Shown here one piece after another: positions 1 through 64,000 of a stretch of DNA of 64,000 nucleotides. The notes under the pieces were generated by a model. The model saw nothing but the letters and a program-made list of their open reading frames with translations. It did not search any database and was not told the origin of the DNA. Position 1 is the stretch's first letter. Each line of letters begins with the position of its first letter. Source of the DNA: Pyxidicoccus trucidator (lineage in GTDB: Bacteria > Myxococcota > Myxococcia > Myxococcales > Myxococcaceae). Both the position numbers and the translations under genes were made by a program. The stretch covers positions 310,001-374,000 of the forward strand of contig NZ_JAAIXZ010000006.1 in the NCBI RefSeq assembly GCF_010894435.1, written 5' to 3'.

Positions 1-91
1 AACCTTCCGCCTCCTCCGCCTGCCCCGCGGGCCCGTTCGAACAGGCCACGGCCGTCAACAGCGTGACTGCACATACGAAGAGCTTCTTCAT
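1..91 (-). CDS. Lipoprotein, N-terminal part only (cut by window edge)
   Basis: The first 30 codons of a minus-strand gene begin at ATG 91-89 and read MKKLFVCAVTLLTAVACSNG and onward. There is a short positive N-region, a hydrophobic core and a lipobox (TAVAC, lipid-modified Cys at residue 17), so the product should be exported and lipid anchored. The mature part starts Ser-Asn-Gly, and a Gly/Pro/Gln/Glu-rich stretch follows. The remainder lies outside the window, so no function can be given. Confidence 0.7.
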   Translation of the reverse strand, partial: MKKLFVCAVTLLTAVACSNGPAGQAEEAEG

Positions 92-382
92 CTCGGTCTC
101 GATTCCGTGAGGTGGGGGGACAAAAAGCCGGGCAGGGTAGAAAGCTCCACCCTGCCCGACCAACCCGAATACTCAGAAAACGAGAAACCTTCTAGAGAGT
201 TGGCGCGGACCCACCCTTTCCCACCCTGCCCTCTGTGGTCCGCGGGGCAAGGCTCGCTGTTCAGCTCCGTGGGCCAGGCATCGGCGTAATTCCGCGCGAC
301 ACGCACGTTCATCAGCGGCACATGGAACGGGGCGCAGGGAGCAAGCTGCGTAAGCTGCTCACCGACCTTCAGGAGCCCCGGC
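92..382. other. Intergenic stretch between lipoprotein and Imm11 gene
   Basis: This 291-base stretch separates divergent genes. No convincing gene was found on either strand. The open frames here are short, lack ribosome binding sites and show no family motif. It should hold the promoters of both neighbours, but no clear -35/-10 pair stood out. Toxin genes usually sit directly upstream of Imm11-type genes; none is recognisable here. Confidence 0.4.
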
Positions 383-946
383 ATGCGGTACTTCCGACTG
401 TTCGAAGACCTCTACATCCCGGGGCGCTGGTACCTGGACACGCCTCTTGACGGCCAGGGGGAGGCGTCGGGCAGCTGGCTCTTCATGCAGGGAGCGCCCG
501 CCTCCGTAGAGGGAGCCTTCAAAGTGAACCTCTTCAAGCGCGGCAAGCAGCTCGACTTCTCCATGGCGGACGCGGGCTCCGTGCCCGTCATCCACCCGAA
601 GCTTGTATCTGTCTTCGCGGAACTGGCGCCCGGTGACGTGCAGCTATTCTCAGTGACGGTCGAAGGGCAGCCAGAGCCGTACTCCATCGTCAACGTCACG
701 AGGGTGGTGAAGTGCATTGACGACGCCGCGTGCACAGAGGTCCAGTACTGGAAGCCAGAGGACGGGCGTCCAGAAAAGACGGGCCGATACCGAAGCGTGC
801 TCGACCTCCGCATCGACAAAGCGAGGGTGGGCGGCGCGAAGATCTTCCGCACCTGGGGCTGGAACGTGGAACTCATCGTCTCCGAGGACTTCAAGGACGC
901 GATGGAGCGCACTGGCGCCAGCGGAATGGAGTTCACGGAGGTGTAG
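383..946 (+). CDS. Imm11 (DUF1629) family immunity-like protein
   Basis: A 187-residue cytoplasmic protein starting MRYFRLFEDLYIPGRW, a head typical of the Imm11/DUF1629 family expanded in myxobacteria. Other family-like stretches are VFAELAPGDVQLF, VTRVVKCIDD and YRSVLDLRIDKARVG, with the closing FRTWGWNVELIVSE. The family is thought to protect against polymorphic toxins delivered between neighbouring cells. The start is supported by AGGAG seven bases upstream. The usual partner, a toxin-type lipoprotein immediately upstream, is not recognisable, so this may be an orphan immunity gene kept against toxins of kin. The family call is from recall of conserved motifs; the immunity role is inferred from the family. 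Confidence 0.7.
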   Translation: MRYFRLFEDLYIPGRWYLDTPLDGQGEASGSWLFMQGAPASVEGAFKVNLFKRGKQLDFSMADAGSVPVIHPKLVSVFAELAPGDVQLFSVTVEGQPEPYSIVNVTRVVKCIDDAACTEVQYWKPEDGRPEKTGRYRSVLDLRIDKARVGGAKIFRTWGWNVELIVSEDFKDAMERTGASGMEFTEV

Positions 947-959
947 ACGCTCCGCGCCA

Positions 960-2474
960 TCACGCGCGGGCAATCACCGTATCCACGATCTTCGCCGAGC
1001 ACAGCACCGCGGGCAGCCCCGCTCCAGGATGAGTCCCTGCCCCGACCATGTACAGCCGCTCCACGTCCTCACTCTGCGCCTGTGCACGAAGGAACGTGGT
1101 CTGCATCAGCGTGGGAGCAAAGCTGAACGCGGCGCCACGGAATGACCTCAATTCGTCGCGGAAGTGCTCCGGCGTGAAGACTCGCGACGTCGCCAGTTCC
1201 TCGCCAAGCCCGGGCAACACGGTGCGCTCCAGGCGCTCCTGAAGCGCGCGCCGGAAGGACTCCGCCCGAGTCCTCCAGTCCGTTCCGTCTCCCAGATGCG
1301 GCACCGGAGCCAGCACGTAGAACGTGTCATGCCCCTCTGGCGCCAACGCCGCATCCGTCGCCGTGGGCCGGTGCAGATACAGCAGCGGGTCTGCGGACGG
1401 CGCGCCCGGTCCGGCCAGCCCGGAGAACATGCCCCGGAAGTCCCTTCCGAACAGCAGCGTGTGGTGCGCAACCTCCGGGTACTGCCTCCGCGTGCCGAAG
1501 TACCAGAGGAACGCGCTCATCGAATAGCGCGCCCGGTTGATGCGCTCGTCCGTCCAGTGCCGTCGCACGTGCCCCGGCAGCAGATACCGGTACGTCCACG
1601 CCGCGTCCGCGTTCGACACCACCGCATCCGCCGGCAGCCACGTCCCATCCCCCAGCCGTACGCCCGTGGCCCGCCGTCCTTCGAGCGTGATCTCCGTCAC
1701 CTCGCTGTCGTACCGCACCTCCCCGCCCAGCCCCTCCAGCAGCGCCACCAGCCCTCTCACCAGCGCCCCCGTGCCGCCCACCGGAAAGAACGCGCCCCAC
1801 CGCCGCTCCACGAACTGGATGGACGCATACACCGCGCTCGCGGGCGTGAAGGGGCTCCCACCAATCAGCAGCGGATGGAAGCTGAGCGCCTGCCGCAACC
1901 GCTCGTCCTTCACGTGCTTGGACACCAGCCCGTACATCGTGCGGAACGCCTCATCCCGCAGCAACGCCGGGGTGAACGGCGCCAGGCTCAGCAGGCCCGG
2001 CACGGGTGCGCTCATCAGCGGGCCGATGCCCGCCTCGTACATCCGCTCCACGCGCTCACTCAGTGCGTCGAAGCCCGCCACATCCCCAGGGGACATTCGT
2101 CGCACGGCCGCGCGCATGGCCTCGCGGCCCGTGTGGTAGTCGAACGTGGCCCCGTCCGGGAACCGCATCCGATACAGCGGCTCCACCGGGCGCAATTCCA
2201 CATGGTCCGCGAGCCGCTGCCCCGCCAGCGCCCACAGCTCCTCCAGCAGGTGCGGGCAGGTGATGACCGTGGGGCCCGCGTCGAAGGTGAAGCCGTCCTG
2301 CTGGAAGGCGTTCGCCCGCCCGCCTGGTCCGTCCCGCCGCTCCAGCACCGTGACGCGCCAGCCGCGCGCCGCCAGTCGCACCGCCGCCGCCAGCCCTCCG
2401 AAGCCACTGCCAATGACGAGCGCGCGCCTGTCACCGCTCCGCGCTGCCATTCCCACCATGCCCGAAGGTCTCAT
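960..2474 (-). CDS. crtI: Phytoene desaturase (CrtI/CarC type)
   Basis: A 504-residue FAD enzyme that desaturates 15-cis-phytoene toward neurosporene or lycopene at the membrane, an early step of carotenoid synthesis. Seen: an N-terminal dinucleotide motif (VIGSGFGGLAAAVRLAARGW), RRDGPGGRA, the FDAGPTVITCP stretch, and the C-terminal flavin motif GAGTHPGAGLPAVLCSAK, all characteristic of bacterial CrtI. The start at 2474 is preceded by AGGTGA at seven bases; two further in-frame ATGs (2459, 2450) are possible. It stands alone, divergent from the giant kinase. In Myxococcus xanthus one phytoene desaturase gene (carC) is also unlinked to the main carotenoid operon and is light-induced, so this may be its counterpart. 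That equivalence is inference, and no CarQ-type promoter was identified by eye. Confidence 0.9.
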   Translation of the reverse strand: MRPSGMVGMAARSGDRRALVIGSGFGGLAAAVRLAARGWRVTVLERRDGPGGRANAFQQDGFTFDAGPTVITCPHLLEELWALAGQRLADHVELRPVEPLYRMRFPDGATFDYHTGREAMRAAVRRMSPGDVAGFDALSERVERMYEAGIGPLMSAPVPGLLSLAPFTPALLRDEAFRTMYGLVSKHVKDERLRQALSFHPLLIGGSPFTPASAVYASIQFVERRWGAFFPVGGTGALVRGLVALLEGLGGEVRYDSEVTEITLEGRRATGVRLGDGTWLPADAVVSNADAAWTYRYLLPGHVRRHWTDERINRARYSMSAFLWYFGTRRQYPEVAHHTLLFGRDFRGMFSGLAGPGAPSADPLLYLHRPTATDAALAPEGHDTFYVLAPVPHLGDGTDWRTRAESFRRALQERLERTVLPGLGEELATSRVFTPEHFRDELRSFRGAAFSFAPTLMQTTFLRAQAQSEDVERLYMVGAGTHPGAGLPAVLCSAKIVDTVIARA

Positions 2475-2636
2475 CACCGTGTCACCTGCATCGCATACCC
2501 TGGCGGACGCTCCAACCCTGGACGGCGTGCATGCGCCCCCCAATCCATCCGGGCCTTTGTTGCGAGCCCTGGGGGGCAGGGCTAGCCTCGCTTCTCTCAC
2601 GGGGGGCGCGCCCCTGGGCGCGCACAGGTGTACGCA

Positions 2637-5600
2637 ATGATTGAGGTCCCCGGCTTCCGGATCGTCAGAGAGCTCGCCACCTCCGGCGCCTTCCTATGGC
2701 TGCGGGCCACGCGTGAAGCGGACGGCGCCTCCGTCACCCTCAAGGTCCCCGAGACCTCGCGCCCCACCTCCCCCGCCGCACGGCTCCGCCATGAGCTCGA
2801 GCTGACGCAAGCCCTGCGCATCGACGGCGTCCTCCAGGCCCTGGAGCTGGCGGAGCTACGCGCGGGTACCCCCGTCCTCGTGCTCGAAGGCTTCGGTGAG
2901 ACGACGCTCGCTCAGCGCCTCGCCCGGGGCCCCCTGGAGCCTCGCGAGGCGTGCCGCATCGCCCTGTCGCTGGCCCGCACCCTGGGCGCCATCCACGCGA
3001 CGGGCATCGTCCACCGCGACCTCCACCCCGGCTGCGTGCTGCTGGGTGCGGACGGCGAGGCCGTGAAGCTCACCGGCTTCACCCTGGCCACGCGCCGCCC
3101 CCGCGCCGAGGTGGCCCCGGTGCCGCCGGACCGCCTGGAAGGCACCCTCGAATACCTGTCGCCCGAGGGCACGGGCCGCACCCACCGCAGCGTGGACTCG
3201 CGCAGCGACTTCTACTCGCTGGGCGTCGTGCTCTACGAGCTGCTCACCGGGCGTCGCCCCTTCGCCGACACCGACGCGCTGGGCCTCATCCACGCGCACG
3301 TGGCCCTGCCTCCCCCGCCCCCGGGCTCGCTGGTGCCGGGCCTGCCCCGGCCGCTCTCGGACATCGCGCTCAAGCTGCTCGCGAAGTCGCCCGAGGACCG
3401 CTACCAGAGCGCCTACGGCCTGGTGGCGGACCTCCAGGCCTGCCTGGACGCACTGGAGGGCACCGGCACGGTGGCCCCCTTCGAGCTCGGCGCGAAGGAC
3501 GTGCCCGAGCGCTTCACCGCCCCCGACCGGCTCTATGGGCGCGAGGCCCAGCAGGCCGCGCTGCGGGACGCCTTCGAGCACGCCGTCTCCGGCCGCTCCG
3601 GCTTCGTGCTCCTCACCGGCGCGGCGGGCATGGGCAAGTCGACCCTCACCGGCACGCTCAAGCGCCCCGTTTCCGAGCGCCACGGCCTGTTCGTGCGCGG
3701 CAAGTACGACCAGTTCCTCCGCGACACGCCCTACAGCGGCATCTTCGAGGCCTTCCGCGACGTGGCCCGAGGCCTCCTCAGCGAGGAGGAAGAGGCACTG
3801 GCCGCGTCGAGGCGCCGCCTGCTGGACGCCGTGGGTGACATGGGCCGGCTGGTGGTGGACGCAGTGCCGCGCATGGCGCTGGTGCTGGGCGAGCAGCCCC
3901 CCGTGCCCGAGCTGGGGCCCGCCGAGTCGGAGCTGCGCTTCCAACTGGTGCTGCGCAAGCTCGTCGCCGCGCTCGCCACGCGCGAGCACCCGCTCGTCGT
4001 CGTGCTGGATGACGTGCAGTGGACCGACAGCGCCAGCCTCCAGCTCCTGCGGCTGCTCCTCTCCGACCGCGACATCGGCCACCTGCTGGTGGTGGCGGCG
4101 TGCCGCTCCGAGGAGCTGACGCCGGACCACCCGGTGGAGGGGCTCGCCCGTGCGCTGCACGAGGACGGCACGCCGGTGCGACGAATCGCGCTGGAGCCGC
4201 TGTCCCCCGAGCACCTGGCCCGGCTGGTGGCGGACGTATTCCCTCCCGCCGCCGGACAGCCGGACGCACAGCTCGGCGCGCTGGTGCTCTCGCTCACGGA
4301 GGGCAACCCGTTCTTCGCCGTGCAGCTGCTGCGGACCTTCTACGAGCGCGGCCTCGTCCGCTTCGACGCGGAGGGCGGCGGCTTCCGCTGGGACGCCGGT
4401 GCGCTGCGCGGCCAGGACTTCAGCGACGGCGTGGTGGCGCTGCTCACCTCCCGCATCCGCGAGCTGAGCCCCGCCGCCCAGGCGGTGCTCCCCTGGGCCG
4501 CCGCGCTGGGCCACACCTTCGACCTGCGCAGCCTCGCCATCGTCCTGGAGCGCACGCCCGCCGAGGCCGCCGAAGGGCTGGGCGAGGTGCTCCAGGCCGG
4601 GCTCGTGGCCCCCATGGGCGAGCCCGACGCCGAGTCGGGTGGCGCGTACCAGTTCACCCATGACCGCGTGCAGCAGGCCGCGCTGGAGCTGACGCCCTCC
4701 GCCGAGCGCCCGGAGCTCCACGCGCGCATCGGCCGCCTGCTCCTGCGCCACACGCCGCCCGAGCGGCTGGATGAGGGGCTCGTCGACCTCGTCAGTCACT
4801 TCCACCTCGCGCTCCCGGTGCTGAAGGACGTGGACGAGCGGCACCGCGTCGCGGCCCTGGACCTGCGCGCTGGCCGGAGCGCCAAGTCGCGCGGCGCATG
4901 GTCCGGGGCGCTGCGGCTGCTCTCCACCGGCCTGTCGCTGGTGGGCGAGGACGGCTGGAAGAAGGACCGCCGGCTCACCTTCGACTTGCACGTGGACGCG
5001 GCCGAGGCGGCCTACCTCGCCGCGGACTTCGACCTGATGGAGCGCCTGGCCGCCGCCGCCCTGGCCCACGCGGTAGATGGCGCGGAGGAGGTCCGCGTCC
5101 AGGAGGTCCGGCTCCAGTGCTACTCGCACCGGGGCGAGCACGCGCGCGGCGTGGACCTGGGCCTGGAGGTGCTGCGCAAGCTGGGCCAGCCGCTGCCCGC
5201 GAATCCCAAGCCCCCGCACGTGCTGGCCGCGGTGGCGAAGACGAAGCTGCGCCTGGGCCTGCGCAAGCCCGAGGACCTGGAGGCCCTGCCCGAGGGCACG
5301 GACCCGCTGCTGCTGGCCACGCTGCGGCTGCTGGTGAAGCTGTCCTCGGTGGCCTTCATGGCCCGGCCCCTGCTCTTCCCGCTGGTGGTGCTGCGCATCC
5401 TCCAGCTCACCATCCACCATGGCGCCACGGGCGTGGCCGCCTTCGGGTACGTGGGCTACGGGCTGATGCTCAGCGTGCACCTGGGCAACCCCGAGGAGGG
5501 CTTCCGCTACGGCCGGCTCGCGCTGAAGACGCTGGACCGCTTCCAGGCGGAGAGCCTGCGGTCCATGGTGACGTTCGTCTTCAACCTCTTCATCCGCCAC

Positions 5601-7970
5601 TGGAAGGAGCCGCTCTCCGCCTGCATCGAGGACTTCCACGTCGCCGCCCGGAAGGGCCAGGAGATGGGCGACATCGAGTACTTCGGCTACGCCGCGAGCG
5701 CCGCCTGCGCCACCTCCGTCATCGCCCGGGACGGCCTGGCCGAGGGCGGGCCGCGCATCGACCGCTACCGCGACGCGCTCGCCGCGCACCGACACAAGAA
5801 CGTGCCCTTCGTCGAGTACATGCGCCACACGCTCGACGCGCTCACCGGCACCTTCACCGGAGACGCGGACGCGCGCGAGGAGGCGCTGGTCGCCCCATAC
5901 CGACAGCTCGACTATGCGAATGGCATCGCCACCTGCGACGTGCTGCGCACCCTGCGCCGCTGGTTGTCGGGCGACGCGCGCGGAACGCTGGCGAGCGCGG
6001 AGGCCATCGACGCCCGGGTGGAGCTCATCGCCGGGCAGATCTACCTGCCCTGGTACAAGTTCTTCCAAGGGCTGGCGCTCATCGCCCTCCACCCCACCCG
6101 GGGCCCGCTGGAGCGGCTGCGCGCCTCGCGCGCCATCGACGCCATCCGCAAGTCCATGCGCGGCTGGGCCCGCCTGGCCCCCATGAACTACGGCGCCCGG
6201 GCGGAGTTGCTCGACGCCGAGCGGGCCCGCCTGGACGGAGAGAAGGACGCCGCGGCGGATGGGTATGACCGCGCCATCCGGCTGGCCCGGCAGTACGGGC
6301 TGTCGCTCGACGAGGGCGTGGCCTGCGAGGCCGCCGCCCGCTTCCACCTCAAGGAGGGCCGCGAGTCCGTGGCCCGCGCGTACCTGGAGGACTCGCGCCA
6401 CGCCTTCCTGCGCTGGGGCGCTCGCGCCGTCGCCGCGAGGCTGGAGCGCGAGCACCCGCGCCTGCTGCCCTCCGCCCCCACCGTGCCCGAGCCCGCTCGC
6501 GCCGAGGAGGCCGCCGGGACTCCGCTGGCCGCCTTGGACCTGGAGTCGGTGCTCAAGACGGCGCGCGCGCTGTCCGGCGAAATCGTCCTGGGCAAGCTGC
6601 TGCGCAAGCTGATGACGCTGGTCATCGAGAATGCCGGCGCCCGGCGCGGCTTCCTCATCCTGAAGAAGCCGGAAGGGCTCTTCATCGAAGCCGAGGGCTC
6701 GGTGGACGGCACCACCGTGGTGGTGGAGCAGGCCGTGCCGGTGGAGTCCTCCACCGCGCTGCCGGCCTCCCTCATCCACTACGTGGTGCGCACCGGAGAG
6801 ACGGTCATCCTCCACGACGCGGCGGCCGAGGAGCCCTTCTCCGAGGACCCCTACATCCGAGGCGCCCGGCCCAAGTCCGTGCTCTGCAGCCCGCTGTTGA
6901 AGCAGGGCTCGCTCACCGGCGTGCTGTACCTGGAGAACGACGCCACCCCCGGGGCCTTCACCCGCGAGCGACTGGAGGTGCTGCGCCTGCTGTCATTCCA
7001 GGCGGCCATCTCCCTGGAGAACGCCGGGCTGTACGCCAGCCTGGAGGACTACAGCCGCACGCTGGAGCGCCGCGTGGAGGAGCGCACCACCGAAATCCAG
7101 CGGAAGAATGCCGAGCTCGCCGAGACGCTCAGCCGCCTCCAGGAGATGCAGCGCCAGCTGGTGGCACAGGAGAAGCTCGCGTCCCTGGGCGCGCTCACCG
7201 CCGGCATCGCCCACGAGCTGCAGAACCCGCTCAACTTCGTGAACAACTTCTCCGACCTGTCCATGCGGCTGGCCCGCGAGCTGGAGGAGGCCCTGCGCGC
7301 CCTGGCCAGCAGGTTGGACGGCCCGGCCATTGAGGACGTGCTGGAGCTGCTGGAAGACCTGCGCCAGAACTCGCAGCGCATCAACACGCACGGCCGCCGC
7401 GCGTCGGACATCATCAAGACGATGCTGCGGCACTCGCGCCGCTCGGAGGGGACGCGCTCCCGCGCGGACCTCAACAACCTGGTGCGCGACAGCCTGAGCC
7501 TGGCCTCGCAGGGGCTGCGCAGCCGCCCGGGCGGCGCCGCCGTGCAGCTGGAGTCCGACCTGGACGGGGCCGTGGGCATCGTCGAGCTGGTGGCCAGCGA
7601 CATCAGCCGCCTGTTCATCAACATCCTGGAGAACGCCTTCTACGCCGCCGTGCAGAAGCAACAGGAGTCCGGCGCCGGCTTCACCCCGCGCATCGACGTC
7701 CGCACCCGCCGCCTGGGCGACAAGGTGGAGCTGCGCGTGCGCGACAACGGCGTCGGCATCCCCGAGCACATCCGCGAGAAGCTCTTCCACCCCTTCTTCA
7801 CCACCAAGCCCGCGGGCGTGGGCACCGGCCTGGGCCTGTCGCTCTGCCACGACATCGTCCAGGAGCACCAGGGCGAGATTCGCGTGGAGAGCGAGCCCGG
7901 AGCGTACGCCGAGTTCATCATCACCCTGCCCGCCCCCCTCGCCGCGTCCTCCTCAGGCGCCGCCGCCTGA
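2637..7970 (+). CDS. Protein kinase-like / AAA ATPase / GAF / histidine kinase giant
   Basis: A 1777-residue cytoplasmic multidomain signalling protein. Order seen: a protein-kinase fold (about 5-270), an AAA/STAND-type ATPase with Walker A GAAGMGKST (about 328-336), a long alpha-helical TPR-like region, a GAF domain (about 1300-1470), a coiled coil, and HisKA with phosphoacceptor His about 1526 in GIAHELQNPLNFVNNF. HATPase with DNGVGIPEHI and GTGLGLSL follows. The ATG at 2637 is chosen because AGGTG lies six bases upstream; a GTG at 2628 is the alternative. The kinase fold has lost key residues: the catalytic loop reads HRDLHPGC (Asn replaced by Cys) and the DFG position reads TGF (Asp replaced by Thr). 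It is probably a pseudokinase sensing module controlling an active histidine kinase. No response regulator is adjacent. Confidence 0.9.
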   Translation: MIEVPGFRIVRELATSGAFLWLRATREADGASVTLKVPETSRPTSPAARLRHELELTQALRIDGVLQALELAELRAGTPVLVLEGFGETTLAQRLARGPLEPREACRIALSLARTLGAIHATGIVHRDLHPGCVLLGADGEAVKLTGFTLATRRPRAEVAPVPPDRLEGTLEYLSPEGTGRTHRSVDSRSDFYSLGVVLYELLTGRRPFADTDALGLIHAHVALPPPPPGSLVPGLPRPLSDIALKLLAKSPEDRYQSAYGLVADLQACLDALEGTGTVAPFELGAKDVPERFTAPDRLYGREAQQAALRDAFEHAVSGRSGFVLLTGAAGMGKSTLTGTLKRPVSERHGLFVRGKYDQFLRDTPYSGIFEAFRDVARGLLSEEEEALAASRRRLLDAVGDMGRLVVDAVPRMALVLGEQPPVPELGPAESELRFQLVLRKLVAALATREHPLVVVLDDVQWTDSASLQLLRLLLSDRDIGHLLVVAACRSEELTPDHPVEGLARALHEDGTPVRRIALEPLSPEHLARLVADVFPPAAGQPDAQLGALVLSLTEGNPFFAVQLLRTFYERGLVRFDAEGGGFRWDAGALRGQDFSDGVVALLTSRIRELSPAAQAVLPWAAALGHTFDLRSLAIVLERTPAEAAEGLGEVLQAGLVAPMGEPDAESGGAYQFTHDRVQQAALELTPSAERPELHARIGRLLLRHTPPERLDEGLVDLVSHFHLALPVLKDVDERHRVAALDLRAGRSAKSRGAWSGALRLLSTGLSLVGEDGWKKDRRLTFDLHVDAAEAAYLAADFDLMERLAAAALAHAVDGAEEVRVQEVRLQCYSHRGEHARGVDLGLEVLRKLGQPLPANPKPPHVLAAVAKTKLRLGLRKPEDLEALPEGTDPLLLATLRLLVKLSSVAFMARPLLFPLVVLRILQLTIHHGATGVAAFGYVGYGLMLSVHLGNPEEGFRYGRLALKTLDRFQAESLRSMVTFVFNLFIRHWKEPLSACIEDFHVAARKGQEMGDIEYFGYAASAACATSVIARDGLAEGGPRIDRYRDALAAHRHKNVPFVEYMRHTLDALTGTFTGDADAREEALVAPYRQLDYANGIATCDVLRTLRRWLSGDARGTLASAEAIDARVELIAGQIYLPWYKFFQGLALIALHPTRGPLERLRASRAIDAIRKSMRGWARLAPMNYGARAELLDAERARLDGEKDAAADGYDRAIRLARQYGLSLDEGVACEAAARFHLKEGRESVARAYLEDSRHAFLRWGARAVAARLEREHPRLLPSAPTVPEPARAEEAAGTPLAALDLESVLKTARALSGEIVLGKLLRKLMTLVIENAGARRGFLILKKPEGLFIEAEGSVDGTTVVVEQAVPVESSTALPASLIHYVVRTGETVILHDAAAEEPFSEDPYIRGARPKSVLCSPLLKQGSLTGVLYLENDATPGAFTRERLEVLRLLSFQAAISLENAGLYASLEDYSRTLERRVEERTTEIQRKNAELAETLSRLQEMQRQLVAQEKLASLGALTAGIAHELQNPLNFVNNFSDLSMRLARELEEALRALASRLDGPAIEDVLELLEDLRQNSQRINTHGRRASDIIKTMLRHSRRSEGTRSRADLNNLVRDSLSLASQGLRSRPGGAAVQLESDLDGAVGIVELVASDISRLFINILENAFYAAVQKQQESGAGFTPRIDVRTRRLGDKVELRVRDNGVGIPEHIREKLFHPFFTTKPAGVGTGLGLSLCHDIVQEHQGEIRVESEPGAYAEFIITLPAPLAASSSGAAA

Positions 7971-7983
7971 GGCCCCCAAAAGC

Positions 7984-8026
7984 GAAGGCCCCTCTTCCCA
8001 GGGTGGGAAGAAGGGCCTTCTTGCTT
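7984..8026. terminator. Shared terminator between convergent genes
   Basis: A hairpin with 17-base arms (gaaggcccctcttccca and tgggaagaagggccttc, one mismatch) and a GGG loop is followed by ttgctt on the plus side. It sits between the end of the giant kinase gene and the end of clpX, so it can stop transcription from both directions. Confidence 0.85.
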
Positions 8027-8052
8027 CGAAGCTCCGGAGACGAAGCGCGGCG

Positions 8053-9330
8053 CTAGGCCGTCTTCTTCTCCTTCTCCATGACGAGCTGTGGCGGCTCGTG
8101 CTTGGTGATGACCTGCTCGGTGATCTTGCACTCCTTGACGCCCTCGCGGAACGGCACGTCGTACATGATCTCCAGCATCGCGTCCTCCAGGATGGCGCGC
8201 AGGCCGCGCGCTCCGGAGTGACGACGCATCGCCTCGCGGGCGATGGCGCGCAGCGCTTCCTTGGTGAAGGTGAGCTTCACCTTCTCCATCTCGAAGAGCT
8301 TCTGGTACTGCTTCACCAGCGCGTTCTTCGGCTGCGAGAGGATGATGACGAGGTCCTCTTCCTTCAGGTCATTGAGCGTGGCGATCATGGGCAGGCGGCC
8401 GATGAACTCGGGAATCATCCCGAACTTCATCAGGTCCTCCGGCTCCGTCAGCGCCAGCAGCTCGCCCACGCTGCGGTCCTCGCGGTGGGTGATCTTCGCG
8501 CCGAAGCCCAGCCCCTTCTCACCCACGCGGCGCTTGATGACGCCGTCGATGCCGTGGAAGGCACCGCCGCAGATGAAGAGGATGTTCGTCGTGTCGACCT
8601 GGACGTACTCCTGCTGGTTGTACTTCTTCCCGCCGCGCGGCGTGACGTTGGCGCGGGTGCCCTCGATGATCTTCAGCAGGGCCTGCTGCACGCCCTCGCC
8701 GCCGACGTCGCGGGTGGCGCTCGGCATGTCACCCTTGCGGGCAATCTTGTCGATCTCGTCGATGTAGACGATGCCGCGGGCCGCCTTCTCCACGTCGTAG
8801 TCGGCGTTGTGGAGGAGGTTCTGGATGATGTTCTCCACGTCCTCGCCCACGTAGCCGGCCTCGGTGAGGCTGGTCGCGTCGGCGATGGTGAAGGGAACAT
8901 TGAGGAACCGCGCCAGGGACTGGGCCAGCAGCGTCTTGCCGCTGCCCGTAGGGCCGATGAGCAGGATGTTGCTCTTGCTCAGCTCCACGTCCTCGCCGCC
9001 GGGACTCTTCACCCCGGGGCGCGGCCGGGCGGCCGGCTTCTTCTGGTAGATGCGCTTGTAGTGGTTGTAAACCGCCACCGCGAGGACCTTCTTCGCCTGG
9101 TCCTGGCCAATGACGTAGTCGTCGAGGAACGCCTTGATCTCCGCCGGTGTCGGCAGGGAGACCTGGGGCTTGCCTTCCTCTCGCTCGTTCTCATCCGCGA
9201 TGATGTCGTTACAGAGCTTGATGCACTCGTCGCAGATGTAGACCGTCGGCCCGGCAATCAGCTTGCGGACCTCGCGCTGCGATTTACCGCAGAACGAACA
9301 GGACAGGTTGACGTGGTGCTCCTTCTTCAC
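8053..9330 (-). CDS. clpX: ClpX, ATP-dependent unfoldase of Clp protease
   Basis: A 425-residue AAA+ unfoldase that recognises tagged proteins, unfolds them and feeds them to ClpP. Seen: an N-terminal zinc-binding domain (CSFCGK followed by CDECIKLC), Walker A GPTGSGKT, Walker B with YIDEIDKI, the pore-loop and IGF-type regions typical of ClpX, and sensor-2 Arg in the [10 protein letters not shown] segment. The chosen GTG start at 9330 has GGAGG five bases upstream; a GTG at 9348 would add six residues. No clpP or lon gene is adjacent, although clpX is often found beside them, so this may be a stand-alone copy. It converges with the kinase gene and shares its terminator. Confidence 0.95.
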
Positions 9331-9444
9331 TGCCGCCTCCGAGTTCACCGACCCCGGGTCCCCCGGAGCCTGCTACGCCGTCCACCGCTCCCCTACCCTC
9401 ACGGCCTGCCCACGTCTCGAACAGCCGTCAGGCCCACCTACATG

Positions 9445-9468
9445 GGGCCCTGAACCACTATAGGGCCC
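9445..9468 (-). promoter_or_regulatory. Candidate clpX promoter element flanked by GGGCCC repeats
   Basis: On the minus strand TATAGT (9462-9457) is a good -10 match upstream of clpX. It lies between two copies of the palindrome GGGCCC (9445-9450 and 9463-9468), which could form an operator-like dyad overlapping the promoter. No good -35 was seen at the expected distance, so this is weak evidence. Confidence 0.3.
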
Positions 9469-9553
9469 TCCCCTTCGGGCAGGAAGCCCGGCGGTACAGG
9501 CCCGTTGCCGAGCGTACATGCCCGGCAGCGGGTCAGCGTTCAGTAACAGCGGT

Positions 9554-10210
9554 TCAGGCGTCCGTCACGCCCGCGGCGATATCCTCCATGTCCTCCGCCA
9601 GGGCGGCCGCCCGCTCGGCGACAGCGTTCGGGATCCGACGGCACCCCGCCAGCTCACTGGCGAGCTTGCGCGCCGTCTGGGCCAGCTTGCGCACCTGGGC
9701 GCTCTCCGGCGGGGGCTCGGGGGCCGGGCGGGGGAAGCGCTCGGTGAACTCCTTCTTCAGCTCTGTCGGGGACTTCTCGGGGCTCCAGATGCTGTCGCGG
9801 AGGGACTTGTACTCGGTGGGTGAAAGTTGCCCCCGCTCCTCCGCGTCGGCCAGGACTTCAATGACTTCGAAGGCAGGCGCCTTCTCGGGGAACTCCTGCG
9901 CCTTGAGCTCTTCCTCGGGCTCATGCTTGGCGAGGAAGCTGAACGACCGGGTGAGCTTCAAGGCCGTCTGCTTCTTGATGTGGAGCTCCTTGAGGCAATA
10001 GGCCTCGAAGGTGGGATAGCCCCACTCCTCGAACTTCGCCCCGTCCCGGACCTGGACGAGCAGCTGGCCCAGCTCGGCCCAGGTGGACTTGAAGCGCTTG
10101 GCGGCCACCAGCACGGTATGCCGGAAGGTCCCCGGGGGGACGCTCAGCGCCTTCTTCGCGATTTCGGACTCAGCAACGGAAGCAGCGTGCATGGCCCTGG
10201 TATCGGCCAT
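9554..10210 (-). CDS. Conserved myxobacterial protein of unknown function
   Basis: A 218-residue soluble, helix-rich protein. An N-terminal helical region (about 30-95, including KFEEWGYPTFEAYCLKELHI) resembles a small DNA- or protein-binding helical bundle. A Glu-rich middle and a proline-rich linker (PRPAPEPPPES) lead to a C-terminal helix (about 170-215). No signal peptide, membrane segment or catalytic motif was seen. I do not recognise a characterised family. It lies between clpX and the AgmX-like gene on the same strand, with more than 200 bases on the clpX side and about 30 on the other, so it may be co-transcribed with the AgmX-like gene. Confidence 0.65.
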   Translation of the reverse strand: MADTRAMHAASVAESEIAKKALSVPPGTFRHTVLVAAKRFKSTWAELGQLLVQVRDGAKFEEWGYPTFEAYCLKELHIKKQTALKLTRSFSFLAKHEPEEELKAQEFPEKAPAFEVIEVLADAEERGQLSPTEYKSLRDSIWSPEKSPTELKKEFTERFPRPAPEPPPESAQVRKLAQTARKLASELAGCRRIPNAVAERAAALAEDMEDIAAGVTDA

Positions 10211-10242
10211 GCCCGGAGGGTGGGCAAGAAAGTGGCCCTACC

Positions 10243-11175
10243 CTACCCACGCTTGCCGATGTTGAACGACAGGCCCACCGTAGCCCGCTCGCCCTCGTAG
10301 GCCCGGAAGGGCCACTTCTGCAGCTCCGACAGGAGACACTGGTAGAGCGGGCCTGTCTTGAACTGGGGGTTGTCCACCCAGAGCTTGGACACCTTCCCGT
10401 CGTTGCCGATGACGAACTCCAGGGGGATGCGGGCCGCCAGCCCAGGGCTGCGCTCGGCCTCCTCCTTGAAGCACTTGAAGAGGGTGGACTTGTTGCCGGA
10501 GACCACCCGGTTGATGGCGGACTGGTCGAACTGCTGCGCCACCTCCATGCCATCCGCGTCCGTGGCCACGGTGCCCGCCGGTCGCGGCGGACGCTTCGGC
10601 TCGGTGCGGGTGGTGGAGGCCACCGCGACCTTTCCGGTACCGGTGGTTCCGGAAGCCGGCTTCGTGCCCGGCTCGGTGGCGGGCTTGTCCGGGCGGCGCG
10701 TGCCGTTGGTGGGGTACTCGAAGAGCTCCTCGTCGTCGGCGCGGGCCTGGGCGAGGCGGATGGTGGGCGGCTCCATCTCGATGCCGTCGAACTCCTCCTC
10801 ACCCCCGAGCCAGCCGTGGACCGCGGCGCTGCGCGCCACCTGGAGGCCGCCGATTCCCAGCACCAGCGCCATGACGGCCGCGCCGCCACCGAGGTACTTC
10901 AGCCGCTTGCGGGACTTCTCGCGCTCCACCTGGACGGCGGCGTCCACCCGGGCGCGGGCCTCCGCGCGGGCCACGTGCACCCGGAAGGCGTCCACGTCCC
11001 GCATCGGGTGGAAGTCGCGCTCCCCCGCGATGGCCACCGGGCTGTCGGGCGTCAGCTCCCCCGTGGAGAGCTTCTCCACGATCTGCCCGCCGCTCACAGG
11101 GCCGAGGACCATGTCCCCCACCCGGAAGAGCCAAAGTCCTTCCACATCCACCGCAAAGTCTTGTCCGGCCGCCAT
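10243..11175 (-). CDS. AgmX-like protein with GYF and TonB-like C-terminal domains
   Basis: A 310-residue protein in three parts. The N-terminal GYF_2-type domain (about 8-65) contains GLWLFRVGDMVLGPVSGGQI. One membrane helix (about 105-125) follows a basic stretch. A Pro/Thr/Gly-rich spacer leads to a C-terminal AgmX/PglI-type domain (about 215-310; INRVVSGNKSTLFKCFKEEA, IPLEFVIGNDGKV, KWPFRAYEG). These proteins are recurrent in myxobacteria; AgmX is tied to adventurous gliding and the fold resembles TonB C-termini that span the periplasm. The ATG at 11175 is chosen because it gives the GYF domain a normal start; a GTG at 11205 is possible. It is divergent from truA with a very short gap. 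The specific role is unknown. Confidence 0.75.
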   Translation of the reverse strand: MAAGQDFAVDVEGLWLFRVGDMVLGPVSGGQIVEKLSTGELTPDSPVAIAGERDFHPMRDVDAFRVHVARAEARARVDAAVQVEREKSRKRLKYLGGGAAVMALVLGIGGLQVARSAAVHGWLGGEEEFDGIEMEPPTIRLAQARADDEELFEYPTNGTRRPDKPATEPGTKPASGTTGTGKVAVASTTRTEPKRPPRPAGTVATDADGMEVAQQFDQSAINRVVSGNKSTLFKCFKEEAERSPGLAARIPLEFVIGNDGKVSKLWVDNPQFKTGPLYQCLLSELQKWPFRAYEGERATVGLSFNIGKRG

Positions 11176-11219
11176 TTCGCGCGCGAGTATCCCGTGTTCC
11201 CCCACACACTCGCAACGCC

Positions 11220-12062
11220 GTGCTCTCTTCGACTACCAAGCGGATTCCCGTCGCACTGTGGATCTGGTACCGCGGCGGAAACTTCCGTGGCTTCCAGCGT
11301 CAGCCGGAGGGGCCGACCGTGCAGGCGGTGCTCGAGGAGGCGCTGGCCTCCGTGGGCGTGCCCGCCACCATCATGCCTTCGGGGCGGACGGACCGGGGCG
11401 TCCACGCGCGGATGCAGGTGGTGAGCGTGCGCCTGGAGCCAGGCGACTCGGCAGAGGCGATGGAGAAGCGGCTGCCCGCCCGCCTGCCCCCCGACCTGGG
11501 GCTGTGCGCGGTGCGCCGGCCCGGCTCCTTCCATGCGCAGTGGAGCGCCAGCGGCAAGGGCTACCGCTACCGGCTGCGCCTGGGCGGGACGCCGGACGCG
11601 GCCTGGGCGCCCTACGCGCTGGACGTGGCCTCCGAGCCGCTGCTCCAGGGCGCCAGGGCGGTGACGCCCGAGCGACTGGAGGCGCTGCTCGGCGCGGCGG
11701 TGGGGACGCGGGACTTCATCGCCTTCCATGAGAAGTCCAGCCCCCAGAAGCCACGCACGCTGGAGTCCGCCACCCTGCATGCGCTGGGCGGTGGGCTGTA
11801 CGAGGCGAGGCTGAGCGGGGACGGCTTCGCGCGCTACCAGGTGCGCTACCTCGTGGGGAGCGCGCTCAAGGCGGCGGCGGGACTGCTTCCGGAAGAAGCG
11901 TGGAAGGCGGCGCTGGAGACGGGGGCGGCCATGGAGGGCTTCAAGGCGCCCGCGCACGGCCTGGTGCTCTGGGAGGTGCGCTACCCTCCTGGGGTGGACC
12001 CCTTCACCGCCGGAGAGCGCCTCCACCCTCCGGGACTGCCGCTGGAGCCACCCTTCCTGTAG
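11220..12062 (+). CDS. truA: TruA, tRNA pseudouridine(38-40) synthase
   Basis: A 280-residue enzyme that isomerises uridines 38-40 in the anticodon arm of many tRNAs. The catalytic Asp lies in GRTDRGVHA (about residue 60), and family stretches include RGGNFRGFQRQPEG at the start, YRYRLRLGG in the middle, and FIAFHEKSS, RYQVRYLVGSALKAAAG toward the end. The length is normal for TruA. Translation appears to start at GTG 11220. It is divergent from the AgmX-like gene. Confidence 0.92.
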   Translation: MLSSTTKRIPVALWIWYRGGNFRGFQRQPEGPTVQAVLEEALASVGVPATIMPSGRTDRGVHARMQVVSVRLEPGDSAEAMEKRLPARLPPDLGLCAVRRPGSFHAQWSASGKGYRYRLRLGGTPDAAWAPYALDVASEPLLQGARAVTPERLEALLGAAVGTRDFIAFHEKSSPQKPRTLESATLHALGGGLYEARLSGDGFARYQVRYLVGSALKAAAGLLPEEAWKAALETGAAMEGFKAPAHGLVLWEVRYPPGVDPFTAGERLHPPGLPLEPPFL

Positions 12063-12093
12063 GTGACGCGCGGCGGAGTCCGACAACAGCGGC

Positions 12094-12258
12094 TCAGTCG
12101 ACCAGCCGCTCCTCGTACTTCGCCAGCAGGTCCGAGATGGCCTCCCGCAGGTACTCGCTCTGACGGATGCGCGTGGAGCGCGACAGCTCCTTGAGGGCGT
12201 CGAGCTTCTCGCGGTTGAGCCGGAAGACCACTGAGGTGAGGCGGGGATTCATGTCCAT
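12094..12258 (-). CDS. Short ribbon-helix-helix (CopG/Arc-type) regulator
   Basis: A 54-residue protein, shorter than usual gene-calling thresholds. It reads MDMNPRLTSVVFRLNREKLD and continues through ALKELSRSTRIRQSEYLREA to a Leu-rich end and a TGA stop. The pattern of one beta strand (TSVVFRL), a first helix (REKLDALKELSRS), a turn (TRIRQ) and a second helix (SEYLREAISDLL) is the ribbon-helix-helix fold, which binds DNA as a dimer through the strand. An excellent Shine-Dalgarno (AGGAGGT, about eight bases upstream) supports the ATG at 12258. It converges with truA. No toxin gene is adjacent, so it is more likely a stand-alone regulator than an antitoxin. Confidence 0.8.
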   Translation of the reverse strand: MDMNPRLTSVVFRLNREKLDALKELSRSTRIRQSEYLREAISDLLAKYEERLVD

Positions 12259-12317
12259 GTGCGCGACCTCCTACAGATGCCCACAACCTCTCACAGACCT
12301 GTCGGATCGCAATTTTT

Positions 12318-12881
12318 TCACTGCGTCTTGCCTACCGGGAAGATCCACTGCACCCCGGTGAAGACTTCGGCATCCGCGCGCAGGCCTGATCCGAAGCCGA
12401 GCGTGAGCCCGAGCCCGCCAAACACCGCGAGCCGCTCGGAGAAGGTGTGTCGCGCGCCGAACGCTACGCGAGGCCCCACCCACGGCCCAGAAAACGGCCT
12501 GATCATCACGCTCAAGTCGAAGAAGCTCTGCCACGCATCCATGCCGAAGAAGTTCCGGTAGCCGCCCACCAGCGACAGGTCCGGGCCGCGCAGGCTCCCG
12601 CGGATCAGCACGAAGAGCTCGTCCCCGTCGTAGCCCACCGTCCGGGTGCCAGCGAGGTCCAGGTGCGCGTCGCCCCCGGACTCCGCATCGTCGTCATCCG
12701 CGTCGATGTAGTCCGTATACGAGCCGCCCGGGCCGATGATCAGCGAGAGCGCCCGGCGGTCCTCGTAGTACGGCGTGTCGACGGGCTCCGCAGCCCGGGC
12801 CCTCGCGGGCAGGGCCGCTCCGAGGACGCTGATCAGCACGAGCGCCCCGCGTGTCAGCCGGAGCCCCCTGCGGGTCGTCAT
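12318..12881 (-). CDS. Exported protein, predicted outer-membrane barrel
   Basis: A 187-residue protein with a signal peptide (MTTRRGLRLTRGALVLISVL then ALPARARA). The mature part has alternating hydrophobic/polar strands with aromatic residues (RALSLIIGPGGSY, DLSLVGGYRNFFG, FDLSVMIRPFSGPWVGPRVA, GGLGLTLGFG) and ends in a strand VFTGVQWIFPV. This fits a small beta-barrel outer-membrane protein. An acidic Asp run (IDADDDDAES) near residue 60 could face the surface or bind cations. The start could also be the ATG at 12899. No sequence-specific family was recognised. Confidence 0.65.
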   Translation of the reverse strand: MTTRRGLRLTRGALVLISVLGAALPARARAAEPVDTPYYEDRRALSLIIGPGGSYTDYIDADDDDAESGGDAHLDLAGTRTVGYDGDELFVLIRGSLRGPDLSLVGGYRNFFGMDAWQSFFDLSVMIRPFSGPWVGPRVAFGARHTFSERLAVFGGLGLTLGFGSGLRADAEVFTGVQWIFPVGKTQ

Positions 12882-12969
12882 GCAGCACTCGCGAGCCATG
12901 GGCCGCGCGTTCTACCAGCCTTCCATGGCCGCGAATGAGGGGTCAGAAACGCCCCTCGCTGTCTCTCAT

Positions 12970-12999
12970 TTGACAATACAAACGCCCGAATTCTAGGGT
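12970..12999 (+). promoter_or_regulatory. Candidate sigma-70 promoter of the 13021 lipoprotein gene
   Basis: A perfect -35 TTGACA (12970-12975) is followed after 18 bases by TAGGGT (12994-12999), a partial -10. The gene starts 21 bases further on, with AAGGAG just before the ATG. The surrounding bases are AT-rich for this genome. Confidence 0.5.
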
Positions 13000-13020
13000 C
13001 CGCGCCCTCAAGGAGTTCCA

Positions 13021-13968
13021 ATGCCGAAGTTTAATTTCAGTGCAGTTGTCATTGCGTTGTTCATTGCCGCGTGCGGCGGTTCTCCGTCGGGGCAGCCGCA
13101 GGAGCCGGTGGAGCCCCAGCCCGGCGAGGGCGTGGTCCAGATTCCGCTGGTCACGACGAGCGCGGACGGCCAGCGCTACCGGCTGGTGGGAGCGACCTTC
13201 ACCATCACCGGGCCGCAGTCGGTCATCATCACGGACACGTCGACGGACACGGTGAGCGTGCCGCTGCCCGCGGGCAACTACTCCATCCGGCTCGAGGGGC
13301 AGTGGAGCCTCGAGCGCGTGGAAGCGCCCGGGCAGCCGGTGCAGGCCAGCCTGATGTCGCCCAACCCGATGGCGTTCTCCCTGGTGGAGCGGGAGACCCT
13401 CCCGGTGCGCTTCCTGTTCAAGGTCCCTGCGAACGGAACCGCGGACGTGGGCTTCAGCGTGGACACGGGTGGCTGGTTCGCCGGTACGTTCGAGTTCGGT
13501 TTTCTCCCCGAGGGGCCCTCGCCGTTCAACACCTTCTCGGTGCTGGAGGGCAGGAGCGTGCCCTTCGTCATGAGCTGGGACACGGCGACGGCGATCCGGG
13601 ACTACGACGGTTGGAGGTCGATCAGGGTGACGACGGGTCCCATCACCGTCCAGTTCGGAGGCCCCTACACCGAGGTGCTGCACGATCGCCTCGCGACGAC
13701 TCTGCGGGGTCAGACGTTCCAGTTCAGCCTGATGGCGACGGAGCAGGGGTCGATCCTCATGCCGAGCGTCGTGATTCATTCGCGGCCGGGGACGGGCTTC
13801 GAACTGAGCATGGACACGCCCCCGAACTTCTCGATGGTGCTGGACGCGGAGGGCTACCCCTCGGCGCGGCCGTTCGACTTCCAGACCCCCTTCACCCTGA
13901 TGGAGATCAGCGACTCCCGGTTCGGGCGCATCCAGGGCACGGCGCGAGTGAACGCCTCCGCCCGGTAA
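13021..13968 (+). CDS. Lipoprotein of unknown function
   Basis: A 315-residue lipoprotein. The signal MPKFNFSAVVIALFIAAC puts the lipid-modified Cys at 18, followed by a Pro/Glu/Gly-rich tether. The mature part contains strand-rich stretches (RYRLVGATFTITGPQ, VSVPLPAGNYSIRLEGQWSL) that look like a carboxypeptidase-regulatory or immunoglobulin-like beta sandwich, then a region without known motifs. AAGGAG just upstream supports the start. It is a single-gene unit with its own candidate promoter and a strong terminator. No function is assigned. Confidence 0.75.
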   Translation: MPKFNFSAVVIALFIAACGGSPSGQPQEPVEPQPGEGVVQIPLVTTSADGQRYRLVGATFTITGPQSVIITDTSTDTVSVPLPAGNYSIRLEGQWSLERVEAPGQPVQASLMSPNPMAFSLVERETLPVRFLFKVPANGTADVGFSVDTGGWFAGTFEFGFLPEGPSPFNTFSVLEGRSVPFVMSWDTATAIRDYDGWRSIRVTTGPITVQFGGPYTEVLHDRLATTLRGQTFQFSLMATEQGSILMPSVVIHSRPGTGFELSMDTPPNFSMVLDAEGYPSARPFDFQTPFTLMEISDSRFGRIQGTARVNASAR

Positions 13969-13992
13969 TCCGTCCCGCGTGAAGCAGTGAGA

Positions 13993-14025
13993 AGCCCGCG
14001 GCCCCTTCCGGCCGCGGGCTTTTTC
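13993..14025 (+). terminator. Rho-independent terminator
   Basis: Perfect 11-base arms agcccgcggcc / ggccgcgggct around a CCTTCC loop are followed by TTTTC. It lies 25 bases after the lipoprotein stop codon and separates it from the kinase operon. Confidence 0.9.
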
Positions 14026-14122
14026 ATGGCCGGAGTGCCCCTCCGCGGCGGGCGCTCCCTCCCCTGCCGACTCCCACCCGAAGTCGCTCCGCGCCCGAGC
14101 GCTCCGCATCTGGAGGTGCGCA

Positions 14123-17065
<2,943 letters not shown>

Positions 17066-17087
17066 AGTGAAGCCCACGAGAATGGTG

Positions 17088-18554
17088 ATGAAGCGCTCCA
17101 CAATCGGACTGTTCCTGTCGCTCGCGCTGCTGGCGCCCCGGGTGGTACCGGCCGCCGCGCAGGACGAGTCCCCGGCCACGGCCACCACGAAGCAGCGCAC
17201 GCGCAAGGCCGCGAAGGGGTCCCCGTCGGCGGCCGGGACGAAGCGCGTGCACAAGGCCGTCAAGGCGTCCGACCCGGACGCGCCGCAAGCGCTCTCCAAG
17301 GGGAAGAAGCGGCGCACGTCCAAGGCAGCGGAAGGGGCCGACCCGGCTGCTGCGGAAGCCTCGCAGGCAAGCCCCAGGTCGACGAAGCGGCGCACATCCA
17401 AGGCCGTGGAAGGGGCCGACCCGGCTTCTCCGGAGGCATCGCAGGCGACCTCGAAACTGTCGAAGCGCCGGCTCCGGAAGGGCACGACCGCCGTCTCCGA
17501 GCCCACCGAACCCGGCGCCGAGACCGCCGAGGATGCCCGGACGAGCACGGCCCCCGAGCCGTTCTCGGCGCCCCGGGAAGCCCCGGCGGAGGCCGCCGCC
17601 GCACTTCCCTCCGAGCGGCCCTCCACGGTGGTGCTGTCCGGTGACGAGCGCCCCTGGGCCCGGGGCGTGTCCCAGCAGAAGCAGCAGACCGCCATCGACC
17701 TCTTCCGCGCGGCCAACGCGCTGCTGAAGGAGTCCATCTTCCTCAAGGCGGCGGAGCAGTACCGGCAGGCGCTCACCCACTGGGACCACCCCGCCATCCA
17801 CTACAACCTGGCGCTGGCGCTGCTGAACCTGGACCAGCCCATCGAAGTCCGCGAGCACCTGGAGGCGGCGATGCGCTACGGCGAGGCGCCCCTCGACGCG
17901 GAGAAGCTGGAGAACGCCCGCGCCTACAAGTCGCTCGTGGAGAAGCAGCTCGCCTGGGTGGAAATCACCTGCGAGACGCCGGGCGCCTCGGTGGTGATGG
18001 ACGGCCGGCCCCTGTTCGTGGGCCCGGGTCGCTCCGCGGGCTGGGTCCGCGCTGGCCCGCACACGCTCGTGGCGACGGGCGAGGGCTACCTCACCCAGGA
18101 CCAGAGCCGCACCCTGTCACCGGGTGAGAAGGTGACGCTGGACTTGAAGCTCTTCACCTCCGACGACCTCATCCAGTACCGGAGGAAGTGGTCCGCCTGG
18201 AAGCCCTGGGCAGTCGTGGGCACCGGCGTGGCGCTCGCGGCTGGCGGCGCCCTGCTGCACGCGGGAGCGCGCAGTGATTACACCGGCTTCGACACGGCCA
18301 TCGCGAGCTGTGGCGGCTGCGTGCCGGAGCCCGCCGTCGCGAACCAGCGCACCCGCGGCGACACCCTCCAGACGGGGGCCTTCGCCGCGTACGGCGTCGG
18401 CGGCGCGGCGCTGGTGACGGGCGCGGTGCTCGTCTACCTCAACCGGCTCCAGCCCCATCAAGTCGACCCGTCCGAGGCCTCGAAGGCCACGACGAGCGTC
18501 ACCCCCTACCTCGGCGCAGGCGGCGGTGGCGCCTCCGCGACGTTCCGCTTCTGA
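17088..18554 (+). CDS. Exported TPR protein with PEGA-like domain and C-terminal membrane helices
   Basis: About 488 residues. The signal segment is MKRSTIGLFLSLALLAPRVV. A long basic spacer with degenerate repeats follows (KRRTSKAAEG, KRRTSKAVEG, KRRLRKG). A TPR-like region (about 200-270; FRAANALLKES, AEQYRQALTHW, AIHYNLALALLNL) leads to a PEGA-like beta domain (ITCETPGASVVMDGRPLFVG, VRAGPHTLVATGEGYL). Two hydrophobic segments near the C-terminus (AVVGTGVALAAGGALLHAG and GVGGAALVTGAVLVYL) flank a loop with two close cysteines (ASCGGC). The start is uncertain: ATG 17088 fits the signal best, but ATG 17082 and GTG 17067 are in frame. It begins just after the kinase gene, and eight bases separate its stop from the next gene. 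It may connect the kinase to the envelope. Confidence 0.75.
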   Translation: MKRSTIGLFLSLALLAPRVVPAAAQDESPATATTKQRTRKAAKGSPSAAGTKRVHKAVKASDPDAPQALSKGKKRRTSKAAEGADPAAAEASQASPRSTKRRTSKAVEGADPASPEASQATSKLSKRRLRKGTTAVSEPTEPGAETAEDARTSTAPEPFSAPREAPAEAAAALPSERPSTVVLSGDERPWARGVSQQKQQTAIDLFRAANALLKESIFLKAAEQYRQALTHWDHPAIHYNLALALLNLDQPIEVREHLEAAMRYGEAPLDAEKLENARAYKSLVEKQLAWVEITCETPGASVVMDGRPLFVGPGRSAGWVRAGPHTLVATGEGYLTQDQSRTLSPGEKVTLDLKLFTSDDLIQYRRKWSAWKPWAVVGTGVALAAGGALLHAGARSDYTGFDTAIASCGGCVPEPAVANQRTRGDTLQTGAFAAYGVGGAALVTGAVLVYLNRLQPHQVDPSEASKATTSVTPYLGAGGGGASATFRF

Positions 18555-18562
18555 GACAGCCC

Positions 18563-21775
<3,213 letters not shown>

Positions 21776-21981
21776 GGCGGTGACACGAGGGGCCAGCGGA
21801 CCGCGAACGGAAGTCCCGGGCGCGGCGGCTGGCTCCTGAGAACCGGGGCTGTGGGCCACCGCGCCTGGGTGTGGCGGCCCTCTCCCCGAGCCCTCGTGAA
21901 GAGCACCACCGCGCTTTGGCGTTGACCTGCCACCGTGCAACCCACTTGGCTTCCGGCTCCTGGCCTTGGAGAGGTGCTTGC

Positions 21982-23814
21982 GTGGGTGGTCGGACGTTGC
22001 GATTCGCGGGATTGCTGCTCCTCGTGGCGGGCTGCGCCACCGTCCCTTCCCCGGTGTCCCCGCCAGCCGCGCCTCCCGCGCCCGTGGCCGTGCAGCCGCC
22101 GCGTCCCCTCCTCAAGGCGTACCGCCTCCTGCCGGATGGGACGACCTCGGAGTGGGGCTCACTGCCGGCGGGTGACTCCGGCTTCCAGCCGCCTCCCGCG
22201 GGTGACTGGTACGCCGAGCCGCTGGAGCCCGTGAAGACGGTGGAGGGCGCCCGCGCGCTGGCCGCCGTGCTGCGGGACTACCGCGTCCCGGGGCTCTCCT
22301 TCGGGGACGTGGGCCTCCCCGCGCCGGAGCTGCTGATGCCGCTGCTCGAAGGCACGGCCGTCGTGTCACTCCAGCTCTCGGGCACCGGCTTCGGGAATGA
22401 GCACCTCGCCGCGCTTCAAGGCGCGACCTGGCTGGAGGCCCTGCACCTGGACGGCACGCGAGTGGGCGACACCGGCCTCGTCCACCTCCAGGGCCTGCAC
22501 AGGCTGGCCACGCTGCGGCTGGATGAGACGTCCGTGTCCGACCAGGGACTGGCCTCGCTCGCGGGGCTCACCACCTTGCGCCGCCTGTCGCTGGCGGGCA
22601 CGGCGGTGAGCTCGAAGGGGCTCGGCCTGCTCGCGGCGCAGTCGGAGCTGGAGTGGCTGGACGTCTCGGACACGACGACGGACGACACGCTGCTCGCGGC
22701 CGTTCCGGGGGCCCGCCTGCGCACGCTCATCCTGAGCGGCACGCGGGTGACGAACGCGGGACTTGGCGCGCTCCGGGGGATGCCTGGGCTGACGTGGCTG
22801 GGCCTCGCGCGCACGGAGGTCTCCGACGTGGGCCTCGCGCACGTGGCAGGGCTGCGCGGACTGGAGGCCCTCCACCTGGGCAGCACCCGGGTGACGGACG
22901 CGGGGCTCGTGCACCTCGCGAGCCTGCCGGCGCTGCGGGCCCTGGTGCTCAGCAAGGCCCACGTCCGGGGCCCCGGGCTCCATCACCTCGCCGGCCTCAC
23001 GCAACTGGAGGCCCTCCATCTGGACGACACCCGCGTCGGCGATGCGGCGCTGCGTCACCTGCGGGGCCTCACCCGACTGCGGGAGCTGGAGCTGTCCCGC
23101 ACGGCTGTCACGGGTGCCGGTCTCCAGGAGCTGACGGGCCTGGGCACACTCGAGGTCCTCGGGCTCGCGGGCCTCACGCTGGAGGACGCGGCGCTCGCGT
23201 CACTGGCGCCCCTGACGCGGCTGTCCCGGCTCGACCTGGCCTCCACATCCATCGGCCTCGCGGGGCTGCAGCACCTGGGCCCGCGCCCCGCCCTGCGGCA
23301 CCTGGACCTGAGCCGCACGGGCTTCAACGATGAGTGGGCGCCTCACCTGGGGCACTTTCCGCGGCTCCAGTCGCTGCGCGTCGAGCGCACGCTCCTCACG
23401 GACGTGGGGCTGGGCCAGCTCGCCATGTTGCAAGAGCTGGAGGCCCTCCACGTGTCGGGGACCCTCATCACCGGCTCGGGCCTGGTCCGGCTCCAGCAGC
23501 TCCCGCGCCTCGCCACGCTCGACCTGGGGGCGACGTCGCTGGATGCGGCAGGCGTGAAGGCGCTTCAGGAGTTCCGCGGGCTCGGCTGGCTGAGCCTCGC
23601 GGGCGTGCCCATCGGCGACGAGGCTCTCGCCTTCCTGCCGCGCGCGCTGCGCACGCTGTACCTGACGCGGACGAGAATCACGGACGCGGGCCTGCCGGCG
23701 CTGCACCGGCTGCCGCTGTTGCGGGAGCTGGACCTGCGCCGGACGGCTGTGTCCCCGGCCGCGCGGGCCGCCCTGGAGACGGAGCGGGGCATCCGCCTCG
23801 TGTCCTCTCCGTAG
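21982..23814 (+). CDS. Leucine-rich-repeat lipoprotein
   Basis: About 610 residues from GTG 21982, chosen because GAGAGGT precedes it and the product then has a clean lipoprotein signal (VGGRTLRFAGLLLLVAGC, Cys18). An earlier in-frame ATG at 21871 would put an Arg- and His-containing stretch before the signal. After a proline-rich tether comes an array of about 20 LRR units of roughly 24 residues, with the pattern LEALHLDGTRVGDTGL, LATLRLDETSVSDQGL and LRRLSLAGTAVSSKGL, like the cysteine-less internalin/F-box LRR type. It ends in LRELDLRRTAVSPAARAALE. LRR solenoids bind proteins; a surface-anchored binding role is inferred. Confidence 0.85.
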   Translation: MGGRTLRFAGLLLLVAGCATVPSPVSPPAAPPAPVAVQPPRPLLKAYRLLPDGTTSEWGSLPAGDSGFQPPPAGDWYAEPLEPVKTVEGARALAAVLRDYRVPGLSFGDVGLPAPELLMPLLEGTAVVSLQLSGTGFGNEHLAALQGATWLEALHLDGTRVGDTGLVHLQGLHRLATLRLDETSVSDQGLASLAGLTTLRRLSLAGTAVSSKGLGLLAAQSELEWLDVSDTTTDDTLLAAVPGARLRTLILSGTRVTNAGLGALRGMPGLTWLGLARTEVSDVGLAHVAGLRGLEALHLGSTRVTDAGLVHLASLPALRALVLSKAHVRGPGLHHLAGLTQLEALHLDDTRVGDAALRHLRGLTRLRELELSRTAVTGAGLQELTGLGTLEVLGLAGLTLEDAALASLAPLTRLSRLDLASTSIGLAGLQHLGPRPALRHLDLSRTGFNDEWAPHLGHFPRLQSLRVERTLLTDVGLGQLAMLQELEALHVSGTLITGSGLVRLQQLPRLATLDLGATSLDAAGVKALQEFRGLGWLSLAGVPIGDEALAFLPRALRTLYLTRTRITDAGLPALHRLPLLRELDLRRTAVSPAARAALETERGIRLVSSP

Positions 23815-23865
23815 AACTCCTCCCCCAGGCTTCGCGAAGACGTTCATCCGCGGGTGCGGACCTGC

Positions 23866-24774
23866 TCAGATTCCTGGTACTCGGTGAGCAGTATACGCAG
23901 AATCCTGAAGGTACCCGGTTGCATTGGAGATGATAACGCCTGTCTTGCTGCCATCGGGGTTTGTCCATTCCGGTGTCGCCTCCAGGACCGACGGAATACC
24001 ATCTCCGTCACCGTCACCCAGGTAGACAGCGACATGCCCATGCTTCACCAGAAGATCGCCAACCTGGATATAGGCCTTTGAAATCTGCGGAATGCCATTC
24101 TTCATCGCAGTGGAGGATGTCCAGCCGAAAGGCACGCCTGCATACTGGAACATCTTATACACCAGCCCCGAGCAGTCGACCCCCCTGACGCCAGCAGGCT
24201 GATAGTAGTTGCCTTGACCACTGCCGCAGCTTGAACCGTAATGCCATATCCCAGTGCTGGGAGCAGCGCCGAATCGGTACTGTCCACCACAAGCGCCCGT
24301 GTAGACGGAGTCGAGTGCCGCGAGGCCATAGGAAAGAGCCAGGCGGACTTTTTCGGAAGGTGAAGTCGCCACCTTGCAATTCTGCATGTAATAAGGAATG
24401 CCATGCGCCGGGATGCCTGCCACGAGCGTTCCATTGAGATAGTAACTGAACTCATCGCCAGGCACGATTGCCACGTGGACGATCCCACCCACCTTCCACT
24501 CTCCAGGTCCAGCGGTGTAGCTCTCGCTGGATTGCAATCCGACCCCCGGGCGGAAGTTTTGCACTGTGGCGGTGTGAGTGTATCCCGTCCCATTCAGTAG
24601 ATTGTTGGTGATCTGGTAGACACCTCCGTACGCGTTCACCTTGTTCCAGCAGGCCCCGGCGTGCGGCCCGGTCCGATAAAATGTGTAGTCAGCTCGAGCA
24701 GGCGACGTGACTGCGAAAAACGATACGAGAACAGAGACGGTCGCCCGCATCGTGCATCTGCGGGACGAGTGCAT
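23866..24774 (-). CDS. Secreted NlpC/P60-family peptidase
   Basis: A 302-residue protein with a signal peptide (MRATVSVLVSFFAVTSPARA, from an upstream Met at 24774 that has AAAGGA nearby). The N-terminal half is an unrecognised Tyr/Gly-rich domain. The C-terminal half has the NlpC/P60 pattern: the nucleophile Cys in GVDCSGLVYKMF and His in VKHGHVAVYLGDGDGDGI, which also holds an acidic DGDGDG loop that could bind calcium. These enzymes cut D-Glu/diaminopimelate links or other amide bonds in peptidoglycan. Base composition is low for this genome (58% and 53% GC in two sampled lines), suggesting recent acquisition. It converges with the LRR gene. Confidence 0.8.
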   Translation of the reverse strand: MHSSRRCTMRATVSVLVSFFAVTSPARADYTFYRTGPHAGACWNKVNAYGGVYQITNNLLNGTGYTHTATVQNFRPGVGLQSSESYTAGPGEWKVGGIVHVAIVPGDEFSYYLNGTLVAGIPAHGIPYYMQNCKVATSPSEKVRLALSYGLAALDSVYTGACGGQYRFGAAPSTGIWHYGSSCGSGQGNYYQPAGVRGVDCSGLVYKMFQYAGVPFGWTSSTAMKNGIPQISKAYIQVGDLLVKHGHVAVYLGDGDGDGIPSVLEATPEWTNPDGSKTGVIISNATGYLQDSAYTAHRVPGI

Positions 24775-25032
24775 TTCGATACATCCTTTCGTTTATTACA
24801 TGGATGGAAAAGACATTCGAACCTCGCACTGCCCCTGCATGGAGTCCTGAATTACGCGAGATCCAGACTTATTGGACCTCCACATGCCTGAGAATGTCAA
24901 GCTGAGACATTCCCACGCCATGGCCTTGCCGATGGCCACCACCGACAGGCGCGTCGCCCGCACCGCTCGTCGTCGATGGCCGCCTTGCGCTTCATGATGG
25001 CCCGCTTCTCTACCCCCCTCAGGCGGCAAGGG

Positions 25033-25620
25033 TCAGCGGCAGTTGCCGGGATTGAGGTACGGGAAGCGGTCCGCCGTGTTGATGCTGGTCTCGATGCTCT
25101 GGCTATAGACCTGGCCACCGAACGCGTTGCGCACGTTGATGTGCATGTTGCTGTCCAGATAGAAGTTGCCACCGCCCGACGGGTTCACCCAGTAGCGATT
25201 GCCATTGACCGTCCTCACGAAGAAGGCGCCCTCGTAGTAGCGCCGGGCCGTGAAGTCACTGCCGAGCACCAGGTTCAGCGCCCAGTAGTCCGACGCGCCC
25301 ATGAACGCGGTCGCCGGGTAGTCCTTCCAGATGTTGAATTCGCTCAGGCACTGGTAGTCCGTGCTGCTGCACGTACCCCCGTTGGCCAGCTGCATGCGGC
25401 CGTGGAAGCCCACCGAGGCGACGGCGCTGTCCAGCCGCCAGTTCAGCGTCTTGATGTAGAAGAACAGCGAGGAGTACGCGTGCGAGGTGTTGTAGGCCCC
25501 CACGCGGTCCACGAACACCTCGCAGTACGAAGCCGGGTAGTCGGCAGCCCCCGCGCGCGAAGGCGCGAGCACCGAGAGGAACAGCGAGGCCACGAGGGCG
25601 GAGAGGAGCGTGTTGCGCAT
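25033..25620 (-). CDS. Exported protein of unknown function
   Basis: A 195-residue secreted protein. The signal is MRNTLLSALVASLFLSVLAP then SRAGAA; GGAG lies about eight bases before this ATG. The mature part has four Cys in scattered positions (SYCEVF, GGTCSSTDYQCLSE, NPGNC), which suits two disulfides in the envelope. It is Tyr- and Asn-rich (YYEGAFFVRTVNGNRYW, NMHINVRNAFGG) and reads like a small beta-rich domain. No family was recognised. It lies between the NlpC/P60 and rifampicin phosphotransferase genes and shares their lower GC (57-58% in two sampled lines). Confidence 0.65.
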   Translation of the reverse strand: MRNTLLSALVASLFLSVLAPSRAGAADYPASYCEVFVDRVGAYNTSHAYSSLFFYIKTLNWRLDSAVASVGFHGRMQLANGGTCSSTDYQCLSEFNIWKDYPATAFMGASDYWALNLVLGSDFTARRYYEGAFFVRTVNGNRYWVNPSGGGNFYLDSNMHINVRNAFGGQVYSQSIETSINTADRFPYLNPGNCR

Positions 25621-25720
25621 GGAGGTCACTCCGGGCAGGCAATGGATGGACGGTTCCATCCAACCCGGTGTCTAGTCGCAGCGCACCCGCGGGAGCAACC
25701 TACGCCCGGGAGACTGACCC

Positions 25721-25775
25721 AGGCCTGCCCACGGCAGGTGCGAGGCTGGCCTCGGCGCGCGAGCCCCCTCAGGCC
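25721..25775. repeat. Dispersed 55-base intergenic repeat, copy 1
   Basis: This element upstream of the rifampicin phosphotransferase gene contains the dyad CCTGCC-CAC-GGCAGG and matches 30466-30520 at about 80% over 55 ungapped bases. It is non-coding here, and its distance of 35 bases from the start codon places it in or near the promoter. Confidence 0.6.
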
Positions 25776-25809
25776 TATAGTGGCGCCCTTCGATGAGGGA
25801 GGTGAAGGA

Positions 25810-28428
25810 ATGCCTGCTTACGTGCTCGGTTTCCACGAGGCCGACCGAACCCGAATCATGGTTGTCGGGGGGAAAGGCGCGAGCCTGGGGGAGCTTTCCA
25901 GGCTGGAAGGCATCCGCGTGCCGGATGGCTTTTGCATTTCGACCGAAGCCTTCAAGCGAATCCTGGGAGAAGCGCCGACGCTGGGCGAATGGCTCGATCG
26001 GTTGTCGCGTCTGAAGGCGGAAGACCGGGATGGAATCCGGGAGCTCAGCGCGGAGCTCCGCACGCTCATCGAAGGGATGGCCATCCCTGAAGACGTTCAG
26101 GAAGCGATCACCCACTTCCTTTCGAGGCTTGGCGAGCACGCTGCCTATGCCGTCCGGTCCAGCGCGACGGCGGAGGATTTGCCGGAGGCTTCCTTCGCGG
26201 GCCAGCAGGACACGTATCTGAACGTCATCGGGAAGCCGGCGATCCTGGCGCACGTCAGCCGGTGCTGGGCGTCGCTCTTCACCGAGCGGGCGGTCACCTA
26301 CCGCCTTCGGCAAGGCTTCGACCACCGCAAGGTCCACATGGCGGTGGTGGTGCAGAAGATGGTCTTCCCGCAGGCGGCCGGAACCTTGTTCACGGCCGAG
26401 CCCGTGACCTCGAACCGGAAGGTGTCCTCCATCGAGGCTGGCTTCGGCCTCGGTGAGGCCTTGGTCTCCGGCCTGGTGAACGCCGACGGCTACAAGGTGC
26501 GGAACGGCCAGGTCACCGAGAAGACGGTCGCCACCAAGAAGCTGGCGACCTGGGCCTTGTCGGATGGCGGTACGCAGGAACGGGCGCTCGAGCCCGAGCG
26601 GCAGAACAGCCCCGTGCTGACGGATGAGCAGATCGTGCGGCTCGAGCGACTGGGCAGGCGGATCGAAGCGCACTTCGGTCATCCCCAGGACATCGAATGG
26701 TGCCTGGTCGACGACGCGTTCTACATCGTCCAGAGCCGGCCCATCACGACCCTGTACCCCATCCCGGATGTGGGTGATCGAGGCAACCACGTCTTCGTAT
26801 CCGTCGGCCATCAACAGATGATGACCGACCCCATGAAGCCCTTGGGGCTGTCCTTGTGGCAGTTGACCGCCGCTCGTCCCATGTATGCGGCGGGTGGGAG
26901 GTTGTTCGTCGATCTCACGAAGGAGCTGGCTTCACCGGCCAGCCGGGGCGTCCTGTTGAATGGCCTGGGCGGATCCGAGCCGCTCATCAAGGATGCCCTC
27001 ATGACCCTCATCGAGCGGGGCGATTTCATCGAACCGTCGCCCGCGGCTCCACCAGCACCGGGTCCCGCTCAAGGCAAGCCAAGTATGTCGCCCGCGGGTT
27101 CCCACCCGCCTGTCGACGACGATCCGGCGATCGTCGCCGAGATGATCGCGCGCAGCCAGACGTCGCTCGAAGCGCTGAAGCGGAACATCCAAACGAAGTC
27201 CGGAACGGAATTACTGGATTTCATCCTGGAAGACATTCAGCACTTGAGGAAGAGCCTGTTCGAACCGCGGAGCTTCAGCGTGATCATGGCCGGCATGAAC
27301 GCTGCGTCTTGGATCAACGAGAAGATGATGGCGTGGTTGGGCGAGAAGAGCGCCGCGGACACCCTCTCTCAATCCGTGCCGAACAACATCACCTCGGAAA
27401 TGGGGCTGGCGCTGCTGGACGTCGCGGACGCGATCCGGCCTCATCCGGAGGTGGTCGAATACCTGCAAAATGCCAGGGATGAGGGCTTCTTGGAGGGCCT
27501 GACCCGGTTGGAGGGTGGACAGGCAGCCCACGGTGCCATCTCCGCTTATCTCGAAAAATTTGGCATGCGATGTGTCGGGGAAATCGATGTGACGAGGACG
27601 CGTTGGCGCGAAAGACCCACGACTCTCGTCCCCTTGATCCTCAGCAACATCAAGACCTTCGAGCCCGGGGCCGGCAGCCGGAAGTTCGAGCAGGGGCGGC
27701 AGGAGGCCACGAAGAAGGAACAGGATCTCCTGGCGCGATTGAAGCAATTGCCGGATGGGGAGCAAAAAGCCGGAGAAACGCAACGGATGATCCGCCGGCT
27801 CCGGAACTTCATCGGCTACCGTGAGTACCCGAAATACTTCATCGTCAATCACTCCTTCCTCTGCAAGCAGGCCTTGCTGAAGGAAGCCGAGCAGCTCGTG
27901 CAGGCCCACGTGCTCCATGAGAAGGAAGACATCTACTACCTCACCCTCCAGGAGCTTCGCGAAGTCGTGCGCACGAACCAGCTGGATGGCCAGCTCGTCA
28001 GCCGGCGAAAGGACGAGCACGAACGCCACCGGAAGCTGACGCCACCGCGAGTCATCACGTCCGACGGTGAAATCGTCGCAGGTGCGTACAAACGAGCCGG
28101 TCTCCCCGCCGGAGCCATCGTCGGTCTACCGGTCTCCTCGGGCGTGGTGGAGGGACGAGCCCGCATCCTCTTGGACATGGCCGACGCCGATCTGGCAGTG
28201 GGAGACATCCTGGTCACCCCCTTCACGGACCCGAGCTGGACGCCCCTGTTCGTGTCCATCAAGGGCCTGGTGACCGAGGTGGGGGGACTGATGACCCATG
28301 GCGCGGTGATCGCCCGGGAGTACGGCTTGCCGGCCGTCGTCGGCGTGGAGCATGCGACCCGGCTGATCCAGGATGGGCAACGCATCCGCGTGCATGGAAC
28401 GGAAGGGTACGTCGAGATCCTGCCCTAG
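25810..28428 (+). CDS. rph: Rifampicin phosphotransferase
   Basis: An 872-residue enzyme that inactivates rifamycins by transferring the beta-phosphate of ATP to the C21 hydroxyl, releasing AMP and phosphate. Layout fits the three-domain family. The N-terminal ATP-grasp begins MPAYVLGFHEADRTR and holds GGKGASLGELSRLEGIRVPD, AVRSSATAEDLPEASFAGQQ, VVQKMVFPQAAGTLFTAEPV and DIEWCLVDDAFYIVQSRPIT. A central rifamycin-binding helical domain (about 320-750) follows. The C-terminal swivel domain carries the phosphorylated His at about 830 in GGLMTHGAVIAREYGLPAV. Length matches characterised members (about 870). GGAGGTG six bases upstream supports the start. The middle domain distinguishes it from PEP synthase. 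GC is lower than the genome core (63% and about 57% in sampled lines), suggesting transfer. It is probably self-protective against rifamycin producers. Confidence 0.92.
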   Translation: MPAYVLGFHEADRTRIMVVGGKGASLGELSRLEGIRVPDGFCISTEAFKRILGEAPTLGEWLDRLSRLKAEDRDGIRELSAELRTLIEGMAIPEDVQEAITHFLSRLGEHAAYAVRSSATAEDLPEASFAGQQDTYLNVIGKPAILAHVSRCWASLFTERAVTYRLRQGFDHRKVHMAVVVQKMVFPQAAGTLFTAEPVTSNRKVSSIEAGFGLGEALVSGLVNADGYKVRNGQVTEKTVATKKLATWALSDGGTQERALEPERQNSPVLTDEQIVRLERLGRRIEAHFGHPQDIEWCLVDDAFYIVQSRPITTLYPIPDVGDRGNHVFVSVGHQQMMTDPMKPLGLSLWQLTAARPMYAAGGRLFVDLTKELASPASRGVLLNGLGGSEPLIKDALMTLIERGDFIEPSPAAPPAPGPAQGKPSMSPAGSHPPVDDDPAIVAEMIARSQTSLEALKRNIQTKSGTELLDFILEDIQHLRKSLFEPRSFSVIMAGMNAASWINEKMMAWLGEKSAADTLSQSVPNNITSEMGLALLDVADAIRPHPEVVEYLQNARDEGFLEGLTRLEGGQAAHGAISAYLEKFGMRCVGEIDVTRTRWRERPTTLVPLILSNIKTFEPGAGSRKFEQGRQEATKKEQDLLARLKQLPDGEQKAGETQRMIRRLRNFIGYREYPKYFIVNHSFLCKQALLKEAEQLVQAHVLHEKEDIYYLTLQELREVVRTNQLDGQLVSRRKDEHERHRKLTPPRVITSDGEIVAGAYKRAGLPAGAIVGLPVSSGVVEGRARILLDMADADLAVGDILVTPFTDPSWTPLFVSIKGLVTEVGGLMTHGAVIAREYGLPAVVGVEHATRLIQDGQRIRVHGTEGYVEILP

Positions 28429-28440
28429 CCGGCGCTCACT

Positions 28441-28596
28441 CTAGCGACCGAGGGGGACGACTTCCTCCTCGGGCGGGACTTCCGGCTGCACGGCCTCTCC
28501 ACCGGCCTGGCGCACAGCTCGCGCCAGGCTGGAGACCTCGGCCCAACGCGGCGGATTCAGAAGGGTTCCTGCATCCAGGAAAACATGGCTAATCAT
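28441..28596 (-). CDS. Possible short or remnant gene (51 residues)
   Basis: An open frame from ATG 28596 reads MISHVFLDAGTLLNPPRW and continues with an Ala/Glu-rich helix and an acidic end to a TAG at 28441. Composition is protein-like, but no clear ribosome binding site is seen upstream, where the sequence is AT-rich (aaaaaaaacataaaat). It may be the C-terminal remnant of a decayed gene beside the accessory block. Not assigned to a family. Confidence 0.35.
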   Translation of the reverse strand: MISHVFLDAGTLLNPPRWAEVSSLARAVRQAGGEAVQPEVPPEEEVVPLGR

Positions 28597-28698
28597 ATTT
28601 TATGTTTTTTTTGGGATGACGGAGCGCTCGGGCCCTCATGGAAGGGCAATGGCTGCCGCCCCCCGAACAGCTCCCCCCAACGCAGGATGAAAATCCCC

Positions 28699-30276
28699 AT
28701 GAAATTCGAAGGCTGGCTGAATCCCCGTACGTGGCTGTCAGGCCTGTCACTGGCGCTGCTGCTGAGCGGCACCGGCTGCGGTTCTGAGGATCCGATTGTA
28801 GGCACGCAGGAGGCACCCACGCAGGAGGCGCCTCTCGTCACGGCGTTGGCGCGGCCCAACTTCCAGGCTCCCTTCCCCTGCGGGCAGTCCTGGACGTACA
28901 GCCATCACAGCGCCGAGGTGCGGCGCGCGCTCGACTTCGTGAATAATGGTGGTGGCACCAACGGCCAGCCCCAGCTCGCCTCGGCGGCGGGTTACGCCAC
29001 GCGCCACTACGAGGCCGGCGGCGCGGGCAACTACATCAAGATCGACCACGGCGGTGGGTGGGTGACGTACTACTTTCACCTGTCCGCCTACTCCGTGCCG
29101 AACGGCACCCAGGTGGCGCAGGGCCAGCAGATCGGCTTGACGGGGAGCACCGGCGCGAGCAGCGGAGCGCACGTCCACTACGAGCAGCTGCTCAACGGCG
29201 TGGGCCAGGACATCGTCCTCAACGGCGTGTCGCTCGCGCCCTATCCCGGCAGCTACGGCTCCAGGAGCCACACCAGCAACAACTGCTCCAGTTGCGTGAT
29301 CAAGGGGGACATCAAGGCGAAGTACGATGCGATGAACGGTCCGGCGCTGCTGGGCAAGTGCCAGGTCGGCGAGCTGGCCACGCCGGATGGGGTGGGCCGC
29401 TTCAACCACTTCGAGCGCGGCAGCATCTACTGGACGCCAACGCTGGGCGCGCACGTGGTGATGGGCAGCATCCGTGGCCGGTGGGAGCAGCTGAACTGGG
29501 AGCGCGGCCCGCTGGGCTATCCCATCATCGACGAGTGGACGGCGCCGGACGGCCGTGGCCGCTTCAACCACTTCGAGCGGGGAAGCATCTACTGGACGCC
29601 GGAGCTTGGGGCCTGGGAAGTCCACGGAGAGATTCGTAACAAGTGGGAGCAGCTGGGCTGGGAGCGCAGCGTGCTGGGTTACCCGAAGACGGGGGAGCAG
29701 GAGACGCCGGACAAGACGGGCCGCTTCAACCACTTCGAGAACGGGAGCATCTACTGGACGTCGGCGACGGGAGCGCACGAGGTGCGCGGACTCATCCATG
29801 GGAAGTGGGCGGAGCTGGGGTGGGAGAAGAGCAACCTGGGCTACCCGCTGACGGATGAGCAGGGGGCGGCAGACGGGGTGGGCCGCTACAGCCACTTCCA
29901 GCGGGGCAGCATCTACTTCACGCCGGCGACGGGAGCGCACGAGGTCAATGGTGAGATCAATGTCAGGTGGGTGGCGCTGGGCCGTGAGGCGGGGCTGCTG
30001 GGCTACCCGCTGACGGACGAGACGAAGACTCCGGATGGGGTGGGCCGCTTCAACCACTTCCAGAATGGCAGCATCTACTGGACGGCGGCGACGGGAGCGC
30101 ACGAGGTGCGCGGCCCCATCCGGGCCAAGTGGGAGTCCCTGGGCTGGGAGACGGGAGCGCTGGGGTACCCGGTGCGGGATGAGTACGCCGTCACCGGTGG
30201 CCGTGAGAGCGAATTCCAGAAGGGCTTCATCACCCTCAACACCACCACCGGCGCCGTGACGGTGCGCATGAAGTAG
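28699..30276 (+). CDS. M23 peptidase lipoprotein with six LGFP repeats
   Basis: About 525 residues. The signal segment WLSGLSLALLLSGTGC gives the lipidated Cys. A LytM/M23 metallopeptidase domain (about 45-195) has the HVHYE zinc motif in ASSGAHVHYEQ, and family-like stretches include ALDFVN, GGAGNYIKIDHGGGWVTYYF and VAQGQQIGLTGSTG. The first zinc ligand motif (HxxxD) is diverged to a region around RRALDF, so activity is uncertain. Six tandem LGFP units of about 53 residues follow (PLGYPIIDE, VLGYPKTGE, NLGYPLTDE, LLGYPLTDE, ALGYPVRDE; phenylalanine-rich GRFNHF, GSIYWT). LGFP repeats bind cell-wall polymers. The start is chosen at ATG 28699, with AGGATG upstream; ATG 28687 also fits. Confidence 0.85.
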   Translation: MKFEGWLNPRTWLSGLSLALLLSGTGCGSEDPIVGTQEAPTQEAPLVTALARPNFQAPFPCGQSWTYSHHSAEVRRALDFVNNGGGTNGQPQLASAAGYATRHYEAGGAGNYIKIDHGGGWVTYYFHLSAYSVPNGTQVAQGQQIGLTGSTGASSGAHVHYEQLLNGVGQDIVLNGVSLAPYPGSYGSRSHTSNNCSSCVIKGDIKAKYDAMNGPALLGKCQVGELATPDGVGRFNHFERGSIYWTPTLGAHVVMGSIRGRWEQLNWERGPLGYPIIDEWTAPDGRGRFNHFERGSIYWTPELGAWEVHGEIRNKWEQLGWERSVLGYPKTGEQETPDKTGRFNHFENGSIYWTSATGAHEVRGLIHGKWAELGWEKSNLGYPLTDEQGAADGVGRYSHFQRGSIYFTPATGAHEVNGEINVRWVALGREAGLLGYPLTDETKTPDGVGRFNHFQNGSIYWTAATGAHEVRGPIRAKWESLGWETGALGYPVRDEYAVTGGRESEFQKGFITLNTTTGAVTVRMK

Positions 30277-30337
30277 CTCGCGAAGCGCGGAAGAGCCACG
30301 GTGTCGGGGCAAGCCAACCCTGCTTGCTCCGTCCCGC

Positions 30338-30460
30338 TCATGAGGCACCGAGGGCAAAGAAAAAGCCCAGCAACCCGGTGAGCTTGCTGGTCTTCTGAAT
30401 GTAGAGGCGGCGGGTCTTCGCGTACGTGAAGGGGGCCCCCGGGTGCGGGCAATTCTGGAG
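30338..30460 (-). pseudogene. Possible C-terminal gene remnant
   Basis: A minus-strand frame ending in TGA at 30338 reads APFTYAKTRRLYIQKTSK then LTGLLGFFFALGAS. It has a basic stretch followed by a hydrophobic helix and looks like the end of a real membrane-associated protein. No start codon or upstream part exists in this reading frame before the repeat element, so it looks like a truncated remnant. Identity unknown. Confidence 0.35.
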
Positions 30461-30465
30461 CACCG

Positions 30466-30520
30466 GGGCTTGCCCACGGCATGTGCGAGGTTGGCCCCGG
30501 CACGAGGGCCACCCCAGGCC
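30466..30520. repeat. Dispersed 55-base intergenic repeat, copy 2
   Basis: The core gggcttgcccacggcatgtg, then cgaggttggccccggcacga, aligns without gaps to 25721-25775 with roughly a dozen mismatches. It lies next to a remnant frame, and the dyad in this copy (TTGCC-CAC-GGCAT) is imperfect. Confidence 0.6.
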
Positions 30521-30692
30521 GCGGGGTGTTGAGGCTCAAGAGGCCCAGGCCCCTGCTACGCACCTGATGGGAGCGCGGTCTGGGCAGGCGTGTACCCCAA
30601 GGGGGCTCAAGCGGCCTGTCCACAGGACGGGAGCATCACTCGGGCGGCCGGCCATGAAGGACGCCTGGCCCCGGAAGTAGCGCGGCCGGCCG

Positions 30693-31586
30693 TCAGTCCA
30701 GCAGGCGGTTGAGACTCAAGTCCAGCCGGCTGCGCACGAGGCCCAGCAGGCTCTCCAGCTCCGAGCCCTCCATCCGCATCCGCGCGGCCAGCTCCGCGCG
30801 GGTGAGCTTCAGGAGCCGCTCACGGGCGTGCGCCACCTGGCGCTGCATGCCGGAGCGCGACTCGCCGTACAGCGCGGAGAGCCGGTCCATGGTGAAGCCG
30901 TGGAGGTGGTGCAGCCGCAGGAGCGCGCGCTCGCGCTCGGGGAGGGATGCGAGCACCTTGCGCAGCACCTCGACGAGCAGCTCGCGCGAGTCCTTGCGCA
31001 CCAGCTCGTGCTCCGGGTCCCCGGTGGACAGCATCCGCGCGAAGGCTTCAGGGGGCTCGTCGAAGAGCTCCTGGCGCCCGTCCCGGTGCGACAGCTCGCC
31101 GGCGATGCGCACGCCGGTGATGCGCACCCAGGCCACGAGCGGGCCCCGGCCGGAGTAGTCCGCGACTTTCGGAGGCGCGTCGCCCCGGCCCATCAGCAGC
31201 CGCGCACGAAGGACCTGGAGCACCTCGTCCACGGTGGCGTGCGGCAGCCCGCCCAGCTTCGGCGGCACCTTCTGGAGGACGTGCTGGTCGAAGGCGCGCA
31301 GGGCCTGCGGGTTGCCCTCCGCGCAGGCGCACGCGAGGTACAGGTCCGCGCCGTGCAACTGGCGCAGCACGTCCGCCGTCGCCTCGGCCGGCAGGTGCCG
31401 GGCCACGTGGCGCAGGAAGGACTCCACCGGGAGCGTCACCGTGGGCCACGCGGCCCGGGCCGCCGCGAGGTGCTCGACCAGCAGGGCGTCCAGGCCGTCC
31501 ACCGCCGCCACCTGCTCGCGGCGCTCCAGCGGGACATACGCGCGCAGCAGCTCGGCGAGGGAGTCGGGTTCCGGGGTGTCACTCAT
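30693..31586 (-). CDS. Myxobacterial sigma-70-like factor paired with a kinase
   Basis: A 297-residue regulator of a sigma-70-like type found almost only in myxobacteria beside Ser/Thr kinases. The C-terminal half carries sigma-region-2-like (YSGRGPLVAWVRITGVRI) and region-4-like helices (LPERERALLRLHHLHGFTMD, then RLSALYGESRSGMQRQVAHA, a helix-turn-helix). The N-terminal part (about 1-120; ADLYLACACAEGNPQALRAF) is family specific. The start codon overlaps the kinase stop (ATGA), so the two are translationally coupled. The kinase upstream has a zinc-finger-like segment resembling anti-sigma factors, and may hold or phosphorylate this factor. Target genes are not evident. Confidence 0.85.
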   Translation of the reverse strand: MSDTPEPDSLAELLRAYVPLERREQVAAVDGLDALLVEHLAAARAAWPTVTLPVESFLRHVARHLPAEATADVLRQLHGADLYLACACAEGNPQALRAFDQHVLQKVPPKLGGLPHATVDEVLQVLRARLLMGRGDAPPKVADYSGRGPLVAWVRITGVRIAGELSHRDGRQELFDEPPEAFARMLSTGDPEHELVRKDSRELLVEVLRKVLASLPERERALLRLHHLHGFTMDRLSALYGESRSGMQRQVAHARERLLKLTRAELAARMRMEGSELESLLGLVRSRLDLSLNRLLD

Positions 31587-34500
31587 TGCAATCCCTCATG
31601 TCGCTGCCAGGCCACGACCCTCTCCAGCTCCGGACGGGCCATGAGGCCCAGGGCCTTGAAGCGGCTCCGGGCCTCCTCGGCCAGGGCGGCCACGCGGGCG
31701 CGGTCCGGAGGATTCAGCGCCCGCAGCGTCCTGGCCAGGACGAAGGTGTGCCAGGCCGTTTCCATGCCCTCGAAGGAGTTTGTGCCCAGGCGCGCGCGGG
31801 CGCGCTCGACGAGCGGCAGGGCCTTCTCGGGCTCGCCCAGGAGGAGCCAGGCCTCGGCCATGCAGCCCTCGTCCCTGGCGGCGGCCATGGAGCCCACGCC
31901 CTCGACGCGCGCGTGCATCTCCAGGGCGCGCTGGCAGCGCGCGAGCGCCTGCCTTGGCGCGCCCGTGCGCAGGTCCACCGTCCCGAGCTGCCAGATCACC
32001 GAACCCGCCAGGTCGATGTCGGCGCCCTGGGTCTTCTCCACGAGGGCCTGTAACCGGAGGAGGTCGCGCCGCGCGTCCTCGAAGCGCCCCACCCGGAGGT
32101 AGGTCTTGGAGCGGTGGAACAGCACCGTCACGATGCGCGGCGAGTCCGGCCCCAGGGCGCGCTCGAAGTGGTCCAGGGACTCGCGGTAGAGCCCGAGGGC
32201 CTCCTCGATGTGGTCCGCGTCGCTGACGAGCCGCCCCAGGTTCGCCAGCGCCAGGGCCGCCTGGGGGTGGTCGAGGCCATACTTCTGCTTGACGAGGTCG
32301 AGCGCCTGCCGCTGGAGCGCCGTCGCCTCTTCAATCTGGCCCAGGAGCCGCAGCCGCTGGGCCAGGTTGGCGAGCAGGGGCGAGCGTGTGTGCTCCGGCG
32401 CCCCGGAGGCCTCGTGGACGGCGATGGCACGCCGCTGGGTGGCGATGGACTCGTCCGCCTTGCCCATGGCCTCATAGGCGCTGGAGAGGCTGTTGAGGCT
32501 GGAGGTGAGCACCGGGTGGACCTTCCCCAGGTGGTGCTCGTACAGCGCGAGCGCCTGAAGCTGCAGCTCCATCGCCTCCGGGTACTTCCCCACGCGGTGG
32601 CGGGCCTTGCCGAGCGCGGAGAGGAACCCGGCCATCCGCAGGCTGTCCGGGGCGTAGGCCCTGCGCGCCAGCTCCACCCCTCGCGTGATTTCCGCCTCCG
32701 CCTCGACGTACTTCCCCTGCGCCACCAGCACCAGCGTCAGCCGCTGGTGCAGGCTCGCGGCGTTGCCCGGGAAGCGCTCGCGCCCCAGTCGGTCCACGGC
32801 GGCCTGGGCGTGCTGGACGACGCGCTCCACGTCCGCGGCGCGCGCGAGATCCACGCCCACCACATAGACGAGCACGTCCCACGCGCGCGCCGCCGTCTCG
32901 TCGTCGCGCCCGGCCTCGGCGGCAAAGACGGCCTTGTAGAGAGTGCCCTCCGCCTCCTTCGGCTTGCCGTCCGCCGCTTGAAGTTCGCCATGGGCGAGCA
33001 GCACCTCCGCTTCGAGCGGCTTGTAGTCCAGGCCCTGGATGTCCCCGAGGAGGGTGGACGTGAGCCCGAGCCCCTCGCCGTACCGCCCCGCGACGCGCAA
33101 GGCCTCGACGTCCGCCAGCCTGCGCCGGATTGCGTCCACGCGAGGGCGGAGCGCGTCCGGCGGCTGCGGGCGGGTGGACAGCTCCGGAGCATCCCGGCAC
33201 CCCCCCAGCCCCTCGAGCGACGCGGTGAGCTGCCCCGCGTTGCGCACCGTCTGCGCGTCCGCCTTCTCCAGCACGGCCGTGACGGCGGCGAGCTGCCACA
33301 GCCGGGCATCGAGACAGGCAGCCGTCTGCCACGCGTTGCTCGTGGGCTGCTCATGCGACATGACGCAGGCCTCGGTGCGCAGCGTGCGCCACTGCGAGGC
33401 GTGCGCGTCCAGCAACCCGGCCACCTTCTCCCAGACTTCGGCCGCGACCGGCGCGCCCGTGGCGAGGAAGGCCGCGCGCACCTGCTCCCGCCGCGCGCTC
33501 CCCCACGCGCCCTCGAGCTTCTCCGTTTCCTGCGCACAGCGCGCCTCGGTCCGGTGCCCCACCGAGTACGCCACGCCAGCGCCCAGCAGGCAGGCCGCGC
33601 CGGCCAGCGCCGCCACCCGGGCCCACACGCGCCGGGGCGGCGGCGTGAGGGCCGCCAGCAGCGGCTCCATGGACGGGTGGCGCTCCTCGGGACGCGGAAG
33701 CAGTCCGCGCAGCACCGCGCGCCGCACCCAGGCGGGCACCTTCGTGCCAGGGCTCGCCGGGCGCACGCGGCCCTCCAGCGCGGCGCGGGCCACCTCTTCC
33801 AGGCTGCCGCCCTCGAAGGGGCGCACGCCGTAGAGGGCCTCATGCAAGGCCACGCAGAAGCTGAACTGGTCCGACAGCGCGTCCGCCCGCCGCCCGCCGA
33901 GCAGCTCCGGGGCCATGTACGCGGGCGTGCCCAGCAGCACGCCCGTCCGCGTGAGCGGGCTGGCCGTGGACGCGGCCGGGCCGGGCTCCGACCCGGGTGT
34001 GGCGCCCTGCCCCCGGTTGAGGGGACGCGCCATGCCGAAGTCCGTCACCCGCACCCGGCCGTCCCGCCCGACGAGGACGTTGGCGGGCTTGAAGTCGCGG
34101 TGCACCAGGCCCGCCGCGTGCGCCGCCGCCAGCCCGCGTCCGGCCTCGCTGAAGGTGCGCAGCACCTCCTTCCAGGAGCGCGGCTGCTTCAGCCACTCCG
34201 CCAGCGTGACGCCGTCCACCAGCTCCATGGCCAGGAAGACGCAGTCGCCATGGGTGCCCACGTCGAAGACGGAGACGACGTTGGCGTGGGAGAGGCGGGC
34301 CAGCGCCTGGGCCTCCAGCACCAGCCGCAGCCGCAATTCCTCCACCTGACGCCCCTCGGGGCGCAGCACCTTGAGGGCCACCTGGCGGTCCAGCTCCGGG
34401 TCATAGGCCGCGTACACCACGCCCATGGCCCCGGCGCCGATGCGCTCCAGCACCACGTAGCGCGACAACGTGGCGCCACGCTCCAGCGGTGCCATGGACA

Positions 34501-34666
34501 CGTCCGGGTCCGCCTTGGAGAAGACGGGGTCGTCCCCCGCCGCCGCCAGCGCCCGCTGGCAGTCGGTGCAGCCCTCGAGGTGCGACAGGACTCCAGTCCG
34601 CTGCTCGGGTGGCAGCAACCCCGCCAGCAGGTCGCTCAACGTCGTCTCGGCCGGGCACTCCGTCAT
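31583..34666 (-). CDS. Ser/Thr kinase with anti-sigma-like zinc finger and TPR tail
   Basis: A 1027-residue protein from ATG 34666, chosen because MTECPAETTLSDLLAGLL starts the zinc-finger segment; an ATG at 34762 is less likely. Order: a zf-HC2-like segment with Cys4 and HLEGCTDC (a ligand set used by anti-sigma factors), an intact kinase (GAGAMGVVY, VALKVLRPEG, HRDFKPANVLV, VTDFGMARPL, GTPAYMAPELL), one membrane helix (about 355-380), and a TPR-rich C-terminal half (KAEGTLY-type helices, TRGVELARRAYAPDSLRMAG, ALANLGRLVSDADHIEEALG). The kinase part carries the residues needed for catalysis. It overlaps the sigma-factor gene by ATGA. A Pro/Ala/Gly-rich spacer with several Thr and Ser lies between DFG and GTPAYM. 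Likely a membrane receptor that controls its partner sigma factor. Confidence 0.88.
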   Translation of the reverse strand: MTECPAETTLSDLLAGLLPPEQRTGVLSHLEGCTDCQRALAAAGDDPVFSKADPDVSMAPLERGATLSRYVVLERIGAGAMGVVYAAYDPELDRQVALKVLRPEGRQVEELRLRLVLEAQALARLSHANVVSVFDVGTHGDCVFLAMELVDGVTLAEWLKQPRSWKEVLRTFSEAGRGLAAAHAAGLVHRDFKPANVLVGRDGRVRVTDFGMARPLNRGQGATPGSEPGPAASTASPLTRTGVLLGTPAYMAPELLGGRRADALSDQFSFCVALHEALYGVRPFEGGSLEEVARAALEGRVRPASPGTKVPAWVRRAVLRGLLPRPEERHPSMEPLLAALTPPPRRVWARVAALAGAACLLGAGVAYSVGHRTEARCAQETEKLEGAWGSARREQVRAAFLATGAPVAAEVWEKVAGLLDAHASQWRTLRTEACVMSHEQPTSNAWQTAACLDARLWQLAAVTAVLEKADAQTVRNAGQLTASLEGLGGCRDAPELSTRPQPPDALRPRVDAIRRRLADVEALRVAGRYGEGLGLTSTLLGDIQGLDYKPLEAEVLLAHGELQAADGKPKEAEGTLYKAVFAAEAGRDDETAARAWDVLVYVVGVDLARAADVERVVQHAQAAVDRLGRERFPGNAASLHQRLTLVLVAQGKYVEAEAEITRGVELARRAYAPDSLRMAGFLSALGKARHRVGKYPEAMELQLQALALYEHHLGKVHPVLTSSLNSLSSAYEAMGKADESIATQRRAIAVHEASGAPEHTRSPLLANLAQRLRLLGQIEEATALQRQALDLVKQKYGLDHPQAALALANLGRLVSDADHIEEALGLYRESLDHFERALGPDSPRIVTVLFHRSKTYLRVGRFEDARRDLLRLQALVEKTQGADIDLAGSVIWQLGTVDLRTGAPRQALARCQRALEMHARVEGVGSMAAARDEGCMAEAWLLLGEPEKALPLVERARARLGTNSFEGMETAWHTFVLARTLRALNPPDRARVAALAEEARSRFKALGLMARPELERVVAWQRHEGLQ

Positions 34667-34829
34667 ACCGTGGCAAGCGTACCAGGATTCCCGGAGGGCC
34701 CCGCCCGACGGTTGCGTGGCGGAGGTGGCTGGGGGGGGCGGAAATTTCTGGGACGGCGACATGGGCGCTGGCTCCTCATACGTGGAGCCCCCCCGACGTC
34801 ATTGCTTTGCACGCCCCCGAGGACTCGCC

Positions 34830-35917
34830 ATGCCTCCGTCAATCCGAACGCGTCCACCGCCGCCACAGAAATCCAGCGCCGCGCGCGAGAGGCGGCGGAG
34901 GGCGCCGCGCAGCAGGCCGCCGAGGTCGCTCGCCGGGCCGCGGAGGTATAGGCCGAGCAGGCGATCACCCTGACGGCGGATGCCACGGACAACGTGGGCG
35001 TCACCCGCGTGGAGCTCTACCGGGGCAGCACCCTCATCGCGACGGACGTCTCCGCGCCTTACAGCGTGACGTGGGACACGCGCACCGTGGCCAATGGCGC
35101 GTACGCGCTCACCGCGAAGGCCTACGACGCGGCCCGCAACACCACCACCTCCGCGGCCGTCAACGTCTCGGTGAACAACGACGTCACGCCGCCCACCACC
35201 AGCATCACCGCACCCTCGGCGGGAGCCACGCTGAGCGGCAGCGTCACCGTGTCCGCGAGCGCGTCCGACAACGTGGCGGTGGCCAGAGTGGAGCTCTACC
35301 GGGGCACCACGCTGCTGGGCTCGGACGACACCGCGCCGTACAGCGTGACGTGGGACACCACCACCGTCGCCAACGGGAGCTACACGCTGACGAGCAAGGC
35401 CTTCGATACCTCGGGCAATGCCACCACCTCCGCGGGCATCACCGTGACGGTGGCCAATGCCCCTCCCGACCTCATCGTCAACGGCGGCTTCGAGGGCTTC
35501 TCCAGCCCGTGGAGGCTGACCGGCCAGGCCTTCTGGATGACCAGCGGCTCCACGCCGCACGGCGGCACCGGCAACCTGGAGCTGGGACGTGTCGCCATGC
35601 TGTATGGCTCCGCCGATCAGTCCATCTTCCTCCCGGCCGGAAGCGCGGCCACGCTGTCCTTCTGGCTGTACATCACCAGCATCGAGACCACGACCGTCCT
35701 CCACAATGACCGACTCAACGTGCAGCTCGTGGACAGCTCGGGCGCGGTGATTACGACGCTGAAGAGCTTCTCCAACCTCCACAAGGGAAGCGGCTACGTG
35801 CAGTACTCCTACAGCCTGGCCTCGTATGCGGGACGGACGGTGACGCTGCGCTTCAGCACCACCCAGAGCGGCTCCCTCATCACCGTCTTCCGGGTGGATG
35901 ACGTGTCGGTGAAGTAG
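34830..35917 (+). pseudogene. Ig-like domain protein, disrupted by a stop and probable frameshift
   Basis: One continuous frame contains a helical N-terminal segment (TEIQRRAREAAEGAAQQAAE then VARRAAEV), a TAG stop at 34949-34951, and 322 residues further on that end normally at 35917. The rest holds two tandem bacterial Ig-like domains (GVTRVELYRGSTL and VARVELYRGTTL; PYSVTWDT in both) and a beta-rich carbohydrate-binding-like end (DLIVNGGFEGF then PWRLTGQAF). The only nearby ATG (34830) is two bases out of frame. The signal peptide and any catalytic domain are missing. Reading the TAG as a Gln or Tyr codon would make the two parts one protein, so a single decayed or fused gene is likely. 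If 35917 were expressed alone it would be a short two-Ig fragment. Confidence 0.65.
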
Positions 35918-36018
35918 CGCCCGTCATCGTCACTCGATGCCGCTCTCCTCCTCACAAGGCTGGCGCACTAGAGTCTCGTCCGTGTCCCGCACCTCGTCCC
36001 GTCCTCCCAGAGGCTCCC

Positions 36019-36741
36019 ATGCGCCACGCGGCTTTCGTGCTCGTCGTCCTGATGGCTGCCGGATGCAGGTGCAGACGGACCGAGTCCGTGCGCAGTGAGA
36101 CGGTGGGCTCCGCGGTCATCACCCACGTGCGGACCTGCGAGATGCTCGACTGGGAGAGCGGCTCCTGTCGGACGGACTCCGTCATGACGGTCGGCTCGGT
36201 GCGCATCCCGGAGGTCGGCAACCCCTCCCCCAGCCCCACCGGAAAGCGGGCGTTGGTGGGCATGCGAGACGGCACCGCCATCCTCGTCGACACCGGGACC
36301 GGAGAGATTCACAGTCGCTTCCCCGTGTTCGCGCAGGCCCGGGAATGGTGCGGTGACTCGGAGCTGATTGTCACCTCGCCCTTGGCGCTGTTCGAGGGGG
36401 ACGGCTACAAGGGCACCACCCTGGAGCTGGTGTGGTTCGAGAGCGACACGGAGATCCGCCGTGCCGTCGTCCACAAGGGCCTGCGCAACGTGCCCCGCGT
36501 CCTGTGCGGGCCCGGGCACACGATGGCGTTCGCGCTGGAGGCCGAAAAGCGGGACGGGGCCCCGGAGCTGTACCGCTGGAGCCAGGCCGAGGGACTCCAG
36601 CTCGTGGAGACCTGGCCCGGGCCCATCGAGGGTGGAGACCCCTCGGACCTCGTCCTCTCCTGGTCGCCCTCGGGACGGCCTGACTGGTGCGCGCGGAGCC
36701 GGCCGTATGACTTGAATCGCTGCGTCCCACCCACGCGATGA
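36019..36741 (+). CDS. Lipoprotein of unknown function
   Basis: A 240-residue lipoprotein. The signal MRHAAFVLVVLMAAGC places the lipid-modified Cys at 16, followed by a CRCRR cluster. The mature part is strand-rich with seven further cysteines and beta-propeller-like elements (GKRALVGMRDGTAILVDTGT, REWCGDSELIV, LVLSWSPSGRPDW). Repeated Gly-Thr-x-Ala/Leu-hydrophobic strands fit a small beta-propeller. It converges with the esterase gene. No known family was recognised. Confidence 0.65.
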   Translation: MRHAAFVLVVLMAAGCRCRRTESVRSETVGSAVITHVRTCEMLDWESGSCRTDSVMTVGSVRIPEVGNPSPSPTGKRALVGMRDGTAILVDTGTGEIHSRFPVFAQAREWCGDSELIVTSPLALFEGDGYKGTTLELVWFESDTEIRRAVVHKGLRNVPRVLCGPGHTMAFALEAEKRDGAPELYRWSQAEGLQLVETWPGPIEGGDPSDLVLSWSPSGRPDWCARSRPYDLNRCVPPTR

Positions 36742-36771
36742 ATCGCTCGGTGCGTGTCGTGTTGAGACCCG

Positions 36772-36793
36772 GGGTGGGGAAATGCCCCCACCC
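36772..36793. terminator. GC hairpin between convergent genes
   Basis: The arms gggtgggg / ccccaccc (8 bases) around AAATGC lie between the lipoprotein stop and the esterase stop. No T tract follows on either side, so termination here is a guess from position. Confidence 0.4.
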
Positions 36794-36806
36794 GCGAGGG
36801 CTTGAT

Positions 36807-37553
36807 TCAGAGCGAGTGGCTCAACATCCACGTGTAGATGTCATGGCCCGCTGAACCGCTGTAGGTCCGGGACCAGGAGTCATGCCCCACGCCCTGATAC
36901 AGCGTGAGCTGGGCCGGCGGGTTCGCCGCCGGATTGCAGACGTTGTTGAGCTTGTTGACAGGGTCGATGGACCCCCACTGAGACACGGTTCCATCCGCCG
37001 TGCCATGGAAGGCCCACACCGGGACGTTCCACATGTTGCAGATGGCAATCCCGTTGCCATTCCCCGCGATGGGAACGATGGCCGCGAGCTTCTGCGGAAA
37101 GGCCACCGCGTAGGACCAGGTGACGATGGCCCCCGCCGAGAGTCCCGTCAGATAGACGCGGTTCGGGTCGACGCGATAGCGGCTCTTGGCGAACTCGAGG
37201 ATGCCGTCGACCTCACTGTTCCCCCACCAGGCATTGAACCGCTGGGGAGAAATGAGGATGAACGGGAAGTGGCGTCCATTCCGGATGAGGCGGGGCGGAG
37301 CGGTGACCCCCATGAGCTTCTCGAGGCCGGCGGCCGTCCCATCGCCCTCCTGCCCCTGGCCTCCCAGGAAGATCACCAGCGGATAGGTCGCCTCGGGGTT
37401 GTCGTCGTAGTCCTGCGGCAGGTACTCCCAATAGCCGTAGTTGATGCCCGGCACGGTGGTCCTGGGACGGGCCAGGATCTGCCCCTGCGCGGCCAACGCG
37501 CCCTGCGCGAAGAGCAGGACCCAACCCAACAAGATGCGCTGCGATGTCGACAT
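36807..37553 (-). CDS. Secreted alpha/beta hydrolase (esterase/depolymerase-like)
   Basis: A 248-residue exported enzyme. The signal is MSTSQRILLGWVLLFAQGAL, cut near AAQG. The fold is that of dienelactone-hydrolase/PHB-depolymerase-like esterases: the nucleophile Ser in TGLSAGAIV, the acid in FHGTADGTVSQW, and His in QGVGHDSWSRTY, with the oxyanion segment YPLVIFLGGQGQEGDG. Substrate cannot be read from sequence; feruloyl esters or polyesters are known substrates of relatives. AGAGGAG just upstream supports the ATG. The divergent gene is the DUF1801-type protein. Confidence 0.75.
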   Translation of the reverse strand: MSTSQRILLGWVLLFAQGALAAQGQILARPRTTVPGINYGYWEYLPQDYDDNPEATYPLVIFLGGQGQEGDGTAAGLEKLMGVTAPPRLIRNGRHFPFILISPQRFNAWWGNSEVDGILEFAKSRYRVDPNRVYLTGLSAGAIVTWSYAVAFPQKLAAIVPIAGNGNGIAICNMWNVPVWAFHGTADGTVSQWGSIDPVNKLNNVCNPAANPPAQLTLYQGVGHDSWSRTYSGSAGHDIYTWMLSHSL

Positions 37554-37858
37554 AGCGACTCCTCTCCAACCATGGTGGGAGTCGATACTTTAGTTACCTG
37601 GTTGCATGAACACCATGAATTGCTTGATTTGCAGCCCAGGCAGATAAATGGAGAGCCGGTGGAGACAGCGGCGCCCTGGCCGGGTGAGCGGGCGTGGCAA
37701 CCCAGACTCCGTGTTGACCGTTCGGCCCCGTGAAAGGACGCGGGCTCGCCGTAACGCGACGGCGCCATTGTCGACCGCGAGCCAGTGGTGGGGAGCGCGC
37801 TTCGGTAGTTGAATGGCTGCGTACCGCGTGCTGAGCGCACCACAGGGGCCCGAAGACC
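37554..37858. other. Divergent intergenic region of 305 bases
   Basis: It carries the promoters of the esterase and the DUF1801 gene. The part next to the esterase is AT-rich for this genome (gatactttagttacctgg and ggcagataaatgg). Inverted copies of GACTC/GAGTC (near 37556 and 37582) flank the esterase ribosome binding site on the minus strand. No gene was seen. Confidence 0.4.
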
Positions 37859-38878
37859 ATGGCGAAGAATCCTGGAGAATCGCAGCCTATCGACGCGTAT
37901 CTGGCGAGCCTGGAGGACCCGGCGGCGAAGAAGACGCTGGGGGCGCTGCGCATGCAGCTCCGGAAGCTGCTTCCAGGAGCCACGGAGACCATCAGCTACC
38001 GGATGCCCACCTTCAAGGTCGACGGCAACGCCGTGGCCGGCTTCGCCTTCTTCAAGACCCACTGCGGCTACTACCCCTTCAGCGGCAGCGTGGTACCGCC
38101 ACTGAAGGCGCAGCTGGCCGGCTACACCACGTCAAAGAGCGGCATCACCTTCCCGCCCGACAAGCCGCTCCCTGCGAAGCTGGTGAAGACGCTCGTGCAG
38201 GCGCGGCTCGCGGAGATTGCCGCGAGCGGGAAGAAGCCCTCGGCCACGAAGAAGAAGGCAGCCGCGAAGAAGGCGCTCATCACCGACCGGGTGACTGACA
38301 GCGCCGTGAAGGAGGCGACCGGGCGGGACTGGAAGGGGTGGATGCGCGCGCTGGACACGGCAAAGGCAGGCGAGCTGAACCACAAGCAGCTCGTCGCGCA
38401 CCTGGCCCGGGAGGTGGAGTCCACGTGGTGGCAGCAGTCCATTGCCGTGGCGTATGAGCAGGCCCGCGGCAAGCGAGTCGTCGGCGAGACGGCGGCCACG
38501 GGCTTCCAGGTGGGCGTGGTGCGCACGCTGCCGATGGGTGCCGAGGAGCTGTGGGAGCTGATTGCAACCCAGGCGGAGCGATGGCTCGGTGCCGGGGCGA
38601 CGCTGATACTCAAACCGGGGGAGGACTACGAGGTCCCCAAGCGCCGTGGGTCACCCGGCGTCCGCGGCGAAGTCCGGGTGGTGAAGTCCGGGCAGCGCCT
38701 CCGCATGACCTGGCAGCCAGACGGATGGAAGAAGCCCGCGACGCTGCAGCTCACGCTGATGCCGAAGGCGCGAGGCGTCGCCGTCAACGTGCACATGGAG
38801 AAGCTGCCGGACGCGAAGGCCCGCGAGGCGATGCGCGAGCACTGGTCCGGGGTGCTCGAAGGACTCGCGAAGGAGTGA
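37859..38878 (+). CDS. Three-domain DUF1801 / SRPBCC fusion protein
   Basis: A 339-residue cytoplasmic protein. The N-terminal DUF1801/YdhG-type domain (about 5-120) has MPTFKVDGNAVAGFAFFKTH and YPFSGSVVPPLKAQL. A lysine/alanine linker (KKKAAAKKA) leads to a DUF4287-like helical segment (RDWKGWMRALDTAKAGELNH, KQLVAHLAREV, WWQQSIAVAYEQARG). The C-terminal SRPBCC/AHSA1-type ligand-binding domain (about 205-335) contains RTLPMGAEELWELIATQAER, GVRGEVRVVKSGQRLRMTW and NVHMEKLPDAKAREAMREHW. The three domains occur as separate genes elsewhere, and their fusion suggests they act on one ligand. The role is unknown. It stands alone. Confidence 0.8.
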   Translation: MAKNPGESQPIDAYLASLEDPAAKKTLGALRMQLRKLLPGATETISYRMPTFKVDGNAVAGFAFFKTHCGYYPFSGSVVPPLKAQLAGYTTSKSGITFPPDKPLPAKLVKTLVQARLAEIAASGKKPSATKKKAAAKKALITDRVTDSAVKEATGRDWKGWMRALDTAKAGELNHKQLVAHLAREVESTWWQQSIAVAYEQARGKRVVGETAATGFQVGVVRTLPMGAEELWELIATQAERWLGAGATLILKPGEDYEVPKRRGSPGVRGEVRVVKSGQRLRMTWQPDGWKKPATLQLTLMPKARGVAVNVHMEKLPDAKAREAMREHWSGVLEGLAKE

Positions 38879-39014
38879 CGACGAAGTCCCGAGAGCTGCC
38901 ATTGCCGCTCCGGGAGGCCTGTGAGCCTGGCTTCGAGCGCTCCGGCATCGACTGCGCCAGGACAGCTCCGGCGCCGAGGCCATTCTCGCCTCGGCGCCGC
39001 GTGCGTCCCGAACC

Positions 39015-40964
39015 TCAGTGTGTCCAGAGGCCCGCGAAGCGGTGGGAGCCGTTGACGGTGACGCCCGTCACCAGCCGGGTGAGGTAGCCGGCGCCGGTCC
39101 AGGTGCTGTACTCCGACTGGTACTGGGCCGCGGTGCGGTCATGGCGCGCCACCCAGCCGCCGTAGGGCATCGAGTCCCACACCGCCGAGTAGTACACGAC
39201 GCCGCCGTGCACGTAGGTGTTCAGGTACTGCAGGTAGCGCCCCGCGTCCCGCTGCGTCTCGACCTCGTCCTGGTACTGCGAGGCGGGAATGGCCTGCAGC
39301 GCCACCCAGCCGCCCACGCTGGCCTTGTCATACAGCGCGGTGAAGTAGCGCTGCCCGGACACCGACACCACCGACGCATTCACCAGCCGGTAGCCGCTGT
39401 TGGCATACGTGGTGAACAGGGACTGGTGCTCCGCCGCGGTCTTGCCGTGGTAGGACGCCCAGGTCGGGCCCGGCTTCTTCGTGAAGATGGCCGCGTAGCG
39501 GACGGCGCCGCCCGTCAGGTAGCTGTCCACCTGCAGCAGCCGGTAGCCCTCCGCCTCCCGCGTGTCGCTCTCGCTCTGGTACTGCGCGCTGGTCATCCCG
39601 TGGCGGGCCACCCAGGCGTAGCCGTCCGCGGGACGGAACACGGCGTTGTAGTAGGTGCTGCTGCCGTCCTCGTAGCCATCCACCCAGACCGGCCGGTAGC
39701 CGGCCGCGGCGATGTCATCGAAGACCGTGTCGTAGCTGGCGGCGGACACCCCGTGCCGGGCCACCTCGGTGTAGCCGGGCTGGAGGGTGCTCACGTTGTA
39801 CGTGCGCGTGGCGCGCAGGCTGCCGTTGATGCGCACGCGCAGCGTCCAGGTGCCCGGCGTGGAGCCCGCCACCTTGTTCCAGTAGGGGTACATGTGCCGG
39901 TAGCGCGCCGCGCCCGTGACATTCCACGTCCAGGCATCCACGACGCCGTTCGGCGCGGTGAGGGACATGTCCACCACGTCACCACCCTTCCCGCTCATCG
40001 ACAGGCCGATGCCCAGCGCGTCGCCCGGCGCGTACAGGGTGGGGTTGGGCACCGGGTCCTTGATCTGCTGGGCGCTGGTGAAGGAACTCTTCCGCAGCAT
40101 GACGTCCATCACGTCCGACGTGGCGTTGTAGGCCGGCGGAGACGCCCACATGCCCAGCGAGAAGGACTCCACCGCCATGTTCGAGCAGTCCCGGAGCTCG
40201 AAGTGCAGGTGCGGCTGGGTGGAGCAGCCCGCGCTGCCCGCCACCCCGAGCACCTGGCCCGCCGTCACGGTATCCCCCACGTTGACCACCACCGAGTTGC
40301 GCTTCAGGTGGCCGTAGAGCGTGTCGTAGCCGTTGGCGTGCTCGATGCGCACCACGTTCCAGTTGCCCGTGCAGCTGGTGTTGCGGTCGAACTGGCCCTC
40401 CTCGACGAAGGTGACCGTGCCAGGGGCCGCCGCGCGCACCAGCGCGGAGCCCGAGTCCATCTCCCGGAACGAGGAGATGTCGATGTCGATGCCACCGTGC
40501 CCATCGTAGGTGCGCGCCAGGCTGCCGGTGAAGCCCAGGTAGTCCTCCAGCAGGCTGCTGGCCGGGTCCAGGTCCACGTAGTTGTTCACCATCCACGCCC
40601 GGCCGTTGGCGCCGCTCATGGGCCACCACGACAGGGTCAGGTCATTGGCGTTACAGGACGGAACCGCCAGCGCGCTCCTGCGTCCCCTGGGGGTGCTCGC
40701 GGCCAGCTGCGCGTCGTACGCGTGGGGGTCCTCGGAGTGGGGAGCGGACCAGTCCTCGTTCGCCGGCGACAGGGCCTGGCGGGGAGCGTCCTCGTCCCCT
40801 TGCGGCGCCTCCTGCGCCACGGAGGTCTCCGCGGGCCCGGTCTGCGCGTCCGGAGGCGCCCCGCAGCCGCTCGTCACGAGCGTCAGGCCGGCGCCCAACA
40901 GGGTCCACTTCAAGGCCGCGCTCAGCACGGCCCGCATCGGGGCATGAAAGGTTCTGTTCGACAT
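39015..40964 (-). CDS. M23 peptidase lipoprotein with bacterial tandem repeats
   Basis: A 649-residue lipoprotein. Signal: WTLLGAGLTLVTSGC. After a Ala/Glu/Pro-rich tether comes an M23 metallopeptidase domain with zinc ligands in YDGHGGIDID and HLHFELRD, plus YGHLKRNSVVVNVGDTVTAG, all normal. A beta-rich jelly-roll region (about 310-400; DVVDMSLTAPNGVVDAWTW, PGTWTLRVRINGS) follows. The C-terminus holds five units of about 48 residues of the BTRD1/polyglycine-hydrolase type, with motifs AWVARHGMTSAQYQ, TWASYHGKTAAEHQ, GWVARHDRTAAQYQ and GYRLLQVDSYLTGG. The intact peptidase ligands suggest a peptidoglycan endopeptidase, possibly predation-related. GGAG six bases upstream supports the start. Divergent from the small lipoprotein. 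Confidence 0.85.
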   Translation of the reverse strand: MSNRTFHAPMRAVLSAALKWTLLGAGLTLVTSGCGAPPDAQTGPAETSVAQEAPQGDEDAPRQALSPANEDWSAPHSEDPHAYDAQLAASTPRGRRSALAVPSCNANDLTLSWWPMSGANGRAWMVNNYVDLDPASSLLEDYLGFTGSLARTYDGHGGIDIDISSFREMDSGSALVRAAAPGTVTFVEEGQFDRNTSCTGNWNVVRIEHANGYDTLYGHLKRNSVVVNVGDTVTAGQVLGVAGSAGCSTQPHLHFELRDCSNMAVESFSLGMWASPPAYNATSDVMDVMLRKSSFTSAQQIKDPVPNPTLYAPGDALGIGLSMSGKGGDVVDMSLTAPNGVVDAWTWNVTGAARYRHMYPYWNKVAGSTPGTWTLRVRINGSLRATRTYNVSTLQPGYTEVARHGVSAASYDTVFDDIAAAGYRPVWVDGYEDGSSTYYNAVFRPADGYAWVARHGMTSAQYQSESDTREAEGYRLLQVDSYLTGGAVRYAAIFTKKPGPTWASYHGKTAAEHQSLFTTYANSGYRLVNASVVSVSGQRYFTALYDKASVGGWVALQAIPASQYQDEVETQRDAGRYLQYLNTYVHGGVVYYSAVWDSMPYGGWVARHDRTAAQYQSEYSTWTGAGYLTRLVTGVTVNGSHRFAGLWTH

Positions 40965-41176
40965 CGCGAGCTCCAGGAATCAGACGTGATGCCGGCACAA
41001 CGGAACTCGCGCGGGAAATTCCTCAGTGAGCCGGTCCTCGAAGTCCTACCCAGGCCAGGCACGTCGCGAAGCCAGCAGTGGCGCTCCGGGCCAGCACCCA
41101 TCCCCGCGGCACGACTGACTCTCGGCTTCTGATATTCTGGCAAAGCAGTACTTACCTGAACTCCAGGAGAAAGAGC

Positions 41177-41461
41177 ATGCGAGCAGGAATGGTGGGCGGA
41201 CTGCTGCTGGTCGGGCTGATGGCGGGGTGTGGTGGGGCCGCCGTCGAAGAAGAGGGCTCCTCCGAACTCGAGTCGCGGAGTGACGCGCTTCCCAGCTGTC
41301 GCGACGTGACGGGCAACGACTACGTCATCACGTACTACAAGGAGCCGGCGCGGCTCACCTGGGTCGGGGAGCTCCTCTGCGGCTGCAGCGAACCGGAGAC
41401 TGTCGTCCATGGCTCCAAGTCGCAGTACTACGAGAAGATCTACGGATGCTTCGCGCGGTAG
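41177..41461 (+). CDS. Short lipoprotein (DUF6289-like)
   Basis: A 94-residue lipoprotein. MRAGMVGGLLLVGLMAGC gives the lipid-modified Cys at 18. A Glu-rich tether is followed by a compact domain with three spaced Cys (LPSCRDVTG, LLCGCSEP, YGCFAR) and YVITYYKEPARLTWVGE. This resembles the DUF6289 family of short exported proteins in myxobacteria and Streptomyces; the match is from recall and tentative. AGGAGA upstream supports the start. It is divergent from the M23 gene and convergent with the CARDB gene. Confidence 0.65.
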   Translation: MRAGMVGGLLLVGLMAGCGGAAVEEEGSSELESRSDALPSCRDVTGNDYVITYYKEPARLTWVGELLCGCSEPETVVHGSKSQYYEKIYGCFAR

Positions 41462-41502
41462 TCGCTCCAGGCGACTGAGGACACCTCGCGCGAGCAGCAG
41501 CA

Positions 41503-41534
41503 GGCGCGTGGAAGGAACGGTCCTTCCACGCGCC
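41503..41534. terminator. Perfect 14-base hairpin between convergent genes
   Basis: Arms ggcgcgtggaagga / tccttccacgcgcc (14 bases, fully paired) around an ACGG loop lie between the short lipoprotein and CARDB genes. There is no T tract. Probably a bidirectional terminator or mRNA 3'-end stabiliser. Confidence 0.6.
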
Positions 41535-41545
41535 CGCGTCCCGAC

Positions 41546-44278
41546 TCAGGGCAGGACGTTGGTGAGGCCACCCACGCGGGTGTTGTTGTCCTCAATCAAC
41601 TCGTTGCTGGTGCCGCCATTCACGTCCACGACGGCGCCCACGTTGTATGAGCCAGCCGGGACTCCGCTCGCGTACGCGTAGATGCTCACCGTCTGGCACT
41701 GCCCCGGGGCGAGGTAATCGACATACACGGAGCCCACGAAGTAGTCGGGCGACGGAGGGTACGGAGAGTACGCGTACGGAGTGATGACCGTGTCCTCGGA
41801 CAGGTACACGGCCATGTCGGTGCTCCCGTCCCACGTGCCCTGGTTGCACACCGTCGCCGAGGCTGTGAAGGACTGGCCCACCTGCACGCTCGAGGGCGCG
41901 GTGACGGACGTCACCACGAAGTCCGACTCGGCACCGACGCCGATGCGGCTGCCCGCGCGGGTGTTGTTGTCCTCGATGAACTCCATTGCCATGCCGAGCG
42001 GGTCCACCACGGCGCCGAGGTACCACGCGCCCTCCGAGCTGCCCGCGAACACGGAGACCGTCACCGTCTGGCACTGGCCCGGGGTGAGCATGTCGACGGG
42101 AGCCAAGCCCACGAGGACGTCCGGCCCGGAGCCATTCCGGTTCGGGGTGATGACCGTGTCCTCGGACAGGTAGATCTCCACGGCGTGGGCCCGCTCCGTC
42201 TGCGTCCCCTGGTTGCATACCTGCGCCGAGACATTGAATGACTCGTACGGCAGCACGCTCGTGGGGCCGCTGAGGGTCGTCACCACGAAGTCCGGCCGGT
42301 AGCCCCAGCCGAAGAGGCTGCCCGTGAGGGTGTTGTTGTCCTCGATGAGCTCGGAGACCCAGAGGACCGGGTCCGCGGCGGCGCCCAGGTAGTACATGCC
42401 GTCCGCCGGTCCATAGCCGTAGGTGGTGATGGTCAGCGTCTGGCACGCGCCCGGAGCCAGCGGGTTCGAGCGGCCGTAGCCGATGCGCGTGTCGACGTGA
42501 GGGCCGTACATGTGGTTCGGGGTGATGACGGAGTCCTGCGACAGGACGATTTCCACGTGGGAACTGTCTTCGCGAGTGCCCTGGTTGCACACCGTCGCCG
42601 TGACGTTGAAGGACTGGCCGGACGGCGCGCTCTTGGGGCCACTGAGGGCCGTCACCACGAAGTCCGCCCTGAACCCCACGCCGATGAGGTTGCCCGCGTG
42701 GGTGTTGTTGTCCTCGAGCAGCTCCGCCCGGACGCCGCGCGGGTCCACCACGGCGCCCAGGTAGTACGCCTGCTCCGGCACGCTCGCGGAGCCCGTCACC
42801 GTCAAGGTGCGGCACGCGCCCGCCGCGAGGTCCACGTGGCCCAGGCCCACGGGCCGGTCCGTGTTCGGACCCGGCGTCGTCGTCGGGGTGATGATGACGT
42901 CCTGCGACAGGTACAGCTCCACGTCGGCACCGCCGCTCGCCGTTCCCTGGTTGCATACCCGGACCGCCGCGCTGATGGAGGCACCGGGCATTGCACTGGA
43001 AGTGCCGGAGACGGACGACACCACGAAGTCAGGGCCGTCGCCGAACCCCATGCGGCTGCCCACGCGGGTGTTGTTGTCCTCGAAGAACTCCGGGGTGCCG
43101 TTGAGCGGGTCCACCATGGCGCCCAGGTAGTACTGACCCTGGATCCAACCCGGGTAGCCCTCATAGGTGCGCGTCACGCACTGCCCCGGGGCAAGCTGCT
43201 CGATGGAGTCGTAGGCAATCGGCAGGTCCGCCGAGGTGCCTCGGGGGGTGATGACGGCGTCCTGGGACACGTACCACTCCAAACGTGCGGATCCAGGCTG
43301 CGTGCCCTGGTTGCACACCGTCGCGGTGATGGAGAGGTAGCCGCCCGACGGCAAGCTCGCGGGCCCGCTGACGGCGGTGACGACCAGCTCCGGCATGTTG
43401 CCCACGCCGATGCGGCTGCCCAGGCGGGTGTTGTTGTCCTCGATGAGCTCGGGGGTGGAGTTGCCGGGGTCCACGATGGCGCCCACGTACCAGAGGCCCT
43501 CGCCGAACCCTCCGCCCGCCGACCGCACCTGCTCCGTCCGGCACTGCCCCGGAGCCAGCGATTGGAAGTACAGGCTTCCCACGAGCAGGTCGCTGAGGGG
43601 ACTGGGAGGACTGCGCGAGACGATGTTCGCGTCCCCGGACAGGTACAGCTCCAGCAGCCCGCCGCCGGACTGCGTGCCCTGGTTGCACACCGACACGGAG
43701 ACGGTGAACGGCTGACTGGGCGGCGTGCTGATGGGGGCGGTGATGGAGGACACCACCAGGTCCGGCTTGTCGCCCACGCCAATGCGGCTGCCCAGTTGGA
43801 GGTTGTTGGCCTCGTTGGTCTCCATGAGCTGGTTCATGGGGTCCGCGGCGGCGCCCAGGAAGTACGCCCCCTGGACACTCACCGAGGCGACGACCTGCGC
43901 CTGCTCCGTCCGGCACTCGCCCGCCTTGAGAGACATGACGACGTAGCCCACCATCAGGTCGGGCGTGGGACTGGTAGGGGTGTTGGGGGTGATGATGTTG
44001 TCGCTCGACAGGTACAGCTCCACGTTCGCGCTGCCGGTAAACCCGCCCTGGTTGCAGGCCCGCACCGCCACGTACGTGGGCTGGCCGGACTGCACGCTCG
44101 TGGGCCCCGTCACCGATGCAACGACGAAGTCCGGCCCCTTGGCCAGGGCCTGCGCCGTGACTCCAGGAGACACCGCCTCGGGAGCCTGGGACGCCTGGGG
44201 TGCCTCACCACACGCGGCCAGCGCCAGCCAGGCCCCGAGCCCCGTGACACATCTGCTTCTCACACTTCGGAAATGCAT
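41546..44278 (-). CDS. CARDB-repeat lipoprotein (seven units)
   Basis: A 910-residue lipoprotein. The signal VTGLGAWLALAAC gives lipidated Cys. Seven tandem CARDB (cell-adhesion-related) units of roughly 122-125 residues each start with an ExP/DxxV motif: PDFVVASVTGPTSVQSG, PDLVVSSITAPIS, PELVVTAVSGPASLPSG, PDFVVSSVSGTSSAMPG, ADFVVTALSGPKSAPSG, PDFVVTTLSGPTSVLPY, SDFVVTSVTAPSSVQVG. Each also carries ACNQG/VCNQGT, a YLS-type strand and an ending EDNNTRxGSRIGVG. The units are close to each other in sequence and look recently duplicated. Such Ig-like stacks are surface adhesion or display modules. No catalytic domain is present. The last unit is slightly shorter at its end. Confidence 0.88.
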   Translation of the reverse strand: MHFRSVRSRCVTGLGAWLALAACGEAPQASQAPEAVSPGVTAQALAKGPDFVVASVTGPTSVQSGQPTYVAVRACNQGGFTGSANVELYLSSDNIITPNTPTSPTPDLMVGYVVMSLKAGECRTEQAQVVASVSVQGAYFLGAAADPMNQLMETNEANNLQLGSRIGVGDKPDLVVSSITAPISTPPSQPFTVSVSVCNQGTQSGGGLLELYLSGDANIVSRSPPSPLSDLLVGSLYFQSLAPGQCRTEQVRSAGGGFGEGLWYVGAIVDPGNSTPELIEDNNTRLGSRIGVGNMPELVVTAVSGPASLPSGGYLSITATVCNQGTQPGSARLEWYVSQDAVITPRGTSADLPIAYDSIEQLAPGQCVTRTYEGYPGWIQGQYYLGAMVDPLNGTPEFFEDNNTRVGSRMGFGDGPDFVVSSVSGTSSAMPGASISAAVRVCNQGTASGGADVELYLSQDVIITPTTTPGPNTDRPVGLGHVDLAAGACRTLTVTGSASVPEQAYYLGAVVDPRGVRAELLEDNNTHAGNLIGVGFRADFVVTALSGPKSAPSGQSFNVTATVCNQGTREDSSHVEIVLSQDSVITPNHMYGPHVDTRIGYGRSNPLAPGACQTLTITTYGYGPADGMYYLGAAADPVLWVSELIEDNNTLTGSLFGWGYRPDFVVTTLSGPTSVLPYESFNVSAQVCNQGTQTERAHAVEIYLSEDTVITPNRNGSGPDVLVGLAPVDMLTPGQCQTVTVSVFAGSSEGAWYLGAVVDPLGMAMEFIEDNNTRAGSRIGVGAESDFVVTSVTAPSSVQVGQSFTASATVCNQGTWDGSTDMAVYLSEDTVITPYAYSPYPPSPDYFVGSVYVDYLAPGQCQTVSIYAYASGVPAGSYNVGAVVDVNGGTSNELIEDNNTRVGGLTNVLP

Positions 44279-44403
44279 TTCTCGACCTCGCGAAGAGCCG
44301 TGGATTCGGCCTGCGCGGGAAGAGAACGGACGAACTCGAATGTCCGGAATTCAAAGCGAAGCGTAAAGAAACAGATTTAACGCAAAACCTGTTATCGCCG
44401 TGC

Positions 44404-45297
44404 TCAGCTCACCACGGGCAGCGAGAAGCCGGCGACCTTGCCGGCGTCCGGACGGGCCACACCGGCGGCTTCGTTCATGCGGCCGGAGCGGAACGGCTCC
44501 AGATCCAACGACACGAACTTGAAGCCCAGCGCCAGGAAGGCCGCGTTGACCTTCTGGCGCACGTCGGCGGAAAGGAACCGCTCGTACTCCTCGGCCGCCA
44601 CCTCCAGCCGCGCCACCTCCTGGTGGTAGCGCACGCGGAACTGGCGGAAGCCGAGCTTGCGCATCTCGGACTCGGCGGACGCAATCTGGATGAGCCTGTC
44701 CCGCGTCACCGCCGTGCCATACGGAATGCGCGACGCCAGGCACGCCATCTGCGGCTTGTCCCATGTGGGCAGCCCCAGCGACTGGCTCCAGGCGCGAATC
44801 TCGTCCTTCGTCAGCCCCGCCTGCGCCAGCGGGGACACCACCTTGTGCTCCTGCGCCGCCTTGTGGCCGGGCCGGTGGTCCTTGAAGTCGTCCGCGTTGA
44901 AGCCGTCCAGCACCACCGCCAGCCCCAGCTCGCTCCGCCGGGCCTCGCAGATGTCGTACAGCTCCGTCTTGCAGAAGTAGCAGCGGTTGGTGGGGTTGGC
45001 CGCGTACTGCGGGTTGGCCAGCTCGTTGCTGCCCACCACCACGTGCCGGGCCCCCATGCGCTCCGCCAGCTCCCGCGCCTCCTGCGCCTCCTCCGGCGCC
45101 ACGGACGCGGACAGCGCGGTGAGCGCCAGGGCGCGCTCGCCCAATTCCTCCACCGCCACCTTCAGCACGAAGGTGGAGTCCACCCCGCCGGAGAAGGCCA
45201 CCAGCGCGCTGCCATGGGCGCGCAGCGCCGCACGCATCGCCTCCAGCTTCGGGCGCGAGGACTCACACAGGCTCTGGATCCGCTCGGGGCTCAGCAT
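44404..45297 (-). CDS. larE: LarE-like sacrificial sulfur transferase
   Basis: A 297-residue PP-loop enzyme. In the nickel-pincer nucleotide pathway LarE adenylates and sulfurates the pyridinium dicarboxylate precursor, giving up its own Cys sulfur. Seen: the PP-loop SGGVDST (36-42), GSNELANPQYAANPTNRCYF (a conserved LarE stretch), and the candidate sulfur-donor Cys186 in WDKPQMACLASRIPYG. Length is normal. No larA, larB or larC is in the window, so it may serve another thiolation. AGGAG eight bases upstream supports the ATG. Just upstream, after the APS kinase stop, lies a strong hairpin and T run that may attenuate its expression. Confidence 0.88.
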   Translation of the reverse strand: MLSPERIQSLCESSRPKLEAMRAALRAHGSALVAFSGGVDSTFVLKVAVEELGERALALTALSASVAPEEAQEARELAERMGARHVVVGSNELANPQYAANPTNRCYFCKTELYDICEARRSELGLAVVLDGFNADDFKDHRPGHKAAQEHKVVSPLAQAGLTKDEIRAWSQSLGLPTWDKPQMACLASRIPYGTAVTRDRLIQIASAESEMRKLGFRQFRVRYHQEVARLEVAAEEYERFLSADVRQKVNAAFLALGFKFVSLDLEPFRSGRMNEAAGVARPDAGKVAGFSLPVVS

Positions 45298-45309
45298 GGG
45301 GCAACTCCT

Positions 45310-45363
45310 AAAACGGAAGGGCTCCGGATTGCACGCTCAACGAGCGGCAACCTGGAGCCCTTC
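45310..45363 (-). terminator. Intercistronic hairpin with short T run before larE
   Basis: On the minus strand, arms gaagggctcc and ggagcccttc enclose GG-TTGC-CGCTC paired with GAGCG-GCAA-CC around a GTT loop, about 21 base pairs with single bulges. CG and TTTT follow (45315-45310), then the larE Shine-Dalgarno AGGAG (45309-45305). This looks like a terminator for the APS-kinase gene or an attenuator controlling larE readthrough. Confidence 0.75.
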
Positions 45364-45396
45364 GAGGTGGGAAGCGGGGGCCCGAGGGCCCGTCGC

Positions 45397-46197
45397 TCAG
45401 CGGGCCTTGTGCTTCGCGGGCTTCTTGGCCGCGGCGGCGGGCTTCGCCACCCGGGCCGCGCGCGTGGCCGGACGCGCCTTGGCGCCCTTGTCCGCCTTGG
45501 CGGGCTTCGCCACCGGACGGGCCTCTTCAGCGCGGCGGGCCTTGGCACCCTTGTCCGCCTTGGCGGCGCCCTTGTCGGCCTTCTCGCCCTTGTCGGCCTT
45601 CTCGCCCTTCGCCGGCAGCGGGTTGGCCTTCATCTTCTTGCCGGTGATGGTCTTCAGCTCCTCGGTGTTCATGTAGCCGAGGTCCAGGAGCGACTGGAAG
45701 ATCTTCGCGGCGCCGTCCTCCACCGACTCGGTGTCGGAGTGGATGGTGACCTCCGGCGAGTTGGGCGGCTCATACGGCTCGGTGATGCCGATGAAGTTGG
45801 GGATCTCCCCGTTGAGCGCCTTCTTGTAGCGACCCGTGGAGTCGCGCTCGATGAGCTTCTCGGTCGGGCAGTCGACGTAGACCTCGACGTAGCGGCCGAT
45901 GGCGCGACGGTTCTCCTCGCGGCCCGTCTTGTACGGGCTCACGCAGGGAACCAGCGCGGCGACGCCGTTGCGGGTCAGGAGGTTCGCCACGAAGCCCAGG
46001 CGGCGCACCACCGTGGTGCGGTCCTCCTTGGCATCGCTCAGCCCGGCCCAGAGCGCCTCGCCGAGCTCGCCTTCGTCGAGAATCTCCACGTTGCGGCCTA
46101 CCTGCCGGAGGCGCGCCGCGATGTAGGCGGCCGTCGTGCTCTTCCCGGTCCCGGACATGCCGGTCAGCCAGAGGGTGAAACCAGTGTTGGGGGCCAT
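45397..46197 (-). CDS. cysC: Adenylylsulfate kinase-like protein with a lysine/alanine tail
   Basis: A 266-residue protein. The core (about 1-185) matches APS kinase, which phosphorylates adenylylsulfate to PAPS: P-loop GMSGTGKST, then RTTVVRRLGFVANLLTRNGV, ALVPCVSPYKTGREENR and FIGITEPYEPPNSPEV. The usual DGDNVR motif after the P-loop is changed to DEGELG, so the canonical Mg/APS residues are lost, and substrate or activity may differ. The final about 75 residues are Lys/Ala/Pro-rich (KADKGEKADKGAAKADKG, ATRAARVAKPAAAAKKPAKH), like histone-H1-type tails. Start ATG 46197. A clear promoter lies upstream, and sulfate adenylyltransferase is not in the window. Confidence 0.8.
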   Translation of the reverse strand: MAPNTGFTLWLTGMSGTGKSTTAAYIAARLRQVGRNVEILDEGELGEALWAGLSDAKEDRTTVVRRLGFVANLLTRNGVAALVPCVSPYKTGREENRRAIGRYVEVYVDCPTEKLIERDSTGRYKKALNGEIPNFIGITEPYEPPNSPEVTIHSDTESVEDGAAKIFQSLLDLGYMNTEELKTITGKKMKANPLPAKGEKADKGEKADKGAAKADKGAKARRAEEARPVAKPAKADKGAKARPATRAARVAKPAAAAKKPAKHKAR

Positions 46198-46275
46198 AAG
46201 CCTGTTCAACTCCCTGCGTCCGGAGCGCTTCTTGCAAGCTGCGTGAGGACGCCGCAGATCCAGAAGATGCGGGAG

Positions 46276-46305
46276 GTTATAGACGAAAACCCCCTCACTT
46301 GACAA
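46276..46305 (-). promoter_or_regulatory. Candidate sigma-70 promoter of cysC
   Basis: Reading the minus strand, TTGTCA (46305-46300) is followed after 18 bases by TATAAC (46281-46276), a 5/6 match to the -10 consensus. Transcription would begin about 70 bases before the ATG at 46197. Confidence 0.6.
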
Positions 46306-46390
46306 TTCGCACACACCTTTCCGCAGGTGGGGTGAGCGAGCAGTCAAGTGCCTGCCGATACATGGGTTTTTCGTTTATGAAATGACTTTT

Positions 46391-46819
46391 TCAGGTCTCT
46401 CGGAGCCTGAAAACATCCCCCCTCCACTCGTACTCGGACACCCAGAGCACACAGCCCCGATGTACGGATCCGATGAGGTAGGAAACTCCGGGTAGCAGCG
46501 GCTGACCTCCCGGGGCGGCCTGGGCGTGGTCCTCCGAAGAAAAGGTGGCGGGGGCCTCCACATGCGAGTGGAACACGCACACCACCCGCTCTCCCCGTGC
46601 GTCAGCCTCCATGCACACGGCCAGCCACTCCTCGGGGGAGAAGGCGTAGGCGGTGCGGGGCCTGGGGGACACGTTGGCCAGGGGGCGCACCCGACAGGGG
46701 CCGGCCGTCCCCTCCTGGAGGATGACGCCGCAGCCCTCGTGTGGCCAGGCGGCCTCCAGGTGGCGGAGGACGGCGTCGCGCACGCCTTCCGGCCAGCCGG
46801 GCTCGGGCCAGCGGCTCAC
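46391..46819 (-). CDS. JAMM/MPN-type metallopeptidase
   Basis: A 142-residue single-domain JAB/JAMM protein. The catalytic Glu is in EGCGVIL and the zinc motif reads HSHVEAPATFSSED (HxH, then Ser and Asp), a full JAMM set. The family hydrolyses isopeptide or C-terminal amide bonds; in Mycobacterium Mec+ releases cysteine from the carrier CysO. Start is GTG 46819, overlapping the TGA of the E1-like gene upstream (GTGA), so translation is coupled. Length equals stand-alone bacterial JAMM proteins. It is last in the carrier cluster. Likely it cleaves an amino-acid adduct from the ThiS-like carrier. Confidence 0.85.
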   Translation of the reverse strand: MSRWPEPGWPEGVRDAVLRHLEAAWPHEGCGVILQEGTAGPCRVRPLANVSPRPRTAYAFSPEEWLAVCMEADARGERVVCVFHSHVEAPATFSSEDHAQAAPGGQPLLPGVSYLIGSVHRGCVLWVSEYEWRGDVFRLRET

Positions 46820-47457
46820 GGCCGGGCCGGCTCCGCGCTCCCGGCACAGCGGGCGCACTGGCGGACCTCCAGTTCCTCCACGACGCCCGGGGCCACCAGC
46901 CACCGGCCGCCCAGCGCCGGCCCCAGGCCCAGGCGCAGCCGCTGGAAGACGAGGGCGCCCAGGGCCCCCAGCGCCACGCCCAGCGCTCCATCCGGAGGCT
47001 GGGCCAGGTGCCGCACCGTCTCGCCGAAGCACCACACGCAGCCGTCCGCGCCTCGGAAGACGACGGCGGCCCGCATGCCATCGCCGCCCAGGGCCACCCA
47101 GGGGGCCTCGCCGCTCCAGCCCGAGGGCAGCTCCGCCACCAGTCCCCCACCCCGCCCGGCTCCAGCCGCGTCCGGGTTCAGCTCGGGGACGGCCCGGGCC
47201 AGCGACTCCACCGCGGGGCGGCCCACGTCCTCCGCCGACACGAGGAAGCCCGGCGCCCAGGGGCCCAGCGTCAGCGAGCCCGTGCCCACCACCGGCGTGC
47301 CGCTCCCGGCGAGGTACGCCGCGGCCGTCAATCCCGAGGCGCCCGTGGCATCCACGCGCGCGGCCCCCGCCAGCAGCGCCTCCTGCCCGCGTCCGCCCAC
47401 CTCGCGCAGGAGGATCTGCCGGGAGTAGCGGACAATCTGGTCTTCGCGCAGCGCCAT
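46816..47457 (-). CDS. Degenerate ThiF/MoeB (E1-like) protein
   Basis: A 213-residue relative of the ThiF/MoeB E1 family. The N-terminus RYSRQILLREVGGRGQEALL matches the family, but the nucleotide-binding GxGGLG loop is replaced by DATGASGLTAAA, and the Arg/Asp/Lys residues that bind ATP and carrier C-terminus are missing. The C-terminal end has a single CARC motif (zinc-like or redox). With the intact E1 encoded upstream, this is probably a non-catalytic partner, or an adaptor. It overlaps the JAMM start (GTGA) and lies eight bases after the carrier gene. Alternative: a decayed duplicate; the intact frame and coupling argue against simple decay. Confidence 0.75.
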   Translation of the reverse strand: MALREDQIVRYSRQILLREVGGRGQEALLAGAARVDATGASGLTAAAYLAGSGTPVVGTGSLTLGPWAPGFLVSAEDVGRPAVESLARAVPELNPDAAGAGRGGGLVAELPSGWSGEAPWVALGGDGMRAAVVFRGADGCVWCFGETVRHLAQPPDGALGVALGALGALVFQRLRLGLGPALGGRWLVAPGVVEELEVRQCARCAGSAEPARP

Positions 47458-47465
47458 GACGGGCC

Positions 47466-47738
47466 TCAGCCTCCCGCCATGGCGGGGATGAGGGTGAGCC
47501 GGTCCGCGTCCTTCACCGGCGTGTCCAACTCGCCCAGGGCGCGGATGTCCTCGTCGTTGAGGAAGACGTTGACGTAGCGGCGCACGGCTCCGCGCTCGTC
47601 GAACAGGCGCGCGCCGAGGCCGGGGTAGCGCGCGTCCAAGTCCTTCAGCACCTCGCGCACGGTGGCGCCGGAGGCCGTCACCTCGGACTGGTTGCGCGTG
47701 AGGGCGCGCATCGTGCTGGGAATGCGGATGGTCGCCAT
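47466..47738 (-). CDS. ThiS/MoaD-family sulfur carrier
   Basis: A 90-residue ubiquitin-fold carrier with the C-terminal Gly-Gly needed for adenylation and thiocarboxylate formation (ends LIPAMAGG, no extension to remove). Family-like stretches: VREVLKDLDARYPGLGARLF and VFLNDEDIRALG. It most resembles the CysO-like subgroup. It should be activated by the E1 encoded by the last gene of the cluster and receive sulfur from the TusA-like protein. Because it already ends in GG, the JAMM protein would not mature it but could cut a bound product. Confidence 0.88.
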   Translation of the reverse strand: MATIRIPSTMRALTRNQSEVTASGATVREVLKDLDARYPGLGARLFDERGAVRRYVNVFLNDEDIRALGELDTPVKDADRLTLIPAMAGG

Positions 47739-47741
47739 GGC

Positions 47742-47981
47742 TCACCTCCCCTGCTTGCGGAGCAGCAACACGTGCGTCCCGTCGGGGCGCGCCTCCAGGG
47801 AGACGACTTCGTGTCCCTCGTCGCGCGCGTTGCGGGGCACGTTCTTCAGCGGCTCGGCGCCCCGGAGGAGGACCTCCAGCAGCGTCCCCGGCTCCAGCGA
47901 CTCCAGCTTCAGCTTGGTTCGCACGTAGGTCATCGGGCAGACCTCGCGGGTGATGTCGAGCGTGGCCCCTACCTCGGACAT
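47742..47981 (-). CDS. TusA/SirA-like sulfur-relay protein
   Basis: A 79-residue protein. The active Cys is in REVCPMTYVRTKLKLESL, the usual CPxP replaced by CPMT, and the KL..LxxG/EPG pattern (LEPGTLLEVLLRG) follows. TusA proteins accept persulfide sulfur on this Cys and pass it on. Here the recipient is probably the ThiS-like carrier. AGGAGA lies seven bases before the ATG, and the frame ends four bases before the carrier gene. The second conserved residue of the motif (Pro to Thr) is unusual. Confidence 0.85.
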   Translation of the reverse strand: MSEVGATLDITREVCPMTYVRTKLKLESLEPGTLLEVLLRGAEPLKNVPRNARDEGHEVVSLEARPDGTHVLLLRKQGR

Positions 47982-48067
47982 GACGCGGTCTCCTGGCTGG
48001 CTCGGGCGATGGTGTCCGGGGACACGCGCGCACGGGCCCGTGGGTGCGGCTTCGGAGTCGCCGTCAT
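47969..48067 (-). CDS. Possible coupled short reading frame (32 residues)
   Basis: It starts at an ATG overlapping the stop of the E1 gene (ATGA, 48067-48064) and ends in TAG 13 bases inside the TusA gene. The product would be MTATPKPHPRARARVSPD and onward, basic and Arg/Pro-rich. It may only couple translation from the E1 gene into the TusA gene. It could also be chance. Confidence 0.3.
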   Translation of the reverse strand: MTATPKPHPRARARVSPDTIARASQETASCPR

Positions 48068-48840
48068 GACGCACAGGCCCCGCCCTCCCGAGCGGCCTCC
48101 GGGTACTCCGGAACCGCGGTGACGCGGCAGCCCGGGCAGTCCGGCGCGCGCTCCACGCGGACGCGGCGGCCCAGCAGGGACACGCCGTCCAGCACGTGGA
48201 GGGTGGCCTCGCCGGGAGCGGGGCGCGCGGCACCGGACAGCAGCTCCAGCGCGAGCAGCGCCTGCACCGCGCCCACCAGCCCCGCGAGCGAGCCGAGCAC
48301 CCCCGCCTGCGCGCACGTGGGCACCGCGTCCGGCGGAGGCGGCGCCTCGTAGAGACAGCGCAGGCAGGGCCCGCGCGGGTCCACCCGCATCGCCTGCCCC
48401 TGCATGCGCAGCACGCCGCCGTAGACGAGCGGTACACCCGTCAGCACGGCCACGTCCGAGAGGAAGAACTTGGTGGCCACCCCATCCGTGGCGTCGATGA
48501 CGGCGTCATGCGCGCGGAAGAGGGCCTCGGCGTTGCCCGCGTCCACGCGCTCGGCGAGGGCCTCGGTGGACAGCGCGGGGAAGGCGCGCGCCAGGCCGGC
48601 CGCCGCGGACTCCGCCTTGTTGCGGCCCACGTCCGAGGGCCGGTGCCAGAGCTGGCGCGGCAGGTTCGTCACGTCCACCCGGTCCGGGTCCGCGAGCGTC
48701 AGGTGGCCAACACCCGCCTGCGCCAGCGCCAGCGACGCCGGGCAGCCCAGGCCGCCGGCACCCACCAGGAGCACCCGCGCGCGCTCCAGGCGCGAGGCGT
48801 GGGGGATGCGAGGGTGATGGTCGGTGTCGTGCCCGTGCAT
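48064..48840 (-). CDS. MoeB/ThiF-type E1 carrier-activating enzyme
   Basis: A 258-residue adenylyltransferase that would activate the carrier C-terminus. Seen: LLVGAGGLGCPASLALAQAG (ATP-binding loop), the ADPDRVDVTNLPRQLWH acidic-to-Arg segment, DATDG followed by a Ser/Asp region, and two CxxC pairs (CLRC at about 188, CPGC near the end) for a structural zinc. The VPTCAQAGVLGSLAGLVGA stretch is the classical MoeB-like segment. Start ATG 48840 with AAGGGG eight bases upstream. First gene of the carrier cluster, divergent from a small lipoprotein. Confidence 0.88.
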   Translation of the reverse strand: MHGHDTDHHPRIPHASRLERARVLLVGAGGLGCPASLALAQAGVGHLTLADPDRVDVTNLPRQLWHRPSDVGRNKAESAAAGLARAFPALSTEALAERVDAGNAEALFRAHDAVIDATDGVATKFFLSDVAVLTGVPLVYGGVLRMQGQAMRVDPRGPCLRCLYEAPPPPDAVPTCAQAGVLGSLAGLVGAVQALLALELLSGAARPAPGEATLHVLDGVSLLGRRVRVERAPDCPGCRVTAVPEYPEAAREGGACAS

Positions 48841-48965
48841 CGGAATGCCCCTTCGCGAGGGGTCGGAAGCGAATAAGGTTCGAGCCCCTGCGTCCACCGA
48901 TGAAGTAAGGGCGCAGGCGCCCACCCACCGTGCCGCTTCGACGCGGACCTCACCTGCCAGGACAT

Positions 48966-49448
48966 ATGAGAAACCTGCCCGGCGTGCTCGTCTTTTCCAC
49001 CGCCCTCCTCCTCGCGGTCGGCTGCCACAAGAACACCGGCGAAGGCCCCGGTCCCACCGACGCCGCCTCCAGCGCCGACCCTCGCGACGCCATGGAGGCC
49101 GTGAAGGACGCGGGCGTCCCCTCGGAGGGCGCCCAGACAGGCACCTCGCGCGACGCGCTGACCGCCTCGGACGACGCGGGCTCGGGCGACGCGGGCGCCG
49201 CGACGAAGGACGGCGCCGGGATGGGCAAGAGCTCCGGCGGGGACCGTCAGGCGCAGGAGGCCTGCGTGGACCGCTGGCTCAAGTCCAAGGGGCTGGACAC
49301 GTACGGAAACGCCGAGGGCACCATGTACGCGGGTGGCACGCCCCTCTTCGACGAGCGCACCGGCGAGCGGCGAGACAGGCTGGACTACGTCTTCCAGCGC
49401 CAGCCCGACGCCCGCAAGGCCTGCGCGGGCGGCGCGTCCCCCAAGTAG
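48966..49448 (+). CDS. Lipoprotein of unknown function
   Basis: A 160-residue lipoprotein. Signal MRNLPGVLVFSTALLLAVGC, with Cys at 20. A long Asp/Ala/Ser/Gly-rich spacer (about 25-90) is followed by a compact C-terminal part with two Cys (AQEACVDRWLKSKGLDTYGN, DARKACAGG) and a stretch TPLFDERTGERRDRLDYVF. It is divergent from the E1 gene and has no recognised family. Confidence 0.7.
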   Translation: MRNLPGVLVFSTALLLAVGCHKNTGEGPGPTDAASSADPRDAMEAVKDAGVPSEGAQTGTSRDALTASDDAGSGDAGAATKDGAGMGKSSGGDRQAQEACVDRWLKSKGLDTYGNAEGTMYAGGTPLFDERTGERRDRLDYVFQRQPDARKACAGGASPK

Positions 49449-49558
49449 AGCCGCGCCGGGGAGTGGGGCCCGGGCGTGCCCCCTCCCTCCCCCTGGAAGG
49501 GAGCGGGCTACCCCCGGGATTCCCGCACACCCGGCGGCTCCCGTAAGCTGCCTGTCCG

Positions 49559-50842
49559 ATGAACACCCATCCCGCTCTGGGCGAGGAGACACCCGCCAAT
49601 GACCTGCGCGCCCGCGTGCGGGAGGTGCTGGAACGCCGCAAGCTGACGGACAGCGTGTCCGCCGAGCAGGCCACCGCCTCCTGGGAACAGGACCGCTTCG
49701 TGGCCCGCGCCCGCGCGCTCTTCTACGCGCGGATGATGTTCCTCACCCTGGGCCTGCTCATCCTCGCCGTGCCCGCGTGGAGCGGCTACTTCGGCCTCAC
49801 CGGCCCGTTCGCCTTCGTGGGCTACTTCACGATGCTGCTCTACAGCGTCGCGAACCTGCTGGTCATCGACCACCCGAAGGCCGGCCGCTGGGTGACGTAC
49901 ACCACGCTCTGCCTCGACCTGACCATCATGGTCGTGCTCATCGCCAAGCCCGTGGTGGGCGGCGGTCTGCAGAGCCCGCTGCTGGCCACCCAGCTGCTCT
50001 TCACCACGCTGTTCTCCATCCTCTACCCCAAGCCGCTGGCCATCCTCCCGCCGCTGCTGGCGCTGCCGATTACGACGCGCCTCGACTTGCTCCTCAACCG
50101 CTCGGTGACGGCGGTGGAGCTGCTGACGCTGCTCTGGTACCTCGCGCTCAACTTCATCATCGTCTACGTGCTGGTGTACCTGAACGAGCGCGAGGCCACC
50201 GCCCACCGCGAGGTGGTGTCCCTCCAGGGCGACCTGAAGGAGCTGGCGGTGGTGGAGGAGCGCAACCGGCTGGCGCGCGAGATCCACGATGGCCTGGGCG
50301 CGTCGCTCTCGTCGATGATCATCCAGGCCGAGTACATCCTGAACCTCACGCGTGAGGACGGCCTGCGCTCGGAGATCCGCGAGCTGAAGCTCACCGCGGA
50401 GGAGTCCATCGAAGAGCTGCGCCGCAACCTGCGGATGATGCGCGAGGACTTCGAGCTGGATCAGGGCCTGGAGGACTACGCGAAGACGTTCCGCGAGCGC
50501 ACCGGCCTGGACATCCGCTTCGAGCGCACCGGCCTGCAGCGCAAGCTGTCCCCGGACGCGCAGCTGGCGCTGTTCCGCATCCTCCAGGAGTCGCTGTCCA
50601 ACGCGGTGAAACACGCGGAGGCCAAGACCGTGAATGTGCGGCTCGACTTCAGCGAGGACCGCGTGCACCTCATCGTCCGCGACGACGGCAAGGGCTTCGA
50701 CCCGGCCCGTACGCCGCGCGGCCACTACGGCCTGCTGAACATGCGCGAGCGCGCCATGAAGCTCGGCGGCCAGCTCATCGTGGACTCGGCGCCGGGCGCT
50801 GGAGCCCAGGTGGCCTTCTCCCTTCCCTGCACGCCCTCATGA
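49559..50842 (+). CDS. Sensor histidine kinase, NarL-partner type
   Basis: A 427-residue integral-membrane histidine kinase. A short cytoplasmic N-terminus is followed by about six membrane helices (about 57-215; FLTLGLLILAVPAWSGYFGL, LLFTTLFSILYPKPLAIL, ALNFIIVYVLVYL). A HisKA_3 domain carries the phosphoacceptor His243 in REIHDGLGASLSSM, and the HATPase_c domain has NAVKHAEAKTV and DDGKGFDPARTPRGHYGL. The sensor is membrane-embedded without a periplasmic domain. The stop overlaps the start of the response regulator gene (ATGA), so both are made together. Confidence 0.92.
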   Translation: MNTHPALGEETPANDLRARVREVLERRKLTDSVSAEQATASWEQDRFVARARALFYARMMFLTLGLLILAVPAWSGYFGLTGPFAFVGYFTMLLYSVANLLVIDHPKAGRWVTYTTLCLDLTIMVVLIAKPVVGGGLQSPLLATQLLFTTLFSILYPKPLAILPPLLALPITTRLDLLLNRSVTAVELLTLLWYLALNFIIVYVLVYLNEREATAHREVVSLQGDLKELAVVEERNRLAREIHDGLGASLSSMIIQAEYILNLTREDGLRSEIRELKLTAEESIEELRRNLRMMREDFELDQGLEDYAKTFRERTGLDIRFERTGLQRKLSPDAQLALFRILQESLSNAVKHAEAKTVNVRLDFSEDRVHLIVRDDGKGFDPARTPRGHYGLLNMRERAMKLGGQLIVDSAPGAGAQVAFSLPCTPS

Positions 50843-51594
50843 CCGGAGTCCCCGTGGACGCCCCGCAGCCTCCCGCCGCGCCCCCTACGACGCCCATCCG
50901 CGTCTTCGTGGTGGAAGACCAGACGAAGATCCTCAAGAACCAGCTCCGCCTCTTCGAGGGCCACCAGGACATCGACATCGTCGGCACCGCGCTGTCCGGC
51001 GAGGCCGCGCTGGACGAGGTGCCGAAGCTGATGCCGGACGTGCTCCTGCTGGACCTGGGGCTGCCGCGCATGAGCGGTATCGACGTGACGCGCGAGGTGA
51101 AGGCGCGCTTCCCGCAGATTGAAATCCTCATCTTCACCATCTTCGACGAGGAGGACAAAGTGCTGGAGGCGGTGAAGGCCGGCGCGTCCGGCTACCTCCT
51201 CAAGGGCGCCCCGGTGGACAAGATCATCGAGGCCATCAAGGAGGTCCGCGCGGGCGGCACCGTCATCCAGCCCAACCTCGCCCGCCGGCTGCTGCGCCAC
51301 TTCCGCGTGGACCCGGACAGCGGCCCCGTGCCCACCGAGCCCGTGGCCGCCCCCGAGCCCCCGCCGGAGGCCCCGTCCCAGCAGGAGCCCCCGCTCAAGC
51401 CCCTGTCGGACCGCGAGCGGGAAATCCTCCAGCTCATCGCCAAGGGCGTGTCGAACAGCGAGGCGGCCCGCCTCCTCACCCTCAGCAAGGCCACCATCCG
51501 GACCCACCTGGAGCACATCTACCGGAAGCTGGAGGTGACCAACCGCGTCGAGGCCGTCACCGAGGGCATCCGCAAGGGCCTGATTTCCGTGTGA
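50839..51594 (+). CDS. NarL/LuxR-type response regulator
   Basis: A 251-residue transcription regulator. The receiver domain has the acidic pocket Glu26-Asp27 (VVEDQTK), phosphoacceptor Asp72 (LLLDLGLP), and the Lys in GYLLKG. A Pro/Glu-rich linker (about 155-185) leads to a GerE/LuxR helix-turn-helix (SDREREILQLIAKGVSNSEA then TIRTHLEHIYRKLEVTNR). It is the partner of the membrane kinase just upstream; the genes share an ATGA overlap. Targets cannot be read here. Confidence 0.94.
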   Translation: MTGVPVDAPQPPAAPPTTPIRVFVVEDQTKILKNQLRLFEGHQDIDIVGTALSGEAALDEVPKLMPDVLLLDLGLPRMSGIDVTREVKARFPQIEILIFTIFDEEDKVLEAVKAGASGYLLKGAPVDKIIEAIKEVRAGGTVIQPNLARRLLRHFRVDPDSGPVPTEPVAAPEPPPEAPSQQEPPLKPLSDREREILQLIAKGVSNSEAARLLTLSKATIRTHLEHIYRKLEVTNRVEAVTEGIRKGLISV

Positions 51595-51692
51595 ATCGGA
51601 AGCGTTGTCCTACCTTTGCTCCAGGTCGGTTCGCGCGGTTCGGATGTGAAGCGTCTCCAGGCCGGCCAGCACTGGAGGCTGGCATGCCCCTC

Positions 51693-51950
51693 CTACTTGC
51701 CTTGCTTTGGCTTCGCGTTGCGCGAACGTTTCTTGAGTAGAGCCGCGCAACGTTCGCAGTCCATCCGGCCAGCAGGCGTGTCCACGAAGCACTCGGTACC
51801 GCCGTCCGGTCCTCCAGAGAACCATACCTGCGGCGTGCACTTCTCCACGACCGCCGTCTTCGGCTTCGGCTCTTGGACCACAGCCGAAGATGCTGGTGCC
51901 TCCGAGAGCAGGAGAACAGGAACGATGGCGAGCCAGTTGATGAGTGTCAT
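51693..51950 (-). CDS. Small secreted protein of unknown function
   Basis: An 85-residue protein with a signal peptide (MTLINWLAIVPVLLLSEAPA). The mature part has four Cys (VEKCTPQVWF, GTECFVDTPAGRMDCERCAA) and a basic tail (KKRSRNAKPKQGK). GGTGAAAGG runs straight into the ATG. Its start lies four bases after the GH5 gene stop, so both are one unit. The CxxC pair suggests a disulfide or metal site. No family recognised. Confidence 0.65.
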   Translation of the reverse strand: MTLINWLAIVPVLLLSEAPASSAVVQEPKPKTAVVEKCTPQVWFSGGPDGGTECFVDTPAGRMDCERCAALLKKRSRNAKPKQGK

Positions 51951-51954
51951 CCTT

Positions 51955-53193
51955 TCACCGAGCCTCGGCTGCCGCCTCGATGACGAGGTCCGCGTACCGA
52001 TTCGCCGGGTCATCCGGAGTGGTGCCGTCGCGGAAGTAGAACGTGTGCGAGTCCCACGCGTCGGGCCGCGCGTCATTGGCGAACATCCACAGCGCCCCGC
52101 CGCCCACGCCCTCCTCGCGCATGCACTCCAGCCAGCCGCGATACAGCGCGCGGCGCTGCGACAGGTCCATGTCGCCCTCGTTGCGCAGCCCGAGCTCCCC
52201 GACGAACAGCGGCTTGCCCAGGCTCCGCGCAATCGCGGCGTGCTCCATGATCCACTTCGCCCCCGCCAGCGCGGTCCCCGGTCCGTCCAGCCCCCATGCC
52301 TCTGGGTAGAAGTGCACCGACGCGAAGTCGATGAACGGTGACGCCGTGTTCCGCGCGAAGCTCGAGCCCGGTGTCCGCAGCATCGTCGTGCCCACCACCG
52401 CCCAGAACGCCGCGTCGTAGCCCTCTGGAGACGGCTCGAAGCCCTCCTCCCCCGTGCCCACCAGGTGCCCGGGCGCGTGCGCCTTCACCTCCCGCGCCAC
52501 GTCGTCAATCCACGCACGCAGCTTCACGCCCTCCCTGTCCAACCCCCGCCCGCGCGGCTCGTTGAGCAATTCCCACGCGAGCACCGCCGGGTGGTCTCCG
52601 TAGCGGATGCCGTCCACCGTGTTCACCCGGTTCAACACCCCCACCACGTGCGCCTTGTAGTGCGCCACCACCGACGGCTCCGTGAAGAAGCGCGAGTCCC
52701 CCTCCACCGCCCCGGGCAGCCCCGCCCACTCCACGTACTGCCGCGCGCCGCCGTACGCGTCCCAGTAGTTCCCCAGCGTGAGCACCAGCCGCACCCCGTG
52801 CACCCGCGCCCGCGCGAGCACCCGGTCCAACCCGATGAATGCCGCCTCGTCGTACTGGAGCGGTGCCACCTGGATGGCGCTGTCCCCCACCTTGTCCACC
52901 GCGTCGTTGTGGCCGTTGGTCCGCACCGCGCGCACGCCCAGCGCCGCCGCCTTGGCCAGCACCTCCTCCACGACGGGAGACTCCGGCAGGCCGCGCCGCA
53001 CGTCGCGCGTGGCCTCTTCCTGGAGGAAGTACGCGTTGAGCACCATGCTGCCCGAAGGCAGCCGGTCCAACTGCTGCGCCGGGCCTCCCACGCAGTCGGC
53101 CGCCACCGCCTCCAGCATCACCGGCTCGCCCTCGCCACACGCACTGAGCGTCAGAGCCAGCACCGCAGAGGTGCTCCGGAAATGGGAGGCCAT
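51955..53193 (-). CDS. GH5-type glycoside hydrolase lipoprotein (beta-mannanase-like)
   Basis: A 412-residue lipoprotein. Signal RSTSAVLALTLSAC gives lipidated Cys at 19. The catalytic domain is a TIM barrel of GH5 type: acid/base Glu in AWELLNEPRG and nucleophile Glu in PLFVGELGLR, with NGHNDAVD and VHFYPEAWG stretches. This pattern is closest to endo-beta-1,4-mannanase-like members, but substrate specificity is inferred. It is anchored to the envelope. The 85-residue secreted gene follows directly. Divergent from the ABC transporter. Confidence 0.82.
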   Translation of the reverse strand: MASHFRSTSAVLALTLSACGEGEPVMLEAVAADCVGGPAQQLDRLPSGSMVLNAYFLQEEATRDVRRGLPESPVVEEVLAKAAALGVRAVRTNGHNDAVDKVGDSAIQVAPLQYDEAAFIGLDRVLARARVHGVRLVLTLGNYWDAYGGARQYVEWAGLPGAVEGDSRFFTEPSVVAHYKAHVVGVLNRVNTVDGIRYGDHPAVLAWELLNEPRGRGLDREGVKLRAWIDDVAREVKAHAPGHLVGTGEEGFEPSPEGYDAAFWAVVGTTMLRTPGSSFARNTASPFIDFASVHFYPEAWGLDGPGTALAGAKWIMEHAAIARSLGKPLFVGELGLRNEGDMDLSQRRALYRGWLECMREEGVGGGALWMFANDARPDAWDSHTFYFRDGTTPDDPANRYADLVIEAAAEAR

Positions 53194-53259
53194 GGTCCCA
53201 TGCTACCGGCCTCGCGCACCTTGCGCACCGGCCCCGTGGATCCGCTAGGTTCACCCGAC

Positions 53260-54141
53260 ATGGAGCTCAGACTGGAAGGCGTGTCGAAGACCTACCCCAA
53301 CGGCACCCGCGCGTTGCAGGGTGTGAATCTCACCATTCCCCGCGGCATGTTCGGCCTGCTCGGGCCCAATGGCGCCGGCAAGTCCACGCTGATGCGCAGC
53401 ATCGCCACACTGCAGGACGTGGACACGGGCACCCTGACGTTCGACGGCATCGACGTGCGCCGCGACAAGGACAAGCTGCGCGAGGTGCTCGGCTACCTGC
53501 CCCAGGACTTCGGCGTGTACCCCAAGGTGACAGCCTGGGACATGCTCGACCACCTCGCCCAGCTCAAGGGCCTGGCCCAGCGAGGCCCCCGCCATGACGC
53601 GGTGAAGGCCCTCCTCCAGAAGACCAACCTCTGGGAGCACCGCGACAGGCGGCTCGGCGGCTTCTCCGGCGGCATGAAGCAACGCTTCGGCATCGCCCAG
53701 GCGCTGCTCGGCAACCCCAAGCTGCTCATCGTCGACGAGCCCACCGCCGGCCTCGACCCCGCCGAGCGCTTCCGCTTCCACAACCTGCTCGCCGAAATCA
53801 GCACCGACGTCGTCGTGCTGCTGTCCACGCACATCGTCTCGGACGTCGCGGACCTCTGCCAGAACATGGCCATCCTCGCCCAGGGCAACGTCGTCCTCAG
53901 CGGGCACCCGCTGAAGCTCGTGGACTCGCTCCAGCAGCGCGTGTGGAAGCGCTTCATCACCCAGCAGGAGGAGCTGGACGCGCTGATGAAGGTGCTGGAG
54001 GTCATCGCCGTGCGCCGCGTGGCCGGCCAGCGGCTCGTCCACGTCTACGCGGACACCCAGCCTCCGGGCTTCGAACCCGCGAGCCCCGACCTGGAGGACG
54101 TCTACTTCCACGCCCTCTCCCGCGCTCAGAAGCAGGCCTGA
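53260..54141 (+). CDS. ABC transporter ATP-binding protein
   Basis: A 293-residue ABC ATPase. Walker A GPNGAGKST (35-43), Q-loop YLPQDFGVYP, signature FSGGMKQRFGIAQALL, Walker B LLIVDEPTAG, and switch His in STHIVSDV. The C-terminal extension (about 225-293) is typical of ABC-2 exporters. The gene ends 12 bases before the permease-peptidase gene, so they form one unit. It powers export by that permease; the substrate is unknown. Confidence 0.94.
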   Translation: MELRLEGVSKTYPNGTRALQGVNLTIPRGMFGLLGPNGAGKSTLMRSIATLQDVDTGTLTFDGIDVRRDKDKLREVLGYLPQDFGVYPKVTAWDMLDHLAQLKGLAQRGPRHDAVKALLQKTNLWEHRDRRLGGFSGGMKQRFGIAQALLGNPKLLIVDEPTAGLDPAERFRFHNLLAEISTDVVVLLSTHIVSDVADLCQNMAILAQGNVVLSGHPLKLVDSLQQRVWKRFITQQEELDALMKVLEVIAVRRVAGQRLVHVYADTQPPGFEPASPDLEDVYFHALSRAQKQA

Positions 54142-54153
54142 GGAGGGCACACC

Positions 54154-57100
54154 ATGTTCTCAGCCCTCGTGTTCTTCGAGCTGCGGCGCCGGGTGAAGAT
54201 GATCTCCACCTGGGTCTACGCCGCGGTGCTTGCCAGCGCCGGGCTCCTGCTGGCGCTGGCCCTGGGTGGCGTATTCAAGGGCCTCTCGGCGTCCTCGGGC
54301 GCCGAGCGCGTCGCCGCCAACAGCCCCCACACCCTCTTCTCCACCATCATCGCGGTGGCCTTGTTCGGCCTGCTCATGCTGGGCGCCGTCTTCGGTCAGG
54401 CCGCGTACCAGGACTTCGGCCACGGCACGTGGATGCTCATCTTCACGAAGAACGTGAAGAAGGCGCCGTACCTCCTCGGCCGGTTCCTGGGTGCCTACGT
54501 CTTCAGCGCGCTGCTGCTGCTGGCCATCCTCCCCGGCCTCGCGGTTGGCTTGCTGGTGGCGTGGATCAAGGATCCGTCCCAGATCACCACGCACCAGACG
54601 GCCGCGTACCTGTGGCCCTACGTCCTGGGGGTGTGGCCCACGCTCTTCTTCGCAGGCGCCCTCTTCTTCGCGCTGGCCGCCATCACCCGGCGCATGGCCC
54701 CGGTGTACGTGGGCGTCGTCGTCCTGGTGATGGGCCATAGCGTCATCACCGCCGCCATCGCGGACGTGCAGTACCAGGCCCTGGGCTCGCTGCTGGACCC
54801 GTTCGGCTTCATCACCTTCGACACCGTGACGCGGTACTGGACGCCCGCCGAGCGCAACCAGGACCTGGTGCCCCTGCTCGGGCCGATGCTCGCCAACCGC
54901 CTGCTCTGGCTCGCGGTCGGCGCCGCGCTGCTGGGGCTGGCCGTGGCGCGCTTCAGCACCACCGTGGAAGAGCACAGCGGCCGGAGCGCCGCTCGCGAGC
55001 CGGCCACTCCGGCGCCCATCGCCCTGCCCTCCACCCGTGCCGCGCCCACGACGGGAAGCTGGCTGCTCACCGCCGCGTCCTCCGCGTGGCTGGCGTTCCG
55101 CGACATCCTCCGCTCGCCGGTGTTCTGGTCCTTCGTCGTGGCAGGGCTCACCTTCGTCATCCTGGGAGTGGTCCTCTCCACCCAGATCTTCGGCACGCCG
55201 ACGTACCCCGTCACCTGGCAGGTGCTGGAGCTGGCGATGGGCACCTTCCGCCCCTTCTCCCTCATCACCATCACCTTCTACGCGGGGGAGCTGGTGTGGA
55301 AGGAGCGCGACGCGGGGCTCGGCGACATCGTGGACGCCACGCGCGCCCCGACGTGGGTGGCCTACGCCGGCAAGCTGGGGGCGCTGCTGCTGGTCGCGCT
55401 CTCGCTCAAGGGGGTGGTGGCCGCCGCCGCGCTCCTGACGCAGGTGGGCCGCGGCTTCTTCGACATCGACTGGAGCCTCTACTTCACCCAGCTCATCGTC
55501 CTGGACTACCTGCGCGACGTGCTGCTGTGCGTGCTCGCGTTCTTCGCCCAGGTGCTCATCCACCAGAAGTACCTCGCGTACCTGGTGATGGTGCTCTACT
55601 TCGTGGCCCAGGCCGCGCTGGGCCTGCTGGGCATCGAGGACAACCTCGTCCGCTACGCCTCCGAGCCCACGGTGCGGTACTCGGACCTGAACCGCTACGC
55701 CAACTTCCTGCCGGTGGTCTTCTGGCACCGGCTGTACTGGTACGGGCTGGCGATGCTGCTCGTCCTCACGGGCTACCTGCTCACCGTGCGCGGACGCGAG
55801 GCCCGCTGGCGGGAGCGATGGGCCACGGCGAAGGCCCGGCGCTCCACGGCGTGGACGCTGACCGCCGCGGTGTCGCTGCTCGTCTTCGTGGGGGCCGGGG
55901 CGTTCATCTTCTACAACACCCATGTCCTCAACCCGTACGTCACGGCGAAGGACACGGAGCGCGAGACGGCCCGCTACGAGAAGGAGTTCAAGTCCTTCGC
56001 GGCGCTCCCCCACCCGCGCATCATCGCCGCGGACGTCACCTTCCACATCTACCCGGAGGAGCTGCGGCTGGAGTCGCTCGGCACCTACCGCGTGCGCAAC
56101 AAGACGCAGGCGCCCATCTCCAAGGTGCTCCTCAGCCTCCCGAGGGAGGCGCGGGTGCGGAGGCTGTCCCTCGCCGGTGTGGACAAGGCCACGTCCCATG
56201 ACGAGCGGCTGGGCCTCTTCGTCTACGAGCTGCCCACGCCCCTGGCTCCCGGCGCCGAGGCCGACCTCGCCTTCGACCTGGAGTTCGGCACGCGCGGCTT
56301 CACGCATGGCCAGCAGCGCACGGACATCGCCGGCAACGGCACGTTCTTCAACAACAACAACCTGCCGGTGCTCGGCTACGTGGAGGACGCGGAGCTGGAC
56401 GAGGACGGAGACCGCAAGGAGTACGGCCTCGCTGCCAGGCCGGGCTGGCCGGACCGCGATGACCCGAAGGCGCTGGAGAACAACTACATCCGCACGGACT
56501 CGGACTTCATCTCCTTCCAGGCCACGGTGAGCACGTCCGCGGATCAGCTTGCCATTGCTCCGGGCTACCTGGAGAAGGAGTGGACCGAGGGTGACCGGCG
56601 CTTCTTCCGCTACAAGATGGACCAGCCCATCCTCAACTTCTTCTCCGTGCTGTCCGCGCGCTACGAGGTGATGCGCGACACGTGGCGGGACGTGAAGCTG
56701 GAGATCTACCACCACCCCACGCACACCTACGCGCTGGACCGGATGATGCACGGCATGAAGGACGCGCTGGAGTACTGCAGCGCGAGCTTCGGGCCCTACC
56801 AGCACCGGCAGGCGCGCATCCTCGAGTTTCCCCGGTACGCGACGTTCGCCCAGGCCTTCCCCAACACCATCCCCTACTCGGAGGCCATCGGCTTCATCGC
56901 CCGGGTGCGCGAGGGCGAGGCCGACGACGTGGACTACCCGTACTACGTCACCGCGCACGAAATCGCCCACCAGTGGTGGGCCCACCAGGTGGTCGGCGGC
57001 CGCGCGCAGGGCGCCACCATGACGTCCGAGACGATGGCGCAGTACTCGGCGCTGATGGTGATGAAGCACCGGTACGGGGCGAAGAAGATGAAGCGCTTCC

Positions 57101-57756
57101 TCAAGTTCGAGCTCGACCGCTACCTCATGGGCCGCGCCATGGAGCGGAAGAAGGAGGTGCCCCTGTCACGCGTGGAGAACCAGCCCTACATCCACTACCA
57201 GAAGGGCAGCCTCGTCATGTACGCGCTGCAGGACTTCATCGGCGAGGAGCGCGTCAACCGCGCCCTCAAGCGCTACGTGGAGAAGGTGCGCTTCCGGGGT
57301 CCGCCGTACACGGGCTCCAGCGAGCTGCTCGGCTTCCTCCGCGAGGAGACGCCCCCGGAGTACCAGTACCTCCTCGAGGACCTCTTCGAGACCATCACCC
57401 TCTACGACAACCGCGCCGTGTCCGCGACAATGCGGAAGAACGCCCAGGGGACATGGGACGTCACCGTCAAGGTGATGGCGAAGAAGTACCGGAGCGACGA
57501 CAAGGGCACCCAGACGGAGCTCGACTTCAACGACTGGATGGACGTGGGCGCGCTCGACGAGAAGGGCGAGGCCCTCTTCCTGGAGAAGCGCAAGGTGCCC
57601 AAGGGCGAGTCGGAGATTACGTTCACCGTCCCCGTGAAGCCCGCGGAGGTGGGAGTCGATCCGCTCAACGTGCTCATCGACCGCACGGGCAACGACAACG
57701 TGACGGAGCCCACCGAGGGAGAGCCGGTGGCGATGGGCCCGCCTCCCACGCGCTGA
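54154..57756 (+). CDS. ABC-2 permease fused to M1-family aminopeptidase
   Basis: A 1200-residue fusion. The first about 600 residues hold two ABC-2-like membrane halves, each with several helices (for example VVLVMGHSVITAAIADVQ and LVMVLYFVAQAALGLLGI). A periplasmic gluzincin domain follows: the zinc motif HEIAHQWW (His935, Glu936, His939) and the third ligand Glu959 in TSETMAQYSALM; the spacing is one residue longer than in classical M1 enzymes, as in this fused subfamily. The aromatic QKGSLVMYALQDFIGEE region is M1-like. Such fusions recur in Bacteroidetes and myxobacteria. The peptidase may trim the exported peptide or act on a passing substrate. Confidence 0.9.
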   Translation: MFSALVFFELRRRVKMISTWVYAAVLASAGLLLALALGGVFKGLSASSGAERVAANSPHTLFSTIIAVALFGLLMLGAVFGQAAYQDFGHGTWMLIFTKNVKKAPYLLGRFLGAYVFSALLLLAILPGLAVGLLVAWIKDPSQITTHQTAAYLWPYVLGVWPTLFFAGALFFALAAITRRMAPVYVGVVVLVMGHSVITAAIADVQYQALGSLLDPFGFITFDTVTRYWTPAERNQDLVPLLGPMLANRLLWLAVGAALLGLAVARFSTTVEEHSGRSAAREPATPAPIALPSTRAAPTTGSWLLTAASSAWLAFRDILRSPVFWSFVVAGLTFVILGVVLSTQIFGTPTYPVTWQVLELAMGTFRPFSLITITFYAGELVWKERDAGLGDIVDATRAPTWVAYAGKLGALLLVALSLKGVVAAAALLTQVGRGFFDIDWSLYFTQLIVLDYLRDVLLCVLAFFAQVLIHQKYLAYLVMVLYFVAQAALGLLGIEDNLVRYASEPTVRYSDLNRYANFLPVVFWHRLYWYGLAMLLVLTGYLLTVRGREARWRERWATAKARRSTAWTLTAAVSLLVFVGAGAFIFYNTHVLNPYVTAKDTERETARYEKEFKSFAALPHPRIIAADVTFHIYPEELRLESLGTYRVRNKTQAPISKVLLSLPREARVRRLSLAGVDKATSHDERLGLFVYELPTPLAPGAEADLAFDLEFGTRGFTHGQQRTDIAGNGTFFNNNNLPVLGYVEDAELDEDGDRKEYGLAARPGWPDRDDPKALENNYIRTDSDFISFQATVSTSADQLAIAPGYLEKEWTEGDRRFFRYKMDQPILNFFSVLSARYEVMRDTWRDVKLEIYHHPTHTYALDRMMHGMKDALEYCSASFGPYQHRQARILEFPRYATFAQAFPNTIPYSEAIGFIARVREGEADDVDYPYYVTAHEIAHQWWAHQVVGGRAQGATMTSETMAQYSALMVMKHRYGAKKMKRFLKFELDRYLMGRAMERKKEVPLSRVENQPYIHYQKGSLVMYALQDFIGEERVNRALKRYVEKVRFRGPPYTGSSELLGFLREETPPEYQYLLEDLFETITLYDNRAVSATMRKNAQGTWDVTVKVMAKKYRSDDKGTQTELDFNDWMDVGALDEKGEALFLEKRKVPKGESEITFTVPVKPAEVGVDPLNVLIDRTGNDNVTEPTEGEPVAMGPPPTR

Positions 57757-57768
57757 GCGGGGGCTGCT

Positions 57769-57790
57769 CCCGGCGGAGTCCTCCGCCGGG
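57769..57790. terminator. Hairpin between convergent genes
   Basis: Arms cccggcgga / tccgccggg (9 bases, perfect) around GTCC lie between the ABC-M1 gene and the DUF2378 gene. No T tract is present, but the position suggests a bidirectional terminator. Confidence 0.6.
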
Positions 57791-57795
57791 GGCCG

Positions 57796-58329
57796 TCACC
57801 AGCGGATGCGCAGGTCGAAGCCGTTGGGCGACTCTTGGCGCTCCACTTCCACGCGGGGCGCGGTGGCGCCGGCCTGCCGCAGGGCGCCCTCGCACGTGCC
57901 CGCGGCGGCATCCGCCGGGAAGGGGTAGCCGCGAAACCGCACGCGCCAGTCGGCGGGGGCCAGCTGCTCGGTCTGGATGTCCACGGGAGAGACCACCGAG
58001 CTGAAGCTCAGCGCCACGCGCTTCATCGCCCGCTCGGGGCCGGCCATCTTCAGGGCCATGCCCACCACGCGCCCCACGAGCGTGTCGAAGTAGGCGCGCA
58101 CCATCTCCCGGCCCAGCTCCCGCAGCGATTCCTTGCGCTCGCGGTCCGGGAAGAGGTGACACACCGCCGCCTCCTGGCAGGCGAGGTACACGGAGGCCGG
58201 ATAGGTGGCGCGAGGCTTGTCCACGTCGTACCCCGCCGCCAGGAAGTCGGCGCGCAGCTTCGTGCCGGGCTTCGTGTAGCGGACGAGGGACTCGAACAAC
58301 GTGGACTGGACGGTGACCTCGGTCGACAT
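57796..58329 (-). CDS. DUF2378 (TIGR02265) family protein
   Basis: A 177-residue protein of a family abundant in myxobacteria, with segments LFESLVRYTKPGTKLRADFL, DKPRATYPASVYLACQEA and KESLRELGREMVRAYFDTLV. The second half (MAGPERAMKRVALSFSSVVS) is beta-rich. Function unknown. The ATG at 58329 gives the common family start MSTEVTVQSTLF; a GTG at 58341 adds four residues. It converges with the ABC-M1 gene. Confidence 0.82.
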   Translation of the reverse strand: MSTEVTVQSTLFESLVRYTKPGTKLRADFLAAGYDVDKPRATYPASVYLACQEAAVCHLFPDRERKESLRELGREMVRAYFDTLVGRVVGMALKMAGPERAMKRVALSFSSVVSPVDIQTEQLAPADWRVRFRGYPFPADAAAGTCEGALRQAGATAPRVEVERQESPNGFDLRIRW

Positions 58330-58401
58330 GCGTAGGGACACGGTATGGGACTCGGGGCGACCTGGGAAGTTGGCGGCGAGGCCCTGCCATGACGCACCTG
58401 C

Positions 58402-59271
58402 TCAGTCGCCTCGCGTGCCGCCCATGCCTGGAAGCTGACGCCGGAGGAACTCACCCGGAGGGCTTCCGGCAAACTGGCGGAAGTCGCGTATCAGGTGGGC
58501 CTGGTCGTAGTAGCCGTGCGCGTACGCGATGCTGGCCCAGCTCTCAGGGCTGCCAGCCTTGAGCCGTTGGATGACGCGGTCGAAGCGGACGAGCCGCGCC
58601 AACAGCTTGGGCGGCAGGCCCAGCTCCTCGTTGAAGCGGCTGATGAGGTGCTTCTGGCTGTAGCCCAGCTCGTCCGCGAGCGCGCCAATCTCCACCACGC
58701 CCCCACTCGCCTGGAGCCGTTGCCAGGCCCACGTCACGCAGTCGGAGATGGCGCGGGCCTCGAGGATGCGGCGGAGGAGCAGCCTGTCGAGCAACACGAA
58801 ACGGGCCTCCCAGCCGGGAGCGTCGTGGAGTTGCTCCGTCAGCAGCGGGCCCTCGGCGCCGAAGACCTCGTCGAGTCCCACCACCCTGCGCGCCAGGTGA
58901 CGCATGGGCAGGCCGAAGAACAGCCGCGCGCCCACGGGCGTGAAGTTGACCTGCACGCCGCTCATCGCGCCCGGTGTCTCGGTGAGGGAGAACGCGTCGT
59001 CCAGGCCGGCGACGAAGCCGGAGGCATGACGCGCGGACCGGCTCGGGTCGCGCGAGTCGAAGACGCGCAGCGCTGGGCCGAAGTCGATGATGAGCACCAC
59101 CTGCGGCGAGGGCAGCTCCCGGCGGCGCATGGGTCCTGGCGTGCGCTCGCTGTAGCCCATGTAGGAACCGAGGACGTACTCGCGGAGCCGTGGGTCCGGA
59201 GCGCCGGACACCAGCTCCCACGAGCCTTCGGCCGACTCATGGCGCGTGGCGTGGGCGCGGGGAACGTGCAT
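58402..59271 (-). CDS. AraC-family transcription regulator
   Basis: A 289-residue regulator. The N-terminal effector domain (about 1-165) is of the DUF6597-like AraC type (LREYVLGSYMGYSERTPGPM, QVVLIIDFG, GVQVNFTPVGARLFFGLPMR). The C-terminal AraC DNA-binding domain has two helix-turn-helix units (IGALADELGYSQKHLISRFN, IAYAHGYYDQAHLIRDFRQ). GGAGG about ten bases upstream supports the ATG at 59271. Upstream, between it and a VOC-family gene read in the same direction, lie two tandem copies of a palindromic repeat, likely the binding site for this or another regulator. Confidence 0.88.
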   Translation of the reverse strand: MHVPRAHATRHESAEGSWELVSGAPDPRLREYVLGSYMGYSERTPGPMRRRELPSPQVVLIIDFGPALRVFDSRDPSRSARHASGFVAGLDDAFSLTETPGAMSGVQVNFTPVGARLFFGLPMRHLARRVVGLDEVFGAEGPLLTEQLHDAPGWEARFVLLDRLLLRRILEARAISDCVTWAWQRLQASGGVVEIGALADELGYSQKHLISRFNEELGLPPKLLARLVRFDRVIQRLKAGSPESWASIAYAHGYYDQAHLIRDFRQFAGSPPGEFLRRQLPGMGGTRGD

Positions 59272-59342
59272 GGCGTGGAAACCTCCGGGCACCGGGCGGT
59301 TCCGGGTCTACCACGGCTGACCGGCAGGCGAACGGGGTGCCG

Positions 59343-59441
59343 GCCCACGGCAGGAAGGAACGTTCGTTCCACTTGGGATGCGCGCGGCGCGGGTGAGGCA
59401 CGGCTCGGCACGCCCACGGCAGGAAGGAACGTTCGTTCCAC
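59343..59441. repeat. Two tandem palindrome-bearing repeats upstream of the AraC gene
   Basis: The 30-base unit gcccacggcaggaaggaacg then ttcgttccac occurs at 59343-59372 and 59412-59441, exactly 69 bases apart. Similarity continues into the following bases (tgggatgc). Each holds GGAACG-TT-CGTTCC, a 14-base dyad (59357-59370 and 59426-59439). It is a candidate double operator. Confidence 0.75.
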
Positions 59442-59481
59442 CTGGGATGCACGTGGCCCCTGGGTTGAGGGATCCGTTGCC

Positions 59482-60234
59482 TCAGGACCTTCGGGTGGAC
59501 TGATGCAGGGCGAAGGCAGCGCCCTGCGCGTCCTCGCACTGGGCGACGCGGTCTCCGCCGGGGACCTGCATCGGCCCGTTCAGCACCCGGCCACCGAGCG
59601 CCCGCACCTTCTCGACCGAGGCCTCGAGGTCAGCCACCGTCAGGTAGAAGAGCCAGTGGGTGTGGATGGACGGAAGGCGCGCCGTATTGACCAGGCCGCC
59701 CACGTCCCGCCCGGCGCATTCCCAGGTGAACAACTGGTACGTGCCCACCTCGGGCCCCAGCTCCAGCGTCCCGGTCATCCGCCAGCCGAAAAGCTCCGAG
59801 TAGCAGGACGCCGCGTGCTCACGGTCGGTCGTGTTGAGTTCGTGCCAGCCGACAGCACCGAGTCCCACGCCAGACCTTCCGGAGCTCATCGCGAAGACCG
59901 CGCCCTGCGCGTCACGAATCACGGCGACGCGCTGGCCCGGCGCGGGCTGCTGCACGGGGCCCAGCACCTGGCCACCGAGCGCCACGAAGCGCCGCGCCGA
60001 AGCCTCGACGTCGTCCACCCCGATGTGGCCGAGCCAGTGCGCCGGAGCGCCCTGGGCCCGCGCCCGCTCGGGAAGGGCCATGAGCTCGCCCACGCGCTGC
60101 TCACCCGCGCACAACACCCGGGAGTCTCCCGAGCGTTGCACCTGCCAGCCCATGAGGCCCACGTAGAACGCCTGGGCCCCATCCACGTCCGTGGTCCTCA
60201 AGTCATACGAAACGAACGCGCCGGAAGTCGCCAT
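59482..60234 (-). CDS. VOC (glyoxalase-like) protein with two domains
   Basis: A 250-residue protein with two tandem VOC betaalphabetabetabeta modules: the first starts MATSGAFVSYDLRTTDVDGA (through VIRDAQGAVFAM) and the second at about 125 (WHELNTTDREHAASCYSELF through DRVAQCEDAQGAAFALHQS). These fold as small-molecule or metal-binding domains; some act as glyoxalases or resistance proteins. The usual metal ligands are not all identifiable, so a specific reaction cannot be assigned. It is upstream of the AraC gene, with the tandem dyads between. Confidence 0.82.
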   Translation of the reverse strand: MATSGAFVSYDLRTTDVDGAQAFYVGLMGWQVQRSGDSRVLCAGEQRVGELMALPERARAQGAPAHWLGHIGVDDVEASARRFVALGGQVLGPVQQPAPGQRVAVIRDAQGAVFAMSSGRSGVGLGAVGWHELNTTDREHAASCYSELFGWRMTGTLELGPEVGTYQLFTWECAGRDVGGLVNTARLPSIHTHWLFYLTVADLEASVEKVRALGGRVLNGPMQVPGGDRVAQCEDAQGAAFALHQSTRRS

Positions 60235-60487
60235 CGCGCGAGGCTAACTCGCTGCCTCGCGGTGAGCGACCGCCAGACCGACCGTGAACGGACGTGACGA
60301 GGAGTCGCCGGAGGCTCGCGAGCCCCGGCGCCTACCCGCTCGAGAGCCCGGAGAAGTGCCCTCCGGAAGGCGTCAGGGACTGACCTGAAACCCCTCGACC
60401 CGTTTCAGCCAGGTCGGTGAACCGTGCTCGGAGGGTGGCCAATGCCCCCTCCGAGGAGGCTGTCTCAACCGACCACACTGAAGCGGC

Positions 60488-61972
60488 TTAGAACCACTTC
60501 GGCGACGGGCGCGGCGGACGCGGCGGAGCCTCGGGAGCCTTGCCCTGCGCCTGCGACACGGCGCCGGCCGGACGCGACTGCGCGCCCCCCGAGCTCCGAG
60601 CGGCCTGCGGGCCACTCCGGCCGGAGCTGGAGCCCCTGCCACCGCCCTGGGCCGAGCGACCGCCCTCGGAACGCCCTTCACCCCGGCCGCCACCGCCACG
60701 GCGCCGCGCCGGCCCGGAGGGATGCGCTCCACCACCGCCGCCACCGCCACGCGACTGGCCACGGCCACCGCCCCGGCTCATCGGAGGACGGTCCGGCTCG
60801 GCGGGAGCCGTGTAGTCGGCGGGACGGGGCCCCGTCTTGCCGGCGCGGTACGGATGGTCTTCCACCACCGGCACGCTGCGGCGGATGGTGCGCTCGATGT
60901 CACGCAGGTACGCGCGCTCCTCGCCGTCGCAGAACGACACGGCCGTGCCGCTGGCGCCCGCGCGGCCGGTGCGGCCGATGCGGTGCACGTACTGCTCGGG
61001 CACGTTGGGCAGGTCGTAGTTGATGACGTGGCTCAGCCCGTCGATGTCGATGCCGCGCGCGGCGATGTCCGTCGCCACCAGCACGCGGAGCGAGCCGGCG
61101 CGGAAGTCATCCAGCGCACGCTCGCGGGCGTTCTGGCTCTTGTTGCCGTGGATGGCGGCGGCATTCACCCCCGCGCCCTCCAACTGCTTCGCCACGCGGT
61201 TGGCGCCGTGCTTCGTACGAGTGAAGACGAGCGCGCGGGCGATGCGGCCCTCCTTCAGCAAGTGCGTCAGCAGGCCGCGCTTCTGCTCGCGCTCCACGAA
61301 GTACACCTGCTGGCTGACCGTCTCCGCGGTGCTGGAGACGGGCGTCACCTCCACCCGGATGGGGTTGGTGAGGATGTTGCGCGACAGGTCCACGATTTCG
61401 GGCGGCATCGTGGCGCTGAAGAAGAGCGTCTGCCGCTTCTGGGGCAGCGCCTTGATGACCTTGCGCACGTCATGGATGAAGCCCATGTCGAGCATGCGGT
61501 CCGCCTCGTCGAGCACGAAGACCTCGAGCGAGCGCAGGGACACGAAGCCCTGGTCCATCAGGTCGAGCAGGCGGCCCGGCGTGGCGACCAGCACGTCCAC
61601 GCCGCTGCGGAGCGCCTGCACCTGCGGATTCTGGCCCACGCCGCCGAAGACGACGGCATGGCGCAGGGGGAGGTTCTTGCCGTACGTGACGAAGCTCTCA
61701 CCCACCTGCCCCGCCAGTTCGCGGGTGGGGGTGAGCACGAGGCAGCGCACGGGCCGCGCGCCGGCCGCGGGCGCCTTGGCGGAGAGCCGCTGGAGGATGG
61801 GGAGCGCGAAGGCGGCCGTCTTGCCGGTACCCGTCTGCGCCACGCCGAGGATGTCCTTGCCCTCCAGCGCATGCGGGATGGCCTTCGCCTGGATGGGAGT
61901 GGGCGTCGTGTAGCCCTCGGCCTTGACCGCGCGCAGCAGGGTGTCGTGAAGCTGAAGTTCGTCGAAAGTCAT
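60488..61972 (-). CDS. rhlE: DEAD-box RNA helicase, RhlE type
   Basis: A 494-residue ATP-dependent RNA helicase. All family motifs appear: Q motif ([13 protein letters not shown]), [41 protein letters not shown] and [10 protein letters not shown]. After the core (about 380 residues) comes a Gly/Arg/Ser-rich tail ([36 protein letters not shown]) that binds RNA nonspecifically. RhlE enzymes remodel RNA and help ribosome assembly and cold adaptation. The ATG follows AGGA by five bases. A 9-base-pair hairpin lies in its upstream leader. Confidence 0.93.
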
Positions 61973-62373
61973 GTCGTCCTGGGAAACGGATTCGGTAAAC
62001 CCGCCTCCTCCCAGAGAAGGAGGAGGCCCGCGCAGCGCACCCGTTCGGGCTCATGCCCAGGGCGCCTGGCGGTGCGCGGTCGGGCCCGAATGGCCGAACC
62101 GCTTTGGGAACGTGGTGGAACAGGAGGGGTGCCCCCCCCATTCCGGAGCTTCGGCGGGGGACCCTGCACGCTCCCGGCTCCAAAGTCGCGTGAAATCAAT
62201 AGCTTGACATGCGTTTTCCAGAGCAGGCATTCGCCACCAGGGAGCGCCCGGAAAGCTGGCTGCTCGTTGGAGGACGAAGGACCGGCCATGCGCTCTGGCA
62301 TGGGGAAGGAAGCGCCGTGCCGGGGAGCGGGCCCCGGGACCGACTACCGCAGTCCCGAGGCCCTCACCTCACC
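61973..62373. other. Leader/intergenic region of 401 bases upstream of the helicase
   Basis: Between the helicase start and the stop of the elongation factor gene on the same strand. The part next to the helicase contains an inverted repeat gcctcctcc / ggaggaggc (62003-62011, 62019-62027) that could form a hairpin about 30 bases upstream of the start codon. TTGACA near 62203 on the plus strand has no gene downstream. No coding sequence was found in the rest. Confidence 0.5.
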
Positions 62374-64000
62374 TCACACCCGCGCTTCAGCCTGCGCCGT
62401 CTGGAGCGACTCCGGCACCGGCTCGTACGAGCCCAGACGCATGCTGGCCTGGGCCCGTCCCTGCGTGCGGCTGCGCAGGCCGTTCACGTAGCCGAAGAGG
62501 TTGGCCATGGGCACCCGGGCGGAGACCACCCGCACGGAGCCACGCGCCTCCATCCCCAGCACCCGCCCGCGCCGCGCGGACAGGTCCCCGAGCACCTCGC
62601 CCAGGTACTCCTCGGGCGTCGTCACCTCCACCGCCATCACCGGCTCCAGCGCCAGCACGCCCGCGCTGTGCACCGCCTCCTGCAGCGCCAGCGAACCCGC
62701 CATGGAGAACGCCTGCGGCGTGGAGTCCTTCACGTGCGTGCCGCCATCCACCAGTCGCACCTCCACGTCCACCAGCGGGATGCCGTCCCGCACGCCGCGT
62801 CCCATGGCGCCGGCCACGCCCTTTTCGATGGCGGGGACCAGCTCCCTCGGAATGCTGCCGCCCCGCGTGTCGTCCACGAAGACGAGCCCCGCCCCTCGCG
62901 GCGCGGGACCCACGTCCAGCACCACGTGCGCGTACTGTCCGGGCCCGCCCGTCTGACGGACATGGCGGTACTCCTGGCGCACGCCGCGCCGGATCGTGTC
63001 GCGGTACGCCACCTTGGGCTGTCCCACGCGCGCCTCCACTCCGTACTCCGTCAGCAACCGAGACACGACCACCTCCAGGTGCAGCTCACCCATGCCGGAC
63101 AGCAGCACCTGGCCGCTCTCCGGATCCACGCCCACCCGTAGCGACGGGTCCTCCGCCGCCAGCCGGTGCAGGCCGTCTTCCAGCTTCGTCAGCTCCGCGG
63201 GCGAGCGCGCCTCCACGGCGAGCTGCACCACGGGCTCCAGGACGCCCAGCGACTCCAGCACCACCGGAGCCTCCGGGTCGCACAGCGTGTCGCCCGTGCG
63301 CACGCCCTTCAGGCCGAGCGCCGCGCAGATGTCTCCCGCGTGTACCTCCGCCACCTCCTCGCGGCGGTTGGCATGCATGAACATCAGGCGGCCTACCCGC
63401 TCGCGCTTCCCGGTGACGGGATTGAGCAGGACGGTGCCCGCGCGCAGCGTGCCCGAGTAGACGCGCAGGAAGACGATTCCGCCCACGGCCTTGTCGCTCA
63501 TCATCTTGAACGCCAGGGCGGTAGGAGGACCCGCATCCGACGCGGGACGGGAGACACGCTCTTCCCGGCCAGGAACACAGCCCTCGACGGCGGGCAGGTC
63601 CGAAGGCGCGGGCAGGTAGTTGACGACGGCATCCAGCAACATCTGCACTCCCTTCTTCTTGAAGGCCGACCCGCACAGCACCGGCACCAGGGTCCGCGAG
63701 AGGGTGCCCGCGCGCAGCGCGCGCTCCAGGTCCTCCGCGGTGACTTCTTCCAGCCGTCCCTCCACGAACTTCTCCAGCACCGTGGCGTCCACGTCCGCAC
63801 ACGCCTCGATGAGGCGCAGCCGCAGCGCCTCCGCCTCCTCGCGCAGCGCCCCAGTGAGAGGCTCCTCGCGGTACTGGCCGTCCTCTCCCTCGAAGAAGAT
63901 GGCCACCATCCGCACCACGTCCACGAGGCCCCGGAAGTCCGAGCCCTCACCGATGGGCGACTGCACCGCCACCGGACGCGCACCGAGCCGCTCTTCGATG
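62374..64000 (-). CDS. fusA: Elongation factor G paralogue, C-terminal part (cut by window edge)
   Basis: The last 541 residues of a translational GTPase of EF-G type; the N-terminal G-domain lies beyond the window. In view: the end of domain I ([20 protein letters not shown]), [20 protein letters not shown], domain II (KVKR-like region; [19 protein letters not shown]), domain III ([20 protein letters not shown]), domain IV ([11 protein letters not shown]) and domain V ([19 protein letters not shown]). All domains are regular and the stop is normal, so it looks functional. Differences from the standard sequence suggest a second EF-G copy, such as are common in myxobacteria, but the housekeeping copy cannot be excluded without the N-terminus. 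Confidence 0.88.

Follow-up and report, generated by a model that had tools for sequence, protein, structure and literature searches.

Gene Content and Conservation of the Block

The window, that is, the whole stretch of 64,000 nucleotides analysed here, carries a block of seven genes on the minus strand. All seven lie where the preliminary description had put them, and their families were assigned by Pfam/NCBIfam profile search. In the direction of reading, these are a catalytic E1 of the ThiF/MoeB family (258 aa, 48064..48840; ThiF, 214 bits over residues 16-236), a TusA/SirA-type sulfurtransferase with a CPMT motif (79 aa, 47742..47981; TusA profile match), a CysO-like carrier of the ThiS/MoaD/SAMP1 type ending in GG (90 aa, 47466..47738; ThiS profile match), a degenerate E1, hereafter pseudo-E1 (213 aa, 46816..47457; weak ThiF match and an RYSRQ helix), a JAMM/MPN+ metallopeptidase with a GTG start (142 aa, 46391..46819; Prok-JAB match), an APS-kinase-like P-loop protein (APSK) with a Lys/Ala-rich tail (45397..46197; APS_kinase, 144 bits), and LarE (44404..45297; TIGR00268, 318 bits against a cut-off of 150). 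Beside the E1 gene, three divergent genes lie on the plus strand: a lipoprotein-like gene (48957..49448), a conserved neighbor that probably lies outside the pathway, and a histidine kinase (49559-50842) with a response regulator (50839-51594), which adjoin the block in many loci and, as a pair (49559..51594), possibly regulate it. The stop codon of pseudo-E1 and the GTG start of JAMM overlap as GTGA, as described earlier, whereas the ATGA at the E1 stop, previously read as a gene overlap, opens only a short frame, the TusA start lying 82 bases further on; in relatives, for instance locus L016, the E1 and TusA genes do overlap. Gaps of 193 and 99 bases separate JAMM from APSK and APSK from LarE, respectively.

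The gene order is identical in all 25 genomes of the genus set, the window genome and 24 others; the pseudo-E1 gene of G001 and that of G024 are interrupted by a contig end. The block is also found in other families of the order, with some parts missing or added, and its conservation is far above chance, which answers the search for the same order in other Myxococcales that had been proposed. Pseudo-E1 is present in eight families and JAMM in 67 of 93 loci. A gene of the PALP family (PLP synthase) lies within the block in 10 of 93 loci overall and in none of the 26 genus loci, and its SVKDR motif is intact in L046, L047, L049, L099 and L121. The frequencies of JAMM and of these PLP synthases favor cysteine-type chemistry over LarE as the sulfur acceptor. 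Four loci of group g18, and a fifth cut by a contig end, contain carrier, pseudo-E1, APSK and LarE in a block without JAMM or PLP synthase. The carrier gene is missing from the block in several lineages; the complete genome G029 has one ThiS-family match, outside the block, so that the relay there needs another carrier, or none. A plasmid search returned 11 records, each below 60% identity.

The carrier ends in AMAGG directly before the stop codon and, as had been proposed, needs no C-terminal trimming. Its score against the SAMP1 model is 61, just above the cut-off of 60, and its closest PDB matches are 4n6e_B and Mycobacterium tuberculosis CysO (3dwg_C, E 3e-20). In the JAMM protein, the positions that we take to be the ligands of the JAMM motif (E28, H84, H86, S94 and D97) are all occupied, in line with the intact motif reported before.

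A Probable Divided E1

In MoeB/Uba4-type dimers, each subunit contributes to the ATP site of the other the arginine of an N-terminal RYxRQ helix, without which that site is incomplete. We take MoeB Arg14 to be this trans-acting position, and it served as the alignment reference, with the canonical E1s L050, L051 and L091 as controls. The catalytic E1 of the window retains the ATP-site residues, the catalytic cysteine and two CxxC pairs, so that its motifs are intact as claimed earlier, and it lacks the RYxRQ helix. Of 69 cluster-E1 rows, 68 have a gap at the Arg14 position and one (L101) has a lysine, which belongs to in-frame sequence upstream of the assigned start; D62, N70, R73, K86, D130 and C187 are all present in 58 rows, or in 63 if D62E is allowed. 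The pseudo-E1 is the mirror image. The Arg14 equivalent is retained in 69 of 71 rows (the pieces L038, L040 and L103, cut by contig ends, being left out), and of the six catalytic residues 48 rows have none, 22 have one and a single row has two. Both sets contain many close relatives, 25 rows in each coming from the genus of the window, and the rows are therefore not independent. In the window itself, pseudo-E1 keeps the RYSRQ helix (R10, R13) and the CxxC pairs, the first of which is retained in 65-66 of 71 rows, while the ATP-site and catalytic residues are gone; its match to ThiF reaches 22 bits over residues 11-97, under the cut-off of 28. Judged from the lost residues, pseudo-E1 is predicted to be catalytically inactive.

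Since one protein is without the arginine helix and the other has it, the two probably form one enzyme, a heterodimeric bacterial E1, and we hold this part of the interpretation with considerable confidence. The complementarity of a helix-less active copy and a helix-bearing dead copy was a point missed by the preliminary description. The possibility that the catalytic E1 was annotated too short at its N-terminus was rejected, since up to 40 residues of upstream open frame, inspected in 24 genus loci, contain no RYxRQ. Some E1s outside the genus begin, by their assigned starts, within about 10 residues of the first strand. The pseudogene explanation of pseudo-E1 was likewise rejected, the conserved gene order and the helix motif retained across families speaking against it.

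The pairing extends beyond the genus. Among loci chosen by catalytic E1 (n = 20), 19 adjoin a helix-bearing pseudo-E1 and one is cut by a contig end; these 20 genomes are a part of all those with a catalytic-E1 match, and two of them, G134 and G153, had been seen previously as L141 and L168. In G125 and G127 the pseudo-E1 helix is lost, the partner E1 is without N70, R73, D130 and C187, and no TusA match is found; by sequence this is a concerted decay, with a helix-less pseudo-E1 paired to a dead E1. Three second copies within one family (L106, L108 and L111) hold an arginine-keeping pseudo-E1 beside a dead E1. Outside Myxococcota, three E1s beside a CPMT-type TusA, from Chitinivibrionales, Sumerlaeota and Planctomycetota and among the 39 of 80 matched loci that were listed, are unsplit, with their own helix and no pseudo-E1 match. 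As the pseudo-E1 profile also matches canonical E1s, the 182 of 195 genomes obtained in a phylum survey overstate its range and are not used as a count. In a tree, which gives no date for the split, the catalytic E1s cluster together with one long-branch canonical row inside, and five pseudo-E1 rows stand apart.

The AlphaFold2 model of pseudo-E1 (pLDDT 91.7, pTM 0.89) has a predicted MoeB/ThiF fold, with best structural fits to MoeB (Z 18.2) and ThiF (18.2), and it also fits the SUMO E1 chain 1y8q_C (Z 17.6) and the NEDD8 E1 chain 3dbh_A (Z 17.1). A model in which a neighboring E1-TusA and pseudo-E1 were read as one chain was not confident (pLDDT 69.9, pTM 0.56; pLDDT below 60 over pseudo-E1); the alignment for this fold consisted of E1 rows only, a mixed alignment having set the pseudo-E1 rows on the E1 half. 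Natural fusions join pseudo-E1 to JAMM in L100 and to the carrier in L113-L115. Apparent pseudo-E1/JAMM fusions in L086 and L092 were discarded, the two matches lying in different frames.

The APS-Kinase-Like Protein and LarE

APSK is the sole gene of sulfate-assimilation type in the block. The APS-contact positions of CysC were taken from the part of PMC4373884 that describes them and mapped onto APSK by spacing. The P-loop is intact, all 83 rows having the Lys41 equivalent; R82 is kept in 79 and F159 in 66, R68 survives in only 3 and K145 in 1, and the F77 position is occupied by D in 50 rows and A in 12. The window genome has three CysD/CysH-family matches, all outside the block. In G027, G029, G030, G035 and G039, which carry the APSK gene, no CysD/CysH-family or Sat match was found. 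Because several APS-contact residues are lost and these five genomes are without such matches, a role in sulfate assimilation is unlikely, and a true APS kinase was rejected as the identity of this protein. Of the earlier label "variant APS kinase", the family match and the P-loop stand; R68, K145 and F77 are mostly gone.

LarE carries the SGGVDS motif and C106, C109 and C186, and by these motifs it is of the [4Fe-4S] type. It is the only PP-loop thiolating enzyme of the block, and no other LarE of the window genome exceeds the cut-off; one LarE locus above cut-off is found in each of 41 genomes, and all three motifs occur in 107 of 115 loci, some of the 115 being incomplete at contig ends. 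Of 93 loci, 78 have a block that ends in LarE; the other 15 comprise 11 at contig ends, 3 second E1 copies and 1 true absence (L047). It also occurs where no block was seen, as in G026, G033 and G038, while G027 and G032 have their single LarE on a different contig from the block. A LarE without a cofactor pathway was rejected, the window genome holding larC, larB and a LarA-like gene; larB adjoins larC there, both away from the block, and across the 41 genomes larC is present in 40 and a LarA-like N-domain in 38. In Thermotoga maritima LarE, according to the portion of PMC9283937 that treats it, Cys92/95/172 hold the cluster, cysteine with IscS serves as sulfur source in vitro where Na2S does not, and the authors liken the enzyme to TtuA/TtuB. 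Since that enzyme runs on IscS and cysteine, a carrier is not a necessary partner of LarE.

Proposed Mechanism and Alternatives

We propose, with a probability of roughly 55%, that the split E1 loads the carrier, whose thiocarboxylate feeds the adjacent LarE, and that JAMM clears adducts. The catalytic E1 would bind ATP and adenylate the C-terminal glycine of the carrier, pseudo-E1 lending its arginine helix in trans, like SAE1 for UBA2. TusA would then pass on persulfide sulfur, converting the carrier to its thiocarboxylate, and the latter would deliver sulfur to [4Fe-4S] LarE, much as TtuB-COSH serves TtuA, so that LarE could thiolate P2CMN on the way to the nickel-pincer cofactor; the JAMM enzyme would strip adducts from the carrier. 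The direct basis of this scheme consists of gene order, residue complementarity, the predicted pseudo-E1 fold, co-occurrence and the LarE type by motif, from which we infer that the two E1 proteins associate, which way the sulfur moves, that LarE accepts it and what JAMM does. That LarE takes the carrier sulfur in this genus, a step drawn from gene order and the precedent of T. maritima LarE and TtuA/TtuB, has slightly less than even odds, and the combination of an independently evolved bacterial heterodimeric E1 using a trans arginine with a carrier that naturally supplies [4Fe-4S] LarE with sulfur for the nickel-pincer cofactor is put forward tentatively. The protein-bound sulfur route of the JAB-E1-ThiS-SirA kind that had been suggested agrees with the type 4e parts and with an order conserved across the order Myxococcales, and the degenerate E1 and LarE are indeed extras beside those parts. 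A complete pathway making a sulfur compound is not borne out, given the absence of a PLP synthase from all 26 genus blocks and the presence of LarE in 78 of 93 loci.

The main competitor, a real possibility although we favor delivery to LarE, keeps the split E1 and has the relay serve the synthesis of cysteine or homocysteine along the lines of CysO/CysM/Mec+: an off-block PLP synthase would join the carrier thiocarboxylate to activated serine or homoserine, JAMM would cut the amino acid off, and APSK and LarE would be operon neighbors with other jobs. The PDB neighbors of the carrier, JAMM in 67 of 93 loci, the PALP-family gene in 10 of 93 blocks (SVKDR intact in five) and the other PALP and Cys/Met PLP enzymes of the window genome are consistent with it. 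However, the best match in the window genome to the block-type cysteine synthase reaches 204 bits against 519-586 for the top six rows (three of these had gone into the profile), JAMM and PLP synthase are both missing from some blocks that hold carrier and LarE, and the three CysD/CysH-family matches put the need for such a route in doubt. In the genus member G020, an off-block match to the block-type cysteine synthase scores 337 bits.

It is unlikely that pseudo-E1 is instead a scaffold or regulator, docking carrier, TusA or JAMM beside a catalytic E1 homodimer that does not need the arginine. The fusions to JAMM and carrier, the three second copies that retain the arginine beside a dead partner and the persistence of the first CxxC would all suit such a role, which nevertheless gives no reason for Arg14 and its flanking helix to survive while the ATP site is lost, and leaves unexplained both the absence of the helix in the catalytic partners and the concerted decay in G125 and G127. 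The least probable reading is an ordinary type 4e operon for sulfur assimilation, with APSK as the source of PAPS and the second E1 as a duplicate in decay. The parts list fits that of Iyer et al., adenylylsulfate kinase included, and R82 and F159 are largely kept; against this, eight families retain the supposedly decaying gene, one of its motifs being preserved, and the partner E1 is not complete on its own, R68, K145 and F77 are mostly replaced despite an invariant Lys41, and five APSK-bearing genomes are without a CysD/CysH-family or Sat match.

If the divided E1 is correct, this small bacterial system would offer two short proteins with which to study how, at the origin of ubiquitin-like signaling, one-gene MoeB-type homodimers turned into two-subunit E1s with a dead partner. 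The block also proposes a concrete sulfur donor for [4Fe-4S] LarE, and the widely kept myxobacterial annotation "APS kinase" is probably wrong.

Comparison with Known Systems

M. tuberculosis CysO/CysM/Mec+ is a cysteine route with a carrier and a JAMM enzyme. The genus block shares with it the CysO-like carrier ending in GG and the JAMM protein, and differs in having no PLP synthase and a split E1 without rhodanese. With the MoeB, ThiF and Uba4 homodimers, the divided E1 has the fold, the ATP-site residues, the cysteine and the CxxC pairs in common; there, ATP site and trans arginine lie on one polypeptide, whereas here they lie on two genes. Related degenerate E1s may reportedly be covered by the work of Burroughs et al. 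from 2009 on the E1 superfamily.

In SAE1/UBA2 and APPBP1/UBA3 (PMC12355090), an active adenylation subunit is paired with an inactive one that retains the fold, and the arginine is expected in trans. The window pair, as known from sequence and model, resembles them in joining an active to an inactive subunit of E1 fold. In contrast to them, it belongs to a small sulfur-carrier system (258 + 213 aa) with no E2 in the block, and it has neither the SCCH (catalytic-cysteine) nor the C-terminal ubiquitin-fold domain, the ThiF match spanning residues 16-236. By analogy, the window E1 would work like SAE1/UBA2-type E1s without belonging to their family; its split presumably arose separately from that of the eukaryotic heterodimeric E1s.

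Thermus thermophilus TtuA/TtuB/TtuC with JAMM, as presented in part of PMC3980101, likewise combines carrier, E1 and a [4Fe-4S] PP-loop thiolating enzyme, and JAMM affects carrier adducts there as it may in the window block. Here, LarE (cofactor thiolation) replaces TtuA (tRNA), and TusA and a split E1 are present. T. maritima [4Fe-4S] LarE shares SGGxDS, the CxxC-C arrangement and an identical 77-residue spacing to the third cysteine (PMC9283937, LarE portion), although the window larE lies in a carrier operon and not with larB/larC. Among the listed titles and abstracts of the open-licence literature, neither a split bacterial E1 nor a carrier feeding LarE was found.

The closest operons are those of type 4e, which comprise a ThiS/MoaD-like carrier, JAB, an E1 without rhodanese, SirA and adenylylsulfate kinase, in combination with genes of sulfate or sulfite assimilation (Iyer et al. 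2006, PMC1779556). Myxococcus does not occur in the main text of that article, nor a second E1 in its section 12. The window block has the carrier, JAB and E1 components, with TusA for SirA and a relative of adenylylsulfate kinase. Unlike type 4e, it divides the E1 functions between two genes, ends in LarE, has no further sulfate genes and contains a kinase relative short of several APS-contact residues.

Composition and Conservation of the Block

The seven genes named in the preliminary description are all present on the − strand at 44404-48840, and family searches matched their products to ThiF, TusA, ThiS, a sub-threshold ThiF, Prok-JAB, APS_kinase and LarE. The carrier indeed ends in GG, as had been claimed. 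Regarding the proposed gene overlaps, GTGA is real, but TusA does not begin at the ATGA of the E1 stop; its start codon lies 82 bases further on. Downstream of LarE lies the gene of a 910-residue protein built of repeated units (41546-44278, − strand), with no match in the loci first compared, which came from the genus set and from other families of the order.

The gene order, for which conservation in relatives was the suggested check, is preserved: E1-TusA-carrier-degenerate E1-JAMM-APSK (APS-kinase-like)-LarE is found in the window and in 24/24 other genus-set genomes, with G001 and G024 reaching a contig end inside the degenerate E1 (pseudo-E1). These two assemblies break at a nearly identical spot of that gene, near residue 100. 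In a comparison of 93 loci from one order, LarE is the last gene of the block in 78, JAMM is present in 67 and a PALP-family gene in 10. The 15 loci without a terminal LarE comprise 11 at contig ends (including G027, whose sole LarE is on a different contig from the block), 3 second E1 copies and one real absence, L047. Many loci are flanked by divergently oriented genes for a histidine kinase and a response regulator. By name, the relatives include Pyxidicoccus, Corallococcus, Archangium, Hyalangium and Citreicoccus records; a seven-gene block with 67-92% identity to the window also occurs in a record titled Comamonas sp. KCTC 72670 (L148), which is probably misnamed or mixed. At G030:C48:107829-108592 (L046), the LarE match is split into two neighbouring segments, of which one passes the cut-off and the other does not, as if a frame change had broken the gene.

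Complementary Residues of E1 and Pseudo-E1

In MoeB-type dimers, one arginine of the ATP site comes from the partner subunit; we take its equivalent to be MoeB Arg14, the second R of RYNRQ in E. coli MoeB. The catalytic E1 of the block starts downstream of this helix position, and the Arg14 column of the 69 cluster-E1 rows holds 68 gaps and a single Lys, located upstream of the assigned start of the L101 E1. D62, N70, R73, K86, D130 and C187 (MoeB numbering) are all present in 58/69 of these rows, or 63/69 with D62E allowed. The pseudo-E1 rows show Arg14 in 69/71, Arg11 in 68/71 and the first CxxC in 65-66/71, while none of the six catalytic positions is conserved in 48 rows, a single one in 22 and two in 1. 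One genus supplies 25 rows of each set, so that the rows cannot be counted as independent. The same pattern recurs across eight families, and the canonical E1 controls (L050, L091) have both the helix and the site on one protein.

The proposed donation of the helix in trans was examined in 20 further loci, chosen from catalytic-E1 matches in genomes of the set whose pseudo-E1 had not yet been fetched, two of which (G134, G153) had already been met under other names. A pseudo-E1 with the helix is present in 19/20, the remaining one being cut by a contig end; the motif is RYxRQ/H or RFxRQ in 18 and QYSRQ in L219. In G125 and G127, the helix is gone from the pseudo-E1 and N70, R73, D130 and C187 from its partner, with no TusA match in either locus. 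A long canonical E1 is the best match to either query (catalytic E1 or pseudo-E1), among the matches listed, in G093, G095, G096, G121 and G123. The E1 beside a CP[ML]T TusA of the same type in L154 (Chitinivibrionales), L204 (Sumerlaeota) and L217 (Planctomycetota) has its own RYSRH/RYSRN helix, and these fetched loci gave no pseudo-E1 match. The counter-case is provided by L106, L108 and L111, where the pseudo-E1 retains the arginine beside a dead E1. These are second pairs from one family (6544-7922, 6549-7957 and 5667-7092, respectively), both partners without a catalytic site; close to the L108 pair, a frame resembles MoeA on visual inspection.

The pseudo-E1 structure model (33 alignment rows; pLDDT 91.7, pTM 0.89) fits MoeB with Z 18.2 over 199 residues at 3.1 Å, ThiF with Z 18.2, 1y8q_C (SUMO E1) with 17.6 and 3dbh_A (NEDD8 E1) with 17.1. 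Judging from chain lengths, the last two would be SAE1 and APPBP1, i.e., the inactive halves.

Several fusions were also observed. L113, L114 and L115 (genus g45) encode an in-frame fusion with the carrier ahead of the pseudo-E1, and therefore the GG of the carrier would need cutting free. L100 joins pseudo-E1 to JAMM, L047 E1 to carrier, and L044 E1 to TusA; the predicted fold of the L044 read-through chain (pLDDT 69.9, pTM 0.56) is not confident in its subunit arrangement.

Candidate Sulfur Acceptors

Relatives show two additions to the core, a PLP cysteine synthase (10/93 loci) and the far commoner APSK-LarE. The former is what a CysO/CysM/Mec+ route would predict: CysO is among the nearest PDB relatives of the carrier, and SVKDR is intact in five block synthases. 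No such gene lies in the block of the window's genus. In the window's own genome, the best match to the block-type profile scores 204 bits vs 519-586 for the six highest-scoring rows, three of these being members of the profile itself; the congener G020 reaches 337 bits with a gene outside the block. Upstream of E1, L042 (3861-4772) and L049 (1665-2330) have PALP-family genes with SIFDR or SWHDR in place of the SVKDR lysine motif, and the pathway may thus contain a second active/degenerate pair.

In the window's genus, LarE is favoured as a candidate taker of carrier sulfur because four g18 loci retain E1-TusA-carrier-pseudo-E1-APSK-LarE, with GG on the carrier, without JAMM or PLP synthase, and because of its motifs, genome context and the TtuA/TtuB precedent. 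The window LarE has SGGVDS, Cys106, Cys109 and Cys186, a CxxC-C pattern common to T. maritima LarE, whose cluster cysteines are Cys92, 95 and 172 (PMC9283937). It is the sole LarE above cut-off in its genome, where larB and larC adjoin each other elsewhere (G000:C12) and a LarA-like gene is found. TtuB-COSH is the sulfur source of TtuA, and JAMM deletion in Thermus lowered thiouridine and led to aberrant TtuB adducts (PMC3980101). Against this assignment, some blocks have no carrier gene, among them that of G029, a complete genome with a single ThiS-family match, and T. maritima LarE is active with IscS and cysteine (PMC9283937).

P-loop Lys41 is present in 83/83 APSK rows. The APS contacts of M. 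tuberculosis CysC include R68, F77, R82, K145 and F159 (PMC4373884); with numbering transferred by spacing, R82 occurs in 79 rows, F159 in 66, R68 in 3 and K145 in a single row, whereas F77 is replaced by D in 50 rows and by A in another 12. G027, G029, G030, G035 and G039 possess the APSK gene and gave no PF01507 (CysD/CysH) or PF01747 (Sat) match.

Comparison with Known Systems

CPMT-type TusA genes also occur in Acidocella, Acidisphaera and Acetobacteraceae (L164, L176, L180, L182, L197, L208, L211, L214) and others. None of these had an E1 match within the fetched stretch, and this type of TusA apparently serves a different purpose there. The resemblance to JAB-E1-ThiS-SirA clusters recognized earlier is borne out, the parts list of the block being that of type 4e of Iyer et al. 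2006 (PMC1779556). Section 12 of that paper does not mention a second E1, and Myxococcus does not occur in its main text. Judged against Iyer et al. 2006, the probable split E1 and LarE set the block apart as an apparently new form of type 4e.
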